From Desulfatibacillum sp. (GTDB lineage: Bacteria > Desulfobacterota > Desulfobacteria > Desulfobacterales > Desulfatibacillaceae), in NCBI GenBank assembly GCA_016342355.1, contig JAEINP010000030.1, positions 1 to 62,401 of the forward strand: 62,401 nucleotides of DNA, given 5' to 3'. Position 1 is the stretch's first letter. Each line of letters opens with the position of its first letter. Of the stretch, positions 1 through 62,401 are shown in pieces. The notes beneath the pieces were generated by a model. That model saw nothing but the letters and a program-made list of their open reading frames with translations. It was not told where the DNA came from and ran no database searches. The translations under genes were made by a program, and so were the position numbers.

Positions 1-501
1 CCCTGCGGCTATTTTTCCGATCCCCGCCATCCCTGCACATGCACATACAGCCAGATTCAACGCTACCGGTCCCGCCTGTCCGGTCCCCTTTTGGACAGGA
101 TCGACATCCATGTGGAAGTGCCCACGGTCCCTTATAAGGAACTCATGACCGACGCCCGGGCCGAGACTTCTGCAGCGATAGCCAATAGGGTGGCCAAGGC
201 CCGGGAAGTCCAGTCCCAGCGTTTTGCCCGGACCAAGATATTCTGCAACGCCCAGATGAACGGCAGGCATATGAAAGCCTTTTGCAAAGTGGATCCTTCG
301 TGCTCCCGACTGCTGGAGGCTGCCGTGGACAAGCTGGGCCTTTCCGCCAGGGGGTACAAACGCATCCTAAAGATCGCCCGGACCATTGCGGACATGGAAG
401 GGATAGTGGATATCCAGGCAACCCAGGTTTCCGAAGCCATCCAGTACCGGACCCTGGACCGCAAGGGTCAGCTTCCCGTGCAGGCGGGACTATTCATGTA
501 G
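1..501 (+). CDS. comM: ComM/YifB-family Mg-chelatase-like AAA+ ATPase, C-terminal part
   Basis: The reading frame is open from the first base, so the gene starts before the window; only the last 166 residues are here. They begin with PCGYFSDPRHPC, the cysteine-containing segment that follows the ATPase core in this family, and continue into the helical C-terminal Mg-chelatase domain (SARGYKRILKIARTIAD), ending normally at a TAG stop. Family members are AAA+ ATPases; ComM is a helicase that helps branch migration when transforming DNA is integrated. An internal TTG at 91 could be read as a start, but homology runs upstream of it. Assignment to the family is firm; the role in this organism is inferred. 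Confidence 0.85.
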   Translation, partial: PCGYFSDPRHPCTCTYSQIQRYRSRLSGPLLDRIDIHVEVPTVPYKELMTDARAETSAAIANRVAKAREVQSQRFARTKIFCNAQMNGRHMKAFCKVDPSCSRLLEAAVDKLGLSARGYKRILKIARTIADMEGIVDIQATQVSEAIQYRTLDRKGQLPVQAGLFM

Positions 502-1131
502 TTGACTTTGTGGATCACCGACAAATTGATATGCCAAGCCTCAATGCAAGGGTTCGATTAAAAAATACGGATAGCTCTTTTACTGGTTTCCTCCATGCCA
601 GGACCTCCCCCTTTTTTGTTATTGTTTTTGCCTCATAAATTGAAACCACCGGGCGGGTGGACTTTGCCTGTCGACCTGCTGATATCCCCCCAGAACAGAG
701 GCTCCATCCCGACATGGAGATAATGCAACCAGTTTCTGACAAAAGGAAAGGCTTGCCAGGAATCTTTTCTTTGAATCCCTGATTGTGGACGGTCGGGCTT
801 TCCCTGGTTATGTGGAAACCCTGAGACAGACGCTCCTCATTTGGTTGTCGCTTCTCCTGAATGGATCATGACAAAGGGAATCACCAAAGAGCATGTAGGT
901 TACGGCTTTCTTTTGATTAACCAAATTCAGTTTTTGCTATAAAAAACTTTTGCGAAGCGGTGTTGACCCGTAGAATGGTTCGTGGTATGTTTATGCCGTT
1001 GAATTAATATGTTATGGTCAGACGGTTTGTCCTACCGAATAGCGGATGACCTTGTTTGGTCCCCCAATCATGTATTCCCACGTTGGACTTCACCCGCTGC
1101 AAGACCGGGTGCTTGATCCAGGAGATTGCTG
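502..1131. other. Intergenic region, about 630 bp, no gene seen
   Basis: This long gap between the comM-like gene and the first PAS-LuxR gene has no open frame with protein-like composition. It is AT-richer than its surroundings near 900-1020 and holds one sigma-70-like promoter, listed separately. No RNA gene or hairpin terminator could be identified. Confidence 0.5.
963..991 (+). promoter_or_regulatory. Candidate sigma-70 promoter for the PAS-LuxR gene at 1132
   Basis: TTGACC at 963-968 and TATGTT at 986-991 are separated by 17 bp. The -35 is near consensus and the -10 matches at four of six positions. The position implies a leader of about 135 nt. Confidence 0.4.
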
Positions 1132-2091
1132 ATGCCATTGGAACCTACCCGCAGGAAATTGGAAGAGCGGGTTCTGGCTTTGGAAAAGAAATTGCTGGAA
1201 CAGAAGGCTCTCAACGAAAAACTGCTCACCGCCCAAGAGGAATACCGGCTTTTGGCTGAAAGCTCTACAGATGTCATATGGGCTGCGGACATGAGCCTGC
1301 GGTTCAGCTATTTCAGCCCGTCAGTATATCAGTTAAGAGGCTACACACCGGAAGAAGCCCTTACTCTGGGGCCCGAAGAAACCTTTACGCCCGATTCCCT
1401 GGCACTGCTCTTGGAAGAAGTGCGAAAGCTCACCACCGGGCGCCAGGGCGTCAGCAAGAAGCGGAATCGGCATTTTTGTCTGGAGTTAAAAATCTTATGC
1501 AAGGACGGCTCCGCCAAATGGGTGGAATGTGTTGGAACCCTTTCCGTGGACAACATAGGGACCCCCGAGGGCATTCATGGTATTGCCAGGGATGTAACCC
1601 GTCATAAAAACAACATTACAATTATGCAGGCCACAGACAAGGCGCTGAGCGCAAAAGTCCTGGAACTTGAAGAAACTAACAAGGCCATTGCCCTCCTTAC
1701 CAAAGAGGCGGAAGAAAGCGCCCGGGATTATAAAAACAAGATGACCGGCATTATCAAACGCCTTTCCGTGCCTTACATGGAGCGTTTTCAGGAAACCAAT
1801 CCCGGTAAAAATCAGAAAATATGTATGGACTTTATCGCATCATGCCTGTCTGAAATGGATGCCTATATGCCTGGCAGCTCTGATGGGGCCATGGATGTGC
1901 TTAATGCCAAGGAGTCCGAGGTAGCGCGGCTTGTGAGTATCGGCTGCACCAGCCGGGATATTGCACGGCTTCTGGACATACCCAAGAGATCCGTGGATTT
2001 TTACCGCGCCAAGATCAGGAAAAAGTTGAGTTTTCTTCCTCCAGGAAAAAGTTTGTCCCAATACCTGGTATCCTTATATAGGAAAAACTAG
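1132..2091 (+). CDS. PAS domain protein with C-terminal LuxR-type HTH
   Basis: A 319-residue cytoplasmic regulator. An N-terminal coiled coil (about 1-35) is followed by a PAS domain with the usual PAC end (EGIHGIARDVTRHK, about residue 165), a second coiled coil, and a LuxR-type helix-turn-helix near the C-terminus (AKESEVARLVSIGCTSRDIA, then KRSVDFYRAKIRKK). There is no receiver or kinase domain, so the PAS domain is probably the sensor, ligand unknown. The ATG at 1132 is preferred over the TTG at 1126 because AGGAG lies 7 bp before it. The next gene is a paralogue and a shorter relative lies at 23771. Target genes are unknown. Confidence 0.85.
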   Translation: MPLEPTRRKLEERVLALEKKLLEQKALNEKLLTAQEEYRLLAESSTDVIWAADMSLRFSYFSPSVYQLRGYTPEEALTLGPEETFTPDSLALLLEEVRKLTTGRQGVSKKRNRHFCLELKILCKDGSAKWVECVGTLSVDNIGTPEGIHGIARDVTRHKNNITIMQATDKALSAKVLELEETNKAIALLTKEAEESARDYKNKMTGIIKRLSVPYMERFQETNPGKNQKICMDFIASCLSEMDAYMPGSSDGAMDVLNAKESEVARLVSIGCTSRDIARLLDIPKRSVDFYRAKIRKKLSFLPPGKSLSQYLVSLYRKN

Positions 2092-2136
2092 CAGGCGCCC
2101 TATTTTCGCCGCCTAAATTGAAGGGATCGTGATTTA

Positions 2137-3120
2137 ATGAAGCCGCGTCAATCCGAAGAACAATTGACCTCTCGCATCCAAGAGCTTGAAACGGAAATCT
2201 CCCGGTACGAAAACGCCAATAAAGGTTTGACTGCCGTGGAAAAACACTACCGTACCCTGGTGGAAAACACCACGGATGTCTCCTGGAAATCCGGACTGGA
2301 TTTGCGCCTGGAATACTTAAGCCCATCGGTCATGAATTTCATGGGATTTGCCCCGGAAGAGTTGCACTCCCTTCTGCCCAAGGACCTGTTTTCCTCCAAG
2401 TCCATGCAAGTGGTCACTCAAAAATTAGGGGAACTGCTGGAATGCGCCCGATCCTCCATGGGCGCCATCCCAAAGACCGTCAGTTTTGAGGCAGAGGTGC
2501 TTTGCAAGGATGGTTCCACCAAATGGGCGGAGGTTACCGGAGCCGTACTCAGGGACAAGAATGGCAAGGCCCTGGGAATCTATGGAATCTCACGGGATAT
2601 CACCCACAGAAAAACCTCGGAAAAGGCGTTGGAGGAAAAGGATCAGTCCCTTTTCGCACAAACCCAAAAACTTGAGGAAATTAGCGCGACGCTAAGGAAA
2701 GCCTCAATGGTGGCGGGAAATGCAGTCCCAATGCTGCAACAATATTTGCGTATCACCCTGGAAAGTATGGTCTTGCCCTACCTGGATCGGTTGCTTACCA
2801 TGAGCCAGGACGTGGAACAAACCGCGCTTGTGAGTGTTCTCAGGTCCAACATGATAGCGCTTCTTTCCCATGTTTCAGGCCAGATCCAGGACCCCCTGCC
2901 CGAACTGTCCAGCAAGGAACTGGAAGTGGCTTGGTTGGTTCGTAATGGAGAAACCAGCCAGAACATTGCCCAGGCCATGAATATATCCAAGCGGTCGGTG
3001 GACTTTTACCGGGGCAAACTCCGCAAGAAATTCGGATTGGAGGGTCCCGGGGATAGCCTGACAGATCGTCTGGCCTACGCCACCCTGCCGCGCAGGACAA
3101 TGGCAAACCCTTCGGACTAA
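2137..3120 (+). CDS. PAS domain protein with C-terminal LuxR-type HTH (paralogue)
   Basis: A 327-residue protein with the same plan as its upstream neighbour: short coiled coil, PAS domain with PAC motif (GIYGISRDITHRKTSEKALEE), helical linker, and LuxR-type DNA-binding region (SSKELEVAWLVRNGETSQNIA, KRSVDFYRGKLRKK). The two genes are 45 bp apart, share recognisable sequence throughout and look like an old tandem duplication. No receiver, kinase or membrane segment is visible. It is probably a one-component sensor-regulator; the ligand and targets cannot be told from sequence. Confidence 0.85.
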   Translation: MKPRQSEEQLTSRIQELETEISRYENANKGLTAVEKHYRTLVENTTDVSWKSGLDLRLEYLSPSVMNFMGFAPEELHSLLPKDLFSSKSMQVVTQKLGELLECARSSMGAIPKTVSFEAEVLCKDGSTKWAEVTGAVLRDKNGKALGIYGISRDITHRKTSEKALEEKDQSLFAQTQKLEEISATLRKASMVAGNAVPMLQQYLRITLESMVLPYLDRLLTMSQDVEQTALVSVLRSNMIALLSHVSGQIQDPLPELSSKELEVAWLVRNGETSQNIAQAMNISKRSVDFYRGKLRKKFGLEGPGDSLTDRLAYATLPRRTMANPSD

Positions 3121-3244
3121 CATTTTCTTTGGAATTACTGATTGTTCTTCCGCGCACAAACTCCAGCCGGGAGATATTTCCAATTAAATAATCATGGGGC
3201 CAACGCAACAGCCACAATGTCCGCCCTGTTGACAAAACATCCGG

Positions 3245-4828
3245 TCAGGGGGTGTACAAGACCACCAGACACCGGGTTTCCGTATCCGACAAACTTCTCA
3301 ATTTATGGGGGGTTTCCGAATTAAACCGTCGGGATTCCCCGGGTTTGAGCACATGGGCCTTACTGTCCAGGGTCAGTTCCAAAACTCCCTCCAGCACAAA
3401 CACAAATTCCTCGCCTTCGTGCTTATATTCCACGGGCTTGTGATCCGTGCGCGACTCAATGGTGATCATAAAAGCGCGCAAATGCTCGTTTTCTGCGTCC
3501 GGCGTCAGGACTTCGTAGGAATAATTCTGGGTTCTTTTGGCGTAAGCCTTGGCCCGCTGATCCCGAATGGCGGTTTTTTCCTCATCCCGGAGAAAGGTTC
3601 CTGGATCAATGCCTAAAGCCCTGGCCAGTCTCAGCAGAAAACTTACGGACGGGGATACCTCGTCCGACTCCACCGAGGCAATGAATTCAGGGGTCTGTCC
3701 GGTTGCCTGGGCCAGGGCCTCCCGGGTCCACTCATGAGCTTCCCGCAACTTTTTGATGGTGCTGCCAAAACTGGATTCCCTCACGTCCACCGTGGTGCAT
3801 GCCAGGTCATCGGCCAGCTTGCGCATGACGGCCTTTTTGGCCTTCGCCGTAAACACAGGCAAAAAAGCGCGGGCGTCGGCCACCACGCCAATATGGGCGA
3901 TTTCAAACACAGGAGCCTTGGCGTCCCGGTTTATGGCCACAATGAGCCCGGATTCCGCGATGCCCGCGGTATATTGAACAGCACCGGAGGTGGCTGCGGA
4001 AATCAGCAGCTCGGGCCTGACGGTTTTTCCGGTCTGGCCGATAAGCCTTTCTTCCTCCACCCAGTGGGCCAGCACCGGCGGTCTTGTGGCCCCCACCTGT
4101 CCCCCCAGAGTGGCGGCCAGTTCCCTCACCATGCCAAATCCATCTGCACTGCCCATGCCGGCTCCGCCCACCACCACGGTTTCAGCCTCCTCCAGTCTTT
4201 TCGTACCTGGCTCCTCCGGCTCATAGGACAGCAGCCGAAGCCCTTTGGGCAGGGCTAAATCCGAAAAATCATGTGTGATCACCAAGCCGGGGTCGCCCGG
4301 AAAGGCGCAGGGTTTGAATCCATGGGGCGCCACGGTGGCGAATCCCAGGTCCGTGCCCGGGACATAGGTGATCCTGGCCATAATCCGGCCTCCCCAGGAC
4401 GGACAGACGCCCACCAAAAGGCCGTCTTCCATATCCATTTCTACGCAGTCGGCAATCAGCCCGGCGTTTTGCATGCGGGATACCCGGGCGGCCAGTTCCC
4501 GCCCCAGTTGGGTGAGGGGGAAAAAAACAAGCCCGGGTTTTTCTTTGGAAACTGCGGCGCTAATTATTTCCGCCAGGGCATCGGCGCGAGGGGAATCCAG
4601 GCCAGGATGACTGAGCACATGGATGTTATCCGCACCGTTTTGGGAACAGCGGTCCGCTGCTTCCTCCCAATTCAGGCAGGAGTGGGTTTCGTCAGGGACC
4701 ATAACCATGGCCGCCTTGGCGTCCACCTGCCGGGAGAGTTCCCTGGCTTTGCCCAACACATTGAGGGAATAGTCGAAAAATCTGTCGCTTCTCAGGTCCC
4801 CGAATACCCAGATATCTTGATTGCTCAT
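3245..4828 (-). CDS. ETF alpha subunit fused to XRE HTH and cupin domains
   Basis: A 527-residue protein. Residues 1 to about 335 are an electron-transfer flavoprotein alpha subunit with the C-terminal FAD-binding signature (IGQTGKTVRPELLISAATSG, then IVAINRDAKAPVFEIAHIGV). Residues about 356-411 form an XRE-type helix-turn-helix, and about 462-527 a small cupin barrel (HEGEEFVFVLEG). XRE-cupin proteins are normally separate transcription factors. One uninterrupted frame joins the parts, with no internal RBS or frameshift seen. It lies 19 bp after etfB, in an operon with an acyl-CoA dehydrogenase, so the ETF half probably takes electrons from that enzyme. What the C-terminal half does (DNA binding, ligand sensing, or a structural role) is open. 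Confidence 0.88.
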   Translation of the reverse strand: MSNQDIWVFGDLRSDRFFDYSLNVLGKARELSRQVDAKAAMVMVPDETHSCLNWEEAADRCSQNGADNIHVLSHPGLDSPRADALAEIISAAVSKEKPGLVFFPLTQLGRELAARVSRMQNAGLIADCVEMDMEDGLLVGVCPSWGGRIMARITYVPGTDLGFATVAPHGFKPCAFPGDPGLVITHDFSDLALPKGLRLLSYEPEEPGTKRLEEAETVVVGGAGMGSADGFGMVRELAATLGGQVGATRPPVLAHWVEEERLIGQTGKTVRPELLISAATSGAVQYTAGIAESGLIVAINRDAKAPVFEIAHIGVVADARAFLPVFTAKAKKAVMRKLADDLACTTVDVRESSFGSTIKKLREAHEWTREALAQATGQTPEFIASVESDEVSPSVSFLLRLARALGIDPGTFLRDEEKTAIRDQRAKAYAKRTQNYSYEVLTPDAENEHLRAFMITIESRTDHKPVEYKHEGEEFVFVLEGVLELTLDSKAHVLKPGESRRFNSETPHKLRSLSDTETRCLVVLYTP

Positions 4829-4847
4829 TATAATCCTGCCCGTCCGC

Positions 4848-5621
4848 CTATTGAATAAGGCCCGCGTTGACCAGCTTTTCCAGAAGTTTATCCGCCTGTT
4901 CTTCTATGGACCCTGTTATGAAATCGCATTGTTTTCCCTTGGAAGCAGGCGTCATGCCCTTGATCTTGGTGGGCGAGCCCGCATCCCCTACCTGGTCCGG
5001 GGAAAGGCCCAGCCGTTCCAGGTTCCAGGTTTCAATGGAGCCTGCAAAGGCGTCCTCGATCCCTCCCAGGCTGGCGTCCCGGGCTTTTGCGGCTTCAGGA
5101 GCCACGGTCAGGGCGCAAGGGAGATCCACGGCAAAGCGCTGGCGAAACCCATCGCATTCCGCCCCCACTTCCAGGCCATTCTCCTGAAACACAATGTCCC
5201 GGGCCTGGGTCACCAAGGGAAGGTTCAGTCCGACCGCTGTCTGCGGCCCCACCTGTCCTGTATCGGAATCCGCGGTCCGGGTGCCAAAAAGCACCAGATC
5301 ATAGGGTTCCAGCAGCCGGATGCCTGCGCACAGGGCATTGGATGTTGCCAGGGTGTCGGCCCCTGCCAAGGTTTTGTCACAAAGCAGGACGCCACGATCC
5401 ACACCCATGGAAAGGGCGGAATACAGGCTCAGGCTCGAAGTTTCAGGCCCCATGGAAAGAGCCGTGATTGTGCCCCCCAGTTCGTCCCTGGCTGCCAGGG
5501 CAACTTCCAGGGCGGATAGATCAAAGGGATTGATGGTCGTGGTGTCGGGCGTCCGGACGATTTTTCCTCCAGGGGCGTCCAACACAACGGATTTTATGCA
5601 AACAATAATGTGTATTCCCAT
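4848..5621 (-). CDS. etfB: Electron-transfer flavoprotein beta subunit
   Basis: A 257-residue EtfB, normal length. It starts with the usual strand-turn (IHIIVCIKSV), has the ADP-binding region (GTRTADSDTGQVGPQTA) and ends in a helical tail. The D-T-x-Q-V-G-P segment resembles ETFs whose beta subunit binds a second FAD, as in electron-bifurcating types, rather than AMP; this is suggestive only. It is cotranscribed with the acyl-CoA dehydrogenase (14 bp upstream) and the EtfA fusion (19 bp downstream), with which it should form the heterodimer. Confidence 0.9.
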   Translation of the reverse strand: MGIHIIVCIKSVVLDAPGGKIVRTPDTTTINPFDLSALEVALAARDELGGTITALSMGPETSSLSLYSALSMGVDRGVLLCDKTLAGADTLATSNALCAGIRLLEPYDLVLFGTRTADSDTGQVGPQTAVGLNLPLVTQARDIVFQENGLEVGAECDGFRQRFAVDLPCALTVAPEAAKARDASLGGIEDAFAGSIETWNLERLGLSPDQVGDAGSPTKIKGMTPASKGKQCDFITGSIEEQADKLLEKLVNAGLIQ

Positions 5622-5635
5622 AATTAGATTCCCTG

Positions 5636-6829
5636 TCAGAACTTGCCCAGTACCGAACGGGCTATGACAGTCCGGTGGACTTCGGAAGTGCCTTCGTATA
5701 TTCGGGTAACCCGGGCGTCGCGGAAATAGCGTTCCACGGGATAATCCTTGGAATAGCCGTATCCTCCATGGATCTGCACGGCCATATCCGTGACAGTTGA
5801 GGCGGTTTCCGAGGCAAAAAGTTTGGCCATGGCCGATTCCTTGGAAAAGGGTTTTCCAGTGTCCCTGAGCGCCGCCGCCCTGTAAACCATGAGCCGGGCC
5901 GCATCCACCTGGGTGGCCATGTCCGCTATCATGTTGGAGATGGACTGGTGTTTGGCAATGGGCACCCTAAACTGGCTCCGTTGTTTGGAGTACCGGATGC
6001 CTTCCTCCAAAGCTGCCTGGGCGATTCCCAGAGCCTGGGCCGCAATGCCGATCCGGCCCGTGTCCAGGCCTGCCAAGCCAATAGCCAGGCCCATGCCTTC
6101 CCTGCCCAAAAGATTGCCCGCGGGTATGCGGCAATCATTAAGCCTGATGGAAGAAACCGGATTGCAGCGCATGCCGCACAGGTCCTCCAGGTCTCCCACC
6201 ACAAAGCCCGGGGCGCCCCGCTCCGCCACAATCACGCTTATGCCCCTGGGACCGGCTTCCGGGTCCGTGCGCACAAAAATCAGGCAGGTGTCAGCCACGC
6301 CGCCGTTGGTGACAAACACCTTGTTGGCGTTCACCACATAGTGGTCCCCGTCCAACAGGGAAACAGCCTGGATGCCCGAGGCGTCTGACCCTGCGTTGGG
6401 CTCGGTCAGGCAAAAGGCGCCGATCTTTTTTCCTGCGGCAAGATCCGGCACCCATTTTTCCTGCTGTTCCCGAGTTCCAAAAGCCATAATGGGATGGACT
6501 GCCACGCTGTTGTGCACTGTCACGCACAGGCCCATGCCTCCGCACACTCGGGAGATTTCCTCAATGGCCACAACGTAGGATACCGAGTCCATTCCGGCGC
6601 CGCCCAGGTCCTTGGGAACCTGGATGCCAAAATATCCCAGGGCGCCCATTTTCTCCACCACTTCCCAGGGGAAACGGGCTTCCTGGTCCAGGTCCTTGGC
6701 TATGGGCGCCAGTTCCGCCTCGCAAAAGGCCCTGACCGAGCGCCGCACTTCCCTGTGTTTTTCCGTTAAAAAAGGGTTCATGGATTTCAACCGATTATCG
6801 GGATTTATGTTTGATTGAGCCAGCCACAT
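5636..6829 (-). CDS. Acyl-CoA dehydrogenase
   Basis: A flavoprotein of about 397 residues that oxidises an acyl-CoA to the 2,3-enoyl-CoA. It shows the family signatures FCLTEPNAGSDA (FAD and substrate binding) and, near the end, QIHGGYGYSKDYPVER and IYEGTSEVHR. It is the first gene of the operon with etfB and the EtfA fusion, its likely electron acceptors. The start is not certain: the ATG at 6829 has AGGGA 4 bp upstream, while the ATG at 6781 (MNPFLTEKHREVR) matches where homologues usually begin but lacks a good RBS. Chain length and branching of the substrate cannot be read from the sequence. Confidence 0.9.
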   Translation of the reverse strand: MWLAQSNINPDNRLKSMNPFLTEKHREVRRSVRAFCEAELAPIAKDLDQEARFPWEVVEKMGALGYFGIQVPKDLGGAGMDSVSYVVAIEEISRVCGGMGLCVTVHNSVAVHPIMAFGTREQQEKWVPDLAAGKKIGAFCLTEPNAGSDASGIQAVSLLDGDHYVVNANKVFVTNGGVADTCLIFVRTDPEAGPRGISVIVAERGAPGFVVGDLEDLCGMRCNPVSSIRLNDCRIPAGNLLGREGMGLAIGLAGLDTGRIGIAAQALGIAQAALEEGIRYSKQRSQFRVPIAKHQSISNMIADMATQVDAARLMVYRAAALRDTGKPFSKESAMAKLFASETASTVTDMAVQIHGGYGYSKDYPVERYFRDARVTRIYEGTSEVHRTVIARSVLGKF

Positions 6830-6919
6830 ATCGTCCCTGCATTTATCAGAATAATGGGGAAAGCAAAAGAGCAAATCCCCATATCCGGTTTTGAGGCTGG
6901 CAGGCCGGACTTTCTCCCC

Positions 6920-6948
6920 TTGACATGGCGCGTCATGAGGAATACTAT
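6920..6948 (+). promoter_or_regulatory. Sigma-70 promoter for the hydrolase at 6986
   Basis: TTGACA at 6920-6925 (perfect -35) and TACTAT at 6943-6948 are 17 bp apart. It lies inside the longer open frame that could start at 6815, which supports the later start at 6986. Confidence 0.6.
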
Positions 6949-6985
6949 CCGGCCGTTGAAAAAACCCTACCGGAAAGATTGTATA

Positions 6986-8122
6986 ATGGCATTTTGGTCA
7001 AAGCAGGAAACGCTACTGGTGGATCGGGGGACTCCCAAGCCTCCCCATTATCTCATTGCCCAGGACTTGTTCGCTCGAAAGGGTTCCCGGGAAATTTTCA
7101 TAAAAAAAATATTTTCGGCAAGAGGGGGGATACAACGTCGGGGACCGGTGATCCTGTGCCCGGGAATCGCCACAAACGCCAACCTGTATCGTATGGACGA
7201 TATGGGGGGGTTTCTGTCACTGGAAAACAATCGATCTTTTGCCACCCACCTGGCTTCGGAGGGATTCACCGTATATTGCTTTCATCCAGGCTATTCCCAA
7301 AGGGTGTACAACCGGTATGTCTCCAAACATTGCCGCCAGAGCATGTATTATGGCAAAATACGAAAGACCCCTTCCAGCCTGGATTTTGTGGAACTGGTGG
7401 ACAGGGAAGTCCCGTTAGTCCTGGAACGAGTGCGCAGGGACTCGGGGTCATCCCATATTTCCTGGATTGGTTACAGCCTGGGCGGCATGTTGATGTACAC
7501 GTACCTGGCCAAGACCCTGGACCCCTCCGTGAAAAATGTTGTCACCATAGGCAGCCCCATAACCCTGCACCAGATTTTCATACGATTTCTCCCGATGCTC
7601 AATTGGGTGACCAGCGCCCTGGGTTTTGAGGAGAGTTCCTTTGTGGGTACGGTTTCCCAGAATTTTGTTCCCATCACAAGGGCTATCCGCAGGATTCCCG
7701 GCCCCATACTCAAATACAATCCCATTGCAGCGCCCTTGTTGTGGAACCCCTTCAACATGTCCGCATTGGCGGCCAAAACCTTGTTGGGCAAGGTTGTGGA
7801 ACCGGTTCCCAACAGCCTTCAAAAATCCATTTCCACCATGATTTCCCAGGGGCTCTCCTGCAACCAATATGGTCCGGAACTTGTCAAGTCCATGGGGTAC
7901 ATCCGAAAAAACAAAACCCGTTTTCTTTTTTTCTATGGGGGGAACGATGTAATCGCCCCTCCTGATACAGTGCTTTTGGCCCACGAGATCATCACTCCCA
8001 CAGACTCGGGGAATCTCATCGGGGTGCACTCTGCAGGGCATGTGGATATGATTATCGGGGAAAACGCCCGGGAACAGGTCTGGCTTCCTGCGAGCAATTG
8101 GCTGATTGAAAGGACCCCCTGA
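6986..8122 (+). CDS. Alpha/beta-fold hydrolase
   Basis: A 378-residue alpha/beta hydrolase. The nucleophile elbow is GYSLGG (Ser), the acid is probably the Asp of YGGNDVIAP and the histidine is in SAGHVDMI. The oxyanion-strand region PVILCPGIATNANLY resembles lipases of the acid-lipase group and PHA-synthase-like hydrolases. No signal peptide is visible. The ATG at 6986 follows GGAAAG and lies just after a strong promoter; an open frame back to 6815 would overlap the divergent acyl-CoA dehydrogenase and the promoter. Probably an esterase, lipase or acyltransferase; substrate unknown. Confidence 0.8.
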   Translation: MAFWSKQETLLVDRGTPKPPHYLIAQDLFARKGSREIFIKKIFSARGGIQRRGPVILCPGIATNANLYRMDDMGGFLSLENNRSFATHLASEGFTVYCFHPGYSQRVYNRYVSKHCRQSMYYGKIRKTPSSLDFVELVDREVPLVLERVRRDSGSSHISWIGYSLGGMLMYTYLAKTLDPSVKNVVTIGSPITLHQIFIRFLPMLNWVTSALGFEESSFVGTVSQNFVPITRAIRRIPGPILKYNPIAAPLLWNPFNMSALAAKTLLGKVVEPVPNSLQKSISTMISQGLSCNQYGPELVKSMGYIRKNKTRFLFFYGGNDVIAPPDTVLLAHEIITPTDSGNLIGVHSAGHVDMIIGENAREQVWLPASNWLIERTP

Positions 8123-8340
8123 GGGGCCTGATTCATTTTTTCCTGCAATATTTTTACACTTCGGCACGATTTCTGAAAGAACACTGTTAAAAAGTGGCCC
8201 GGGAAAATTCTATACAGGGGCGTCTCCGTAAAAATACGCCCTGCCTCCCGGACCTTCACGGGTGAAAACTATAGGGAGATTGCGAGCCCTTTCGCCCTTT
8301 GCCATCCCCACAAGCAGGCCCTATGCCCGCAGGACTGTCA

Positions 8341-11172
8341 ATGCGCCGCTATTTATATATATTACTGGCTGTTATCATACCAGCCATACAAGCACATGCA
8401 ATAGAGCCCCAGGCCATGGATTTCATATCCGGCGCCCAGTTGGAAGCCAGGGCTGATGGCGGCCTGTGGCAGCTCATTCTAACCCAGTCGGTTTATGAGG
8501 GCCTGATACGTCAAGATATTGGCGATATTAGGATTTTTGACGGATCCGGGCTTCAGGTTCCCATGAAAATCGTGGACGGCCGCACTGGATTCCACCAGGA
8601 GCCCAAGACCCAGGCCCTGAATTTCTTCCCCTTGATGACCCGGGGGGACGGGTATATTGACATGTCCACCACCCGGTTTCGCATGGACGAGACCGGCGCT
8701 ATCATGGGAGTGGACAGCCAGGCAAAAGATGGGGCCGGGAACATTCTGACATCCTACATAATTGACGCCTCTCGTCTGGATGGGGAACCGGAATCCCTGC
8801 GCGTTAAATGGTCTGATCAGCCAGGAAAATTTGTCACCACTGTGGATGTAAAAGCCAGCCGGGACCTAAACTTCTGGTTCGGCCTTTCCTCCAATTCCAC
8901 CCTGGCCCAAATTCCCTGCGGCCAACTGATGTTTTTTCAAGACATCATCGGCATTCCCAAGGCAATGGCAGGATATTGGCTGATCACTTGGCCTGGGGGA
9001 AAAAAGGGGGTGACCCTGGAGAGCGTGGAGGTGATTTATCCTTCAGAGCAAAATGCGGTCACAACCATATGGTCGCAAGCCACGCCCAGGGGAGCGGGTG
9101 TGGGCGGGGAATATCAGTTCGAAATCCCTGCGGGCTTCCCTGCCAGCCAGGTTAAAATCCACGTTATGTGGCCTGATTTTTGTTCACGGGCCAAGGTGTA
9201 TTCCCGGAGCAGCCAAACCACCAATTGGGAATTCCATGCAGACACGACCCTGTTCAACCTGACAGCCGGGGACAACAACATCCAAAATGGAGTTTTGGAT
9301 GTCCGGCCTGCTAATCATCGATTCTGGAAGGTGCAAATCGACCCGGAATCCACTTCCGGCGCAGGCCCTCTCCCTCCAACTTTTCAAGTGGGGTGGACAC
9401 CCCATTCCATCTATTTTGTGGCCTCAGGACAGGAACCTTTTGTCCTGGCATTCGGTAGCGGGCGGGAGAATCTAAACGCCCCCCCTCCGGACCCTGTTCT
9501 GGAGCCCATAGGATGGGGCAAACCCGGTGTTGTAGCAGCCCCTGCCCGACTGGGCGGTGCGTATATCTTGGGGGGAAACAATGCCCTCTATCCTAACCGC
9601 CCCCTGCCTCCGGACCCCCGAAAAAAAAGGCTGATCCTGATTGCAGGGGGAGTGATCGCACTATGCCTGCTGGCCGTGCTTATCCTGCTGGCGGGTCTCC
9701 TCCTGTCCAAAAGAAAGGCTGCGGCAAAGGCAAGTCAGAAGGCCCTGGAGGAGGATGACTGGACAGAGGCTCAGGCCGCGGCGGAAACAGAAGACCTGGA
9801 TGACACGGGGGAACACGAAGCGGTGGCCGCTGAAGCCAGGGAGATGGCCGATTCCTGGGGACTGCCTGACCAGGAGGATGTGGACAGTATCGTCTCGGAT
9901 TCTGAAAGCATGATAGGGGGAACCTCTCCTGAACCGGCTTCCATGAACGACAAAAAACCTCAACCCAAAGAGCAACCGGCGCTTTTGCAAGAGGATTTGG
10001 AGGATTTGGATTTCCCGATATCCTCTGAGGAGGAAAGCAAACCGGCGCAAGGCGTGGCCGTTCACCTGGGTGAAGATGGCTCCCTGGATCAGAGCCAATT
10101 GGACATGCTTCTGACACAATCCGGCTTCACAGGGGAGCCGTTACGTTCCAAAAAGGAATTCAAGCCCAAGAAATCGTCCCTGGAGTCCTCTGTTGATCCT
10201 AATGAAGGCGCCTTGAATCAGGATGACCTGGACGCCCTTCTGTCCACCCAGGCAGGCGTGAAGCCCTCCACTGCTCCCAAGGCCGGACTTGATGAAAGCA
10301 ACGCTTTGAACCAGGACGACCTGGATGCACTCCTAACAACCCAGGTCAACATGAGTGCGCCCGATCCTGTGCCCGTCCCCCAAGTCAATGATGATGGAAC
10401 CCTGGATCAGGCAGCCCTGGACGCCTTGCTGGCCAATCAGTCTTTTAAAGAGCCCCATCTGCCCAGAGAACCGAAAAAAAAGCCTGACGCCCAATATAAA
10501 GCCAATGAGGACGGGACCCTGAACCAGGCAGCTCTCAACGCTATGCTGCACAATGCCGGCTACAATATCACGGTGCCCACGGCCGAGCCCGTTCAAACAG
10601 AAGGGCTTTCCTTTGAGGGAGCCCTGGACCAAAGCCAGTTGGACCAGATTGTGGGCGAATCCGATGGGCCTGTTCTTGAAAAGGAAACCGAACAGGAGCC
10701 GCCGCCTGTCATTAAACAATTCTCCCAGGAAGAACTGGACGACCTCTTTGACGGAGCAGGCCGCCTGGACGACTGGGCGCCTCCCCCCAAAGAACCCGAA
10801 CCTGAACTAGTGCCAGTCCTTCCTGTTCCTGAAGCCTTGCAAACAGAGGGGCAGCTCAGCCAGGCCGACCTGGACGCGTTTTTTGATACCCCGGCGGCAG
10901 CTCCTCCGGCCCCAAAAATGGAAGACAACGCAGCCATGAACCAGGACGACCTGGACGCCCTTTTTGACGCTCCGCCCAAGCCGGAAGTAAAAGCGCAACC
11001 CGTAGACAACGCAGCCATGAACCAGGACGACCTGGACGCCCTTTTTGACGCTCCGCCCAAGCCGGAGACATCCCAGGCGCCTGCACCGCCAGCCAAGGCC
11101 CGACCCACCGCGCGGGATAAAGGCGTTGCGCCGGTTTTTCAGGCAGCGGGCAAGAAAAAAAAATCACCATGA
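8341..11172 (+). CDS. Membrane protein: DUF3999-like ectodomain plus cytoplasmic tail with ten FliM-like motifs
   Basis: A 943-residue protein. A signal peptide (MRRYLYILLAVIIPAIQAHA) is followed by an extracytoplasmic region of about 400 residues resembling DUF3999, one membrane segment (about residues 430-455), and an acidic, Pro-rich cytoplasmic tail of roughly 490 residues. The tail carries ten copies of a motif close to x-[ND]-Q-x-x-L-D-A-L-[LF], starting at nucleotides 10081, 10210, 10303, 10399, 10516, 10621, 10720, 10855, 10933 and 11014. This closely resembles the N-terminal CheY-binding peptide of FliM (SQAEIDALL). The last two copies lie in a recent DNA duplication. The ATG at 8341 follows AGGA by 6 bp; frames from 8299 or 8323 would spoil the signal peptide. 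Function unknown; a docking scaffold is a guess. Confidence 0.75.
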   Translation: MRRYLYILLAVIIPAIQAHAIEPQAMDFISGAQLEARADGGLWQLILTQSVYEGLIRQDIGDIRIFDGSGLQVPMKIVDGRTGFHQEPKTQALNFFPLMTRGDGYIDMSTTRFRMDETGAIMGVDSQAKDGAGNILTSYIIDASRLDGEPESLRVKWSDQPGKFVTTVDVKASRDLNFWFGLSSNSTLAQIPCGQLMFFQDIIGIPKAMAGYWLITWPGGKKGVTLESVEVIYPSEQNAVTTIWSQATPRGAGVGGEYQFEIPAGFPASQVKIHVMWPDFCSRAKVYSRSSQTTNWEFHADTTLFNLTAGDNNIQNGVLDVRPANHRFWKVQIDPESTSGAGPLPPTFQVGWTPHSIYFVASGQEPFVLAFGSGRENLNAPPPDPVLEPIGWGKPGVVAAPARLGGAYILGGNNALYPNRPLPPDPRKKRLILIAGGVIALCLLAVLILLAGLLLSKRKAAAKASQKALEEDDWTEAQAAAETEDLDDTGEHEAVAAEAREMADSWGLPDQEDVDSIVSDSESMIGGTSPEPASMNDKKPQPKEQPALLQEDLEDLDFPISSEEESKPAQGVAVHLGEDGSLDQSQLDMLLTQSGFTGEPLRSKKEFKPKKSSLESSVDPNEGALNQDDLDALLSTQAGVKPSTAPKAGLDESNALNQDDLDALLTTQVNMSAPDPVPVPQVNDDGTLDQAALDALLANQSFKEPHLPREPKKKPDAQYKANEDGTLNQAALNAMLHNAGYNITVPTAEPVQTEGLSFEGALDQSQLDQIVGESDGPVLEKETEQEPPPVIKQFSQEELDDLFDGAGRLDDWAPPPKEPEPELVPVLPVPEALQTEGQLSQADLDAFFDTPAAAPPAPKMEDNAAMNQDDLDALFDAPPKPEVKAQPVDNAAMNQDDLDALFDAPPKPETSQAPAPPAKARPTARDKGVAPVFQAAGKKKKSP
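10924..11066 (+). repeat. Tandem 81-bp repeat, two copies with 62 identical bases
   Basis: Bases 10924-10985 and 11005-11066 are identical and offset by 81 bp (27 codons), encoding the last two FliM-like motifs and the following DAPPKPE. Perfect identity contrasts with the other eight, divergent motif copies, so this is a recent in-frame duplication and a place where repeat number may vary between strains. Confidence 0.9.
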
Positions 11173-11284
11173 ACAGTGGGGTCCGGTCTCCATTTCTTTG
11201 TAAAGGGCTGCCCCCTCCATTTTTTCGGTTTGAAATGCGTCCCAAAACTTGAGAAATCGTATTTCTTGGTTTATAATTCCTTTT

Positions 11285-13003
11285 ATGAAAAGACGCTGGG
11301 AGTTGTGCACACCTGATTTGAAGGCCGTGGAAACACTTTCCAAGTTCCTGGGATGCCACAGGGCCATTGCCGGAGCCATGGTCAACCGGGGTATTCGGGA
11401 ACCTGGAGCTGCGGAACGTTTCCTGGGGCCGTCCCTTGCGGACCTGGCTTCCCCTTTTTTATTGAAAGACATGGATAAAGCTGTATCCCGGATTATTCGG
11501 GCCATTCAGGCCAGGGAGAACATACTGGTATTTGGGGACTATGACGCAGACGGCGTTTGCTCCACGGCTTTATTGACCGAATTCCTCCAAGAGGCGGGGG
11601 CGCGGGTTTTTTTTCATGTTCCTCACCGAACCAAGGAAGGCTATGGGTTTTCTCCGAGCCACGTCCTTAATCCGGTTTTGTCCAAAAAAATTCAGCTTGT
11701 CATTACCGTGGATAACGGCATCAGCAGCCACAAGGCCATTGAAGAGGCCAGGGAGGCTGGAGTGGACGTCATTGTCACGGATCACCACACCCCCTCGGAT
11801 ACTCCGCCCCGGGCTCTGGCTGTCATTGATCCCAAACTCCCGGGCTGCCCGTCCGGCCTGGACCACCTTGCTGGCGTGGGAGTGGCCTTTTACCTGTGCA
11901 TTTGCCTGAGAATGGCCATGCGGGAACAGGGTCTGTGGCCTGACGGTAAAGAACCGAACCTCAAACATAAATGCGATTTGGTGGCCCTTGGCACCGTGGC
12001 GGACATGGTCCCTCTGGTGGGGGAAAACCGCATTCTGACCACAGCAGGATTGGAAGTCATGGGAGCGGCTCTGCGGCCAGGACTCCGGGCGCTGTTGGAG
12101 GTCTCTGCGGTGGACTGCAACGCCGTGACCGCCCATGACCTGGCCTTTCGGGTGGCCCCCCGGCTCAATGCTCCAGGAAGGGTGAACCACGCGAACCTGG
12201 CCGTGGAACTCCTCCTGGAACGGGACCCGGCAAAGGCCCGGCGCCTTGCCGGCGAAGTGGATGGACTCAATCGCCAGCGTCAGCGCATGTCTGAAGATTT
12301 GTACGCTTCCGTGCTGTCCCTGCTGAAATCCGACGAGGACCTCAAGGGACAACGGTCCCTGGTCCTGGCCCATCCGGGCTGGCACCCGGGGGTGATAGGC
12401 ATTGCTGCTGCCAAGTTGGTAAGGGAATTCAACTGCCCTGTGGTTCTTATCAGCCTGAATGAAAACATGGGCAAAGGATCGGCACGGAGTATTCCCGGGG
12501 TTGACCTTTACCAGGCTCTCCAGGGGTGTGAATCCCAACTCCTGGCCTTTGGAGGCCATGCCCAGGCTGCCGGGTTAACCATTCACAATGAGAGTATAGA
12601 CACCTTCAGGGGCCTGTTCGATCACCAGGTTATGGGAAGTAGCACTGCCCGGGATTTTGAACCGGTGCTGACCATTGACTACCATGTTGATACCGGAGAC
12701 GTGGGGCCGGAATTTGCCAACCAGATAGAAAGCATGGCCCCTTTTGGCATGTCCAATCCCGAACCTGTTTTTCTTTCCAGGGGGGTTGGCATCAGGCAGG
12801 GTCCCACAGTGGGCAGGGGGCACCGGAGAATGGCCTTTCAAAGCCAGGAAGGCGACCCCAGGCCCTTGCAGGCCATCTGGTTTAACGCCCAGGATCGCCT
12901 GGTGCCCTCCATTGCCGATGAGGTGGCGTTCCGGGTTCAGTGGAACCGTTGGAAGGACAGACAGACTGTCCAGGCGGTAGTGGAAGGAATCAGGGATAAC
13001 TGA
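11285..13003 (+). CDS. recJ: Single-strand DNA exonuclease RecJ
   Basis: A 573-residue DHH-family 5'-3' exonuclease acting in recombination and mismatch repair. Metal-binding motifs are visible: DYDADGVCS, VDNGIS, TDHH, and GGHAQAAGL in the DHHA1 domain, with the OB-like C-terminal domain after it. Length is normal. The ATG at 11285 matches the usual start; the frame also opens at a TTG at 11249. It begins a group of plus-strand genes running to the lipoprotein at 14635. Confidence 0.93.
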   Translation: MKRRWELCTPDLKAVETLSKFLGCHRAIAGAMVNRGIREPGAAERFLGPSLADLASPFLLKDMDKAVSRIIRAIQARENILVFGDYDADGVCSTALLTEFLQEAGARVFFHVPHRTKEGYGFSPSHVLNPVLSKKIQLVITVDNGISSHKAIEEAREAGVDVIVTDHHTPSDTPPRALAVIDPKLPGCPSGLDHLAGVGVAFYLCICLRMAMREQGLWPDGKEPNLKHKCDLVALGTVADMVPLVGENRILTTAGLEVMGAALRPGLRALLEVSAVDCNAVTAHDLAFRVAPRLNAPGRVNHANLAVELLLERDPAKARRLAGEVDGLNRQRQRMSEDLYASVLSLLKSDEDLKGQRSLVLAHPGWHPGVIGIAAAKLVREFNCPVVLISLNENMGKGSARSIPGVDLYQALQGCESQLLAFGGHAQAAGLTIHNESIDTFRGLFDHQVMGSSTARDFEPVLTIDYHVDTGDVGPEFANQIESMAPFGMSNPEPVFLSRGVGIRQGPTVGRGHRRMAFQSQEGDPRPLQAIWFNAQDRLVPSIADEVAFRVQWNRWKDRQTVQAVVEGIRDN

Positions 13004-13154
13004 CCGCGCCCCTAGTGCGCTGAGGTATTGAAGATACGCTGAAAGCCTGTTTTTGATTTCAATAAAATCATTGCCGGAAATCGTGACCGCCCCCAAGTTT
13101 TTGTTGCAATCAGGGCCTGGGAGCAGTATATGGCTTCGAGTCGGAGGAGATAAA

Positions 13155-13574
13155 ATGGGAAAAGTATTCAGACCGAGCAACAGAGAATCAAAGATTCTTT
13201 CCAAAATTGAATCGTCCAAGGAATATGCCCGCCGCAAGGCCATCCAGAAAATTCCCGATGTGTTGGATACCCTTTCCAATGCCCTGGCAATGAAACTGGT
13301 GGAAACAGGCCTCTTGGAAACCACCAACAAAACCAGCATCCAGGCCGCCATCAGCAAAAGGCTGGACATCCTGACCAGGGAAGATGACTTTGACGTGGAT
13401 TTCAAGGTGGCGCCCTTTCGTAAACTGGTGGCCCAGCCTGATATTGTGACCCTCTATCTCACCGCCTTTGTGGTGGAGGACCTGATTAACCATAAGGATG
13501 TGGTGGACATCTTCGGGGATGACCTGGACATTTACAAATGCGTCCACAAGCAAGTTATAAAGCACCTTTCCTAA
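13155..13574 (+). CDS. Conserved-looking hypothetical protein, 139 aa
   Basis: Not recognised. The start is well fixed by GGAGGAGA just before the ATG. The protein is soluble and mixed helical, with a basic N-terminus (GKVFRPSNRESKILSKIE) and an acidic C-terminal half; no signal peptide, membrane segment or cysteine pair. Its stop lies 4 bp before the start of the RNase Z-like gene, so the two are almost certainly cotranscribed and perhaps coupled. This may point to a nucleic-acid-related role, but there is no motif to prove it. Confidence 0.7.
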   Translation: MGKVFRPSNRESKILSKIESSKEYARRKAIQKIPDVLDTLSNALAMKLVETGLLETTNKTSIQAAISKRLDILTREDDFDVDFKVAPFRKLVAQPDIVTLYLTAFVVEDLINHKDVVDIFGDDLDIYKCVHKQVIKHLS

Positions 13575-13578
13575 AACC

Positions 13579-14586
13579 ATGAGAGCGGCGATTCGCCCCC
13601 GGCTCGTCAATTCCGATCCCTTTGACGACCCCGGGCTATTCATACATTTTGTCTTCGCCAAACGCGCCATTCTGTTTGACCTGGGAGATCTTCGCGCCCT
13701 GTCGCCCAAGGATCTCCTCAAAGTCACCCACGTTTTTATCAGCCACACCCATGTGGACCATTTCATAGGATTTGACCACCTTCTCCGAATCTGCCTGGGC
13801 AGAGACAAGATCATTCACCTGTATGGCCCTGCTGGCCTCATTGGCAATGTGCAGGGAAAACTGGCCGGGTATAGCTGGAACCTCCTGGACAACTATGAAA
13901 ATGAGTTCGGATTCCGGGTGACGGAAGTGCACGAAGACCACCTGGCGTCCTGTTCCTTTTTGGCGGGAAACACATTCCGCCCCACGTCTTTGGAGGTTAA
14001 TAGGGGTTTCCAGGGAATTTTACTGGAGGAACCCGACTTCACCATAGAAACAGCTATCCTCGACCATGGCCTGCCCTGCCTGGGATTCGCCTTGAAGGAA
14101 CGCTTTCATGTGAATGTTCTCAAAGCCAGGCTGGAGGAATACGGCATGGAGGTGGGACCATGGCTCAGGGATTTCAAGCAGGCCCTCTATGCCACTCCGG
14201 ACTGGAGCGAAAAAATTTGCGTTCCCATGCCAGAAGGGGAAGTCCGGGAGTTTTCCATGGAAGAACTGGCCAACCGGATCACACTCATCACTCCCGGGCA
14301 AAAAATCGTTTACATTACAGATGTGGCGGGCCATGCTTCCAACCAGGAAAAAATCCTGGCCCTGGCCAAAGATGCGGATCAGTTGTTTATCGAGGCCTCT
14401 TTTGCCGATGAAGATGGAGATCTGGCCCTGGCAAGGAACCATCTGACCGCAGGTTTGGCAGGTAGACTGGCGAAAAAAGCCAATGCCGGACAGATGATCA
14501 ATTTCCATTTTTCCCCCCGATACCAGGAAGAACCCGAAATCGTGCAAGCCCAGGCCCTAAAAGCATTTGAAGGCCCGGAAGACTAA
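13579..14586 (+). CDS. RNase Z-like metallo-beta-lactamase-fold protein
   Basis: A 335-residue MBL-fold protein with the metal motif SHTHVDHF, a downstream DHG, ITDVAGH, and the C-terminal HFSPRY that corresponds to the H-x-S-x-R-Y of RNase Z. RNase Z trims the 3' end of precursor tRNA. It differs from canonical bacterial RNase Z in length and in having an unusual N-terminus (RAAIRPRLVNSDPFDDPG), so it may be a relative with another phosphodiesterase substrate. It follows the 139-residue protein by 4 bp. Confidence 0.8.
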   Translation: MRAAIRPRLVNSDPFDDPGLFIHFVFAKRAILFDLGDLRALSPKDLLKVTHVFISHTHVDHFIGFDHLLRICLGRDKIIHLYGPAGLIGNVQGKLAGYSWNLLDNYENEFGFRVTEVHEDHLASCSFLAGNTFRPTSLEVNRGFQGILLEEPDFTIETAILDHGLPCLGFALKERFHVNVLKARLEEYGMEVGPWLRDFKQALYATPDWSEKICVPMPEGEVREFSMEELANRITLITPGQKIVYITDVAGHASNQEKILALAKDADQLFIEASFADEDGDLALARNHLTAGLAGRLAKKANAGQMINFHFSPRYQEEPEIVQAQALKAFEGPED

Positions 14587-14634
14587 TTTTTGAGAAAATA
14601 GTTCAACCTTCCCAATCCATGATGGAGGAACCCC

Positions 14635-15336
14635 ATGCCCGGAAAGAAAAAACCGGCGCCTTTTGTGATTCCCGGCATCCTGTTGCTCTGCTTGTGTCTG
14701 GCGCCTGGGTGCGCAAAAAAGGTCATGCAACCCGAGGCCATAACCACCACATCCACGTCCGAAGCGGCGCCCGCCAAAATGCGGAGCTTTGCCGTGGAAC
14801 CTTTTCAGGGCGATGACAGGAATCGATTGGTCAGCAATCTTTCCGAAGCCCTCTTTCAGGCCGAACCAGCCGAAGTGATTAACCAGGGCGCGGCAGCCCT
14901 CCATGGGCATAGCCAAATGGGTTTATCCGGGCCTTACGCAAAAATTGTGGGCAAGGTGGAGTCCTCTGTAAACGACCTGTCAGGGACAGACATGGTCACG
15001 GTGCAGGAGGGTACCGGCCAGTTTAAAACCGAAAAGCCTTTGTTCGGGGAAGAAACTTTGGTGGAAATCAAACGGAGCGTCATGAAACCCGTGCCCTATG
15101 TTATCAGGCGGGCCTCTTTGACCGTGGACTATCAGGTCATCCAAAGGGGAACCCGCAAAATCCTTCTCAAAAATACCGTCCATGAGGCCCTGGAGGAAAA
15201 ATTCGGGGGGGAATTGGAATACCAGGAATTGGCGGACCACCGGTTGCGCCAGCTGCCTACCAGGGAGGATACCCTGGACAACCTGGCCAAAATCGCCGCG
15301 AAAAAAGTCGCCGCTGCAATTCTCAGCCTGGAATAG
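14635..15336 (+). CDS. Putative outer-membrane or periplasmic lipoprotein
   Basis: A 233-residue protein with a basic N-terminus, hydrophobic segment and lipobox (LAPGC, cysteine near residue 26), so it should be lipidated and held on the membrane facing the periplasm. GGAGGAACCCC precedes the ATG. The mature part is a compact alpha/beta domain without a motif I recognise; the central region has the look of small lipoproteins that assist envelope assembly, but that is only an impression. Confidence 0.7.
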   Translation: MPGKKKPAPFVIPGILLLCLCLAPGCAKKVMQPEAITTTSTSEAAPAKMRSFAVEPFQGDDRNRLVSNLSEALFQAEPAEVINQGAAALHGHSQMGLSGPYAKIVGKVESSVNDLSGTDMVTVQEGTGQFKTEKPLFGEETLVEIKRSVMKPVPYVIRRASLTVDYQVIQRGTRKILLKNTVHEALEEKFGGELEYQELADHRLRQLPTREDTLDNLAKIAAKKVAAAILSLE

Positions 15337-15661
15337 CCGAATTTGTAGTGGTTGGGGCAGAGAAAAATTCAGAAAAAAGATTATCTTCCACTATTCCTGC
15401 CGGAAGGCCCTTTTTGTATGGCGTATGCATAGGGAAGGGTTTACCCAAGGGGAAAAGTGGAGAAATATTTAACCATGTGTAGAAGATCGGTGTGTAGTCG
15501 AGCGGTTACGGGGATTTTCTTGCGAGCATCCAAAGCAAAAGGAGATCTCCTGCCCGGGATAGGGGGAGGGGCTTATTGTGGCGGCGGTATGGGCCAGGAA
15601 TCATTCAGCAAACCGGACACATACCGAATGGCCGTTCGTTTTTTATCCAAGGATAAAAAAA
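15337..15661. other. Intergenic region with no gene seen
   Basis: Between the lipoprotein and the ihfA terminator no credible coding frame was found. A short frame at 15457-15675 has no RBS and runs into the terminator. A GCC-GGAA-GGC mini-hairpin followed by five T residues near 15400 could end the lipoprotein transcript but is too weak to call. Confidence 0.4.
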
Positions 15662-15691
15662 ACGCGTCCCTTTAAAAACAAAGGGACGCGT
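15655..15691 (-). terminator. Rho-independent terminator after ihfA
   Basis: Arms 15662-15673 and 15680-15691 form a perfect 12-bp stem with a 6-nt loop; on the minus strand it is followed by eight T residues. It ends the ihfA operon six bases after the stop codon. Confidence 0.9.
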
Positions 15692-15696
15692 CCGAA

Positions 15697-15984
15697 CTAT
15701 TCCAGGCCGTCGTTGATGGTATCCCGCAACTTTCCCGAGCACTTAAAGGTAACGACCTTGCGTTCCCGCAGCAAGAGATCGTTGCCAGTAGCGGGATTCC
15801 GTCCCCTTCTTTTGTCCTTTTGTTTGATGCAGAATTTGCCAAAGCCGGAGATCAGCACGTCGTCGCCTTGCTGCAGGGACTCCTTGATAATCTCGATCAT
15901 TTGCTCAACCACATCCACGGATTCCTTTTTAGTGAATCCCATATCATAGATTTTTTCCACGATATCACATTTGGTCAGCGCCAT
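15697..15984 (-). CDS. ihfA: Integration host factor alpha subunit (HU/IHF family)
   Basis: A 95-residue histone-like DNA-bending protein. The start MALTKCDIVEKIY, the body GDDVLISGFGKF and the arm with RRGRNPATGNDL are diagnostic; the sequence is closer to IhfA than to HU. It is the last of three short minus-strand genes, 11 bp after the previous one, and ends in a strong terminator. Confidence 0.9.
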   Translation of the reverse strand: MALTKCDIVEKIYDMGFTKKESVDVVEQMIEIIKESLQQGDDVLISGFGKFCIKQKDKRRGRNPATGNDLLLRERKVVTFKCSGKLRDTINDGLE

Positions 15985-15995
15985 AGATCCTCCAG

Positions 15996-16178
15996 TTACT
16001 TTCCAACCGTGCCAGCGCCGGCACCCGGTAAAGAACGCCCCTCAATATCGGGCGATTTTTCAGTTTTCTTTTTAAGCAGGCCATGTTTTTCGAGTCTTTG
16101 AACCACTTTATTCACCGACTCCATAATTTCGTCAATTTCTGCTTTTATGTCCTGGTCCTCAAATTCCTTGTCCTGCAA
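15996..16178 (-). CDS. Small hypothetical protein, about 60 aa, TTG start
   Basis: Not recognised. The product is helical and charged (KAEIDEIMESVNKVVQRLEK), with a disordered Gly/Pro-rich end. There is no ATG. A GGAGG at 16185-16189 directly abuts a TTG at 16184, but a second TTG at 16178 sits at the proper 6-bp spacing and is preferred. It lies between another small gene and ihfA with short gaps on both sides, so it is probably translated as part of that operon. Function unknown. Confidence 0.55.
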   Translation of the reverse strand: MQDKEFEDQDIKAEIDEIMESVNKVVQRLEKHGLLKKKTEKSPDIEGRSLPGAGAGTVGK

Positions 16179-16208
16179 ACCCAACCTCCATGGAACGGTT
16201 CCCGGGTG

Positions 16209-16553
16209 TTAATCCGGATAGGTGCCGTGGTAATAAATGTGGTCAAAATAGTGATCCAAATATTCCTGGGAGTCCCCGCTGGGCGACTCCTTATCTTCTT
16301 CTGCGTCTTTTGCCCGCTGGGTATTGGCGAATTCCATCCACCATTTTTTGCAGGCCTGGTGCATGACATTTTGCAGGATGGCGGGAGCAATGCCGATTTC
16401 CTCGTTCTGCTCCAGGAACCTGGCCGCGCCGTCTATGACCACGCGGAGGTTTGGAATGAAATCCGAGTCATCCAGGGTTCCAGTCACATAACGTTCCTGG
16501 AATTCGCCCAGAATGCACCTCAACACCCCTTCAATTCCATCAATACAGTTCAT
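16209..16553 (-). CDS. Hypothetical protein, about 114 aa
   Basis: Not recognised. A soluble helical protein with a central amphipathic region (GAARFLEQNEEIGIAPAILQ) and an acidic, Tyr/His-rich tail (YLDHYFDHIYYHG). The frame is open up to 16646, but a likely promoter covers 16618-16646, so translation must start later; the ATG at 16553 is chosen although its RBS is poor, and a GTG nearer the promoter is possible. First gene of the ihfA operon. Confidence 0.55.
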   Translation of the reverse strand: MNCIDGIEGVLRCILGEFQERYVTGTLDDSDFIPNLRVVIDGAARFLEQNEEIGIAPAILQNVMHQACKKWWMEFANTQRAKDAEEDKESPSGDSQEYLDHYFDHIYYHGTYPD

Positions 16554-16617
16554 GGCTGTGAAATTTGCATCCTGTTTTGAACGGGAACCCACCTGCCGAC
16601 GACGGCTGACCCTGAGC

Positions 16618-16646
16618 AAGTTAAAGGTATTAAAAACAATTGTCAA
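16618..16646 (-). promoter_or_regulatory. Candidate sigma-70 promoter of the ihfA operon
   Basis: On the minus strand TTGACA (16646-16641) and TAACTT (16623-16618) are 17 bp apart. The -35 is perfect and the -10 weak. Confidence 0.45.
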
Positions 16647-16723
16647 GACTTAGGGAGCAACTATTGCACAGGGAACTCCATTTTGAGCCTTGTTCACCAA
16701 CCCAACCCATAATCACCCAGGAC

Positions 16724-17494
16724 TCATCCTGCAATTTCGGTGTCCGCCCGGGCCACCTCATTTACCAGAGCCTGAACCTTTTCCGGGTCCTTTTTGAATC
16801 GTATGGGACTTCCGTTTTCGTCCAGGGCGTTTGTTTGCGTGCAGGAGTCCACCCCTGCAGGCCTGACCCTCAAAACCCCCTCATAGGCGTTCCCGGGGGA
16901 TATCCCTCCTGCCAGAATCACAGGAATGGCCGATTGCTTTACCAGGTCCGCGGCAATATCCCAATCACAAATCAACCCCGTGATGCCAATATACCCCTGG
17001 ACCGGGTCCGAGGGTTCTGCTCCCGTGCTATCCCCCAGCCAGGTATCCGTTAAAAAAACATCGCTTACCGGTTCCAGGGCCATGGCCAGTTTCAGGGTGG
17101 GCGTCACATGCCCTTTTCCCGGCCTGGCAATGGGGATGGACCGCATGATACGCATTTTAGGAAAGGCCGTGCGGACCTGTTCCTGCAGGGAGATAAACAG
17201 GGCCAGGTCCAGAGGGTAGCCGGCGGCGTTTGTCAGGGTATCGCAAAAATGGGCCATGTCCGGTTTGTAGTAATCCAGGACTTCCAGCACAAGGCCGGGT
17301 TCTGAGAACAAGGGAATCAGGCTGGTTGTGAGCCCGGCGTCCCTGGCGGCCGCCATGGATTTCACCAGGGAATCCTGCTTCCAGTCTTGTCGGGAAGTAA
17401 GGACAGACCCCACTGTGTCGACACCCAGACGGGCCATTTCCCTGGCTTCCTGAGCATCCTGGATTTCGTAAATTTGTACGGTTGTTCTTGGCAA
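16724..17494 (-). CDS. TrpF-like TIM-barrel protein lacking the catalytic cysteine
   Basis: A 256-residue protein resembling phosphoribosylanthranilate isomerase (TrpF): the C-terminal phosphate-binding part LAGGISPGNAYEGV followed by a VDSCTQTN segment matches the family. The first strand, where TrpF has V-K-I-C-G with the catalytic Cys, reads V-Q-I-Y-E (Tyr at residue 9). It is also longer than the usual 200-210 residues and not near other trp genes. An Asp in the later strand (FLTDTW) is kept. It is therefore probably not a working TrpF but a barrel enzyme with a different sugar-phosphate substrate. Divergent from guaA. Confidence 0.7.
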   Translation of the reverse strand: MPRTTVQIYEIQDAQEAREMARLGVDTVGSVLTSRQDWKQDSLVKSMAAARDAGLTTSLIPLFSEPGLVLEVLDYYKPDMAHFCDTLTNAAGYPLDLALFISLQEQVRTAFPKMRIMRSIPIARPGKGHVTPTLKLAMALEPVSDVFLTDTWLGDSTGAEPSDPVQGYIGITGLICDWDIAADLVKQSAIPVILAGGISPGNAYEGVLRVRPAGVDSCTQTNALDENGSPIRFKKDPEKVQALVNEVARADTEIAG

Positions 17495-17531
17495 TTAGCT
17501 CTCCCTGCCCCTTGTGGGGGTCAGATTGCGG

Positions 17532-17559
17532 TTGACTTTTCGGCGGCTTATACCATAAT
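17532..17559 (+). promoter_or_regulatory. Sigma-70 promoter for guaA
   Basis: TTGACT at 17532-17537 and CATAAT at 17554-17559, 16 bp apart, each with five of six consensus bases. The leader to the guaA ATG is about 95 nt; no guanine riboswitch pattern was recognised in it. Confidence 0.6.
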
Positions 17560-17660
17560 CACCAGAAAAGAAAAGCGGATGAAACTGTTTTTAACCTTTT
17601 TTAACAGACCGAATGCAGGCTGCAAAACAGCCGGACATCAAAAAGTACCCGGAGACCCCC

Positions 17661-19190
17661 ATGATAATCATTATTGATTTTGGCTCGCAATATAATCAAT
17701 TGATAGCCCGCCGCGTGAGAGAACACAAGGTGTTTTGTCAAATAGAACCACCCGCCATCTCGGTGGAACGCATCAAATCCCTTGACCCGGACGGCATTAT
17801 CCTTTCGGGCGGACCGGCCAGCATCTATTCGGATAACAGCCCTAAAATCGATCCGGAGCTATTGAATCTGGGGATTCCGGTCCTGGGTATCTGTTATGGC
17901 TTGCAATTCATGGTCCATTCTCAGGGCGGCGAGGTAGAACGGGCGGAAAAACGGGAATATGGGCTGGCAATGTTCCATCCCAAGGAAGAAACCGGCTTGT
18001 TTGAAGGCATTCCCGGAACCACGGAATGCTGGATGAGCCATGGGGACTCCATTAAAAAATTGCCTGAGGGGTTTGTCATCACCGGGTCCACGGACAACAC
18101 CCGGGTTGCAGCCATTGCCCATATGGAAAAAAGGCTTTACGGGCTTCAGTTTCATCCCGAGGTTACCCACACTCCCCAGGGTAAACGCATGCTCAAGAAT
18201 TTTCTTTTCAACGTGTGCGATTGCAAACGCAACTGGACCATGAAATCCTATGTAAAGGATTCTGTGGAGGAAATCAGGGAAACAGCCGGGGACGACAAAG
18301 TGATCCTGGGCCTTTCAGGCGGAGTGGATTCTTCGGTAGCCGCGGTTCTTATCCACAAGGCCATCGGCAAAAACCTGTATCCCATTTTTGTGGATAACGG
18401 GCTTTTGCGTAAGGGGGAGGCCGAACGCCTCAAGGAAATCTTCACCAAAAACCTGAATATGAAAATCCGCTACGCCAAGGCTTCCCGCCAGTTTCTTTCG
18501 GCATTAAAGGGCGTCATGGACCCGGAGAAAAAGCGTAAGATCATCGGCAAGGTTTTTATGGACGTGTTCGAGGCCGAGGCGAAAAAAATCAAGGGGGCAA
18601 AATTCCTGGCCCAGGGCACCTTATACCCGGACATCATTGAATCGGTTTCCGCGTTTGGCGGTCCTTCGGCGGTTATCAAAAGCCACCACAACGTGGGCGG
18701 GCTCCCCAAGAAGATGAAACTCAAGCTCATCGAACCCCTCAAGTACCTGTTCAAGGACGAAGTGCGGGACCTGGGAACGGAACTGGGACTCCCCGACGAT
18801 ATGGTGTGGCGTCAGCCCTTTCCCGGGCCGGGACTGGCCATCCGGGTAATTGGCGAAGTCACGGCCAAAAGGCTGGCGATCCTCCGGGATGTGGACGCCC
18901 TCATCATTGAGGAAATCAGGAAAAACGGGTATTATAGAAAACTGTGGCAGTCCTTTGGCGTGCTTCTCCCCATCAAGAGCGTGGGGGTTATGGGAGACCA
19001 GAGGACTTACGAAAATATTATCGCCATCCGGGCGGTCACCAGCACCGATGCCATGACCGCAGACTGGGCCAGGCTCCCCCATGATCTGCTGGCCACCATG
19101 TCAAACCGTATAATCAACGAAATCAACGGAGTGAACCGGGTGGTTTACGACATCAGTTCCAAACCGCCCAGCACCATTGAGTGGGAATAG
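17661..19190 (+). CDS. guaA: GMP synthase (glutamine-hydrolysing)
   Basis: A 509-residue enzyme converting XMP to GMP with ATP and glutamine. The N-terminal class I amidotransferase has the nucleophile in GICYGLQ and the His-Glu pair in HPEVTHT; the synthetase domain has the PP-loop LSGGVDSS, and the C-terminal dimerisation domain ends in KPPSTIEWE. The frame is open from 17613, but the ATG at 17661 follows GGAG by 6 bp and gives the standard [10 protein letters not shown] start. Confidence 0.96.
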
Positions 19191-19205
19191 CACCAGGAGA
19201 AGACC

Positions 19206-20270
19206 ATGCCTTTTGAAACCGGCTTTGGCCAGGATGACGGCCTTATCAAGGAAGAGAAGGAATTCGAGGATATTTACGAGGAAGAATTTACCGTGGAGCG
19301 CTTCCAGAAGATGGAGCGCCGCATCATGGTCCAATGGATAATCCTGTTGGCCCTGGTACTCTCCCTGGCCTCGTTTATGGCGGTTAACTTCACCCAGCGC
19401 CTGTCCAAAATCGCCGATAAGGGGGACGTAAGGGTGGAAGGCCTTTCCAAGGACGTCAACCTGAAGGTCGAAGCCATCATGCAGCAATTGGGCGTGGCCG
19501 AAGAAGAACTGCAAAAAAAGGTTGCCTCGGTTTCCGAAAAAGCGGCCCAGGTGGGCTCCCTGCTGGATCAGGCCACCAAGAATATCCAGGCCTCCAAGGT
19601 GGACCGGAGCGAGGTGCAAAAACTCCTCCAAGAGGAAAGAGCCTATACCGATAACGCCGTCCATGAAGCCAGGGTCAAGACTGACAATTTCAAGGCCAGT
19701 GTACTGGAATCTCTGGGTCAGGAAGTGAAAAAACTGGAAACCAGCCTGGATAAAAAAATTATCGACCAGGGCAAAAAGGTGGCCAGTCTGGACAAGGAAC
19801 TGGGGACTGTCAAACGCAACTCGGAAAACCAGGAGGACGGCCTGGCCCTGTTGAGGACGGATTTCAGCACCTTGTCAGCAGATATGACCGGAGCGAAGGC
19901 CGCTAACGCCAAAATATCCGGAGAAATCAATTCCCTTAAAGCAGACCTGACGGCTTTTCGTGCAGAACAGGAAGCCACCTTGGGGGCAACCAGGACCGAG
20001 ATGGAGAAAATCCTGGAACGGAAACTGGACAGCCTGGAAAAGCGTCTGGCCGCCCTGGAGGCCTCGTTAAGGGTCTCCCGCACAACGGCGCCTGCGGCAA
20101 GCCCGGCCAAGGCCCCGCCTGTCCCAAGTCCCTCAGCTTCACAGGTTCCTGTTGCACCGGGCACAAGCAAAATTTCCGGGAATCAGGTCAAAGAGGTCGC
20201 GCCTTCCCGGACAGTTCCCATCCCCCTGCCCGGGGATAAGGACTTTCTGGAGCAGGACCTGGGGAATTGA
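19206..20270 (+). CDS. Single-pass membrane protein with long coiled coil
   Basis: A 354-residue protein of unknown function, 15 bp after guaA and probably cotranscribed. An acidic N-terminal tail (about 40 residues) is followed by one membrane segment (WIILLALVLSLASFMAVNF), then about 200 residues of heptad-rich coiled coil, and a Pro/Ala/Ser-rich C-terminus. By charge the N-terminus is probably cytoplasmic and the coiled coil periplasmic. The shape recalls envelope spacers, but nothing identifies a partner. Confidence 0.7.
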   Translation: MPFETGFGQDDGLIKEEKEFEDIYEEEFTVERFQKMERRIMVQWIILLALVLSLASFMAVNFTQRLSKIADKGDVRVEGLSKDVNLKVEAIMQQLGVAEEELQKKVASVSEKAAQVGSLLDQATKNIQASKVDRSEVQKLLQEERAYTDNAVHEARVKTDNFKASVLESLGQEVKKLETSLDKKIIDQGKKVASLDKELGTVKRNSENQEDGLALLRTDFSTLSADMTGAKAANAKISGEINSLKADLTAFRAEQEATLGATRTEMEKILERKLDSLEKRLAALEASLRVSRTTAPAASPAKAPPVPSPSASQVPVAPGTSKISGNQVKEVAPSRTVPIPLPGDKDFLEQDLGN

Positions 20271-20295
20271 TTGACGCCGGATACTTGTGGGGCCC

Positions 20296-21033
20296 CTATT
20301 CCTTTGCGAGCAGGGCCTCTATCCGGGCTATGTCCTCGGGTAAATCCACTTCCGGCGAATCATGGGTGGTCACTACGGTCTTAATGCCCAGGCCGTATTC
20401 CAAAGCCCGCAATTGCTCCAGTTTTTCTATTTTTTCCAGATGCCCTTCCGGCAGGGAACAGAATTCCTGCAAAAAATCCATGGTGTAGGCATAGACGCCC
20501 AGGTGCTTGTAGGTGTCGAAATCCATGTTGCCGTCCCGGTCGTGGGGGATGGCGGCCCGGGAAAAATACAAGGCCCACCCGTCCTGGTCAAAGACCATTT
20601 TCACGTCTTTGGGATCGGTGAGTTCACGGGGATTTACAATGGCAAAGGCAAGGGTGGTCATGCCGGTTCCCGGGTCCGCAATCAGGGGGGCGGTCACCTC
20701 GTCGATGCATTCGGGATCGAATACGGGCTGGTCCCCCTGGACGTTCACCACAATGTCCATGCCGGACAGCCCTAAAATGCGGCCCGCCTCAAACACCCGG
20801 TCTGTGCCGGACCGGCAGGTGTCCGGGGTCATGACCGCCTGGCCCCCGAAGCCTTTGACCGCCTGGACTATCCGGTCGTCGTCCGTGGCCACGGCCACGC
20901 CGGTTACGCTGGAAGCGGCCGCCGCCCGTTCGTAGACCCTTTGGATCATGGGCTTGCCCGCTATCATGGCTAAAGGCTTGGCTTCAAAACGGGTGGACCC
21001 GTACCGCGCCGGAATAATAACAACAACTTTCAT
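20296..21033 (-). CDS. kdsB: 3-deoxy-manno-octulosonate cytidylyltransferase
   Basis: A 245-residue CMP-Kdo synthetase that activates Kdo for lipopolysaccharide inner core; it shows the organism is Gram-negative. Signatures are IPARYGSTRFEAKPL, VATDDDRI, and NVQGDQPVFDP, with normal length. It converges on the coiled-coil gene with a 25-bp gap. Confidence 0.95.
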   Translation of the reverse strand: MKVVVIIPARYGSTRFEAKPLAMIAGKPMIQRVYERAAAASSVTGVAVATDDDRIVQAVKGFGGQAVMTPDTCRSGTDRVFEAGRILGLSGMDIVVNVQGDQPVFDPECIDEVTAPLIADPGTGMTTLAFAIVNPRELTDPKDVKMVFDQDGWALYFSRAAIPHDRDGNMDFDTYKHLGVYAYTMDFLQEFCSLPEGHLEKIEKLEQLRALEYGLGIKTVVTTHDSPEVDLPEDIARIEALLAKE

Positions 21034-21096
21034 AGGGCCTCCGTACCAAAAAAGCGGCGCTTGTCCGCAATAATTTTTACAACTGTGAAACTTCTG

Positions 21097-21124
21097 TTGA
21101 CTCCTGACACGATGTCTCTATAAC
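21097..21124 (+). promoter_or_regulatory. Sigma-70 promoter for larB-abfD
   Basis: TTGACT at 21097-21102 and TATAAC at 21119-21124, 16 bp apart. It leaves a leader of about 120 nt before the larB ATG. Confidence 0.6.
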
Positions 21125-21251
21125 ATAATCGGGCGTCCGAGGCCAAAGACCTCTTATCAAAAAGAGTCTCAATGTGTTAACCTGGGGCAAAAAAAAAGAA
21201 TGACCGGCCCATAGGGGAAACCATTGAGGATCAAAGGACAGGCATCAGCGT

Positions 21252-22013
21252 ATGAATTCGGATTTCTTGAAGAACATCCTGGATGGAGTCGCCACGGGTG
21301 ACACTCCCGTGGAACAGGCCATGGACAAGCTCCGTCATTTTTCCCACGAGGACCTGGGCTTTGCCCATGTGGATCACCACCGGGGCCTGCGCAAGGGCTT
21401 TCCCGAGGTGATTTTCGGGCAAGGCAAAACTCCCGAGCAGATTTGCGGCATTATGGAAAAAATGGCGGCTCAGGAAGATGTTATTCTGGTAACACGGGTG
21501 GATGCGGAAAAGGCCTCGCAGGTTTTGAAAAGATTTCCCGATGCCGAGTACCATGTCCAACCCCGGATGATTGTCCACGCGCCTAATCCCCTTCCTGAAA
21601 AAGGCCGGGGGGAGATTGTGGTGCTTTCGGCGGGCACTTCGGATATTCCCGTGGCCATGGAAGCCACCCTGACAGCCCGGGCCATGGGCAACCGGGTCAG
21701 GACCATTTTCGACGTGGGAGTGGCGGGTCTCCACCGGCTGTACGCCCACAGGGAAATATTGGACAACGCCTCGGTGCTGGTGGTGGTGGCAGGCATGGAA
21801 GGAGCCCTGCCCAGCGTGGTGGCGGGGCTGGTTCCCAGGCCGGTGATCGCCGTGCCCACCAGCGTGGGATACGGCACCAGTTTCGGCGGGCTGACGGCCT
21901 TATTGTCCATGCTCAACAGTTGCGCCTCCAATGTGGCTGTGGTGAATATCGATAACGGATTTGGAGCCGGGTATATGGCTGCCATGATCAATATGGACAA
22001 GGAGGTTCTATGA
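21252..22013 (+). CDS. larB: LarB-family pyridinium-3,5-biscarboxylic acid mononucleotide synthase homologue
   Basis: A 253-residue protein of the LarB family, related to PurE. LarB carboxylates nicotinic acid adenine dinucleotide in making the nickel-pincer (NPN) cofactor of lactate racemase. The C-terminal PurE-like domain is clear (VVLSAGTSDIPVAMEA, DVGVAGLHRL, VVVAGMEGALPSVVAGL, SVGYGTSFGG), with an N-terminal helical region (ILDGVATGDTPVEQAMDKL). Neither larC, larE nor larA is in the window. Its TGA overlaps the ATG of the abfD homologue by 4 bp, so the two are translationally coupled, an unusual pairing. Confidence 0.88.
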   Translation: MNSDFLKNILDGVATGDTPVEQAMDKLRHFSHEDLGFAHVDHHRGLRKGFPEVIFGQGKTPEQICGIMEKMAAQEDVILVTRVDAEKASQVLKRFPDAEYHVQPRMIVHAPNPLPEKGRGEIVVLSAGTSDIPVAMEATLTARAMGNRVRTIFDVGVAGLHRLYAHREILDNASVLVVVAGMEGALPSVVAGLVPRPVIAVPTSVGYGTSFGGLTALLSMLNSCASNVAVVNIDNGFGAGYMAAMINMDKEVL

Positions 22014-23452
22014 AATCAGGACAGGAATACATTGAATCCATTAAAGCTCTGGGGCTGAAGGCCCGTATCATGGGTTCCGAGGAATCCAACCTCACGGAAC
22101 ATCCCCTGGTGACCCCTTCCCTCCGGGCCATGGCCGCCACCTACGAGTGTGCGGAAAAGGAAGAGAGCAAGGCGCTTTTCACGGCGAAATCGTCTCTTAC
22201 CGGGAAAACCGTCAACCGTTTCGCCCACCTTCACCAGAGTGCGGATGATCTGGTGAACAAGGTCAAAATGCAGCGGTACGCTGGCAATTGTACGGGATGC
22301 TGCTTCCAACGGTGTGTGGGCATGGATGCAGCCAACGCAGTTTTTTCCGTGACTTATGAATGCGACGCCGAACACGGTACGGATTACCACCAGCGCTTTA
22401 TCGAGTTCTGGAAAAATATGCAGGAGAATGACCTTGTTATGGACGGGGCCATGACCGATCCCAAGGGAGACCGGGGCAAACGGCCCAAAGACCAGGTGGA
22501 CCCGGACCTTTTTTTGCGGGTGGTGGAACGGAAGCAGGGCGGCGTGGTTGTTCGCGGGGCCAAGCTTCACCAGACCGGCATGGTCAATTCCCACGAAGTC
22601 CTGGTCATGCCCACCCTCACCATGCGCCCGGGCGAGGAAGACTGGGCCATCTGCTTTGCCGTGCCCACCAATGCTCCTGGTATAAAGCACATTTACGGCA
22701 GGCAGGCATCGGACACCCGCAAGCTGGAAGGTTGCGCCTGCGACGTGGGCAATTCGTCCTTTGGGGGTCAGGAAGTCATGACTGTTTTTGACGACGTGTT
22801 CGTGCCCCACGAGAGGATTTTCCTCAACGGGGAGACCGATTTTTCCGGCATGCTGGTGGAACGATTCGCCTCCTACCACCGCCAAAGCTACGGAGGCTGC
22901 AAGGTTGGCGTGGGGGACGTGCTCATTGGCGCTTCGGCTCTCATTGCAACTATGCACGGTGTGGAAAAGGCTTCCCATATCAAGGACAAGCTGGTGGAAA
23001 TGATCCACCTGAACGAAACCCTGTTTGCCTGCGGCGCCGCCTGTTCCGCCATGGGCAAGGCCTGGGCCGCTGGAAATTACGGGCCTGACATGCTCCTGGC
23101 CAATGTGTGCAAGCTCAATGTCACACGGTTTCCCTATGAATTGGCCAGGCTGGCCACGGATATTGCCGGAGGGCTTTTAGGCACCTTGCCTTCGGAACTG
23201 GACCTGAACGATCCCATTTCCGGGCCGTATATCAAAAAATACCTGGCCGTTGCTCCGGGTGTGAAGGTGGAGGACCGCTTTAAGGTGCTGCGCTTCATAG
23301 AAAATCTGGTGGCGGGAGCCGGGTCTGTGGCTTACCTCATTGAATCCATGCATGGCGCCGGGCCTCCCACTGCCCAACGGATCATGATAGGCCGCCAGGG
23401 AGATCTGGAGGGCAAGATGGTCAAGGTGAAAGGGCTTTTGGGTATTCAGTAA
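22010..23452 (+). CDS. abfD: 4-hydroxybutyryl-CoA dehydratase / vinylacetyl-CoA isomerase family protein
   Basis: A 480-residue [4Fe-4S]- and FAD-containing enzyme of the acyl-CoA dehydrogenase fold that dehydrates 4-hydroxybutyryl-CoA to crotonyl-CoA by a radical mechanism. The iron-sulfur ligands of the clostridial enzyme are kept: Cys98 and Cys102 (CFQRC) and His290/Cys297 in HRQSYGGCK, with the active-site Tyr294 and Lys298 in the same motif. All active-site features seen are intact, so it should be catalytic; the true substrate could be a relative of 4-hydroxybutyryl-CoA. SD GGAGG lies inside the end of larB. A terminator follows. Confidence 0.9.
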   Translation: MKSGQEYIESIKALGLKARIMGSEESNLTEHPLVTPSLRAMAATYECAEKEESKALFTAKSSLTGKTVNRFAHLHQSADDLVNKVKMQRYAGNCTGCCFQRCVGMDAANAVFSVTYECDAEHGTDYHQRFIEFWKNMQENDLVMDGAMTDPKGDRGKRPKDQVDPDLFLRVVERKQGGVVVRGAKLHQTGMVNSHEVLVMPTLTMRPGEEDWAICFAVPTNAPGIKHIYGRQASDTRKLEGCACDVGNSSFGGQEVMTVFDDVFVPHERIFLNGETDFSGMLVERFASYHRQSYGGCKVGVGDVLIGASALIATMHGVEKASHIKDKLVEMIHLNETLFACGAACSAMGKAWAAGNYGPDMLLANVCKLNVTRFPYELARLATDIAGGLLGTLPSELDLNDPISGPYIKKYLAVAPGVKVEDRFKVLRFIENLVAGAGSVAYLIESMHGAGPPTAQRIMIGRQGDLEGKMVKVKGLLGIQ

Positions 23453-23476
23453 TTTTTGCCACATATTGCACCAAAG

Positions 23477-23508
23477 GGTCCGGGCTTTTAAGGTCCGGGC
23501 CTTTTTTT
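23477..23508 (+). terminator. Rho-independent terminator after abfD
   Basis: GGTCCGG (23477-23483) pairs with CCGGGCC (23495-23501), one T-G wobble, followed by seven T residues. It ends the larB-abfD transcript. Confidence 0.75.
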
Positions 23509-23770
23509 ATTGTTGTAAAGAGTTCCTCCCTTTCCCCCTCTCAACAAGGCAATGCAATTTTTTCAGCAAAAAAAAAATGACAAGAAAATATACCGTATGT
23601 TAGAAATTTATGACAGAGGCTCCGGTAAGGCGATTGACTCGGCGGCCCACTCGTTGGTGCTCCATGATTTCCATTGCGGACGGCATACCCCGAACTTTTC
23701 CATTTGCCCATGCAGCGGCTATTTGGCAGGGCGCTGGTTTTTTGTCCAACAGAATGCAGGAGGTTTTACC
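23509..23770. other. Intergenic region before the short LuxR-type gene
   Basis: No convincing gene. The frame of the following gene is open back to 23552, but that extension has a poor RBS and non-protein-like composition and is not used. No clear promoter pair was found. Confidence 0.45.
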
Positions 23771-24256
23771 ATGGCTGACAAGCCAACTGTTGCATCGTTA
23801 GAAAAAAAAGTACGAGAGCTGGAAATTCGGACCGGGGAGTTGGAAGAGACAAACAAGGCCCTGCGGACTCTCATTGAGCAGACCCGGCTGAGTTCCCAGG
23901 ATTTTCAGCAGCGTGTGGTGGCCAATGTGGAAGATCTGGTCATGGTTTATATTGCGCGCTTAAAGGATACGTTCCTGGATGTTGACCAAAGCATCTTTGT
24001 TAACGTAATTGAGCAGAACCTTTCTGAAATCGTGGCGCCGTTCATGCGGCGGATTGGCAGCCAGCACGCCAACCTGACTCCTCGGGAAATTGAAGTGGCC
24101 AACCTGGTCCGCATGGGGGTAAAGAGCAAGGATATTGCCAAATTGCTGAAAATTTCCAAACGGGCTGTAGAATTCCACCGGGACAGCCTTCGAAAAAAGC
24201 TGAGCCTGAAGAAAAGCAAAAAAAATCTGCGGGCGTATTTGGCGTCGTTGGGATAA
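23771..24256 (+). CDS. LuxR-type HTH regulator with N-terminal coiled coil, no PAS
   Basis: A 161-residue relative of the PAS-LuxR proteins at 1132 and 2137 that has lost, or never had, the PAS domain. It starts with a coiled coil (SLEKKVRELEIRTGELEETN), keeps the same helical linker, and ends in the LuxR-type HTH (TPREIEVANLVRMGVKSKDIA, KRAVEFHRDSLRKK). AGGAGG precedes the ATG. The conserved linker suggests that dimerisation or partner binding is shared within this family. Targets unknown; the terminator upstream separates it from abfD. Confidence 0.8.
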   Translation: MADKPTVASLEKKVRELEIRTGELEETNKALRTLIEQTRLSSQDFQQRVVANVEDLVMVYIARLKDTFLDVDQSIFVNVIEQNLSEIVAPFMRRIGSQHANLTPREIEVANLVRMGVKSKDIAKLLKISKRAVEFHRDSLRKKLSLKKSKKNLRAYLASLG

Positions 24257-24285
24257 AAAAAGGAGTGCTGCCTGCCCGGTGGAGA

Positions 24286-24801
24286 CTATTTGAACCCGGG
24301 ACAGGCCAGCAAATTTAGGAGTAACTCATCCAATGCGGTAGAAAAAGCCCTTTGAACCAAGGGTCCTGTGCCAACTCGGCCCGTTCCTTCACAGGGTCCT
24401 TCCCACACAATATTTCCGGTGATAGCTTCGGTCACAGAGACTTCCACCTTAATGTTTCCCATGAGCATACACTGGGAAAAACCAACCTTTACTCCAAAAT
24501 CAAGGGCAATAATTTTCAGGGAAAGGCAAAAATCAGCTTCCCCCTTGGGTTTGGCGTTACCTGCATGCTCCAAGGCTTTGGACACAGCCTTATGGAGGAT
24601 TTCCGCGACCGGTTGTTCACTCATGTAATTACCGGTGGCTGGTCCTCCTGAAAGGCTGATTTTCTTCATCACATAGCAGGGGTCCTGCTTGCGCAGATCT
24701 ACGGTTTCCGCAAGATAAACGGGTCGGATTGCAGATAGACTCAAGGGAACAATCCGGTCTGACGGAATTTTATAATCAATCCGGATTACATCCGACGCCA
24801 T
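24286..24801 (-). CDS. Hypothetical protein, 171 aa
   Basis: Not recognised. The start is set by GGAGGG 7 bp before the ATG at 24801. The protein is mostly beta with two alternating strands (ADFCLSLKIIALDFGVKVG and NIKVEVSVTEAITGNIVW), a pattern seen in small envelope proteins such as YajG, but it has no signal peptide or lipobox. It lies 120 bp after rpsU. Function unknown. Confidence 0.65.
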   Translation of the reverse strand: MASDVIRIDYKIPSDRIVPLSLSAIRPVYLAETVDLRKQDPCYVMKKISLSGGPATGNYMSEQPVAEILHKAVSKALEHAGNAKPKGEADFCLSLKIIALDFGVKVGFSQCMLMGNIKVEVSVTEAITGNIVWEGPCEGTGRVGTGPLVQRAFSTALDELLLNLLACPGFK

Positions 24802-24921
24802 GTACCATCCCTCCTGCTCAATTCCGTAGTGGACGAGGACATGGAAGCTCCGGCATAAACAGCCAGGCAGCACTTCAAGCCACCCAACCCCGCCAGGGCG
24901 ATCCCCGGGCACATAAAACGT

Positions 24922-25122
24922 TTATTCATGCCTTTGGTTGGCCCTAAGTTCAATTCTACGTCTTCTTTTGGCGGCCTTGGCACGTTTGCGGCGTTTTTTT
25001 ACGCTGGGTTTTTCGTAAAAGCGTTTTTCCTTGAGCTGGGTGAGAACTCCTTCCTTGCGGAGCATCTTTTTAAGAACCTTGACGGCCCTCTCCAGTTGAT
25101 TGTCTTGAACTGTAACCTGCAA
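24922..25122 (-). CDS. rpsU: 30S ribosomal protein S21
   Basis: A 66-residue ribosomal protein. It begins MQVTVQDNQLERAVKVLKK and ends in a strongly basic tail (KKRRKRAKAAKRRRRIELR), as expected for S21. A near-perfect SD (AAGGAGG) precedes the ATG. It sits apart from other ribosomal genes, as rpsU often does. Confidence 0.95.
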   Translation of the reverse strand: MQVTVQDNQLERAVKVLKKMLRKEGVLTQLKEKRFYEKPSVKKRRKRAKAAKRRRRIELRANQRHE

Positions 25123-25392
25123 ATCGTACCTCCTTATATTCCAGGCTTCCGAGCAAAAAAAAACTCGTTACCACCTGTTATTACAATGGTTATGCCTCAT
25201 CCTCTGCCAAAATTATTATTCGTTTATTCCCATTCGCCCCGGGAGTAAAAAAACCGCAAAGACCTGAAATAACGGCCTTTACGGTCCGCACTCAATGGAT
25301 TGTGCATTGGCCCGCAATAAAACGAACGGCCATGCTCCCCAAGGAGGAGCATCCGCCTTGGTAGCACAACATACGCGGCCACGCAACCTTTT

Positions 25393-25920
25393 TTATAGAT
25401 GGGCCATGCATCCCAGTTTCCTTGCCAGCTTGCCCAAAACCAGGACACGCTCACGCACGGCCGTTACATTCAACAACTCGTGCTCTCCACCGGCCTTTTC
25501 TGCCAAAAAGACGGTGGAAAGAATTTCCTTTTCCATCCTGACACTGTCGAATCCCGGCATTCTGGCCAATGCGTGAAAAACATCCAGAGAAACTCCAAAA
25601 GCCGTGGGGTCCCCTTCTTCAATGTCTTCCAGACGAAATACCCAGTTAACCTGCGAATCCACAGGAATTTCTATCATGGCGGACAGTATCCCTTTGCCCT
25701 TTTTGGTAGGGATGAGACGGTACCGCATATAATAGGCCCCACACATCCCCTCCAGATAAGGGGCAAAAAACCCCCGCACCATTGCGCCACTATCAAATAT
25801 ACCAGTCATTTGGCTTAGTTTTGAGCCCAGAGGTTTACGTATCCGCATGAGAATGGCGCTCACGAACAGGATTCCGGTCAAAACAACTGAAAACACCAAA
25901 CCCATCATTTCAATAGTCAT
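25393..25920 (-). CDS. Hypothetical protein with one N-terminal membrane segment, 175 aa
   Basis: Not recognised. Residues about 5-25 form a hydrophobic helix (MGLVFSVVLTGILFVSAILM), followed by a soluble domain with alternating strands (KGILSAMIEIPVDSQVNWVF) and a basic C-terminal helix. No cysteine motif or lipobox. Probably anchored in the inner membrane with the domain in the cytoplasm, judging by the basic residues after the helix. Confidence 0.6.
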   Translation of the reverse strand: MTIEMMGLVFSVVLTGILFVSAILMRIRKPLGSKLSQMTGIFDSGAMVRGFFAPYLEGMCGAYYMRYRLIPTKKGKGILSAMIEIPVDSQVNWVFRLEDIEEGDPTAFGVSLDVFHALARMPGFDSVRMEKEILSTVFLAEKAGGEHELLNVTAVRERVLVLGKLARKLGCMAHL

Positions 25921-26377
25921 CTATAAAAAGCCCTTTCCAGGCTACTGGTCCGCATTATTATAATTGCATTGGAAGCACCATAACAAATAGCGCCTCATGA
26001 GCCAACAAAAACTTAACAAATAAAACGGTGCATTTTTATTGTGGCTTAAATAGTAACGCCCTTTGCTCAAATGTTTTGCAGATCGGCGTAAAGATTATGT
26101 TCAAACCTCCTGCCAGCAAAAAAAATGTGGCCGCTTATCGTCTCGACAGGGGGCCTTTTACCAGCAATGAGCCTAATCGCCCGGCCAGCAGAGGCTATAA
26201 ATTGTTGATGTGCGAACGCCGTCGCACTTGCCTCCCACGATTATTTTCAACGTGATTTCAGATAAATATCTTATCGGATTTTCGGAAGGTAGTAAAGAAG
26301 AACATGCATTTTTTTAATCGAAACCCTTTTCGCGAGTTGTCTTTGAATATGGGGAAGAGTGCCGTCCCCCGCCCCCC
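25921..26377. other. Intergenic region, about 450 bp, no gene seen
   Basis: Between two minus-strand genes. A plus-strand frame at 26028-26255 has no RBS and low-quality composition. No tRNA or small RNA could be recognised. AT-rich between 25950 and 26050. Confidence 0.45.
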
Positions 26378-26417
26378 AAAAAAAAAGGGGCGGCCCCTTT
26401 GAAAAAGGAGCCGCCCC
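26378..26417 (-). terminator. Rho-independent terminator after the acyl-CoA dehydrogenase
   Basis: G+C-rich arms 26387-26400 and 26404-26417 form a 14-bp stem (one G-T pair); on the minus strand a run of nine T residues follows. It ends the transcript coming from 28270, and possibly from the tetR operon. Confidence 0.9.
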
Positions 26418-26443
26418 CGCCAGTTAACAGTGCTAACTTGAAA

Positions 26444-28270
26444 CTATAGTCCGCCGTATCCGTCCTCGGAAATCTCAATGGCCGCCTTGCAGTCGTTGAA
26501 AATGGCGTTCATCTTGCCATGGGTCACAGGCAGCAGGGTCTTGATAAAAAATTCCGCTGTCTTCACCTGGCCTTGATAGAAAGACTCATCCTTACTCTTG
26601 ACTTTTCCTCCTGCCAGTTTTTCCGTAGCCACGCTGGCGCGCCACAGGAGCATCCATGCCATGATCACGTCGCCCATGGCGTACAGGAATGGCAGAGAGT
26701 GGGCAAACGCCGTCTTGTATTCCAGGGAAGAAGCCAGCTTGCCAAGATGCATGGCTGTTTCGCCCAGCCTGTTGAGAGCGGCTTCCAGATCCACGGCCAA
26801 ACCCTTGAGTTCTTCCTGTTCCTTGGCCTTTGCCACGGTCTTGCCCACTTCACCCATAAAGGCCATGAACACCTTGCCTTTTTCCATGCCCAACTTGCGA
26901 CCCAGAAGATCCATGGCCTGGATGCCGCTGGTGCCTTCGTAGATGGAGGTGATCTTGCAATCCCTGGCGTATTGCTCTGCAAGAAAATCCTGGCAGAACC
27001 CCACACCGCCGAAAACCTGGATGCCCTGGACGCATACTTCGTATCCCAGGTCGGAGAGATAGGCCTTGATCAGGGGCGTCATGAGTTCAAACAAGCCGTT
27101 GTTGATCTTTCTTTCTTCCTCATTCTCAGAAAGAGCCGCCTTGCAAGCCACCATGGAGGTGTACTGGAAAAAACTCCTGAAGCCGCTTACGTAAGATTTC
27201 ATCCACAACAGGTTGCGGCGCACGTCCGGGTGATTGATGATGGTCACGGGCGGAGCCGCAGGATTGGCCATATTTTCAAGGCTTCTGCCCTGGACTCTTT
27301 CCCTGGCGTAATTGAGGGCGTCCAGATAGGAAGCCGAGGCATAGGCCATGGCCTGAAGGCCCGTACCCATGCGGGCATGGTTCATCATGTTGAACATGAT
27401 CTTGATGCCTTCCCGTTCCTGGCCCAGAAGGAAGCCCACGCAGTTGCCTTTGGAGCCCATGCTCATCTGGCAGGTGGCGCTGGCCTTGATGCCGTGTTTT
27501 TTCTCCACGCCGGTGCAAATGATGTCGTTGCGTTCGCCCAGGCTGCCGTCCGGGTTCACCAAAAACTTGGGAACGATGAAGATGGAAATGCCCTTGGTCC
27601 CCGGAGGATCGCCTTCAATACGGGCCAAAACCGGATGGATGATGTTCTCGCACAGGTCGTGCTCACCATTGGTGATGAAAATTTTGTTGCCCGAAAGGGA
27701 GTATGTGCCGTCTTCATTTTTGACCGCTGTGGTGGTCAGGGCGCCCACGTCCGTTCCTGCGTCCGGCTCGGTAAGGAGCATGGTGCCGCCCCACTCGCCC
27801 GTAGTGATACGGTCGATGTACATATCCTTTTGTTCCTGGGTCCCGTACTTGAAAATCATGTCCGAGGTGCCGTTACCCATGGATGCATAGGAGATGCAGG
27901 CCCAGCTTGCAGCCATAAAGATTTCCGCAACAGCAGTGGCGATGAACGGGGGAGCACCCTGGCCGCCCATTTCAGTATCCACGCCCAGGCTCTGCCATTC
28001 CCCTTCCAGCAGGAGCTTATGGGCCCTGTGAAAGCTGTCCGGCACCTTTACCACGCCGTCTTCGAAGCGCACGCCCTGCCGGTCGCCTTCCTGCATGGTG
28101 GGCAACAATTCCTTCACGGCCAGAGATTTGGCTTCGGTAATGATCATATCGCAGGTTTTCTTGTTGAACTCCTTGAATTCACCATATTTTTTGAGGATCT
28201 CGCCCTCGCAATCAAGTTGTTCCCACAGGACGAAATCCAGGTCTTTTCTGTCTACCAGTTGCTGTGCCAT
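26444..28270 (-). CDS. Large acyl-CoA dehydrogenase (about 600-residue type)
   Basis: A 608-residue acyl-CoA dehydrogenase of the long bacterial class that includes the DmdC-like enzymes. It has an N-terminal extension, the signature LLTEPDAGTDVG, the C-terminal site CKITSIYEGTSGIQAMDLLGRK, and an extra helical domain of about 120 residues at the end. Members act on various acyl- or thia-acyl-CoAs; the substrate here is unknown. It lies 110 bp after the nitronate monooxygenase gene on the same strand, so it may share the TetR regulon, and it has its own terminator. Confidence 0.9.
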   Translation of the reverse strand: MAQQLVDRKDLDFVLWEQLDCEGEILKKYGEFKEFNKKTCDMIITEAKSLAVKELLPTMQEGDRQGVRFEDGVVKVPDSFHRAHKLLLEGEWQSLGVDTEMGGQGAPPFIATAVAEIFMAASWACISYASMGNGTSDMIFKYGTQEQKDMYIDRITTGEWGGTMLLTEPDAGTDVGALTTTAVKNEDGTYSLSGNKIFITNGEHDLCENIIHPVLARIEGDPPGTKGISIFIVPKFLVNPDGSLGERNDIICTGVEKKHGIKASATCQMSMGSKGNCVGFLLGQEREGIKIMFNMMNHARMGTGLQAMAYASASYLDALNYARERVQGRSLENMANPAAPPVTIINHPDVRRNLLWMKSYVSGFRSFFQYTSMVACKAALSENEEERKINNGLFELMTPLIKAYLSDLGYEVCVQGIQVFGGVGFCQDFLAEQYARDCKITSIYEGTSGIQAMDLLGRKLGMEKGKVFMAFMGEVGKTVAKAKEQEELKGLAVDLEAALNRLGETAMHLGKLASSLEYKTAFAHSLPFLYAMGDVIMAWMLLWRASVATEKLAGGKVKSKDESFYQGQVKTAEFFIKTLLPVTHGKMNAIFNDCKAAIEISEDGYGGL

Positions 28271-28379
28271 TTTTCCTATTACTTCCTTTCATGAGTTTTT
28301 GGGGGGGTGACTAAAGCAAAAATCACACTTTGACATATGTGTAAATTGTTTGTCCGTTTTTGCCAATACTTTTTTTCAA

Positions 28380-29531
28380 CTATTGCACTTTCACGGTGGA
28401 AGGCAGCTTGTTGGCAAGAATGTCCGCCGCCTGCTCCACCATGTCTTCCACCACTTGGGCGGCTGGCTTGATTTCGTGAATAAGCCCCGAAACCTGGCCC
28501 GCAAATCCGCCCACATGATCGTCATGGCCTGACCGAATAAGGCCGCCCAGCAGGGCTGAGGCCAACAAGACCTGGAACGGAAAGGGCAATGCTTCCAGCC
28601 CCGAGGAGTCCCACAATTCGTGAAACCGGGTGACATTGGCCCGGGAGGTTTTTCCCGTGTAGAGTTTGCTTACCCTGGTGCCTTCGTCCGAGGATTCCAC
28701 AATGCGCTGTTTGCACAAATCCATGGCTCCTCCTTCATTGGTGGCCAGGAACCGGGTGCCCACCCATACGCCAATGCATCCCATGGCCAGGGCTGCGGCC
28801 AATCCTCTTCCGTCTCCCACGCCGCCCGCTGCCAGAACCGGGACCGGGAAGGCTGCGTCAATGGCTTGGGGTAAGAGGGCGAAGGTTCCCACCCTGCCGG
28901 TATGTCCGCCGCCTTCGTGTCCCTGGGCCGCAATGAGATCCACACCGGATTTGGATACCCTGCCCGCGTTTTTGGCGTTGCCCACCACCCCGAGCACCTT
29001 CATCCCTGCGGCATGGGCGTCAGGCACCATAAAGCCGGGATCTCCCAGGCCAGCGGCGAACAAGGGCACCCTCTCCTCGATGCAGATGGCCACAGCCTCC
29101 TTGGGGTTCATGGTGGTGGTGTTGCTGTTTACCTTGAGGTCATCCAGAGCCGGAAAACCCATTTCCTTTTCCACCTTGCGGAACCAATCCAGGTGTTCCT
29201 TGGGCAAAAACTCAAGCACCTGGGCAAGAGTCAGTTCCTGCTGTCCTCCTGTCATGCTTTCTCCTGGCAGATTCTTGGGCAACAAAAGGTCTACGCCAAA
29301 GGGTTTGCTCGTCTGCGCCTTAATTTCCCGGATGGCTTCCTGCAAGCCGTCCAGAGTGAAACCCGCCCCCCCCAGGACGCCCATCCCACCCGCTTCGGAA
29401 ACCGCAACCACCAGTTCCACCGGGGCGCCGTTGGGTTCTCCGATTAAGGTCGGCCCCATGCCCGCGCTCAAAATGGGATACTCGATGCCTAACATGTCGC
29501 ATAGTGGTGTTCGCAGTACTCGTTTTCCCAT
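28380..29531 (-). CDS. Nitronate monooxygenase-family FMN enzyme
   Basis: A 383-residue FMN TIM-barrel protein of the 2-nitropropane dioxygenase / FabK family. Visible are PILSAGMGPTLIG at the start, the catalytic-loop motif AQGHEGGGHTG and the phosphate-binding LAAGGVGDGRGLAAALAMG. In anaerobes such proteins are more plausibly enoyl-CoA reductase-like or other flavin oxidoreductases than oxygen-using. It is the third gene of the tetR operon, 20 bp after the thiolase-like gene, suggesting an acyl-CoA or related substrate. Confidence 0.85.
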   Translation of the reverse strand: MGKRVLRTPLCDMLGIEYPILSAGMGPTLIGEPNGAPVELVVAVSEAGGMGVLGGAGFTLDGLQEAIREIKAQTSKPFGVDLLLPKNLPGESMTGGQQELTLAQVLEFLPKEHLDWFRKVEKEMGFPALDDLKVNSNTTTMNPKEAVAICIEERVPLFAAGLGDPGFMVPDAHAAGMKVLGVVGNAKNAGRVSKSGVDLIAAQGHEGGGHTGRVGTFALLPQAIDAAFPVPVLAAGGVGDGRGLAAALAMGCIGVWVGTRFLATNEGGAMDLCKQRIVESSDEGTRVSKLYTGKTSRANVTRFHELWDSSGLEALPFPFQVLLASALLGGLIRSGHDDHVGGFAGQVSGLIHEIKPAAQVVEDMVEQAADILANKLPSTVKVQ

Positions 29532-29551
29532 GGTAGATCCTCCTTTGGCTT

Positions 29552-31057
29552 TCAGAATTCCGGAACAAACATATTAGATTGGGCTACCGGGTCGTAATGG
29601 ACCCTGCCCAAGCCCCCCACCAACTCGTTGTTACAAAAATGCCTCAGCAAAGCAGGTTCGGCGACCAGGCGGGCCAGGGTTTTGCGCCCGTTTTCCAGGC
29701 TACCCAGCACCAGGCCTTTTTCCGGCTCGCCGTCCCGGTTGTTGCGAACTATATATCCCTCCACCCTCATGTCCCCGTTGGCTTTGCTTTCAGGTTCGGG
29801 AAGGGTTGCGGACAGAATTTCCTCCTGGATTGGGGAGTCGTCCCTGGGCGGCCATCCTGCCCCGGAGGGTTTTGCCCCGTATATCCCTACGGAATGGCGG
29901 GTATTGAAGCCCCCGTTGGCGGTGATCATGGCCGAATCCACGCTCCCCGCCCTGATTTTATCCACCACCGTGGCTATGGCGTGCATGGAATAATTGCCCA
30001 TGGGGCCGCCAAAAAAAGGGAGCCCGCCCGTCACCGTAAAGGGACGGGGATCATCGGCCCGGAGGTTCAGGGAGCTCAGGGCCATTTCCACCATGGAAGG
30101 GAAGCAGGAGTAAAGGTCAAAGGCCTGGATTTGCGAAAGGTCCAGGCCAGCCTGTTCCAGAGCCAGCCTGACGCAGTGCTCCAGAGCCGGGGAATTGTCC
30201 AAACGCGGCCTTTGGGTTACATACATGATGTTGTTCAGGTCAGCCCCTCCCATGGGGTAGACCCATTTGGAGGGGTCAATGCCCAAGTCCCGGGCGATTT
30301 CCTCGCTGGTCATGACCAGGGCCGCGGACATGTCCACATTCATATTGGCGCACATGCGGCGCGTGTAGGGATGACATGCAACGGGGTTGTAGGGTCCGGG
30401 TAAGGATATTTCCCGGGCGGAACAGGCGGTCCGGTTCCATGCAAAAGGGTTGTTCGCCGCCACACGGGAAAATTTTTCGAACAGGTTTCCCAGAACAATT
30501 TGGTGGTCGTCGGGAGATTTTCGGCTGGCCGCCCTGATGGCTGTTTCAAACAGGGCGTACATGTTGACCGGGATCATGAGCTGATGGCTGTTTTCCAGAC
30601 TGTTGGTTCCAAGGTCCGGGCTGGTCCCGTCCCCCACAATTTCCGGATTCTCCCGGATTGGCCAGTCAGTTTTCGCCTGCCCTTTATACGATTGTTTGAC
30701 GGTATATTGGGACTCGGCCCCCGCCATGAGCACGACCCGGCTTTCCCCGGAGGCAATACGCCTTGCCGCCTGGTTGACAAACCACTGGGGCGTGTGACCG
30801 CTCATTGTGGCATAATGAGTATGGGAAGGTTTCAAATCCAGGTTGCGGCTCAACATGCCGGGAGCATCTTTGTAACCCCAACTCAGGATATTGGAAACCC
30901 ATACGCAGTCCACGCAATTTCTCAAGCCTGGGGGACCTGCGTCCTCCAGGGCCATGGTCCCGGTTTTTGTCATGAGCCCCATGGGGTCCATAGGCGTCTC
31001 CGTATCAGGAAATTGAGTGCATTGAGTTGCTCCGACAATTACGGGAATTGGGGTCAT
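29552..31057 (-). CDS. Thiolase-like protein without the usual nucleophilic cysteine
   Basis: A 501-residue thiolase-superfamily protein, longer than usual, with an extra C-terminal domain of about 110 residues. Where thiolases carry the nucleophile Cys, the sequence reads MSGHTPQ (residues 85-91) with no Cys. The glycine-rich loop is GGLPFFGGPMGNYSMH, His359 being the likely equivalent of the catalytic His, and FDLYSCFPSMVE keeps another conserved block. It resembles SCP2-thiolase-like proteins. It is therefore probably not a normal acetyl-CoA acetyltransferase. Second gene of the tetR operon. Confidence 0.8.
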   Translation of the reverse strand: MTPIPVIVGATQCTQFPDTETPMDPMGLMTKTGTMALEDAGPPGLRNCVDCVWVSNILSWGYKDAPGMLSRNLDLKPSHTHYATMSGHTPQWFVNQAARRIASGESRVVLMAGAESQYTVKQSYKGQAKTDWPIRENPEIVGDGTSPDLGTNSLENSHQLMIPVNMYALFETAIRAASRKSPDDHQIVLGNLFEKFSRVAANNPFAWNRTACSAREISLPGPYNPVACHPYTRRMCANMNVDMSAALVMTSEEIARDLGIDPSKWVYPMGGADLNNIMYVTQRPRLDNSPALEHCVRLALEQAGLDLSQIQAFDLYSCFPSMVEMALSSLNLRADDPRPFTVTGGLPFFGGPMGNYSMHAIATVVDKIRAGSVDSAMITANGGFNTRHSVGIYGAKPSGAGWPPRDDSPIQEEILSATLPEPESKANGDMRVEGYIVRNNRDGEPEKGLVLGSLENGRKTLARLVAEPALLRHFCNNELVGGLGRVHYDPVAQSNMFVPEF

Positions 31058-31089
31058 GTTGTTCTCCTGCGCTGTTCCTCCGTCAAACC

Positions 31090-31755
31090 TTATCCTGCTC
31101 TTAAGCTCACTTTGTCAGGGGCAATCCATGCCGGATGTCTGGACCCGGCCATGGCCCTGAGAATGCCTACGGCAGCCCTGGCCATAGCGTCCACATAGGT
31201 TTCTCGATCAGCGTCGGGATCATTGAGGTATTGCGATAGCATATGGACTGACATTCCAAAAACAGCTTCCGCCCCCAGCCTGGCGTCCAATGGTTTGAGG
31301 CGTCCCAGCTTGACAGCCGCCTCCAAATCCTGAGCATGTTCGCGTAGATACAGTTCCTGATCCTGTTTCACGATTTCCCGAATGGGCAGGGGCAGTTTTT
31401 CCGTCTCCAACAACAGGAGCACCCAAAGGGAGCGGTGTTCGGTGGCGAACTCCAACAGGGCCGCATAGGCCCGGTAAGTCCTTGCCTCCAGAGAAACATC
31501 CGGGGGCAGGTTCCGCACCTTCCTGAAAAAACGTCTCAGGGTCATGCTTCCATTATCCAGAACCCGGGTAAAGAGATCGGCCTTGTCATTGAAATGATGG
31601 TAAAAAGATCCAACCGACGCCCCGGCCTTTTCCGTGATCTGTTTGACGGAAGTCCCTTCGTACCCATGGGCTGCGAACAACTCGGTGGCAGCCTCCAGGA
31701 GGCTGATCCGGGTGTATTCTCCCCTGACTTGTTTTTTTCTTGTTTTGCCAGCCAT
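31090..31755 (-). CDS. TetR-family transcriptional regulator
   Basis: A 221-residue regulator with an N-terminal TetR HTH (TRISLLEAATELFAAHGYEG, then SVKQITEKAGASVGSFYHHF) and a helical ligand-binding domain. It is the first gene of an operon with the thiolase-like and nitronate-monooxygenase genes, and a 16-bp palindrome overlies its own start of transcription, so it probably represses itself and the operon in response to an acyl-CoA-like ligand. Confidence 0.92.
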   Translation of the reverse strand: MAGKTRKKQVRGEYTRISLLEAATELFAAHGYEGTSVKQITEKAGASVGSFYHHFNDKADLFTRVLDNGSMTLRRFFRKVRNLPPDVSLEARTYRAYAALLEFATEHRSLWVLLLLETEKLPLPIREIVKQDQELYLREHAQDLEAAVKLGRLKPLDARLGAEAVFGMSVHMLSQYLNDPDADRETYVDAMARAAVGILRAMAGSRHPAWIAPDKVSLRAG

Positions 31756-31766
31756 TACGCACCTTT

Positions 31767-31782
31767 TAGAATTTACGTTCTA
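31767..31782. promoter_or_regulatory. Probable TetR operator palindrome
   Basis: A 16-bp sequence with perfect 5-bp arms, TAGAA and TTCTA, around a 6-bp centre. It lies between the -10 box and the tetR start codon, across the expected transcription start, the normal place for an autorepressor site. Confidence 0.65.
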
Positions 31783-31811
31783 TTTATATCCCCATCATTT
31801 TTATTTGTCAA
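31783..31811 (-). promoter_or_regulatory. Sigma-70 promoter of the tetR operon
   Basis: On the minus strand TTGACA (31811-31806) and TATAAA (31788-31783) are 17 bp apart: a perfect -35 and five of six -10 bases. Confidence 0.8.
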
Positions 31812-31954
31812 GGGCTTAGCGGACAAGGCTTTGGCAATGTGGTGCCTCTCAGGGCATCCCACTATGCACGCCATTTTTGCGAATAGGCATTATAATTATT
31901 ACATTTCCCTGAGCCCTGGTCGCCGCCTGTAATCCGGCGCCGGTGCATGGCGTG

Positions 31955-31983
31955 TTGACATTTTTCAACGTTTTTATTAAAGC
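31955..31983 (+). promoter_or_regulatory. Candidate promoter for the TRAP-type binding protein
   Basis: A perfect TTGACA at 31955-31960 is followed after 17 bp by TAAAGC, a poor -10. Position fits the gene at 32030. Confidence 0.35.
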
Positions 31984-32029
31984 AGAATCTCTGTTCCGCT
32001 TATTCTCTCCAGGCCTTAAAGGATATACA

Positions 32030-33073
32030 ATGCAGCTGATCAAGTCCCTTGTGCTCGTGGCCCTTGTTGTGGGTCTTCAATTTTTCTTCTCCATAAGCCC
32101 CTGTCATGCCCAGGACGCCAAAACCAAACCCCCAAGGTACAAGCTGGCCACCATCGCCCCCAAGGGCGTGGGGTGGGCCGTCCATTACGAAAATATTGTT
32201 CTGCCGGTTATCCGGGAGGTGGTGGGGGATGAATTTGAGATCAAGGTTTTCTGGGGCGGTGTCATGGGGGATGAGGAGGAAGTGATAAGAAAAATGCATG
32301 GGGGCATCCTCCAGGGTGCGGGATTCAGCGGCCAGGGTTCCACCTTGGCGTGTCCCGCCATGTCGGTGGTGGAACTGCCCTTTTTGTTTAATAATTATGA
32401 TGAAGTGGATTACATCAAGAAAAAAATGACCTCCACCTTTGAAGACCTGTTCCGGGAAAACGGTTTTTTCCTCTTTGCATGGTGCGACCAGGATTTTGAC
32501 GTAATTATTTCCCGGGACAAACCCTTCACCCGCCTGGAGGATTTTCAGGGGACCCCTTTTATGACCTGGTACGGCCCTCTGGAAGAAAAACTGCTCACAG
32601 GGTTGGGCGCCACCCTGGCGCCCCTGGACGTCCCGGAGATAGCCTCGGCTGCCCAGGCCGGAAAATTCCAGGCGGCCATCGGCCCTTGCGTTTTTATATT
32701 GGGCGCCCAGTTGCATAATGTGGTGCGTAATATCAATCCCTGTCAAATCAGATATTCCCCGTCCCTCAACGTGTTAACCAACGCAGCCTGGAATTCCGTG
32801 CCCCAATCCATGCAAAAGGAATTTTATACCAAGCGTCCCGACGCAATAAATCGGTTCAACTCCCGGGTGAGGGAGGATAACGCCAGAACTCTGGAGGCTT
32901 TGTACAAGTACGGACTGCAAAAGGACGAATTTTCCCGGGTGGAATTGAAAAAATTAAAAATGGCCACCCGGGGTTTGTGGGACGAACTGGCGGGCTCCCT
33001 GTATTCCCGGGCCTTGCTGGACGAAGTCCTGCAGCACTTGGAGGATTACCGGTCCGGTCGGTCAACCCCGTAA
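32030..33073 (+). CDS. TRAP-type (DctP-like) periplasmic solute-binding protein
   Basis: A 347-residue DctP-family protein. Signal peptide with cleavage after CHAQ, then the usual opening (YKLATIAPKGVGWAVH), ELPFLFNNYDEVDYI and the central FDVIISRDKPFTRLEDFQGTPFMTW. AAAGGA precedes the ATG at 32030; the longer frame from 31943 would cover the promoter. No DctQ or DctM membrane gene is nearby, so it either works with a transporter encoded elsewhere or has another periplasmic role. The ligand is probably an organic acid but cannot be predicted. Confidence 0.82.
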   Translation: MQLIKSLVLVALVVGLQFFFSISPCHAQDAKTKPPRYKLATIAPKGVGWAVHYENIVLPVIREVVGDEFEIKVFWGGVMGDEEEVIRKMHGGILQGAGFSGQGSTLACPAMSVVELPFLFNNYDEVDYIKKKMTSTFEDLFRENGFFLFAWCDQDFDVIISRDKPFTRLEDFQGTPFMTWYGPLEEKLLTGLGATLAPLDVPEIASAAQAGKFQAAIGPCVFILGAQLHNVVRNINPCQIRYSPSLNVLTNAAWNSVPQSMQKEFYTKRPDAINRFNSRVREDNARTLEALYKYGLQKDEFSRVELKKLKMATRGLWDELAGSLYSRALLDEVLQHLEDYRSGRSTP

Positions 33074-33186
33074 CCCCAAATTAAAAACGAACGATTGCTC
33101 TTTTTTTATTAAGCTGTTATGATCCCTCCTGATCAAGGCAGGGCTTTGTGGCCCTGTATGACCCGTAACCGCAACAGGAGGCGACC

Positions 33187-33798
33187 ATGAATAGCGATCT
33201 CCAGCCCGCCATCCTCATGGTGGGGGGCAGCCCCCGCGCCAAAGGAAATACCGACGCCCTGATAGAATCTGCGGCTCAGGGGGCGGAAAGCCTGGGAGTC
33301 CCAAGCACCATCGTCCACCTCCGTGACTACGCCTTTTCCGCCTGTGTGGGTTGTGAACAATGCCGGAAGGACAAGGCATGCACCCGCCTTATGGACGGCA
33401 TGCAACTTTTGTATCCCCTGATTGAACAATGCAGGGGGATCATTCTTGCCTCTCCCACCCACCATTACAACGTGACCGCCTGGATGAAAGCCTTTATTGA
33501 CCGGTTATACTGCTATTATGACTTTACCAACGACCGGCCCCGGGGATGGTCCAGCCGCCTTGCCGGGCAAGACCGCGTTGGAGCTGTGCTGGCCATATGT
33601 GAGCAGGCGGACGCAAAGGACATGGGTTTCACCCTGGAAGCCATGGAGCTGCCATTGCAGGCCATGGGTTACAATATCGTGACACGAATGAGTGCTTTGC
33701 AACACTTTAGCAAGGGTTCTGTGCGACAGGATCAGGATGCCTTGGATGCCGCGTTCTCAGCAGGCAAGGCTGTGGCCCAAGGCGCTTGCTTAAGTTGA
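33187..33798 (+). CDS. Iron-sulfur flavoprotein (NADPH-dependent FMN reductase fold)
   Basis: A 203-residue flavodoxin-like protein. GGSPRAKGNTDAL binds the FMN phosphate, and CVGCEQCRKDKAC has the spacing C-x2-C-x2-C-x5-C, the compact cysteine motif that holds a [4Fe-4S] cluster in archaeal and bacterial iron-sulfur flavoproteins. SPTHHYNVTAWMKAFIDR is the conserved central block. Such proteins pass electrons to oxygen or peroxide in anaerobes, or serve as redox carriers. The partner is not evident from the neighbours. Confidence 0.85.
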   Translation: MNSDLQPAILMVGGSPRAKGNTDALIESAAQGAESLGVPSTIVHLRDYAFSACVGCEQCRKDKACTRLMDGMQLLYPLIEQCRGIILASPTHHYNVTAWMKAFIDRLYCYYDFTNDRPRGWSSRLAGQDRVGAVLAICEQADAKDMGFTLEAMELPLQAMGYNIVTRMSALQHFSKGSVRQDQDALDAAFSAGKAVAQGACLS

Positions 33799-33846
33799 TT
33801 TTGTGGACCTAACCCTTTTTTTGGACTTTCCGGGAGTAGATTTTTA

Positions 33847-34557
33847 ATGAGTATTATTTATTTGATCCGTCATGGTCAGGCCTCTTTTGGGGAAGAAAAT
33901 TATGACAAGTTATCTGATCTGGGAATCCGCCAATCCCAGATTGTCGCCGAACGCCTTGCTGAACAAGGCGTCCGCTTTGATTCCATTGTCACAGGCACCC
34001 TTCAACGGCAGATTCACACAGCCCAGGCTCTCTATGACGCCTACAAGGCAAAGGGCCTGGAACTGCCCCAGTCCCGGGTTATGGCGGAGTTCAACGAATA
34101 CCCCTCCGATGCCGTGCTCACGGGGTATTTGCCCGGGATGCAGGAAAAACACCCGGCCCTGGCCGAGCATGTGACTCAGATTTTTAACAATAAGCGCTCA
34201 TTCCAATTGGTTTTTGAACAAGCCATGCAAACCTGGGCTTCGGGCGAGGACGACATCCCTGGCCTGCCTACCTGGGCCGAATTCAGCAATACCGTAAACG
34301 CAGGGTTTGACACCATCATGCAAACCCACGGTTCGGGCGCCAACGTGGCTGTTTTTACCTCCGGCGGCCCAATATCCGTGGCCTTGCAGCGGACCTTGCA
34401 TCTTTCTTCCGAAAGAACCATGGAAGTCTCGTGGCAGGTCATGAACGCCTCCATCACCCGTTTGAAGTTCAGTGGAAACCGGGTTATTTTATATGCCTTC
34501 AACCAGTTCGGACATCTGGAACTGACCGGCGACAAAACAGTTATGACCTATCGTTAA
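33847..34557 (+). CDS. Histidine phosphatase superfamily protein
   Basis: A 236-residue phosphoglycerate-mutase-like phosphatase. The phosphohistidine motif is LIRHGQAS at the N-terminus; the second half contains FTSGGPISVALQ where the family's second His block lies, with the usual His apparently replaced. A 30-residue insertion (DAVLTGYLPGMQEKHPALAE) is present. Substrate unknown. The gap to the previous gene is 48 bp. Confidence 0.8.
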   Translation: MSIIYLIRHGQASFGEENYDKLSDLGIRQSQIVAERLAEQGVRFDSIVTGTLQRQIHTAQALYDAYKAKGLELPQSRVMAEFNEYPSDAVLTGYLPGMQEKHPALAEHVTQIFNNKRSFQLVFEQAMQTWASGEDDIPGLPTWAEFSNTVNAGFDTIMQTHGSGANVAVFTSGGPISVALQRTLHLSSERTMEVSWQVMNASITRLKFSGNRVILYAFNQFGHLELTGDKTVMTYR

Positions 34558-34572
34558 CCCTGTCATGGCCCG

Positions 34573-34593
34573 GGCGTTTTTTCAAACGCCTTT
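34573..34593 (+). terminator. Probable terminator after the histidine phosphatase
   Basis: GGCGTTT (34573-34579) and AAACGCC (34584-34590) form a perfect 7-bp stem with a 4-nt loop, followed by only three T residues. Confidence 0.45.
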
Positions 34594-34679
34594 ACCTGTT
34601 GGCGGGTATTTTTGCTTCCAGCCTTGCGCACTCCCGTTTTGTGCCACATATTAAGAAACCACACAACGGGAGGCAAACC

Positions 34680-35222
34680 ATGGAAAACGGGCATCATTTT
34701 GTTTTTGGAGAAACCCAGGATTTTCTGACAGGCGCGGTTATCACCGACACCCACGACGAACGGTATCGCCAACAAATCGCCCGGTTCCTGGTGGAGAAAA
34801 AAGGCTATGCCAGGGAAGATATCACCCCCCGCGTGGGCCTATTGGCCAAGGCTGGGGACAAGACCCGCCTGCTAACGGTGGATTTAGCCGTTACCCGGGA
34901 CCACAAAACAGCCATGATCCTGCGATACGCCCCGGGCTCCCTGGTTACTCGTCACCGCCCCTGCCTGGCGGCTTCGCGCTTGCTGGAGCCCTACCAGATC
35001 CCTGTGGTGGTGGTGACCAACGGCGAGGACGCCCAGGTGCTGGACGGGGAAACCGGCAAGGTGCTTGGCGAAGGCCTGGAATCCGTGCCGGACGCCGTGG
35101 CCCTCAAACAGCTTGTACAATCCGCCGCCTTTGCTCCCATTGATGATAAACGCCGCGAGATGGAATCCCGCATAATCTATACCTATGAAGCAGTGGGCGC
35201 CTGCAACTGCGATGTCTGCTGA
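34680..35222 (+). CDS. Stand-alone HSDR_N-like protein with altered nuclease site
   Basis: A 180-residue protein resembling the N-terminal domain of type I restriction R subunits (HSDR_N), a PD-(D/E)xK fold: QIARFLVEKKGYAREDITP, then VDLAVTRDHKTAMILRYA, and VVVTNGEDAQVLD. Asp68 of the first strand is kept, but the position of the E-x-K pair reads L-R-Y (81-83), so nuclease activity is unlikely. The last residues CNCDVC hold three Cys that might bind metal. The ATG at 34680 follows GGGAGG. No restriction or modification genes are nearby. It lies 34 bp before the methyltransferase. Confidence 0.65.
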   Translation: MENGHHFVFGETQDFLTGAVITDTHDERYRQQIARFLVEKKGYAREDITPRVGLLAKAGDKTRLLTVDLAVTRDHKTAMILRYAPGSLVTRHRPCLAASRLLEPYQIPVVVVTNGEDAQVLDGETGKVLGEGLESVPDAVALKQLVQSAAFAPIDDKRREMESRIIYTYEAVGACNCDVC

Positions 35223-35256
35223 CGCCTGCCTGCGCCATAAACCACAGGACCAGACC

Positions 35257-36066
35257 ATGACGCAAAATCTGTATGTACACGGCTATTCGGAACGCGAAAA
35301 GGAACGCCTGGAAGACCAGGCCAACGCCCTTACGGAAATCCTGCACCACGACACCGGGTATCCTCCGGGAACCCGGATTCTGGAAGCCGGTTGCGGCGTG
35401 GGCGCCCAGACGGTCACCCTGGCCGCCAAGAGTCCGGGAGCGCAAATCGTTTCCGTGGATATTTCCAAGGAATCCCTGGCCGCGGCCCAGACGAAAATCA
35501 TCCAGGCCGGTTTTACCAACGTGGAGTTCCAGCACGCCAATATTTTTGATCTGCCCTTTGAACCCGAATCCTTTGACCACCTGTTCCTGTGTTTTGTCCT
35601 GGAGCATCTGCCCAACCCGGACGAGGCCCTGGAATCCTTGAAGATGATGATCAAGCCGGGCGGCACCATCACGGTCATTGAAGGCGACCATGGTTCCGCC
35701 TATTTTCATCCCCAGGACTCCTACGCAGCTCAGTGCATCCAATGTCTGGTGTACTTGCAGGCCCAAATAGGCGGGGATTCCCTTATAGGCAGGTGTTTAT
35801 ACCCCCTGCTCAATGAGGCGGGATTCCACGATATTTCCGTGTCTCCCCGGATGGTTTATGTGGATGGGTCTAAAAAGGAACTCATTGAAAGTTTTACAAA
35901 AAACACTTTTACGGCCATGGTCGAGGGCGTGAAGAAACAGGCCATGGAGCAAGGACTCATGGATTCCCGGGCCTGGGACAAGGGCATCCGGGCCTTATAC
36001 CGTTCGGCCGAGCCTGACGGCGTATTTTGCTACACCTTTTTCAAGGCCATAGGGGTCAAAAAGTAA
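35257..36066 (+). CDS. Class I SAM-dependent methyltransferase
   Basis: A 269-residue methyltransferase with the Rossmann motifs ILEAGCGVGAQT (motif I), VSVDISKE (motif II), and LCFVLEHLPNPDEAL (motif IV-V), followed by a C-terminal helical region. It resembles UbiE/MmtE-like small-molecule methyltransferases. The ATG at 35257 is taken, although the frame opens at 35185 inside the previous gene. Substrate unknown. Confidence 0.85.
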   Translation: MTQNLYVHGYSEREKERLEDQANALTEILHHDTGYPPGTRILEAGCGVGAQTVTLAAKSPGAQIVSVDISKESLAAAQTKIIQAGFTNVEFQHANIFDLPFEPESFDHLFLCFVLEHLPNPDEALESLKMMIKPGGTITVIEGDHGSAYFHPQDSYAAQCIQCLVYLQAQIGGDSLIGRCLYPLLNEAGFHDISVSPRMVYVDGSKKELIESFTKNTFTAMVEGVKKQAMEQGLMDSRAWDKGIRALYRSAEPDGVFCYTFFKAIGVKK

Positions 36067-36070
36067 AATT

Positions 36071-36094
36071 GAGGAAAGCCCCCAAGGCTTCCTC
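36071..36094. terminator. Hairpin between convergent methyltransferase and alkB genes
   Basis: GAGGAA and TTCCTC plus an inner GCC/GGC make a 9-bp stem with one bulged A. T-rich sequence follows on the minus strand, so it best serves the alkB transcript. Confidence 0.45.
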
Positions 36095-36104
36095 TGCTTG
36101 TCTG

Positions 36105-37142
36105 TCAGTCTTCCCGAGGCGCCCGATGGTCCATGACCTTGCGCCACAGGGGCGGAAAATAGGCCAGAATCACCATGGCCGCATATCCCGAAGGAAGTTG
36201 CGGAGCCTCGTCCCAATGGCGCAATATCTGGTATCGCCGGTTGGGCCGGTAGTGATGGTCTGAATGGCGCTGGAGGTTGAACAGGAAATAGTTGGTGATC
36301 CGGTGGGCGGAATTCCATGAATGGTGGGGTTGTACTTCCTCGTAAGAGCCGTCCGGGTTTTGTTTGCGCACCAGACCGTAATGCTCCACGTAATTGACGA
36401 GTTCCAGAAGCAGGACAGCCACTGCTGCCTGCACCAGCAGAAAAACCAAGCCGGGCAATCCAAGCCACCATCCCATAAACGCCGCCAGGACGGCCTGGGC
36501 GGTGAGATACCGCAACACCCGGTTGTCCCATCCGTATTTGTTCCCGCCCCTGTTTTCCACCATATCGGATTCCAGGTTCCAGGCGCTTTCCAGCCCACCG
36601 ATCACGGTGCGGGGTAAAAACTTCCAAAAACTCTCCCCAAACCTGGCTGTGGCAGGATCTCCCGGGGTGGCCACATAACGGTGATGCCCGGCAACATGCT
36701 CGATGGACCAGTGGGCGTACAGCACACTCCAAAGCATGATCCGGCCCAGCAGAGGTTCGTATTTGTCGTTGTCCTTGTGGATGAGTTCGTGGCTCAGGTT
36801 GATTCCCATAATTCCCGAACTGAGCCCCACTCCGTATGCAAAAAGCAGTTTTTCGCCCAAATCCAAGGACCCGTGGGTAAAGGCCCAGGCCCCCCAAAAC
36901 ACCAATACCACCTGAACCGGAACCGCAGCCATGGGAATCCAGCGGTACTTCCGGTCATTCGCCAGAGATTTTTCCTGTGCGGGGGAGGGGTTTTGGGTGT
37001 CCACCCCAAAAGCCTGGTCCAAAAGGGGAAGCATGAAGAATATGGAAAAAGGAGGCATGAGGAGATAAAATCCTCCTAACATGTATCCAGCCACAACTCC
37101 CAGTGGAACCAAAAAAATGAGACAATACCGGGCAAGCTGCAT
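36105..37142 (-). CDS. alkB: AlkB-family membrane alkane hydroxylase / fatty acid desaturase superfamily
   Basis: A 345-residue integral membrane di-iron protein. It has all four histidine motifs of AlkB: HELIHK (118-123), EHVAGHH then VATPGDPA (149-163), NYVEHYGL (250-257) and LQRHSDHH (290-297), plus six or so hydrophobic helices. AlkB uses O2 and electrons from rubredoxin to hydroxylate alkanes or fatty acids at the end of the chain; no rubredoxin is next to it. The ATG at 37142 follows GGAGG; a small palindrome at 37150-37161 lies by the RBS. The motifs look fully functional, which is unexpected in an apparent anaerobe. Confidence 0.9.
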   Translation of the reverse strand: MQLARYCLIFLVPLGVVAGYMLGGFYLLMPPFSIFFMLPLLDQAFGVDTQNPSPAQEKSLANDRKYRWIPMAAVPVQVVLVFWGAWAFTHGSLDLGEKLLFAYGVGLSSGIMGINLSHELIHKDNDKYEPLLGRIMLWSVLYAHWSIEHVAGHHRYVATPGDPATARFGESFWKFLPRTVIGGLESAWNLESDMVENRGGNKYGWDNRVLRYLTAQAVLAAFMGWWLGLPGLVFLLVQAAVAVLLLELVNYVEHYGLVRKQNPDGSYEEVQPHHSWNSAHRITNYFLFNLQRHSDHHYRPNRRYQILRHWDEAPQLPSGYAAMVILAYFPPLWRKVMDHRAPRED

Positions 37143-37577
37143 ATATCCTCCGAAATATCGGGAATTCAAAAGACAGAAGGTCCTTTTAAGAATTTGAAAA
37201 ATTCCTCCACATGTTTAAATTTAATGCCGGTTTTCCTTTTAGGCAAGAATTTTGTCCGAGTTTGCCCAAATCAATAACATTTTTTCGCCGGTCCGAGAAA
37301 GAACCCGGGAAGGGACTTGACCAAGCGCAGTTCCTCAGCTACATTTACGAGTGTAATTCTCAATATAATTTACATGGGACGGTTTTCCCTATTTGGCGCT
37401 GCGGTCCTTTCCGCTAGTGGTGTTTTCCATATATGGACCCGGGTGAATTTTCATCCGCCTCAGGCGTTTTTTCTTTAGTGAAAAGGACAGGCTTTGTGAC
37501 TACCAGTGAGTTGATATAGGGATATGCCTCCCTGGACCGGAGTCTTTGGCTTTCGGTCCTCAGTGCCTGGAGGATGT
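37143..37577. other. Divergent intergenic region between alkB and the sulfatase-like gene
   Basis: About 435 bp, AT-rich, no coding frame. TATAAT occurs at 37364-37369 on the plus strand but no acceptable -35 lies at the right distance. No confident promoter can be named for either gene. Confidence 0.4.
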
Positions 37578-39074
37578 ATGGGGGAACCAACGGCCAAGGA
37601 TTACGGTCGGGAAGCAAGCCGAAAATGGTCTGCAATACAAGCAAATGAAGGCTATACGCGAAGGGATATCCTAAGATGGGGCGCTCTTTGCGGACTGGCC
37701 GGTGCTTTGCCCATGGGCCTGACAGGCGCGGGGTGCTCGCACTTGCGGGCTCTTAAGCCTCGGCATGTGGTTTTGATTTCCATGGATACATTGCGGCGGG
37801 ATCATCTTCCTATCTATGGATATTCTCGTCAAACCGCCCCCCATATTTCCGAGTTGGCCCGCACCTCGGTAATTTTTGACAACGCCATCGCCGCTGCGTC
37901 CAATACGGCGCCTTCCCACGCATCCATGCTCACGGGTCTGCATCCCTTATCCCATGGGGTCCGGTACAACTGGGCCATGCTCAGCCAGGATGTTCCCACT
38001 TTGGGGGAAATCCTCCAGGGGCAGGGGTTTTCTACCGGCGCCTTTGTAAGCTGCATCGCCCTTCACTCCCAGACCACAGGGCTTAACAGGGGCTTTGACA
38101 CTTACAATGATGTGGGACCGTTACCCGGTCATCGTCGGGCCGCCGATACTTTTCGGGATACCGTGCAGTGGCTGGACAGTGTGCAAAAAGGCCAACAAAT
38201 TTTTCTGTTTTTCCATGTGTTCGACCCTCACTTTCCCTATTCTGCGCCTGTGGGACAAACCCTGCCCGGTTGGGGATATTCAGGCATCCGGAAAGGGTTG
38301 CCCCTGGATTATCCGGCGATGCGGGAAAAAATGCGCCAGGGATTTTCCCATGAAGAAATCCAGGCCTATGTGAACTGGTATGACGAAGAAATCCTATATG
38401 CGGACATGTATGTAGGCCGGTTGTTGAAAGCCTTACAGGACAAAGGAATTTACGAGGACAGCCTTATCATCTTCCTCTCCGATCACGGAGAAACCCTGGG
38501 AGAGCGTCCCTGGATGTTCGACCACGGCGGCCGGGTGGTTGAGGAGCAAATCCAGGTTCCCCTGCTGATGCGGTTTCCCGGGGGATGGGGCCAGGGCGCC
38601 AGAATCAATTCTCCTGCACACCATGTGGACCTGACTCCTACTATCCTGGATGCATTGGGGTTGCCGCCTGCTGCAAAAATGGAAGGCGCTTCATTGCTCC
38701 CGGCTGTTAAAGGACTCGATGAAGGCATCCCCCGTTTTCAAATCAGCATGGCGAAAAGCGACCCGGAACGCTGTCCGGAAATACAGGATATTATCAATAA
38801 GAACCAGCCTGTCTTCGCCATCAGGCATTATCCCCATAAACTGGTCCGTTATCCAGGCCTTGATGACAAACCGATTCTTCGCCTGTTCGACCTGGAAGCA
38901 GACCCCATGGAGACAATAGATCTTTCACTGGTTCAGCTGGCCATCGCCAAGGACCTGCAGCAAAGACTTGAGGCATGGATTCGCCAATGCCGGACAAAAA
39001 ATCAGAAGTTTAAGGAAAAGACCCTGTCCCCGGAAGTGGAAAAATCTCTCCGATCTTTGGGGTATTTGTCTTAA
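37578..39074 (+). CDS. Exported sulfatase-superfamily protein with Thr in place of the formylglycine Cys
   Basis: A 498-residue alkaline-phosphatase-superfamily hydrolase. The N-terminus has a twin arginine (RRDILRWGAL), a hydrophobic stretch and a lipobox-like GAGCS, pointing to Tat export and perhaps lipidation. Metal residues sit in ISMDTLRRDH and LSDHGETLGE. Where sulfatases have C-x-P-S-R, the sequence is T-A-P-S-H, so no formylglycine can form and a phosphodiesterase or phosphotransferase is as likely as a sulfatase. Starts at 37578 behind GGAGG. First gene of a plus-strand cluster with two related enzymes and a sulfotransferase. Confidence 0.82.
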   Translation: MGEPTAKDYGREASRKWSAIQANEGYTRRDILRWGALCGLAGALPMGLTGAGCSHLRALKPRHVVLISMDTLRRDHLPIYGYSRQTAPHISELARTSVIFDNAIAAASNTAPSHASMLTGLHPLSHGVRYNWAMLSQDVPTLGEILQGQGFSTGAFVSCIALHSQTTGLNRGFDTYNDVGPLPGHRRAADTFRDTVQWLDSVQKGQQIFLFFHVFDPHFPYSAPVGQTLPGWGYSGIRKGLPLDYPAMREKMRQGFSHEEIQAYVNWYDEEILYADMYVGRLLKALQDKGIYEDSLIIFLSDHGETLGERPWMFDHGGRVVEEQIQVPLLMRFPGGWGQGARINSPAHHVDLTPTILDALGLPPAAKMEGASLLPAVKGLDEGIPRFQISMAKSDPERCPEIQDIINKNQPVFAIRHYPHKLVRYPGLDDKPILRLFDLEADPMETIDLSLVQLAIAKDLQQRLEAWIRQCRTKNQKFKEKTLSPEVEKSLRSLGYLS

Positions 39075-39097
39075 GAACTCACTTTTAAAACAACAGA

Positions 39098-41227
39098 ATG
39101 AATAATATGACTCTTTGCCGTTTAATTCTTTTCGTCGCTCTTGCCTGCCTGTCCGTCCCGGGCAATGCTTTGGCCTATGTGGGACCGGGGGCGGGCATTG
39201 CCCTTGCCGGGTCCTATCTTCCCGCCTTGGCGGGCATTGCGGCCACGGTACTGCTTTTGCTCCTCTGGCCGATCCGTCTGTTTTTCAAGGCCAGAATGAC
39301 GCAAAAGGCCCTAAAAAATAACCAGATGAAAAAATGCGTCATCCTTGGCCTGGACGGTCTGGACCCCGAGCTGACCCGGGACTATATGGACCAGGGACTG
39401 CTCCCCAATTTTTCACGTCTTGCACACCAGGGCTGTTTTAAAAAACTCTCCACCACCACCCCGGCTATTTCTCCGGTGGCGTGGTCCTCTTTTCAAACCG
39501 GGTCCAACCCGGGCAAGCACGGGATTTTCGATTTTCTGGCTCGCGAAAAGTCATCGTATCAGCCGGTCCTGAGTTCGGTCCGCACACAATCCTTCACAAA
39601 GCACGTCCGGTTTGGAAAATTCAGGATTCCCACAGGTCGATCCCAGCAGCGCCTTTTGCGAAAAGGCAGGCCATTTTGGGAAATTCTGGGGGAGCATAAT
39701 ATTTTCAGTCAGGTGATACGGGTTCCTGTAACCTTTCCGCCTCAAAAGTTTCACGGAGCAATTCTTGCTGGCGCGTATGCGCCGGATATCCGGGGCAGCC
39801 AGGGAATTTTTTCCTATTTCCACACAGGCCCCATGGACACGAGCCATGTCACGGGCGGAGAGTTTTACCGGGTCAAGCTGGTTGACAAGACCATTCAGGG
39901 CTTTTTGTCCGGGCCGCCCAATCCCTTTGAAAAAACAAGTGGAGATCTGCAGACGCCCTTTACTGTGAGTCTGCTTGCCAATGGTAAAATCCGGTTGAAA
40001 GTCGGTAAAATAAGCCGATACCTGGAACAAGGAAAATATTCCCCATGGGTTCGAGTGCGCTTTAAGGCCGCTCCGGGGATCTTTCTCCATGGAGTGTGCA
40101 AATTCCTGATTACCAGCGTTACGCCGGAATTCGCCATGTATGTCACGCCAATACACATGGACCCAAACCGGCCCGCCATGCCCATTTCCCATCCCAGGTC
40201 ATACGCCGCCTATTTTTCAAAAAAAGTCGGCCCCTACGCCACCTTGGGCATGGCCGAAGATACCTGGGCTCTGGAAGAGGGTGTCCTGGACGAAAAATCT
40301 TTCATGGATCAATGCCTTTGCACGGAACAGGAAAGAGAAAAAATATTCCTGGAGGCATTAAAACGATCCCGGCACGGGCTGGTCGCCTGTGTGTTTGACG
40401 GTCCGGACCGCATCCAGCATTGTTATTGGAAAGACCAGGATGACAGGGCTTCCCGGAAAAATGATCCCGAAAGCAGCCCTATTAAAGCAATGTATATCCG
40501 CATGGACAACCTGGTGGGCAAAACCCTGGAGCACTGCCAAAAAAAGGGAACGGTTTTCATGGTTTTGTCTGACCATGGATTCGCCCCCTTCACCCATGCG
40601 GTGGACCTGAACAAGTGGCTGGAGGAAAACGGATACCTTAAACTTTTGGACAATCCTTCGTCCAACCAGCACCTATCGGCCATTGACTGGGAGCATACCC
40701 GGGCCTATGCCATGGGTATGGCCGGAATCAGCCTGAACATTAAAGACAGGGAGCCTCGGGGCTTTGTGGAGCCGGATAAGGAAGCAGACCGGCTGGCCCG
40801 GGAAATCGCCTGTAAGCTCACGGGCCTTTGCCTGCCGGAAAACAATGCAAAAGCTGTCAGCAATGTTTACCTTGCCCGGGATATTTACACGGGCCCATAC
40901 TCCACAGAAGGACCTGACCTGGTTGTGGGTTACGCCAGGGGGTTTCGCACATCCTGGGATACTGTCACAGGAAAAGTGGGCGCGGGAGTTTTTCAACAAA
41001 ACAATCGAGCCTGGTCCGGGGATCACTGCATGGATCCCCCTTTGGTGCCCGGGGTGTTCTTCTGCAATCGCCCGATCACTGCAGATCAGCCCCACATCAT
41101 GGATATTGGCCCGACCGTTTTAAACATGTTCGGGGTGAGTGTTCCATCGTATATGGACGGCAAGCCTCTTAGGACCGCTAAAACCAATGAGGATCAAGCC
41201 CAATGGCGGAGTTTTTCAAAAGTATAG
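39098..41227 (+). CDS. Membrane-anchored type I phosphodiesterase (AlkP superfamily)
   Basis: A 709-residue protein. A signal peptide (VALACLSVPGNALA) is followed by a glycine-rich segment and a second hydrophobic helix (LAGIAATVLLLLLWPIRLFF), then a large catalytic domain. Active-site blocks are GLDGLDPEL, SPVAWSSFQTG with the Ser/Thr nucleophile, FDGPDRIQH and LSDHGFAPF. The family cleaves phosphodiesters and pyrophosphates; the C-terminus (SGDHCMDPPLVPGVFF) is shared with the next gene. By charge the catalytic domain may face either side of the membrane. 24 bp after the sulfatase-like gene. Confidence 0.82.
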   Translation: MNNMTLCRLILFVALACLSVPGNALAYVGPGAGIALAGSYLPALAGIAATVLLLLLWPIRLFFKARMTQKALKNNQMKKCVILGLDGLDPELTRDYMDQGLLPNFSRLAHQGCFKKLSTTTPAISPVAWSSFQTGSNPGKHGIFDFLAREKSSYQPVLSSVRTQSFTKHVRFGKFRIPTGRSQQRLLRKGRPFWEILGEHNIFSQVIRVPVTFPPQKFHGAILAGAYAPDIRGSQGIFSYFHTGPMDTSHVTGGEFYRVKLVDKTIQGFLSGPPNPFEKTSGDLQTPFTVSLLANGKIRLKVGKISRYLEQGKYSPWVRVRFKAAPGIFLHGVCKFLITSVTPEFAMYVTPIHMDPNRPAMPISHPRSYAAYFSKKVGPYATLGMAEDTWALEEGVLDEKSFMDQCLCTEQEREKIFLEALKRSRHGLVACVFDGPDRIQHCYWKDQDDRASRKNDPESSPIKAMYIRMDNLVGKTLEHCQKKGTVFMVLSDHGFAPFTHAVDLNKWLEENGYLKLLDNPSSNQHLSAIDWEHTRAYAMGMAGISLNIKDREPRGFVEPDKEADRLAREIACKLTGLCLPENNAKAVSNVYLARDIYTGPYSTEGPDLVVGYARGFRTSWDTVTGKVGAGVFQQNNRAWSGDHCMDPPLVPGVFFCNRPITADQPHIMDIGPTVLNMFGVSVPSYMDGKPLRTAKTNEDQAQWRSFSKV

Positions 41228-43227
41228 ACCGGAGGACCTTTTTAAAAGGAACTGCGGCGACCGTGGCCGGCCTTGCCGTAGGCGCCCATGCCTCGCCCAG
41301 CCCGGGTTCCGGTGCAGCAACAAAGACGGCTCCGCAGGTGATTGTCCTGGGTATCGACGGCATGGACCCGGTATTGACCCAAAGGCTGATGCAGGCAGGC
41401 CGTCTGCCTCATTTCGCCCGACTCAGGGACAGGGGAGGCTTCTCCAGGCTATCCACCACCAATCCCCCCCAAAGCCCCGTGGCCTGGGCCAGTTTCATCA
41501 ACGGGGCAGGCCCCGGCTCTCATGGACTTTTTGACTTTATACATCGGGACCCAACTCTGCAATGCCAGCCGTTTTATTCAGGGGCGCGGACGACCGACGG
41601 CGAGCCGGAGCCAAAATCCAGGAATAGTTTTTGGAATTCGCCCTTTTTCAAGAGGCAACCCCAAACCCGCTCCAACCGGCAAGGAGTCCCCTTTTGGGAT
41701 TACCTGGATCAAGCAGGCATTCCCTCTGTTTTTTATGATCTGCCCGCCAATTATCCCCCCACCCCTTCGTCGGCGGGGAACCATCAATGCCTTTCCGGCA
41801 TGGGGGTCCCGGACCTCATGGGAACTCACGGAACCTACCAGTATTTCTCCCACGACGGCCCGGACTATGTACTCAGGGAGGGAGGCGGACAACGCACACG
41901 GATTTCGTTCCACAACAGCATTGCCAAAGCCAGGCTGGAGGGGCCGCAAAACCCCTTTTCCTCCCCCCAAAAGCCTGTTCTTATAGAGTTCTCCGTGCAA
42001 AAGGCTCTAAAGGCTGAATCCGTACGCATTGGAATCCAGGGACAAAATTTTACCCTGCGGGATAAGGAATGGAGCCCCTGGATCAGGTTGGAGTTCGTGC
42101 TGGAAACCCCGTTTTACATGCTTGATAAAAAAGTCAGTGGAATATGCAGGTTTTACCTAAAAGAAGTCAACCCGGGATTTCAGTTGTATGTGAGCCCTAT
42201 CAACGCCGATCCCGCCGACCCTGCCATACCCCTTTCCGAGCCCGAAAACTTTGTCCGGCAAATAGCCCAAGACGACAGGATGTTTTACACCACAGGCTTC
42301 CAGGAAGACCATAAGGCCTTGTCCAACGGCATATTCTCGGACCAGGAATTTGAAAATCAGGCCCGGCTGGTGCTGGAGGAACGCGCCAACCTTTTGGATT
42401 ACGCCATGGACCACTACCGGGATGGGCTCCTGTTTTTTTATTTCTCCACCCTGGACCTCCTGTCCCACATGTTCTGGACAGACTCCGGGGCCGCCCACTC
42501 CCCAAGGTCCGGAGAAGAAAATGCGCCAAACTTCTCACGTCTTACCAAGGCGTATGAGGATATGGACCGCATGCTGGGCAAGATAATGGATCGTTTTGGG
42601 AGCGACGCCGCCATATTGGTTTTAAGCGATCACGGCTTTGCAGGTTTTCAGCGCCAATTCAATCTCAATTCGTGGCTGCGGGATAACAAATACCTGGACC
42701 CCGCCGGAGCGGATTCGATCCTGTCGGGCGTTGACTGGGCCAATACCCGAGCCTACGGCTTGGGCATCAACGGGTTGTACGTCAATCTCAAAGGCCGGGA
42801 ACGGGAAGGCATTGTCAAGCCCGGCCATGATTATGACAACCTTCTGGACGAACTGGCGGAACGGCTGGAAACGGTCTTGGATGAAAGCGGCCGACAGGTC
42901 ATCAAAAAGGTCCATCGGGCTGACCGGATTTTCCAGGGGCCAGCCACGGCGTTCGCTCCGGACCTGATTATTGGATACAGCAGGGGGTACCGGGCATCCT
43001 GGGCCACCTGCCTGGGAGAGCTGACCCCGGAAATACTCATGGACAACCGTTCCGCCTGGTGCGCCGACCATTGTTGCGACGCGTCCGAAGTGCCCGGAGT
43101 CCTGTTTTCCAGTATGCCTTTAGCCGATAATAATCCGGCCATAACAGATCTGGCGCCGACCATACTCTCTTTATTCGGAATCAATACCCCCTATTCCATG
43201 GACGGGAAAACCCTTATCCAGATTTAA
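41203..43227 (+). CDS. Tat-exported type I phosphodiesterase (AlkP superfamily), paralogue
   Basis: A 674-residue paralogue of the preceding protein, overlapping its end by 25 bp. It begins with a canonical Tat signal (DRRTFLKG, then TVAGLAVGAHA). Active-site blocks are GIDGMDPV, SPVAWASFINGAGPGSHG, STLDLLSHMFW and LSDHGFAGF; the C-terminus CADHCCDASEVPGVLF parallels its neighbour. Tat export implies folding with metal in the cytoplasm before secretion. Probably acts on the same class of phosphodiester as its neighbour, in the periplasm. Substrate unknown. Confidence 0.83.
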   Translation: MAEFFKSIDRRTFLKGTAATVAGLAVGAHASPSPGSGAATKTAPQVIVLGIDGMDPVLTQRLMQAGRLPHFARLRDRGGFSRLSTTNPPQSPVAWASFINGAGPGSHGLFDFIHRDPTLQCQPFYSGARTTDGEPEPKSRNSFWNSPFFKRQPQTRSNRQGVPFWDYLDQAGIPSVFYDLPANYPPTPSSAGNHQCLSGMGVPDLMGTHGTYQYFSHDGPDYVLREGGGQRTRISFHNSIAKARLEGPQNPFSSPQKPVLIEFSVQKALKAESVRIGIQGQNFTLRDKEWSPWIRLEFVLETPFYMLDKKVSGICRFYLKEVNPGFQLYVSPINADPADPAIPLSEPENFVRQIAQDDRMFYTTGFQEDHKALSNGIFSDQEFENQARLVLEERANLLDYAMDHYRDGLLFFYFSTLDLLSHMFWTDSGAAHSPRSGEENAPNFSRLTKAYEDMDRMLGKIMDRFGSDAAILVLSDHGFAGFQRQFNLNSWLRDNKYLDPAGADSILSGVDWANTRAYGLGINGLYVNLKGREREGIVKPGHDYDNLLDELAERLETVLDESGRQVIKKVHRADRIFQGPATAFAPDLIIGYSRGYRASWATCLGELTPEILMDNRSAWCADHCCDASEVPGVLFSSMPLADNNPAITDLAPTILSLFGINTPYSMDGKTLIQI

Positions 43228-43241
43228 CAGGAGAAACGATC

Positions 43242-43427
43242 ATGCCCAAAATAAATATTGATCCCCTGGTTTATTTCGAGGCAAAATGGGCGGCGAAAAA
43301 CCTGGGATACACCAGCCTGGAAGAATTTGTGCATCACGTCCTGGAAAAGGAACTCGCCAAGCTGTCCTCCCCGGAGGACGAAGCCTTGGTGAATCAGCGC
43401 ATTAAAGGGCTGGGATACCTTAAATGA
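43242..43427 (+). CDS. Small conserved-looking protein, 61 aa
   Basis: Not recognised. Starts with ATG after AGGAGAAACG, 14 bp downstream of the phosphodiesterase, and has coherent helical composition (YTSLEEFVHHVLEKELAKL) with an N-terminal strand (PKINIDPLVYFEA), which resembles ribbon-helix-helix-like small proteins. It might regulate the cluster or bind one of its enzymes. Clearly part of the operon. Confidence 0.65.
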   Translation: MPKINIDPLVYFEAKWAAKNLGYTSLEEFVHHVLEKELAKLSSPEDEALVNQRIKGLGYLK

Positions 43428-43508
43428 CACCAATGTGCGAGCCGGGTTTAAACGGGCGCTATACACAGCGCCGGGAAATAATGAGCCGCAAGGCAGGAGG
43501 AGTGCTGA

Positions 43509-44078
43509 ATGATTCAAGACCCCATAATCATTGTTTCTGGGCTACCCAGGTCCGGCACCTCCCTGGTTATGCAAATGCTGGACAAGGGCGGGGTGGAAGT
43601 GGTTACGGACAATGTCCGCAAGGCGGACAAGGACAACCCCCGAGGCTATTTTGAACTGGAAAAAGTTCTTAGCCTGGAAGAAGATAATTCGTGGCTCCAT
43701 TCCATGCGCGGCAAAGCCGTCAAGGTAGTCTCTCCCCTGTTGTACGACCTGCTTTTCACCGAGAAATTCAAGATCATTTTTGTACGGAGAAGCATGCGTG
43801 AAATCCTGGCTTCCCAGGCCGTCATGCTGGGGGAACTTGTTCAGGATGAAGCAACCTCGGACCCGGAAATGGGCCGGGCCTTTGAAAAACACCTGTGCAC
43901 AGTCCTTCAATGGCTGGACCGCCAGCATAACATGGAGGTCCTGACCATAAACTACAATGCCCTTATTGCGGCCCCATCCGAAGGCGCACGGATAATCAAC
44001 GAATTCCTGGGCGGCAACCTGGACGAATCCGCCATGGCTGTGGCCGTGACCCCCTCCCTGTACAGGCAGCGTTTCTAA
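43509..44078 (+). CDS. Sulfotransferase-family protein
   Basis: A 189-residue protein with the PAPS-binding loop VSGLPRSGTSLVMQML and the second PAPS block IIFVRRSMREILAS. It is short for a sulfotransferase and ends soon after the 3'-phosphate region; enzymes of this size occur in bacteria. No signal peptide, so it acts in the cytoplasm. As last gene of the exported phosphodiesterase cluster it suggests that a sulfated lipid or glycan is made and then processed outside. An AGGAGG-like RBS precedes it. Confidence 0.8.
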   Translation: MIQDPIIIVSGLPRSGTSLVMQMLDKGGVEVVTDNVRKADKDNPRGYFELEKVLSLEEDNSWLHSMRGKAVKVVSPLLYDLLFTEKFKIIFVRRSMREILASQAVMLGELVQDEATSDPEMGRAFEKHLCTVLQWLDRQHNMEVLTINYNALIAAPSEGARIINEFLGGNLDESAMAVAVTPSLYRQRF

Positions 44079-44293
44079 TCAGGATTCGACCTGCATAGAC
44101 CCTTGGAGTTCTTACCTGAACCTCCGGGCGGAACTCCCTCCTATATGCCCCAAACCAGGCATCCGATCAAACCACCGGTCGGGAAACCATCACCCTCGCA
44201 TTCTCCCTGTAGGGAACAGACCCTTTGATTAACTTGACCCTCCGACCGGATTCGGGCGATGATATTGTCAGGAACAGACTCACAGGAGGGATT

Positions 44294-44527
44294 ATGGCTT
44301 TGGAGATACAATTAAAACTATTCGCCACCCTTGCCAAATTCCAGCCTTCGGACCCAGATCACACGCCCATCACCGAGGGGGAATCCGTCACCCAAATACT
44401 GGAAAGGCTGGGCGTGCCCGTCAAGGAAGTGAAGCTGGTTTTCATCGACGGAGTGCGCAAGGAATTGTCCCACGTCCTTAAGGGCGGAGAGCGGGTTGGC
44501 ATATTCCCTCCCGTGGGAGGGGGGTGA
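44294..44527 (+). CDS. MoaD/ThiS-family sulfur-carrier protein
   Basis: A 77-residue ubiquitin-like protein ending in GGG, the di-glycine tail that is adenylated and thiocarboxylated. The body (KLFATLAKF, ERLGVPVKEVKLVFIDG) matches MoaD. AGGAGGG precedes the ATG at 44294; the earlier frame from 44225 is not used. The next gene starts 2 bp after its stop and encodes the matching E1-like enzyme. Together they could supply sulfur for molybdopterin, a tungsten-pterin enzyme or a thiamine-like product; no target enzyme is adjacent. Confidence 0.85.
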   Translation: MALEIQLKLFATLAKFQPSDPDHTPITEGESVTQILERLGVPVKEVKLVFIDGVRKELSHVLKGGERVGIFPPVGGG

Positions 44528-44528
44528 T

Positions 44529-45383
44529 ATGGGCGATACCTTGCAGGCTATCCACAAGGCGTCTTACCAGGGAGATCATCCCGGAAATGATCCCTTTCGG
44601 CTCATAAGAATCCGCGACGTGGCCGCCATTGCCGATGCGGAAAGACTCACTCCGGCCCAGGTGGAGATCATGGCCCTGGAGGCCGGGATTGTGCCTACCC
44701 GGTATGTGCGCAACATGGCGGCCATGGATTGCAGGGACCAAATCCGTCTGCTCAGTTCCACGGCGGCTGTCATCGGCCTGGGGGGGCTGGGAGGTTACGC
44801 GGCCCAAACCCTGGCCCGGTCCGGGGTGGGCAGACTGGTTCTCATTGATGGAGATGCCTTTGAACAGACCAACCTCAACCGCCAGAATTTTTGCAATAAC
44901 CACACCTTGGGTGAGAACAAGGCCGAAGCCGCCGCCGAGGGCATAGGGGCGATCAATCCCTCGGTGCAGGTGGCTTTTGAAGGCGTTTGCCTGGACAAGG
45001 ATAATGCAGCGGACATCCTGAAAGGGGCGGACGTGATCCTGGACTGCCTGGGAGGACTGGATACCCGGGTGATCTTGCAAAAGGCGGCCCAGAGGCTTGG
45101 CATTCCCTTGGTGTCTGCGGCCCTGGCTGGTTTTTCAGGCCATGTGACCACGGTCTATCCCGGAGACCAGGGGCTTTTTCCCCTCATGGGGATGGAGGAG
45201 GATTCCACTGGCGGTGGCGTGGAGCTGGACCTGGGCTGCCCATGCCCGCCTGTCAGTATGGCTGCCAGCCTCCAGTGTTCGGAGGCCATCAAGGTCCTTA
45301 CCGGAAAGGGTCAGACCCTGCAAAACAAGATTCTGGCGTTTGACCTGTTGGACAATACCTTTCAGATTCTGAACCTTGCCTGA
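44529..45383 (+). CDS. HesA/MoeB/ThiF-family adenylyltransferase
   Basis: A 284-residue E1-like enzyme expected to adenylate the C-terminus of the MoaD-like protein encoded 2 bp upstream. The nucleotide site is VIGLGGLGGYAAQTLARSGV, the Asp is in VLIDGDAFEQTNLNRQ, and the C-terminal block has CPCPPVSMAASLQCSEAIK. It carries an extra N-terminal helical segment of about 80 residues. No rhodanese domain. Start at 44529 behind a strong GGAGG region. Confidence 0.88.
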   Translation: MGDTLQAIHKASYQGDHPGNDPFRLIRIRDVAAIADAERLTPAQVEIMALEAGIVPTRYVRNMAAMDCRDQIRLLSSTAAVIGLGGLGGYAAQTLARSGVGRLVLIDGDAFEQTNLNRQNFCNNHTLGENKAEAAAEGIGAINPSVQVAFEGVCLDKDNAADILKGADVILDCLGGLDTRVILQKAAQRLGIPLVSAALAGFSGHVTTVYPGDQGLFPLMGMEEDSTGGGVELDLGCPCPPVSMAASLQCSEAIKVLTGKGQTLQNKILAFDLLDNTFQILNLA

Positions 45384-45409
45384 GTCCCCCACCGTATTTT
45401 TTTGTGGAA

Positions 45410-48379
45410 TTATTCCCTGTCCAGGGGAAGCCGGATCATGAATGCAGCGCCCCTGCCCGGGGAAGACTCCACCTGCATGGCGCCCTTGTGGTTTTCCGTG
45501 ATGATAAAATAGGAGACTGACAGGCCCAGGCCGGTTCCTACGCCCAGTTCCTTGGTGGTGAAAAAGGGTTCAAAGACGCGTTTGCGGACGCTTTCGTCCA
45601 TACCCATGCCATTGTCCCTGATTTCAATAAGGGCCATGTCTTTCTCCGTGGAAATCCGGATGTCAATTTCAGGAGGGGCTTGGGTATTTCTTTGCCCGGT
45701 CATGGCCTGGGCCGCGTTTTGCAAAAGGTTGAAAACAACCTGCTGGATTTTTGTTTTTTCGCACCGCACTTGAGGCATGGGACTCTGGTAGTTCCGGGTT
45801 ATCTGTATTTGCCTGAAATCATACTGCTTTTTCAGGTCAAAGTCGCTGGAGGCCAGTTCAATGGTCTGGTCAACCACCTTGCACAGATCCTGGGGCAAAA
45901 AGGCGGAATCCCCTTTGCGGCTGAAATCCAGCATGTTGTTGACGATGGCGGCGGCCCGCCCCCCGGATTCCCGGATGGCCTCCATGACCCGGTTCAGATC
46001 CCGTTTTTCCAGGTAAGTCTGGATAGCCTCTATGGATGTGCCGGACTCCTTGGCGATGGCATGGTTTTTTTGTAAACTTGGCCCCAGCCGCTTTTCCAGC
46101 ACCTGGACATTTTGAATGATACCCGCCAGGGGGTTGTTTATTTCGTGGGCCATGCCTGCGGCCAGTCCGCCAACGGACATCATTTTTTCCGATTGAATCA
46201 TCATTTCTTCCAGGCGCACACGTTCTGTGACGTCATCCACTCGGATCACCGCGCCTTTCATGGCGCTTTCCGAGAGGGGATATACGGTCATATCCCAGTA
46301 TCGTTGGCTTCCCTGGAATTGAACGGGGATCTTTGCCTGCTCCGATATTTTTTGTCTTTCAATAGCCTGTTTCACCATGTCCACCAGATTGGAAAACTGG
46401 GGGAAAACGTCCGCAAGATTTTTACCCTTTACTTCCGAGAAGGATTTTCCCGCCATTGCCTGGGTTTTTCGGTTCCATCGGGTAATTTTTCCCAGCTCAT
46501 CCACTCCCACCAGAACAGACGGCATGGAATCAATGATGCTGGTCAGGAAATCCCGAAGCCTCTCCAGTTCCTCTTCCGCCTGCTTGGGTCCGGAAATATC
46601 CCGAATGATGGTGGAAAAATACTCTATTCGGCCTTCCGCGTCCTTATGAGACATGATGACCTGGGAGGTGGGTATTTCTCTGCCGTCCGGTCCTATGAGG
46701 GCCGTTTCTCCAACCCAGTGCCCTTCCTTGGCGGCCGCAGGGACTCCTATGTTTCCAACAATCTCCCTGGCCCAGAGAGGATGAGCCTCCTGAACATAGG
46801 GGTATTCCGGATGCTGGTCGGCCTCCAGTCCAAGCATGCGCTTTCCTGCGGGGTTTATATAGGTGATTTTCAAATCCGCCGTTGAAAAGGATACCATGTC
46901 CGATGTGGATTCCAGCACGGTGGTAAGCATGGTGCGTTGGGCTTCCGCCTCTTTCCGTTGGGTGATGTCCGCAATGGTGGCTATGATATGGCTCTTACCC
47001 CGCAGGGTGACGGTGTTCAACCGTACTTCCGCATCAAACAGGGCGCCATCATGCCTTTGGTGCTTCCATTCAAAATGTTGGGGTCCGCCCTTAAAGGCCT
47101 TACTTATATAATGTTTCGCCAGCATCGTGGAATTTTGACCATTAGGCTGTGCGGGAGGTGAGAAATCAATGGGCGTCATGCGTAAAATTGTATCCCGGGT
47201 TGCTTTAAAAAGATCCTCAGCCTTGGCGTTACAGTCAACAATTCGATTTTCATCCAAAACAAAAATAGCATTCCCGGCGTTTTCGAAAAGCGCTCTGTAC
47301 TGCTGTTCGCTTTCCGTCAGGGCGCGGGTCCTTTCTGTGATCATTTCCTCCAGGTGATCCTGATACCGGGACAGCTCTTCCAAACGACGTTTCCGTTGGC
47401 TGATATCCCGGAAACTGCCTTCCACCCCTGCAATGGCGCCCTTGGAATCCCTGAAATAGGCGGAGTTGGTTCCTACCCAAACAGGTTTGCCTTCCTTATG
47501 GCGCAGCCGAACCTCCATGTCCGTAACCTTGCCGGTAACTCCCAACGCTGCGAGAAACTCTTTCCGGTCAGAAGGTTCATAATAGAAAACCTGCGAAATT
47601 TCCTTTCCAAGGATTTCATCCAGGGTATAGCCCAATAGCTTGGGAGTGGACGGACTGGCCCAAATGACTGTGCCATTTATATCCGTCCTGTAAAAGCAGT
47701 CCTGCATGTTTTCAAAAACATTGCGCAGGCGGGCTTCACTTTCCCTTAACGCAGTCTCCGTAGCCGTTGCGTGGATAACTTGGGTGATGGTGGCAGCCAT
47801 GCTTTTGAGAAGGCTGTGTTCTTCCTGAGAGATAGCATGCTGGCTGAACAGGCCCAATACGCCCAGGGCTTTGCCGTCCTCGGAAAGGAGACGGTGGCCG
47901 AAAAAGGAAACCATGCCCAGTTCCTTGGCCCATTGGTGGCCATGGACACGTGGGTCGTTGGTGACGTCATTGGTAAGGAATTCGGGGAGGGCGCCGGTTC
48001 CAATCAATCCGATTTTATATGCGCCAAGAGGTATCCTGGCGTGTTTTCCATCTAAACGAGTGTATCGGCCAGAGCTGGCCACCAAGCGCAGGCATTTTTC
48101 CCGGTTGGCGCAAAAGTGGGGGCCATCGGTGAATTGGTCATGAAAACAACCTGTTTCACATTTATCTCCCGGGCCAACCAGCCAGATTCGGACGAAATCC
48201 GCGTCAAATATCCTCACGATTTCCTGCGTGATCAGGTTGGCTCTCTCTTCAAGGCTGCCCGGATAAATGAGCTTCTCCTTGAGATTGGTAAGGCCTTCCA
48301 ATCTGGCCAGGAGCCTTTTCTGCCTCAGGGTCTCCTGTTCCAGCCTCTGAACTTTGTGGTCGAGATAGTGTTCCTCCAA
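45410..48379 (-). CDS. Cytoplasmic multi-sensor histidine kinase (GAF, four PAS, HisKA, HATPase)
   Basis: A 989-residue kinase without membrane segments. An N-terminal GAF-like domain (about 40-215) has four Cys (74, 78, 90, 96). PAS domains begin near residues 218, 365, 490 and 618; the phosphoacceptor is in AAGMAHEINNP, followed by the ATPase domain with DNGMGMD and TGLGLSVSYFI. No receiver is attached and no response regulator gene is adjacent. It starts with TTG at 48379, supported by AGGAG 5 bp before and by no ATG nearby. It likely reads cytoplasmic redox or metabolite signals; ligands unknown. Confidence 0.9.
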   Translation of the reverse strand: MEEHYLDHKVQRLEQETLRQKRLLARLEGLTNLKEKLIYPGSLEERANLITQEIVRIFDADFVRIWLVGPGDKCETGCFHDQFTDGPHFCANREKCLRLVASSGRYTRLDGKHARIPLGAYKIGLIGTGALPEFLTNDVTNDPRVHGHQWAKELGMVSFFGHRLLSEDGKALGVLGLFSQHAISQEEHSLLKSMAATITQVIHATATETALRESEARLRNVFENMQDCFYRTDINGTVIWASPSTPKLLGYTLDEILGKEISQVFYYEPSDRKEFLAALGVTGKVTDMEVRLRHKEGKPVWVGTNSAYFRDSKGAIAGVEGSFRDISQRKRRLEELSRYQDHLEEMITERTRALTESEQQYRALFENAGNAIFVLDENRIVDCNAKAEDLFKATRDTILRMTPIDFSPPAQPNGQNSTMLAKHYISKAFKGGPQHFEWKHQRHDGALFDAEVRLNTVTLRGKSHIIATIADITQRKEAEAQRTMLTTVLESTSDMVSFSTADLKITYINPAGKRMLGLEADQHPEYPYVQEAHPLWAREIVGNIGVPAAAKEGHWVGETALIGPDGREIPTSQVIMSHKDAEGRIEYFSTIIRDISGPKQAEEELERLRDFLTSIIDSMPSVLVGVDELGKITRWNRKTQAMAGKSFSEVKGKNLADVFPQFSNLVDMVKQAIERQKISEQAKIPVQFQGSQRYWDMTVYPLSESAMKGAVIRVDDVTERVRLEEMMIQSEKMMSVGGLAAGMAHEINNPLAGIIQNVQVLEKRLGPSLQKNHAIAKESGTSIEAIQTYLEKRDLNRVMEAIRESGGRAAAIVNNMLDFSRKGDSAFLPQDLCKVVDQTIELASSDFDLKKQYDFRQIQITRNYQSPMPQVRCEKTKIQQVVFNLLQNAAQAMTGQRNTQAPPEIDIRISTEKDMALIEIRDNGMGMDESVRKRVFEPFFTTKELGVGTGLGLSVSYFIITENHKGAMQVESSPGRGAAFMIRLPLDRE

Positions 48380-48418
48380 GTCCGCTCCTGTCTCCCAACT
48401 AAAGCAGCCAGTGATTGA

Positions 48419-48436
48419 ATTATACTAGTAAGTATA
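48419..48436 (-). promoter_or_regulatory. Candidate -10 box and adjacent palindrome upstream of the kinase
   Basis: TATAAT on the minus strand (48424-48419) overlaps a perfect 16-bp palindrome (48421-48436) with arms TATACT and AGTATA. There is no good -35, so a regulated promoter or operator is possible. Confidence 0.35.
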
Positions 48437-48539
48437 TAAACAGATGATACCTTTAACGGGCAAGTAATTAATTGGGGGCTTGGCCGGAAAGTTGAAGAAA
48501 GCCTGGCATGGGCCGTATGCCTGCGGACGGGGGGAGGGA

Positions 48540-49328
48540 TTACCCAACAGTGACAAAGGTTGCGGAATCGGGACCGGAGTCTTTCACCTCCGCAGATTTG
48601 CCTTGCTCAGGGTACGGTTCAGGGGCTACTGCTGATTCTTCCGCCTGGGAAGCGTTTTCCGTGTCCCCCACGTCCTCGCCTTCGCCCGTGCTCCTGGCGT
48701 TTTCGGCCATTTCAGCACGCGCTTCCGTGAGTATCTGGGACGCTCTGGCCGCTACCGACCTGTCCTGGCCCGAGGGGTTGGCAGGGGCAAGGGCGGCCCG
48801 TTTGACCTGTTGCATTTTTACCACCGTGGCTTCCGGTTCGGACTCCCGCGATGTGTCCACCTGCACTTCTCCACCCACGGCGTAGCGCTTTCCATCCGGT
48901 CCTTGCTGATATGAAAAACTGGCGCCCGATTGGACAACACCGGCTCCGGCGGCCATGTGGGCCGCCTCATGGGCGCGGACTTCCTGATCCCGCTTTTTTA
49001 ACTCCTGAACCTGTTCCTTTTCTCCCTCTGTCAGTTCAGCCTTATTGGAAGTCCCGGCATGCTCTGCCTCACTGGCCTCCCCGGGGTGGGCAGCTTCAGC
49101 TTGGTCGGCCTCTTTGGCGCCTTCGCTGTGTGTAACCCCTTGAACGGCGTTTTTGCGGCCGTCATCCTGGTTCCGTGAAAGGGCGGCGCCCTCTGTGGAT
49201 ATGTCCACCTTGTCCTCCGTGTCAAAGGGCGACAACCTTGGGGAAGCCTGGGAGGCCTCCCGGGATGCCCCGGAAATGGGAGAATAGGCTTGGTAGGCCT
49301 GGGTGACTTGTGAGGACGAAATATTCAT
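48540..49328 (-). CDS. SprA-related putative metalloprotease-like protein
   Basis: A 262-residue protein. The N-terminal 100 residues are low-complexity, rich in Ala, Glu and Ser. The C-terminal part is the SprA-related domain: LKKRDQEVRAHEAAHMAAGA carries an HEAAH zinc-like motif, followed by SFSYQQGPDGKRYAVGGEV. Family members are often annotated as putative metalloproteases, without a proven function. There is no signal peptide; GGGAG precedes the ATG. Confidence 0.78.
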   Translation of the reverse strand: MNISSSQVTQAYQAYSPISGASREASQASPRLSPFDTEDKVDISTEGAALSRNQDDGRKNAVQGVTHSEGAKEADQAEAAHPGEASEAEHAGTSNKAELTEGEKEQVQELKKRDQEVRAHEAAHMAAGAGVVQSGASFSYQQGPDGKRYAVGGEVQVDTSRESEPEATVVKMQQVKRAALAPANPSGQDRSVAARASQILTEARAEMAENARSTGEGEDVGDTENASQAEESAVAPEPYPEQGKSAEVKDSGPDSATFVTVG

Positions 49329-49530
49329 GATTTACTCCCTTACGCGACGGATAATACCATCCTTGTTCATAATCGGTATCATGGGGCTGGTCCTTTAATG
49401 GTTAAAACCCGCTGTTTTCAGAAACCAAGGCAAGCCCCCTATCCAGGATTGACGCATCTGTTTGTTTTTGATATTTATTATCAACTGGATATCCCGGCCC
49501 TGAATAGCTATGTTCAAAGGAAATTTTTTT

Positions 49531-50118
49531 ATGATAAAACCCACTCTCCTGGCTTCGTGGAAACAATCCCGGTTCAACACCTGCGGCCCGGCTAGCCTGA
49601 TGACGGCCTTGCACGAGTTGGGCAAACCCGGCCTGTCCCAACACAGGGAAATGGAAATCTGGAAGCATGTGCGCCACCCCTTTTCCTTGGGCAGCCTGCC
49701 CGCCTACATGGCGGTTTATGCGGCGAAGCAGGGTGTGACCGTTTCCCTGCTTCACAAGGATATTGCCCCGCCCGCGATGAAAGTCCATTGGAAAAAGCCT
49801 CGGCGCAGCCTGCACCAGCATCTGCTTAGAGCCTATTACCTCACCACCAAACAGGAAGGATCCAGAGGCCTGAACGTGGATTGTTATCAGGATGAAAAGG
49901 AAATCCTGGAAAGGATGATAGCGAACCCCGGCTTGCGGGTGATTTACCTGATAATGGATGATGACGGATACCTCCACTATGTCCTGGCCCGGGAAAAAGC
50001 CGGTAGCATAGCGATTATGGACCCCTATTACGGTCGCAACTCCCTGTTTGACCAACCGGATTTTTTAATGAAGCTGGGCCGGGCCATGATGGGTTACGCC
50101 ATCCTTATTTCCCATTGA
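49531..50118 (+). CDS. C39-like cysteine peptidase-fold protein
   Basis: A 195-residue protein of the C39-like family. The catalytic Cys block is NTCGPASLMTALHELG, the His is in GYLHYVLAR and the Asp in IMDPYYGRN. No transporter or bacteriocin gene is linked, and there is no signal peptide, so it is a free-standing cytoplasmic enzyme, perhaps a peptidase or transglutaminase-like protein. Start at 49531 is chosen for AAAGGAAA about 8 bp upstream; an ATG at 49510 is possible. Confidence 0.72.
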   Translation: MIKPTLLASWKQSRFNTCGPASLMTALHELGKPGLSQHREMEIWKHVRHPFSLGSLPAYMAVYAAKQGVTVSLLHKDIAPPAMKVHWKKPRRSLHQHLLRAYYLTTKQEGSRGLNVDCYQDEKEILERMIANPGLRVIYLIMDDDGYLHYVLAREKAGSIAIMDPYYGRNSLFDQPDFLMKLGRAMMGYAILISH

Positions 50119-50250
50119 TCGAACCTCCCGGATTACGGCATGTTTGGGGGTTTGCCGAAAAACCAGGCAAGGCTGACATATTGGGGAATTTTCGAGCAAT
50201 AGGAATAATATAAATAAATCCGGATTGTTATGTTTGGGTCATGCATCATA

Positions 50251-50279
50251 TTGACACTTTGTGCAAAAGAGTTTATATA
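50251..50279 (+). promoter_or_regulatory. Sigma-70 promoter for lepA-leuC-leuD
   Basis: TTGACA at 50251-50256 and TATATA at 50274-50279 with a 17-bp spacer. Leader to the lepA ATG is about 125 nt. Confidence 0.75.
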
Positions 50280-50410
50280 TGCAGGTTCATCATTAGCCCA
50301 AGGGCCGGTTGTGGCTTTGGGGACCTTTTTGGCCTATATAATTGTAACTTGTCCCGCCATGAAACATGGGCGGGCAGCCGGAGACGCCGCTTTTTGGCGG
50401 TACACTGACT

Positions 50411-52207
50411 ATGGATCGTATACGAAATTTTTCCATCATCGCCCATATAGATCACGGCAAGTCCACCTTGGCCGATCGCCTGATTCAGGCTACCGGTGTT
50501 GTGAACGAACGGGACTTCCAGGACCAGATGCTGGACACCATGGATATTGAGCGGGAGCGGGGCATTACCATCAAAAGCCAGACCATCCGCCTGCCCTATA
50601 CTGCCAAGGACGGAAAGGAATATATCCTCAACCTCATCGACACCCCGGGCCACGCGGATTTTACCTACGAGGTAAGCCGCGCCCTGGCGTCCTGCGAGGG
50701 GGTCCTGCTGGTGATTGACGCCAGCCAGGGCGTAGAGGCCCAGACCCTGGCCAACTTGTACTTGGCCATGGAGCATGACCTGGAAATCATTCCCGTTATC
50801 AACAAGATAGATCTTCCTTCCGCCGATATTGAACGCGTCATGAACCAGATTGACGAAGACCTGGGCCTGGATTCGGACAAGACCATATGCGTGTCCGCCA
50901 AGGAAGGCACCGGGGTTCCCGAACTGCTGGAGGCTATTGTCAACTATCTGCCTTCGCCCAAGGGAGACCCGAACGCCCCCTTAAAGGCCCTGATTTTTGA
51001 CTCCCATTATGACGCTTTCCGGGGGACCATTGTCCATTTCAGGGTTTTTGATGGAAAACTTAACAAGGGCGATACCATCAAGTTTTTGTTCAATAACTCC
51101 ACCCACAAGGTGGAGGAAACCGGTTTTCTTCAGATTCAAAGGATTCCGCAAAAATCCCTGACCGCCGGGGACGTGGGGTATGTCATCGCCGGAGTCAAGA
51201 CCGTCAGTGACACCCGTTGCGGGGATACCATCACTCATAAGGAAAGACCCTGCGATGAGGCCATGCCTGGCTTTAAAGAAGCCAAACCCGTGGTTTTTTC
51301 CTCTATCTATCCTGTGGCTTCCGACGAATACCCGGATCTCACCGTGGCCCTGGAAAAGTTGAAACTCAATGACGCCTCCCTGGTGTACGAAAAGGATTCC
51401 TCGGCGGCCCTGGGCTTTGGATTTCGGTGCGGCTTTCTGGGGCTCCTGCATCTGGAAGTGGTTCAGGAACGCCTGGAAAGGGAATTCGACCTGTCCCTGC
51501 TGCTTACGGCGCCTTCAGTCCAGTACCGGATCACCATGGACGACGGAGAAATCATGATCGTGGACAATCCGGCATTGTACCCGGACCCCATGTCGATTGA
51601 AGGCTCGGAAGAACCCTATATCAAGGCCGCCATCATCATTCCGGACCGGTACATGGGCGCAGTCATGAAACTGTGCCTGGACCGCCGGGGCATCAACCTG
51701 GGTTATCAGTATCTCACCTCCAACCGTATGGAAATGGCCTTTGAGCTGCCCCTGGCCGAGGTGATTTACGATTTCTACGACAGGCTCAAAAGCGTCACCC
51801 AGGGTTACGGGTCCTTTGACTACGAAGTGACCGGGTACAAACCCAGCAATCTGGTGAAAGTGGATATTCTCATCAACGGCGACAAGGTGGACGCCCTGTC
51901 CATGCTGGTGCATAAGGAAAATGCAGCAGCCCGGGCCAGGCACGCCTGCGATAAACTCCAGGAAGAAATCCCCCGGCAGATGTTCAAGATCGCCATCCAG
52001 GGGGCCATTGGCGGGAACATCATTTCCCGCAAGACCATTTCAGCCTATCGGAAAGACGTGACCGCCAAGTGTTATGGCGGAGACATATCCCGTAAACGAA
52101 AATTGTTGGAAAAACAGAAAAAGGGAAAAAAGCGAATGAAGATGGTGGGGAACGTCATGATCCCCCAGTCCGCTTTTCTCGCTGTGTTGAAGTCCAACGA
52201 CGAATAA
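50411..52207 (+). CDS. lepA: Elongation factor 4 (LepA), ribosome back-translocase
   Basis: A 598-residue GTPase. G-motifs are AHIDHGKST, DTPGHADF and NKIDLP; the EF-G-like domains III-V and the LepA-specific C-terminal domain (FKIAIQGAIGGNIISR) are present. The frame opens at 50366, but the ATG at 50411 gives the usual MDRIRNFSIIAHID. It acts on ribosomes with mispositioned tRNA or during 30S assembly. leuC follows after 12 bp. Confidence 0.96.
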   Translation: MDRIRNFSIIAHIDHGKSTLADRLIQATGVVNERDFQDQMLDTMDIERERGITIKSQTIRLPYTAKDGKEYILNLIDTPGHADFTYEVSRALASCEGVLLVIDASQGVEAQTLANLYLAMEHDLEIIPVINKIDLPSADIERVMNQIDEDLGLDSDKTICVSAKEGTGVPELLEAIVNYLPSPKGDPNAPLKALIFDSHYDAFRGTIVHFRVFDGKLNKGDTIKFLFNNSTHKVEETGFLQIQRIPQKSLTAGDVGYVIAGVKTVSDTRCGDTITHKERPCDEAMPGFKEAKPVVFSSIYPVASDEYPDLTVALEKLKLNDASLVYEKDSSAALGFGFRCGFLGLLHLEVVQERLEREFDLSLLLTAPSVQYRITMDDGEIMIVDNPALYPDPMSIEGSEEPYIKAAIIIPDRYMGAVMKLCLDRRGINLGYQYLTSNRMEMAFELPLAEVIYDFYDRLKSVTQGYGSFDYEVTGYKPSNLVKVDILINGDKVDALSMLVHKENAAARARHACDKLQEEIPRQMFKIAIQGAIGGNIISRKTISAYRKDVTAKCYGGDISRKRKLLEKQKKGKKRMKMVGNVMIPQSAFLAVLKSNDE

Positions 52208-52219
52208 CGGAGACAAACA

Positions 52220-53479
52220 ATGGGAATGAATATTGCTGAAAAGATTCTGGCGGCCCATGCAGGCCAGGATGCGGTGTCCCCCGGGGACCTGATCAACGCC
52301 AGAGTGGATATCGCCCTGGGCAACGACATCACCGCACCCATTGCCATCAAGCTGTTCAGGCAAAGCGGGGCCGCTAAGGTCTTTGACCCGGAGCGGGTGG
52401 TTTTGGTGCCGGACCATTTTACCCCCACCAAGGATATCAATTCCGCCATGCAGGTGAAAATGGTGCGGGATTTCGCCCGGGAACAGGGCCTTACCCATTG
52501 GTACGAAGGGGGAGACTCGGGCGTGGAACACGCCCTTTTGCCGGAAAAAGGCATTGTGGGCCCCGGAGACCTTGTCATCGGCGCGGACAGCCATACATGC
52601 ACCTACGGCGGCCTGGGCGCTTTCGCCACGGGCGTGGGCAGCACGGACTTGGCTGCGGCCATGATTACCGGCGAGGTCTGGCTCAAGGTTCCTGAAAGCA
52701 TCAAATTCGTCTACAAAGGCAAACTTAGGCCCCATGTGGAAGGCAAGGACCTCATCCTTCACACCATCGGCGACATTGGCGTGGACGGCGCACTTTACAT
52801 GGCCATGGAGTTCACCGGCGAGGTTATTGACGCCCTGCCCATGGCCGAAAGGCTCACCATGGCCAACATGGCCATCGAGGCGGGCGGTAAGGCAGGTATC
52901 ATCGCCCCGGACGCAGTGACCCGGGAATACGCCGAAGGCCGGACGATTCGCAAGCCCGTGTATTTCGCCAGCGACCCGGACGCCCAATACGCCAGGGTCA
53001 TTGAATACGATGTGACCGGGCTGGAGCCCCAGGTGGCCTTTCCCCATCTGCCGGAAAACACCCGCCCCATCAGCCAGGTGGGGAATGTGCCCATCCATCA
53101 GGTGATTATCGGTTCCTGCACCAATGGCCGTATTGAGGACATGCGTTCCGCGGCCCGCATCCTTAAGGGAAACAAGGCGGACAAAAACGTGCGGCTTATT
53201 GTCATCCCTGCCACGCCTGCGGTTTACAGGCAGGCCATGGAAGAAGGGCTTTTCGACATTTTCCTGTCAGCCGGGGCGGTCATCAGCCCTCCCACCTGCG
53301 GCCCCTGCCTGGGTGGACACATGGGAATCCTGGCGGCCGGAGAACGCGCCGTGGCCACCACAAACCGCAATTTTGTGGGTCGCATGGGCCATACGGAAAG
53401 CGAAGTGTACCTGGCCAATCCCGCTGTGGCGGCAGCTTCCGCCATAGCCGGAAAAATCGCCGGACCGGACGACATATAG
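52220..53479 (+). CDS. leuC: 3-isopropylmalate dehydratase, large subunit
   Basis: A 419-residue aconitase-family protein of the shorter LeuC type shared with archaeal homoaconitase. The [4Fe-4S] cysteines are in [10 protein letters not shown] and [25 protein letters not shown] is the first signature. With LeuD it isomerises 2- and 3-isopropylmalate in leucine synthesis; this clade also includes homoaconitases and methylmalate dehydratases, so the substrate could differ. leuD follows after 13 bp. Confidence 0.92.
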
Positions 53480-53492
53480 GAGGAAAACCAAC

Positions 53493-53993
53493 ATGGAAAC
53501 TATTCAAGGAAAAGTCTGGGCCTTTGGCGACGACGTGGACACAGACCTCATTATAGCCGCCCGGTACCTGACCACCAGCGACCCGGACGAACTGGCCAAA
53601 CATTGCATGGAAGACGCCGACCCCTCTTTTGCCTCCAATGTGGGGCCAGGGGATATTATTGTGGCGGGCAAGAATTTCGGCTGCGGATCCTCCCGGGAGC
53701 ACGCCCCCATTTCCATCAAGGCGGCGGGCGTGGTGTGCGTGATCGCCAAGAGTTTCGCCCGGATTTTTTATCGCAACGCCTTTAACACTGGCTTGCCCAT
53801 CCTGGAATGCCCCGAAGCGGACACCTTTGAGGATGGCGTTGTCCTGACCGTGGATTTTGACAACGGAACAATCACCGACAAAAACACGGGCAAAACCTAC
53901 AAAACCAAGCCCATCCCGCCCTTTATGCAGGAACTCCTGGATAGCGGCGGACTCATGGAGCACATCGCCAAGAAAATTCAGGCGCAGGGGTAG
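53493..53993 (+). CDS. leuD: 3-isopropylmalate dehydratase, small subunit
   Basis: A 166-residue small subunit carrying the swivelling domain. FGDDVDTDLIIAARYL and NFGCGSSREHAP are the signatures. The substrate-specificity loop (LTTSDPDELAKH) is of the general LeuD type. AGGAGG precedes the ATG. A terminator follows. Confidence 0.93.
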   Translation: METIQGKVWAFGDDVDTDLIIAARYLTTSDPDELAKHCMEDADPSFASNVGPGDIIVAGKNFGCGSSREHAPISIKAAGVVCVIAKSFARIFYRNAFNTGLPILECPEADTFEDGVVLTVDFDNGTITDKNTGKTYKTKPIPPFMQELLDSGGLMEHIAKKIQAQG

Positions 53994-54025
53994 TTAAAAC
54001 CTCTCGTCCCAAGCTATAAAAGGCA

Positions 54026-54064
54026 AAACACCCCGCAGCGTAGATCGCTTCGGGGTGTTTTTTT
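54026..54064 (+). terminator. Rho-independent terminator after leuD
   Basis: AAACACCCCG (54026-54035) and CGGGGTGTTT (54051-54060) form a 10-bp stem around a 15-nt loop, and T residues continue to 54064. A-rich sequence before it gives the reverse strand a weaker terminator for the convergent alkyl sulfatase. Confidence 0.88.
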
Positions 54065-54111
54065 GGTACCAACCGTGTACGCAAGGGGCTGCCCGGGTTT
54101 CAGGCCTGAAA

Positions 54112-56088
54112 TCAGGGTTCAATCAAGTTGAAATTGTTGTTGGGTTTTTCCAGGAGCATGAGGAATTTCAGCAGATCCATCCGGCTTCCTGCCACATTCA
54201 GGTCATCGGAAAAAATCGTTTCCTTCAGCCCGGCCTCGCCAATCAAAATACGGATGAACAGGTCATAGGTTATTTCCATGGTCACATCCGCATTGGGATC
54301 GGGAGAGGCCATTTTATGGTGCAGCACCGCGTTTTTCAGGCTAAGGACATAATTGTCCCCCAGGTCCGTAAAGTGGACGTTTATCACCATGTTCTTTCCT
54401 TCAGCCTTGGGACCATTCAGCCTGACGGAGATGCTGTCAAAAAACCGGGCCGGAGGAGTTTGCTTCATGACTTCCCGGATTTTGGAAATGTCCATGGGCG
54501 TATCAGGCGAACCGTGTCTCAGCTCATAGGCCGCGCTCAAATACTCACTCCGCCACACCCCGGATTCCGCCTGGTACCCCAGTTGGTCATAGGTCTTGGC
54601 CAGCAATGCCCGGGCATTTTTGTTGTCCGGTTGGGCGAATATCAGATGGTTGAGCACCTCGGCCACCCACCGGTAATCCCCGTCATCAAACGATTGCCTC
54701 GCCTTTTCCATAATCGTGTCGGCCCCGCCCATGTATTCCACATATCTGGTTGCCGATTCTTCGGGAGGCAGGGGATTGAGGCTGGCCGGATTGCCGTCGT
54801 ACCAACCCAGGTAATTCTGATACACCGCTTTGGAATTGTGGCTCAGGGTGCCGTAATAACCCCGGTTGGCGAATTCCATATCCAGAGATTCGGGAAGGGC
54901 GATCAACTCGGCGATTTCCATAGGAGTATATCCGCTGTTCGCAAGGCGCATGGTTTGGTCGTGTATATACTTGTACATATCCCGCTGTTTTTCCATAAAA
55001 TCGCGGGCCCGTTCCTTGCCCCAGACCGGCCAGTGATGGCTTGCAAAACAAATTTCCGCATCCCCGAAAATCTCCATGGCCTCGTCAATGTAACCGCTCC
55101 ACTTGAGGGCGTCCCGCACTTTGGCGCCCCGGAGAGTATAGAGATTGTGCATATTGTGGGATAGAATTTCAGCTCCGCAATAAGATTTGGAGTCCGGCAA
55201 ATAAAAAGCCAGCTCGGCCGGAGCCTCGGAACCCGGTGTGAACTGAAACACAAAGCGCACTCCATCCAGAACCATTTCCTGGGGAGTGTGATCCACAATG
55301 ACGTTGGGAACCAAAACCCCGTATGTGCCAAAGGGAATCCTGCTGCCCAGGCCAGTGTCCACATAGCCTCTTTCCGAGGAAGGCAAACGCAGCCCGAACT
55401 GATACACGGCCCTGCGGCTCATGGCTGTGCCCGCCATAATGTTCTCGCTGGTGGCTTCTTCCATAAATCCTTCCGGCGCGATGATCTGCACATTGTCCCG
55501 GACCGCTTCTTCCCGGGTGATCACTCCCAGCACCCCGCCGAAATGATCCATGTGGCTGTGGGTGTAGATGATCGCTTTGATGGGCTTGGGGGGCAGATGC
55601 TCCCGTGCAAAGGCTATGGCTGCTGCGGCGGTCTCCCGGGTGGTGAGGGGGTCCACGATAATCCAACCGGTCTTTCCCACGATAATCGTCATGTTGGAGA
55701 TGTCAAAACCCCGCAACTGGTATATTCCCGGCGTAACCTCAAAAAGCCCGTGGATGTTGTTCAGCCTCGCCTGACGCCACAGGCTGGGATTCACACTGCC
55801 CGGAACCTCGCCCTTCAAAAAAGCAAAGGCCTCCATGTCCCGCAAAATCTCGCCGTCGTCCCCCTCGATTTTCAGGTTTTTGGGAACAGCGATCAGGCCC
55901 CGTTTGGCGTCCTCAAAATCCCGGGTGTCCCCTAAAGGCAGTTCCTTGGCGACCGCCTTGTTTTTTTCTACAGTTTGGGCGGTGGGGGCCGTAAAGCCCA
56001 GGGCGTCGGCGTTTTCCTCATATTCCGGGGTGCACGCTGCCAGGAAAAGGGTGGATATGGCAGCGAGAAGAAACAGGATGCTTTTCAT
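54112..56088 (-). CDS. Alkyl sulfatase (SdsA1-type MBL-fold) lipoprotein
   Basis: A 658-residue protein with a lipoprotein signal (LFLLAAISTLFLAAC). The MBL metal motif is THSHMDHFGG, followed by the alkyl-sulfatase block (MSRRAVYQFGLRLP), the helical dimerisation region and the SCP2-like C-terminal domain (residues about 530-655). SdsA1 releases sulfate from long-chain alkyl sulfates such as SDS. GGAGG precedes the ATG at 56088; the longer frame to 56154 would disrupt the signal. In a sulfate reducer, freed sulfate and fatty alcohol would both be useful, but that is inference. Confidence 0.9.
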   Translation of the reverse strand: MKSILFLLAAISTLFLAACTPEYEENADALGFTAPTAQTVEKNKAVAKELPLGDTRDFEDAKRGLIAVPKNLKIEGDDGEILRDMEAFAFLKGEVPGSVNPSLWRQARLNNIHGLFEVTPGIYQLRGFDISNMTIIVGKTGWIIVDPLTTRETAAAAIAFAREHLPPKPIKAIIYTHSHMDHFGGVLGVITREEAVRDNVQIIAPEGFMEEATSENIMAGTAMSRRAVYQFGLRLPSSERGYVDTGLGSRIPFGTYGVLVPNVIVDHTPQEMVLDGVRFVFQFTPGSEAPAELAFYLPDSKSYCGAEILSHNMHNLYTLRGAKVRDALKWSGYIDEAMEIFGDAEICFASHHWPVWGKERARDFMEKQRDMYKYIHDQTMRLANSGYTPMEIAELIALPESLDMEFANRGYYGTLSHNSKAVYQNYLGWYDGNPASLNPLPPEESATRYVEYMGGADTIMEKARQSFDDGDYRWVAEVLNHLIFAQPDNKNARALLAKTYDQLGYQAESGVWRSEYLSAAYELRHGSPDTPMDISKIREVMKQTPPARFFDSISVRLNGPKAEGKNMVINVHFTDLGDNYVLSLKNAVLHHKMASPDPNADVTMEITYDLFIRILIGEAGLKETIFSDDLNVAGSRMDLLKFLMLLEKPNNNFNLIEP

Positions 56089-56165
56089 GAAGGACCTCCA
56101 CAGGAAAGTGTTTTTGAAACGTAAAAGCAGTGTTTTTCGGAAAATTGTACTCAAGGCCTGAGTGC

Positions 56166-56177
56166 AGTCAGTTGACT
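56166..56177. promoter_or_regulatory. Candidate operator palindrome before the alkyl sulfatase
   Basis: AGTCA and TGACT arms separated by GT, placed just downstream of the -10 box near the expected transcription start. Confidence 0.4.
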
Positions 56178-56185
56178 ACATCTCA

Positions 56186-56213
56186 ATTATAAAGAAATTC
56201 GCTCATTTGTCAA
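56186..56213 (-). promoter_or_regulatory. Sigma-70 promoter of the alkyl sulfatase
   Basis: On the minus strand TTGACA (56213-56208) and TATAAT (56191-56186), both perfect, 16 bp apart. It separates this gene from the sugar operon upstream. Confidence 0.85.
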
Positions 56214-56277
56214 ATACTTTTTAACAGGCTGGTTTTAGCATAAAACCAGTCTGTAAAGTATTTGGGAATAGTGAAGG

Positions 56278-57198
56278 TTATCCGTGGTAAAGCAGTTCGG
56301 CCAAGCCGTTCCGGATGGTATAGGCGGGTTCGAAGCCCAGGAGTTCCCGGGCCATGGAAATATCTCCCCGGGAGTGGCGCACGTCCCCGGGCCTGGAATC
56401 CTTATAAAGGACTTCAAAACCCCTGTCTCCAATATCCCGGATATAATCAAGAAGATCCAGGAGACTGATTTCCATGCCGGTGCCTACATTGATGGCTTCT
56501 CCGGCCCCCACCTTTGGGGAGATCATGGCCAGAAGATTGGCCTGGACCACGTCACGGACGAATATAAAATCCCGGCTTTGCATTCCGTCTCCGTACACGC
56601 AGGCATGGCCCTGGGCGGTATCATTGACAAACCGGGAGATCACGCCGGAATACTCGGAGGAAGGGTCCTGGCGAGGACCGAACACATTGAAAAAACGCAG
56701 GCAAACCGTTTGCAGGTTGTACAGATTTGCGAAAACTCTCATGTATAGTTCACACCCGGCCTTGGACACGGCATAGGGGGATTCGGGCATGTGGGGCATG
56801 GTTTCCTTTTTTGGGGTTTCGGGATTGTTTCCGTATACGGCGCAAGAACTGGCGAAAACCACCCGTTTGGCCCCGGCGTCCCGGGCGGCCGTGAGGATAT
56901 TGAGGGTGCCGGTGAGGTTGACCTGGTGGCAGGCATGGGGCCGTTCCACGGAATCAAAGGCTGAAACAAGGCCGGCCAGATGAAACACCCCGTCCACTCC
57001 GTCCATGGCCGAGGTCACGGCCCGGGAATCGCGGATATCCCCTTTAATAAACTCCACCTGATCGGAAAACCCCGCGATATTGTCTTCGTATCCTGAGGAC
57101 AAATCATCCAGGATTCTGACTTTTTCGCCCTGCTCCACCAGGGCTTCGCAAATATGGGAACCGATGAAACCGCAACCGCCGGTCACAAGGTAATGCAT
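56278..57198 (-). CDS. NAD-dependent nucleotide-sugar epimerase (GalE/WbpP-like SDR)
   Basis: A 306-residue extended SDR. NAD-binding motif TGGCGFIGSH, catalytic SSCAVYG and YAVSK, and the nucleotide-sugar block FFNVFGPRQDP. Most similar in look to UDP-glucose or UDP-N-acetylglucosamine 4-epimerases. It is the last gene of a six-gene minus-strand sugar operon, 41 bp after the nucleotidyltransferase. The substrate is not certain. Confidence 0.87.
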   Translation of the reverse strand: MHYLVTGGCGFIGSHICEALVEQGEKVRILDDLSSGYEDNIAGFSDQVEFIKGDIRDSRAVTSAMDGVDGVFHLAGLVSAFDSVERPHACHQVNLTGTLNILTAARDAGAKRVVFASSCAVYGNNPETPKKETMPHMPESPYAVSKAGCELYMRVFANLYNLQTVCLRFFNVFGPRQDPSSEYSGVISRFVNDTAQGHACVYGDGMQSRDFIFVRDVVQANLLAMISPKVGAGEAINVGTGMEISLLDLLDYIRDIGDRGFEVLYKDSRPGDVRHSRGDISMARELLGFEPAYTIRNGLAELLYHG

Positions 57199-57239
57199 GA
57201 AATTTCCCCCTCCGAATTATTGACTGACAAGGGCCGGGA

Positions 57240-58142
57240 TTACCAAAGTTTTTCCGGATATTCGCCCTTGTCCGTAAGGTTTTTGATGTGCTGCATAACG
57301 TGATCCTTATCGTCCTTGTAGGTCACGCCCACCCAGCGTTCCGAACTGGCCAGGACAGACACACTGGCCCGGTTTTCCTGTATCAGGCGGTCCACGACGC
57401 TGGGTAAATAGAATTCGGTTTTCAGATCAGTGGCCCCGGATTCCACAAATTCCCGGAACTGTTCGTCCAAATGGGAAAAAAATCTCGGAGTGAATCCCCA
57501 AAAGTTCAGGGAGACCGGTTCCTCGCCCGTAAGGGCCTCCTGCCTACCCTCTCCGGCGTCATGGATCATGCCGTTTTCAGTCCGGCAGATGCCGGTGCAT
57601 TCGGTAACGGAAACCAGGTTATTTTCCTGGTCCACCTTGCACACGCCCCGGGAAACCGTTCCGTGTTGGGACAGGGTGTTATTAAGGGCGAAAGCCACCA
57701 TTGCGAAGTGGCGTTGGTCGCTGCAATTTGCTTGGGATTTTAAAAAGGACGCCATTTCCATGTAGGCGGTGCGGCCATAAAAATCATCGGCGTTGATCAC
57801 GCAAAAGGGTTCTTCCACCGCATCCTTGCAAACCAGAACCGCATGCCCGGTGCCCCAGGGTTTGACCCGGCCTTCAGGCACGGAGAATCCGTTGGGCAAG
57901 GCGTCCAGCTCCTGGAAAACCAGTTCGCATGGGACCCTTTTTTCGTACCGCTCCGTTATGAATTCCCGGCAGGGCGCTTCTATATCACGCCGGATTACAA
58001 AAATAATACGTTTGAAGCCCGCCAACAGGGCGTCGTATATGGAGTAGTCCAAAATGCTTTGATTGTGAGGACCCACGGCGTCCAATTGCTTGAGCCCGCC
58101 GTAGCGTGATCCCACTCCCGCCGCCAGAATGACCAAAGTCAT
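57240..58142 (-). CDS. Sugar-phosphate nucleotidyltransferase
   Basis: A 300-residue nucleotidyltransferase with the signature LAAGVGSRYGGLKQLD and the metal-binding INADDFYG. In the setting of heptose kinase and heptose isomerase genes it could be the step that activates a heptose 1-phosphate (HddC-like), though it is longer than typical HddC and could make another NDP-sugar. Gaps of 29 and 41 bp to its neighbours indicate cotranscription. Confidence 0.8.
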   Translation of the reverse strand: MTLVILAAGVGSRYGGLKQLDAVGPHNQSILDYSIYDALLAGFKRIIFVIRRDIEAPCREFITERYEKRVPCELVFQELDALPNGFSVPEGRVKPWGTGHAVLVCKDAVEEPFCVINADDFYGRTAYMEMASFLKSQANCSDQRHFAMVAFALNNTLSQHGTVSRGVCKVDQENNLVSVTECTGICRTENGMIHDAGEGRQEALTGEEPVSLNFWGFTPRFFSHLDEQFREFVESGATDLKTEFYLPSVVDRLIQENRASVSVLASSERWVGVTYKDDKDHVMQHIKNLTDKGEYPEKLW

Positions 58143-58171
58143 AAATCATTTTTCCTTTTGAATTTAAAGTA

Positions 58172-58750
58172 TTAACAGGCTGCGGAATCCTGGCCCAAGG
58201 CTTTCATGATCCGCTGCATGGCCATATGCACCACGATCATGTGCACGTCCTCGGTCATCTGCATGTCGTCCACCCGAGCGTGAACAGGTATGCCTGCTAT
58301 TTGCATCAGTTTTCCGCCGCCGTATCCACACAGGCCCACGGTCACGCCGCCGTTATTATTGGCGTATTCAATGGCCTTGAGCACGTTGGGGGAATTGCCG
58401 CTGCCCGAAATTCCAATGACCACGTCTCCCGGCTCGAAAAAATTTTGCAGGGGACCCACAAAAACCTCATCATAGGAGAGGTCGTTGGCATAGGCCATCA
58501 TGGTGGAAATGCTGTCGTTCAGGCAGATCATCTTAAATTTTTTTTCCAGGTTCAGGCAACACCCCTTGTTGAGGTCGCACACCCAATGGGAAGCGGTGGA
58601 GGCGCTGCCGCCGTTGCCCATGACAAAAATCCTGCGGCCATGTTCATAGGCTTCCATCATGGCGCTGATCATTTTTTCAAAGGCCTCGTGGGGGAAATCA
58701 TCCAGCACGGCCTTGAGTCCGACCACGTATTGTTCCGAAAAATATTGCAT
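58172..58750 (-). CDS. Phosphoheptose isomerase (SIS domain, GmhA-like)
   Basis: A 192-residue SIS-domain protein. FVMGNGGSASTASHWVCDL and GISGSGNSPNVLKAI are the sugar-phosphate binding sites. GmhA turns sedoheptulose 7-phosphate into heptose 7-phosphate. GGGAG precedes the ATG at 58750; the longer frame to 58921 overlaps the epimerase and is rejected. Fits with the HddA-like kinase two genes earlier in the operon. Confidence 0.85.
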   Translation of the reverse strand: MQYFSEQYVVGLKAVLDDFPHEAFEKMISAMMEAYEHGRRIFVMGNGGSASTASHWVCDLNKGCCLNLEKKFKMICLNDSISTMMAYANDLSYDEVFVGPLQNFFEPGDVVIGISGSGNSPNVLKAIEYANNNGGVTVGLCGYGGGKLMQIAGIPVHARVDDMQMTEDVHMIVVHMAMQRIMKALGQDSAAC

Positions 58751-58779
58751 GCCAATCTCCCTTGGGGCTGCGCCGGACT

Positions 58780-59910
58780 TCAGGCCCGGACGTCCCGCAC
58801 CACGTTTAAGTCTTTCATGGTTTTGTTGGCGAAATCCAGGATGTCTTCCACGTTCTCCTGTTCGTACAGCCAGTCCACATATTCCCTGACGCTTTGGTCC
58901 GGGGTGTTTTGAGGTTCCCATCCCAGGGATTTGAGGGCTGAAATATCGGAGCAGGCGTTCCGGGTGTCTCCAAATCGATACTTGCCGGGAACCAGGGCAT
59001 CGGAGAGTTCTTTGTTTTTTCGCGCCTGAAACTCCTTTTGTACAATTGCGGCGAACTCGCTTACCGTGAAGGCTAGGCCGCCGCCCACATTGAAGACCTG
59101 ATAGTCCATGGCGGAATCTTCCAGCGCCAAAAGGTTGGCCCGAACCACGTCATGGATGTTGACAAAATCCCTGCATTGCAGGCCGTCTTCGTACAGGGTG
59201 GGAGCTTTATCAAAATAATAGTGAAGAGAGAAAATCCGGCATGCTCCGCTATAAGCGTTGTAAAACGATTGCCTGGGACCTTGGACAATGGAGTAGCGCA
59301 TGGCTACGGACGGAATGTTATACCGTTGGCCGAAGGTCATGGCCTGGATTTCCTGGGAATGCTTGGCCATGGCGTAGGCGTTGGGCGGAGACACATGGGT
59401 TTCGGGGGTCCACTGCCAGTACATGTCTTCCCCGCAAATGGGGCAGGCGTGCTCCCATTTTCCTTCCATTAACTGGGATTCGGGCCTCAGGATGGGGCTG
59501 GTTTTTCGAGCGCAGGAATCGCACAAATACTCCCCTTCCCCGGCAACGAATTGACTGCTCGCCACCACCACCTTGGCCAGGTCCAGCCCCATTTCCACGG
59601 CTGTCTCGTACAGGAGAGCTGTTCCCACGCTGTTGACATGGAAGAAGGTGGAAAAATCGGGCAAATAATCCTGGTAAGCGGCCAGATGATACACGGCTTC
59701 CCGGCCATGGAGGGCTTTTTTCCAATCATCCTTGGAGCGTACGTCGCCCAACAGGAATTCTGCTTCAGAGTTGACCCAGGGGGGCATTCCGGCCCGGTGA
59801 ACCGGTTTTTGGAGATTGTCCAGAACGCGGACCTCATGCCCATTTTCCACCAGGGCATCCACCGTGTGGGACCCGATGAATCCTGCTCCGCCTGTTACCA
59901 GAATTTTCAT
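58780..59910 (-). CDS. Nucleotide-sugar epimerase/dehydratase with inserted zinc-ribbon-like segment
   Basis: A 376-residue extended SDR. NAD motif TGGAGFIGSH, catalytic Ser in VVASSQF and YAMAK at 179-183. Between them is an insertion with C130-x2-C133 and C156-x2-C159, a pattern that would bind zinc, so the segment between active-site Ser and Tyr is expanded by about 50 residues. The rest of the fold is complete (RYSIVQGPRQ, FNVGGG). Reaction not known; probably epimerisation or 4,6-dehydration in the heptose or surface-sugar pathway. Confidence 0.83.
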   Translation of the reverse strand: MKILVTGGAGFIGSHTVDALVENGHEVRVLDNLQKPVHRAGMPPWVNSEAEFLLGDVRSKDDWKKALHGREAVYHLAAYQDYLPDFSTFFHVNSVGTALLYETAVEMGLDLAKVVVASSQFVAGEGEYLCDSCARKTSPILRPESQLMEGKWEHACPICGEDMYWQWTPETHVSPPNAYAMAKHSQEIQAMTFGQRYNIPSVAMRYSIVQGPRQSFYNAYSGACRIFSLHYYFDKAPTLYEDGLQCRDFVNIHDVVRANLLALEDSAMDYQVFNVGGGLAFTVSEFAAIVQKEFQARKNKELSDALVPGKYRFGDTRNACSDISALKSLGWEPQNTPDQSVREYVDWLYEQENVEDILDFANKTMKDLNVVRDVRA

Positions 59911-59934
59911 AAAACTTTCCTTCCACCCTCCAAA

Positions 59935-60930
59935 CTATTTGGTGGGATACCCCCGGTGGTCAAAGATCACCTGGCTGCCGCTCCGCTCCAGCATAAAGGG
60001 CAGTTCCCTGTACTGGGCCATGGCCTTGAACACGTCTTTTTGGTCTTCCCTTTGGGCTACCAGTATGAGAAAACCTCCGCCGCCTGCACCGGCTATCTTT
60101 CCGCCCAGAGCGCCAGCCTCTTTGGCCCTCACATACATATCGCTGATTTGGGAATTGGTGATTCCGGAAGCCATTTTTTGTTTGAGTTCCCAGTTTTTAT
60201 CCAACAGCCTGCCGCATTCGCGGATGTCTCCGGATTCCACGGCGATCTTAAAAGGCTCCACCAGGGCCACCATGTCGGTCATGGCCTTAAATTTTTCATC
60301 TTCGGCAGTAGTGCGGGACTGCTCGGACAAGATAACGTCCGCACTCCTGGTAATGCCCGTATAATAGAGTAATAGGCTGGAATAAAAGGCCCGGAATACG
60401 TCGTGGTCCATCTCCAACGGGATGCGCTCCACGGTATGGTCCTTACGGAAAACAAACTGGTTGACCCCGCCGTAGGCTGCGGCATACTGGTCCTGTCTGC
60501 CGATGGGCTTGCCCAGGATGTCGATCTCAATATGGCAGGCTTCCTGCGCCAGTTGCTCGGCGGTCACCAGGGTATGGTTGTAGGAATACAGGGCATGGAG
60601 AAGGGCAACAGTCACCGAACTGGAACTGCCCAGACCCGACCCTGCCGAAGGCACGTCAGCCAGGGTTGTGATTTCCACCCCTTTTCCCACTCCGGTTATG
60701 CGCATGGCCTCCCGGACCAGATCATGGGCGATTTCGTCCACATGGTCCACGCACTCCTTCTTGGAATAGTTGATATAGATTTTGTCATCAAACCGGCCTT
60801 TGATGATAACGTACACAAACTTGTCAATGGCCGAACTCACAACCATTCCGGGCTTTTTTTCATAATAGGCGGGAAGGTCGGACCCTCCCCCCACAAAACC
60901 TATGCGAAGGGGTGTGCGGACTATGAGCAT
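59935..60930 (-). CDS. hddA: GHMP kinase, heptose 7-phosphate kinase (HddA-like)
   Basis: A 331-residue GHMP-family kinase: RTPLRIGFVGGGSDLPAYY at the N-terminus, PSAGSGLGSSSSVTVALLHAL (ATP loop) and AGAGGGGFLILV near the end. HddA phosphorylates D-glycero-alpha-D-manno-heptose 7-phosphate at C1 on the way to GDP-heptose. The isomerase and nucleotidyltransferase in the same operon support this; the phosphatase GmhB is not in the window. Confidence 0.85.
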   Translation of the reverse strand: MLIVRTPLRIGFVGGGSDLPAYYEKKPGMVVSSAIDKFVYVIIKGRFDDKIYINYSKKECVDHVDEIAHDLVREAMRITGVGKGVEITTLADVPSAGSGLGSSSSVTVALLHALYSYNHTLVTAEQLAQEACHIEIDILGKPIGRQDQYAAAYGGVNQFVFRKDHTVERIPLEMDHDVFRAFYSSLLLYYTGITRSADVILSEQSRTTAEDEKFKAMTDMVALVEPFKIAVESGDIRECGRLLDKNWELKQKMASGITNSQISDMYVRAKEAGALGGKIAGAGGGGFLILVAQREDQKDVFKAMAQYRELPFMLERSGSQVIFDHRGYPTK

Positions 60931-60957
60931 ATTGATTCCTTCTTTAGACTGTTGGGC

Positions 60958-62401
60958 CTATTTGTTGCCTAAAACCCTGTCCTTGATACGCTTTACATGC
61001 CCGCGCCCAAGACCCTTAACTTCGCAGCCCAGTTCAAAATACCGGGCGATTTTTTCATCGTCGAGCATGCCGAAGCAGTCTACCACCACCATGGGGCCGC
61101 CCACCATTTCCACTACTTGGTCAGCTGAAAGTTCCATATAGGCCTGATGGCGAACAGCAAGCACCACGGCGTCCGCGCCCTTGAGGGCCTCCGCTAAATC
61201 CTTATGCACCCGAAGATCCTTGACTTCTTCCTGGTTCCTGAAAAAACGGGACCGAGAGTGCCCCGGAGCCGGATAGGTATCCTGTTTTTCCAACTCCCAC
61301 CAATGGGATACATAGGGATCGTGGATCACCATATCCCCACCCATCTCCGCCAGCTTGCGCACCACGATTTCGGACCCGCTGTATCGGGTGTCGCCCACAT
61401 CCTCGCGGTACGAAGCGCCCAGGATGGCGATCCGCGAAGCCGCCACGATCTTGCCCACGTTGCGTAAGCCGTCACGAACCAGCCTTGCCACGCGCAGGGA
61501 GCGGGTGTCGTTGATGTCGATGGCCATGGGCGTGATCTTGAAAATATCGTCCTCAAAACCCATGAGCGTATGGTAGGCCCACACTCCCAGGCCCCCGTCC
61601 TTGGGTAGGCAGTATCCGCCTATGCCGGGGCCGGGAAAAATCAGGTTGGAGTGGGTGGGGCGCACCTTGATGGCATCAATGACCTTGATGAGGTCCACAC
61701 CGTTCCGTTCGGCGAACACGCTCCATTCGTCCAGGAAAGCCAGGATGGTCGCCCGATAGGAGTTTTCCACAATCTTGCAGGTTTCGCTCTCAATAGGCTT
61801 GTCCAGCACGGTCAGGGGGAATTTTTCCACGTTCAGGACATCGGAAAGAAAAGCCGTCACGCGTTCCCGGGCAGTCTGGTTCACGCCACTGCACACCCGC
61901 CAGAAGTCACGGATGGAGGCCACATAGTCCCTGCCCGGCATAACCCGCTCAAAGGAATGAGCCAATAGGGGCTCGGCGTCCTTGAGGCCCCGCCTTTCAA
62001 AGGCCTTTTTCATGATGGGATAGGCCACATGCTCGGTGGTTCCCGGAGGCACGGTGGTCTCGATGAGTACCATGCAGTTGGGCTGCACCTTATCGCCTAT
62101 GACAGCCAGGCTGGACTCCAGGGCCGCGATGTCGGCTTTGCCGTTGCGGCAGTCGCCGAAGGCTTCCTTGTCGTAATCGCACTGGACATCCACCACCACC
62201 ACGTCCGCCAGGGTCAAGGCGTCGTAGGTATAGGTGGCCACGAGGGTTTTCTTTTCCTGGACGCACCGTTTGATCAGGGGGACCACTTCCGGGTCTTCCG
62301 CTTCCACGGGAGCCACGCCCCGGTTGAGGTAGGGAATCTTCCAGTAGGAGCGGACCGAGGGCCGCTGCATGCCGATGACGAACTTGTTGGGTTGGCCGGT
62401 T
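60958..62401 (-). CDS. Nucleotide-sugar 6-dehydrogenase (UDP-glucose/GDP-mannose dehydrogenase family), 5' end missing
   Basis: The frame is open to the window edge, so the N-terminus (the first part of the NAD-binding domain) lies beyond it; a Met at 62370 is internal. Visible are PPGTTE, the central-domain ENSYRATILAFLDEW, the catalytic Cys in PGIGGYCLPKDGG and the C-terminal UDP-binding domain. It oxidises an NDP-hexose to the uronic acid. First gene seen of the sugar operon; its gene upstream, if any, is outside the window. Confidence 0.87.
   Translation of the reverse strand, partial: TGQPNKFVIGMQRPSVRSYWKIPYLNRGVAPVEAEDPEVVPLIKRCVQEKKTLVATYTYDALTLADVVVVDVQCDYDKEAFGDCRNGKADIAALESSLAVIGDKVQPNCMVLIETTVPPGTTEHVAYPIMKKAFERRGLKDAEPLLAHSFERVMPGRDYVASIRDFWRVCSGVNQTARERVTAFLSDVLNVEKFPLTVLDKPIESETCKIVENSYRATILAFLDEWSVFAERNGVDLIKVIDAIKVRPTHSNLIFPGPGIGGYCLPKDGGLGVWAYHTLMGFEDDIFKITPMAIDINDTRSLRVARLVRDGLRNVGKIVAASRIAILGASYREDVGDTRYSGSEIVVRKLAEMGGDMVIHDPYVSHWWELEKQDTYPAPGHSRSRFFRNQEEVKDLRVHKDLAEALKGADAVVLAVRHQAYMELSADQVVEMVGGPMVVVDCFGMLDDEKIARYFELGCEVKGLGRGHVKRIKDRVLGNK

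Follow-up and report, generated by a model that had tools for sequence, protein, structure and literature searches.

A DUF3999 membrane protein of Desulfatibacillum with a C-terminal array of FliM-like, putatively CheY-docking motifs

The docking of CheY onto FliM is among the best-studied contacts in bacterial signalling and is generally described as involving one motif per subunit. The LSQXEIDALL segment of FliM binds phosphorylated CheY (PMC6700473), one face of CheY is common to FliM and CheZ (PMC3774744), the FliM contact on CheY is the alpha4-beta5-alpha5 surface, and residues 34-45 of the FliM N-terminus touch FliN (both PMC11528121). For activated CheY a Kd of 27 uM for a FliM-type peptide is quoted, along with two-step binding (PMC9126983). 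As for FliL, an interaction with the MotAB stator (PMC8036289) and ring formation in the motor of Campylobacter (PMC11870540) have been reported. A literature search conducted mainly outside subscription journals, and extending to the accessible parts of the texts, returned no description of arrays of CheY-docking motifs, and in a search mostly so limited we found no paper on DUF3999.

Here we analyse a gene of Desulfatibacillum sp. whose product carries such motifs in many copies, and argue that its membrane-tethered tail is probably a multivalent array on which the chemotaxis response regulator CheY docks, presumably in the phosphorylated form.

A DUF3999 protein with a repeat-bearing tail

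The window, that is, the whole stretch of 62,401 nucleotides under analysis, contains a gene with the following main features:

8341..11172, + strand: whole gene, DUF3999 protein with a tail of CheY-docking-like motifs, 943 aa
8341..8400, + strand: N-terminal hydrophobic segment, signal-peptide-like (sequence read by eye)
8416..9681, + strand: DUF3999 domain (PF13163), residues 26-447, presumably periplasmic (Pfam E 7.9e-107)
9628..9708, + strand: single transmembrane helix, residues ~430-456 (hydrophobic stretch by eye; helix in both AlphaFold models)
9709..11169, + strand: acidic proline-rich tail, 487 aa, presumably cytosolic (mostly low-confidence in the model)

The reading frame starts with ATG at 8341, and an alternative start at a TTG (8299) would lengthen the protein by 14 residues. 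The domain had been labelled "DUF3999-like" in an earlier note on this DNA; it is indeed present, and the label understates a full Pfam match that covers positions 1-420 of the 424 in the profile at 358.5 bits against a cut-off of 30. The only further match in a Pfam scan at E 1 was a sub-threshold DUF7261, with no FliM middle domain (PF02154), FliMN_C, CheZ phosphatase domain (PF04344), MCP signalling domain or FliL domain (PF03748) found in that scan. A FimV-like organisation (LysM, TPR) was dropped because neither domain was matched, and a search of solved structures with the whole protein as query gave no match. The seven ORFs scanned around the gene encode two ETF proteins, an acyl-CoA dehydrogenase, an alpha/beta hydrolase, RecJ, a metallo-hydrolase and HU, in agreement with the earlier statement that no flagellar gene lies close by; the remainder of the window was covered by a by-eye judgement of the ORFs of at least 330 aa downstream of 16000.

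The motifs lie in the tail as listed below, motif 1 being a degenerate copy admitted by a relaxed pattern and motifs 2 to 11 being identified by the regular expression Q..L[DN].[LMIF][LFV]; each coincides with a helix in the AlphaFold model.

9871..9894, + strand: motif 1, QEDVDSIV, degenerate, outside the ten counted earlier
10090..10113, + strand: motif 2, QSQLDMLL
10219..10242, + strand: motif 3, QDDLDALL
10312..10335, + strand: motif 4, QDDLDALL
10408..10431, + strand: motif 5, QAALDALL
10525..10548, + strand: motif 6, QAALNAML
10630..10653, + strand: motif 7, QSQLDQIV
10726..10749, + strand: motif 8, QEELDDLF
10861..10884, + strand: motif 9, QADLDAFF
10942..10965, + strand: motif 10, QDDLDALF
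11023..11046, + strand: motif 11, QDDLDALF, within a 63-nt duplicate of the motif-10 unit

The earlier count of ten copies behind one membrane helix is borne out by the regular expression, which matches ten times against a mean of 0.012 and a maximum of 2 in 20,000 shuffles of the tail. Once V or I is permitted at position +3, the search also picks up the eleventh, degenerate copy at Q511 (DQEDVDSIV), and eleven copies compare with a mean of 0.02 and a maximum of 2 in 100,000 shuffles. Motifs resembling the FliM segment LSQXEIDALL are present in 11 copies. They lie, however, in a tail at the C-terminal end, and in 9 of the 11 the serine that FliM has at motif position -1 is replaced by N or D. 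Successive motif glutamines are 27-73 residues apart. With 99 acidic residues against 40 basic ones the tail has a pI of 4.1; it contains 10.7% Pro and is enriched in A, D, P, L and E.

Could such a tail be a functionless expansion, an acidic low-complexity segment whose repeats were multiplied by duplication? The composition fits this explanation, as does the identity of the last two repeat units over 63 nt, from which it follows that one of these copies is recent. The distribution among relatives also fits. We compared 35 DUF3999 frames from 34 loci (two genes were fetched twice), and the array-bearing version is confined among them to two genomes of one genus. Apart from the orthologue described below, the frames end 1-19 residues past the transmembrane helix and carry no array; a usable tail length is missing for two of the 35, namely L038, which stops shortly past a transmembrane helix that fell below the threshold, and L058, whose frame is split by stops. 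A DUF3999 paralogue is present in the same genome as the window gene. One frame, L056, contains a single motif match.

The remaining evidence makes functionless expansion very improbable. The other repeats have diverged at the DNA level, and the gene has an orthologue with the same neighbours in D. alkenivorans DSM 16219, in which the motif cores are 89% identical and the motif 8-mers 83%, whereas the linkers between them diverge with indels and retain about 54% identity. None of 20,000 random placements of the motifs matched the observed motif conservation. Relative to this orthologue, pN/pS is 0.17 in the motifs, 0.42 in the linkers and 0.28 in DUF3999, a contrast that is only rough because dS is near saturation. 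Low-complexity drift, named beforehand in the earlier note as part of what would refute a docking function, is contradicted by the shuffles, by the conservation of cores in the orthologue and by the random placements, and we reject it as an account of the repeats.

Structure prediction from two sequences (mean pLDDT 50.9 for the tail, with low confidence outside the helices) places 12 helices past the transmembrane helix; 11 of these are the motifs, each beginning exactly at the motif glutamine. The model of the DUF3999 part, likewise from two sequences, is too poor for a fold search (mean pLDDT 38.5).

FliM, CheZ and CheY of the same genome

The true FliM of this genome, identified by the Pfam FliM family, is encoded on a different contig from the window gene and begins MGDILSQDEVDSLLQG, with the N-terminal motif SQDEVDSLL. 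The true CheZ is also encoded elsewhere (PF04344, E 2.2e-42); its C-terminus, HSQDEVDALLKEFGF, contains SQDEVDALL. A profile made from the tail repeats only (A2) matches the N-termini of proteins assigned to FliM by coordinates and frame length in four other genomes (G372, G322, G262, G304); at E 10 the tail profile missed both the FliM and the CheZ of the genome itself.

The same genome encodes a CheY that is 60% identical to that of E. coli over 121 aa, and its gene adjoins CheX, CheR, CheA, CheB and CheD. It keeps D12, D13, D57, T87, A90, K92, Y106, V108, K109, F111, T112 and K119 and differs at positions 95, 103 and 115, so that the docking face is largely kept.

The array might instead dock one or several other receivers, such as the other CheY-like protein encoded in the che cluster or a member of another two-component pathway, and act by the same mechanism but outside flagellar control. 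Another partner is conceivable because the genome contains at least 150 receiver matches (150 of the 182 candidates scored); the window gene stands outside any flagellar or che neighbourhood, and the same che cluster encodes a further CheY-like receiver, L193, which shares 38% identity with the E. coli protein. We nonetheless consider this unlikely, since the tail motif matches that of FliM and CheZ in the same genome and related arrays are located in flagellar clusters. The docking face points the same way. Of its ten positions 90, 92, 95, 103, 106, 108, 111, 112, 115 and 119, most are kept in the 60% CheY, whereas 8 differ in L193 and 7 in L190, the next two receivers by score among the 23 small receiver frames set against the E. 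coli protein. The earlier note had proposed a docking array linked either to chemotaxis or to some other two-component pathway. Its first part has gained from the conserved motif cores, the predicted helices, the motifs of the genome's own FliM and CheZ, the canonical CheY and the FliL-like arrays described below; as for the second, the evidence favours the chemotaxis CheY.

How could docking on CheY operate? Each motif would be a short linear peptide folding into about 2.5 helical turns from the glutamine that follows an N-cap S, N or D, and would seat on the alpha4-beta5-alpha5 face of CheY, where the N-terminus of FliM and the C-terminus of CheZ also bind. We propose that eleven copies on one flexible chain provide avidity, because single FliM-type peptides bind weakly (the Kd quoted above), and thereby a high local concentration of phosphorylated CheY at the inner membrane. 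The DUF3999 carrier may then serve as an envelope-anchored reservoir of phosphorylated CheY or as a competitor to FliM and CheZ, and the periplasmic domain, if it is a sensor, perhaps regulates that reservoir. Docking on CheY would provide one branch of DUF3999, a family of unknown function, with a function that can be tested.

Motif arrays in the class

A motif search across many genomes had been suggested in the earlier note, and in such a search arrays recur on unrelated carriers, mostly FliL-like proteins in flagellar clusters, which again argues against repeat expansion without function. Of the FliM-bearing genomes in the class, 218 were sampled, and 70 of them have at least four motif matches. 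FliM is present in 70 of the 76 genomes with at least four matches versus 148 of the 313 others (Fisher p 4.8e-14, with relatedness ignored). The remaining 148 of the 218 FliM-bearing genomes fall below four matches, and the array is therefore dispensable for flagellates. Most of the array proteins examined combine a presumably cytosolic array, one transmembrane helix and a FliL-like domain in a gene directly after fliA; this gene is immediately 3' of fliA in all seven flagellar neighbourhoods fetched at length, two of them Pfam-checked, and its position is fixed in the flagellar clusters read here. Arrays occur, too, on a four-motif FliN, on another membrane protein and on a 92-aa ORF.

The post-fliA FliL-like gene has no motif in either Desulfatibacillum genome. 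We discarded a swap, with the array lost from FliL and gained on DUF3999: these motif-free genes are no evidence for it because 148 of 218 FliM-bearing genomes likewise have fewer than four matches. A CheZ search in 12 genomes gave four matches at E 0.001, three exceeding the CheZ cut-off, namely those of the two Desulfatibacillum genomes and of a FliL-array genome (G028). An anticorrelation between arrays and CheZ (8 of 10 FliL-array genomes had no CheZ match) was set aside, the sample of 12 genomes being too small to use.

The carriers bear on a further alternative, in which the motif binds a partner other than a receiver (the C ring, the export apparatus or a CheX/CheC-type phosphatase) and the array serves assembly or dephosphorylation as a scaffold. 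The FliL-like carriers and the four-motif FliN are flagellar-type components, and the contact of FliM with FliN noted above is of the kind that this alternative envisages. That contact, however, presumably lies downstream of the LSQXEIDALL segment, and CheZ, a CheY phosphatase outside the C ring, ends in the same motif. We regard a non-receiver partner as distinctly improbable.

With CheY as the partner, the arrays suggest from their sequences a possible means of storing or steering it. On FliL-like carriers of related bacteria the array would place phosphorylated CheY around the flagellar base. If so, the FliL-paralogue arrays constitute a large CheY docking pool near the motor and outside the C ring, and the sensitivity of the switch would have to be modelled differently. 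That an array also sits on DUF3999 suggests a docking module able to move from one carrier to another. We advance only tentatively the broader idea of a class-wide device, in which between 2 and 12 CheY-docking helices are combined into modular arrays at the inner membrane. Such arrays might concentrate phosphorylated CheY, perhaps in a multivalent cluster, and thereby determine the gain of motor switching and its dwell time. The carrier would mostly be a FliL paralogue at the motor, but also DUF3999, FliN, another membrane protein or a free small peptide, and in Desulfatibacillum envelope state would be wired into chemotaxis.

Comparison with known systems

The window protein resembles other DUF3999 proteins in its full-length domain match and differs from them in its long array tail. 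DUF3999 (PF13163) proteins often adjoin a multi-spanning DUF2339-like protein; the window gene has no such neighbour. With the array-bearing FliL-like proteins it shares a multi-copy, presumably cytosolic array (SQDDIDxLL motifs in those proteins) and a single transmembrane helix. Theirs is an N-terminal array joined to a FliL-like periplasmic domain, whereas the window protein has no FliL match, and a local FliL-array profile matched none of the window ORFs of at least 80 aa at E 10. The CheZ of this organism ends SQDEVDALLKEFGF, with the same core as the tail motifs, but CheZ is a phosphatase with one copy at its extreme C-terminus, and the window protein has no CheZ domain. FliM, finally, is a C-ring protein with one N-terminal copy, in contrast to the eleven C-terminal copies of a membrane protein devoid of a FliM domain; the two resemble each other in consensus, apart from position -1 in most copies, carried as a short helix in an otherwise unstructured, presumably cytosolic end.

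Architecture and conservation of the motif-bearing tail

The motif tail belongs to a protein of the following layout.

8341-11172, + strand: gene for the DUF3999 and motif-tail protein, 943 aa, from the ATG at 8341 to the stop at 11172 (ORF translation)
N-terminal hydrophobic stretch: putative signal peptide, read from sequence
Residues 26-447: DUF3999 domain (Pfam, E 7.9e-107)
About residues 430-456: single TM helix
487 residues C-terminal to the TM helix: tail

The domain that the earlier note had called DUF3999-like is a Pfam DUF3999 match, and the ten motif copies that it had placed in a tail after one membrane helix are confirmed by a pattern search with Q-x-x-L-[DN]-x-[LMIF]-[LFV], to which we add an eleventh, QEDVDSIV at residue 511. 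In 100,000 shuffles of the tail the count averages 0.02 and never exceeds two, against the 11 observed. The residue preceding the Q is S, N or D in all 11 motifs, and these are frequent helix N-caps. AlphaFold, given two sequences as input, modelled the tail with a mean pLDDT of 50.9 (270 of 516 residues below 50) and predicted twelve helices beyond the TM helix, 11 of which begin precisely at a motif Q, one for each motif.

Conservation could be assessed in two genomes of the genus, that of the window and one neighbour, whose gene has a translation identical to that of Desulfatibacillum alkenivorans DSM 16219 (L003 and L029 ORFs); the window thus most likely comes from a Desulfatibacillum. 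The D. alkenivorans orthologue is flanked by the same genes and also carries the motif tail. In the public sequence a run of N lies within this tail, and the frame stops matching beyond it; the run marks either masked sequence or a gap where repeats were assembled. The comparison covers the portion ahead of the run. There, motif cores (Q, +3, +4, +6 and +7, counted from Q) are 89% identical and whole 8-mers 83%, with linkers at about 54%, and in 20,000 trials that placed eleven 8-mers at random, neither the core nor the 8-mer identity of the real motifs was ever reached. The pN/pS ratios, which are rough since dS is near saturation, are 0.17 for motifs, 0.42 for linkers and 0.28 for DUF3999.

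The same two loci share a further peculiarity. A single 527-aa ORF (window 3245-4828, - strand) joins an ETF alpha subunit to a helix-turn-helix and a cupin (PF01012, PF00766, HTH_3, Cupin_2), and an ORF of equal length and similar sequence occupies 2899-4482 of the D. alkenivorans locus. The fusion is possibly a flavoprotein-linked transcription regulator.

Among DUF3999 proteins the tail is rare. The domain is present in 47 of 389 genomes sampled from the class, and loci from 30 of these yielded 35 frames (34 loci, two genes twice), among which an array, that is, a run of several CheY-docking-like motifs in one protein, occurs only in the window gene and its orthologue; one further frame (L056) has a single motif match. 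In the remaining 17 genomes, known by frame lengths, all frames are up to 702 aa, and a tail-repeat scan gave zero matches on their DUF3999 contigs. The DUF3999 paralogue encoded in the same genome as the window gene (L002) stops six residues past its TM helix and adjoins a multi-spanning ORF, which we take to be DUF2339-like.

Motif arrays in FliL-like and other proteins

The search for multi-copy FliM-like motifs across genomes that the earlier note had proposed reveals arrays well beyond this gene. At E 10, a first profile of the tail repeats (A1), run on the genome that contains the window, recovered the ten tail copies together with a single stray match and missed both FliM and CheZ; the tail profile is therefore narrow. 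Built from 20 tail repeats, profile A2 matched 52 of the 389 class genomes at E 0.05, the match being the N-terminus of a Pfam-found FliM frame in at least four (G372, G322, G262 and G304, by coordinates). Of 28 loci read from the profile search, 23 have an ORF of four or more motifs, one has three and four have one; the commonest motif letters are [ILV]-S-Q-D-D-I-D-x-L-L. A richer profile containing no FliM sequence (A3) matched 142 of the 389 genomes at E 0.01, with four or more matches in 76. FliM, present in 218 class genomes, occurs in 70 of these 76 (Fisher p 4.8e-14, kinship among genomes ignored) and in 38 of the 49 single-match genomes; the six FliM-less genomes (G223, G271, G345, G359, G361, G385) come from assemblies split into 330 to 1180 contigs. 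FliM genomes do not all carry the array: in 148 of the 218 the number of matches stays below four. In the phylum sample, searched at a stricter E of 0.001, 13 of 375 genomes match: one locus (L139) encodes a class array protein with nine motifs and another (L147) a small ORF, and the other 11 contain no ORF over 60 aa with more than one motif. We found no description of such arrays in the literature searched.

What proteins carry the arrays? An ORF with 2-12 motifs is present in 52 of 57 loci read (at least 43 distinct genes by first motif region, some fetched twice), and in 50 of the 52 one predicted TM helix follows the array, the exceptions being a FliN (L062) and a protein whose helix falls below threshold (L071). 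The C-terminal domain is FliL-like: PF03748 scores above cut-off in L064 (E 2.4e-6) and below it in L065, L071, L075 and L089; at E 1, L066 and L069 show no match. A local profile of 26 such domains recovers all eight neighbourhood proteins, six of which were used in building it; the independent L096 and L100 score 2.8e-20 and 2.6e-18, and the canonical FliL of Desulfatibacillum 5.5e-7. In all seven long flagellar neighbourhoods (L091, L093-L097, L100; genes named by eye, with L091 and L095 ORFs checked against Pfam), fliA directly precedes the array-FliL-like gene, which has 5-11 motifs. Hook and rod genes lie downstream in six; within the stretch of L097 none is seen, and a FliK-like ORF comes before others. 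The short contigs L090 and L092 are consistent as far as they extend.

Desulfatibacillum itself has a FliL-like gene after fliA in its flagellar cluster, which the local profile detects at E 7.9e-13 and 4.9e-12. Its product gives a weak NCBIfam FliL match, no Pfam match and no docking-like motif. Where the array would be, it carries another acidic N-terminal repeat of the EPWGG / WGGGND type (L103 2426-3196, L104 3401-4228). By tail-profile scans, the array in this genus is found only on DUF3999.

Three carriers depart from the FliL-like pattern. A FliN with four FliM-like motifs (L062/L098, genome G269; Pfam and NCBIfam) has cell-shape (rod-shape) genes as neighbours by eye, not a flagellar cluster. 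The second, a membrane protein (L063/L099), has at least three motifs, a coiled coil by eye, and no Pfam family above cut-off. A 92-aa ORF (L147/L206, 5553-5828), found in a different family of the phylum, consists of three CheY-docking-like motifs and little else, and is possibly a soluble CheY trap.

A CheY-docking interpretation

The window's genome has the same motif in two established ligands of CheY: its FliM (Pfam) begins with MGDILSQDEVDSLLQG, and its CheZ (PF04344, E 2.2e-42) ends in HSQDEVDALLKEFGF, likewise in a second genome. A long CheZ of 526 aa, with about 300 residues N-terminal to the CheZ domain, was also seen (L204, 7701-9278, - strand). The best of 23 small receiver frames compared is a stand-alone receiver with 60% identity to E. 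coli CheY across 121 residues.

C24:38486 (contig of the window's genome): this CheY, with neighbours CheX, CheR, CheA, CheB, a second CheY-like receiver and CheD

It retains D12, D13, D57, T87, A90, K92, Y106, V108, K109, F111, T112 and K119, and differs at positions 95, 103 and 115.

We infer, with good support, that each motif is most likely a CheY docking helix. The tail would then be tethered to the inner membrane and bind CheY~P multivalently. In the FliL-like carriers the arrays would load the surroundings of the motor with CheY~P; on DUF3999 the array would serve at the envelope as a CheY~P buffer or as a competitor of FliM and CheZ. That its physiological role is that of a buffer or reservoir is our guess, held with slightly less than even confidence.

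Known systems offer points of comparison. The conserved LSQXEIDALL of FliM-N binds CheY-P and is disordered before binding (PMC6700473), and one CheY face serves both FliM and CheZ (PMC3774744). In a two-step scheme, the FliM N-terminus raises local CheY-P; the peptide is quoted with a Kd of 27 uM and a longer T. maritima FliM fragment with one of 39 nM (PMC9126983).
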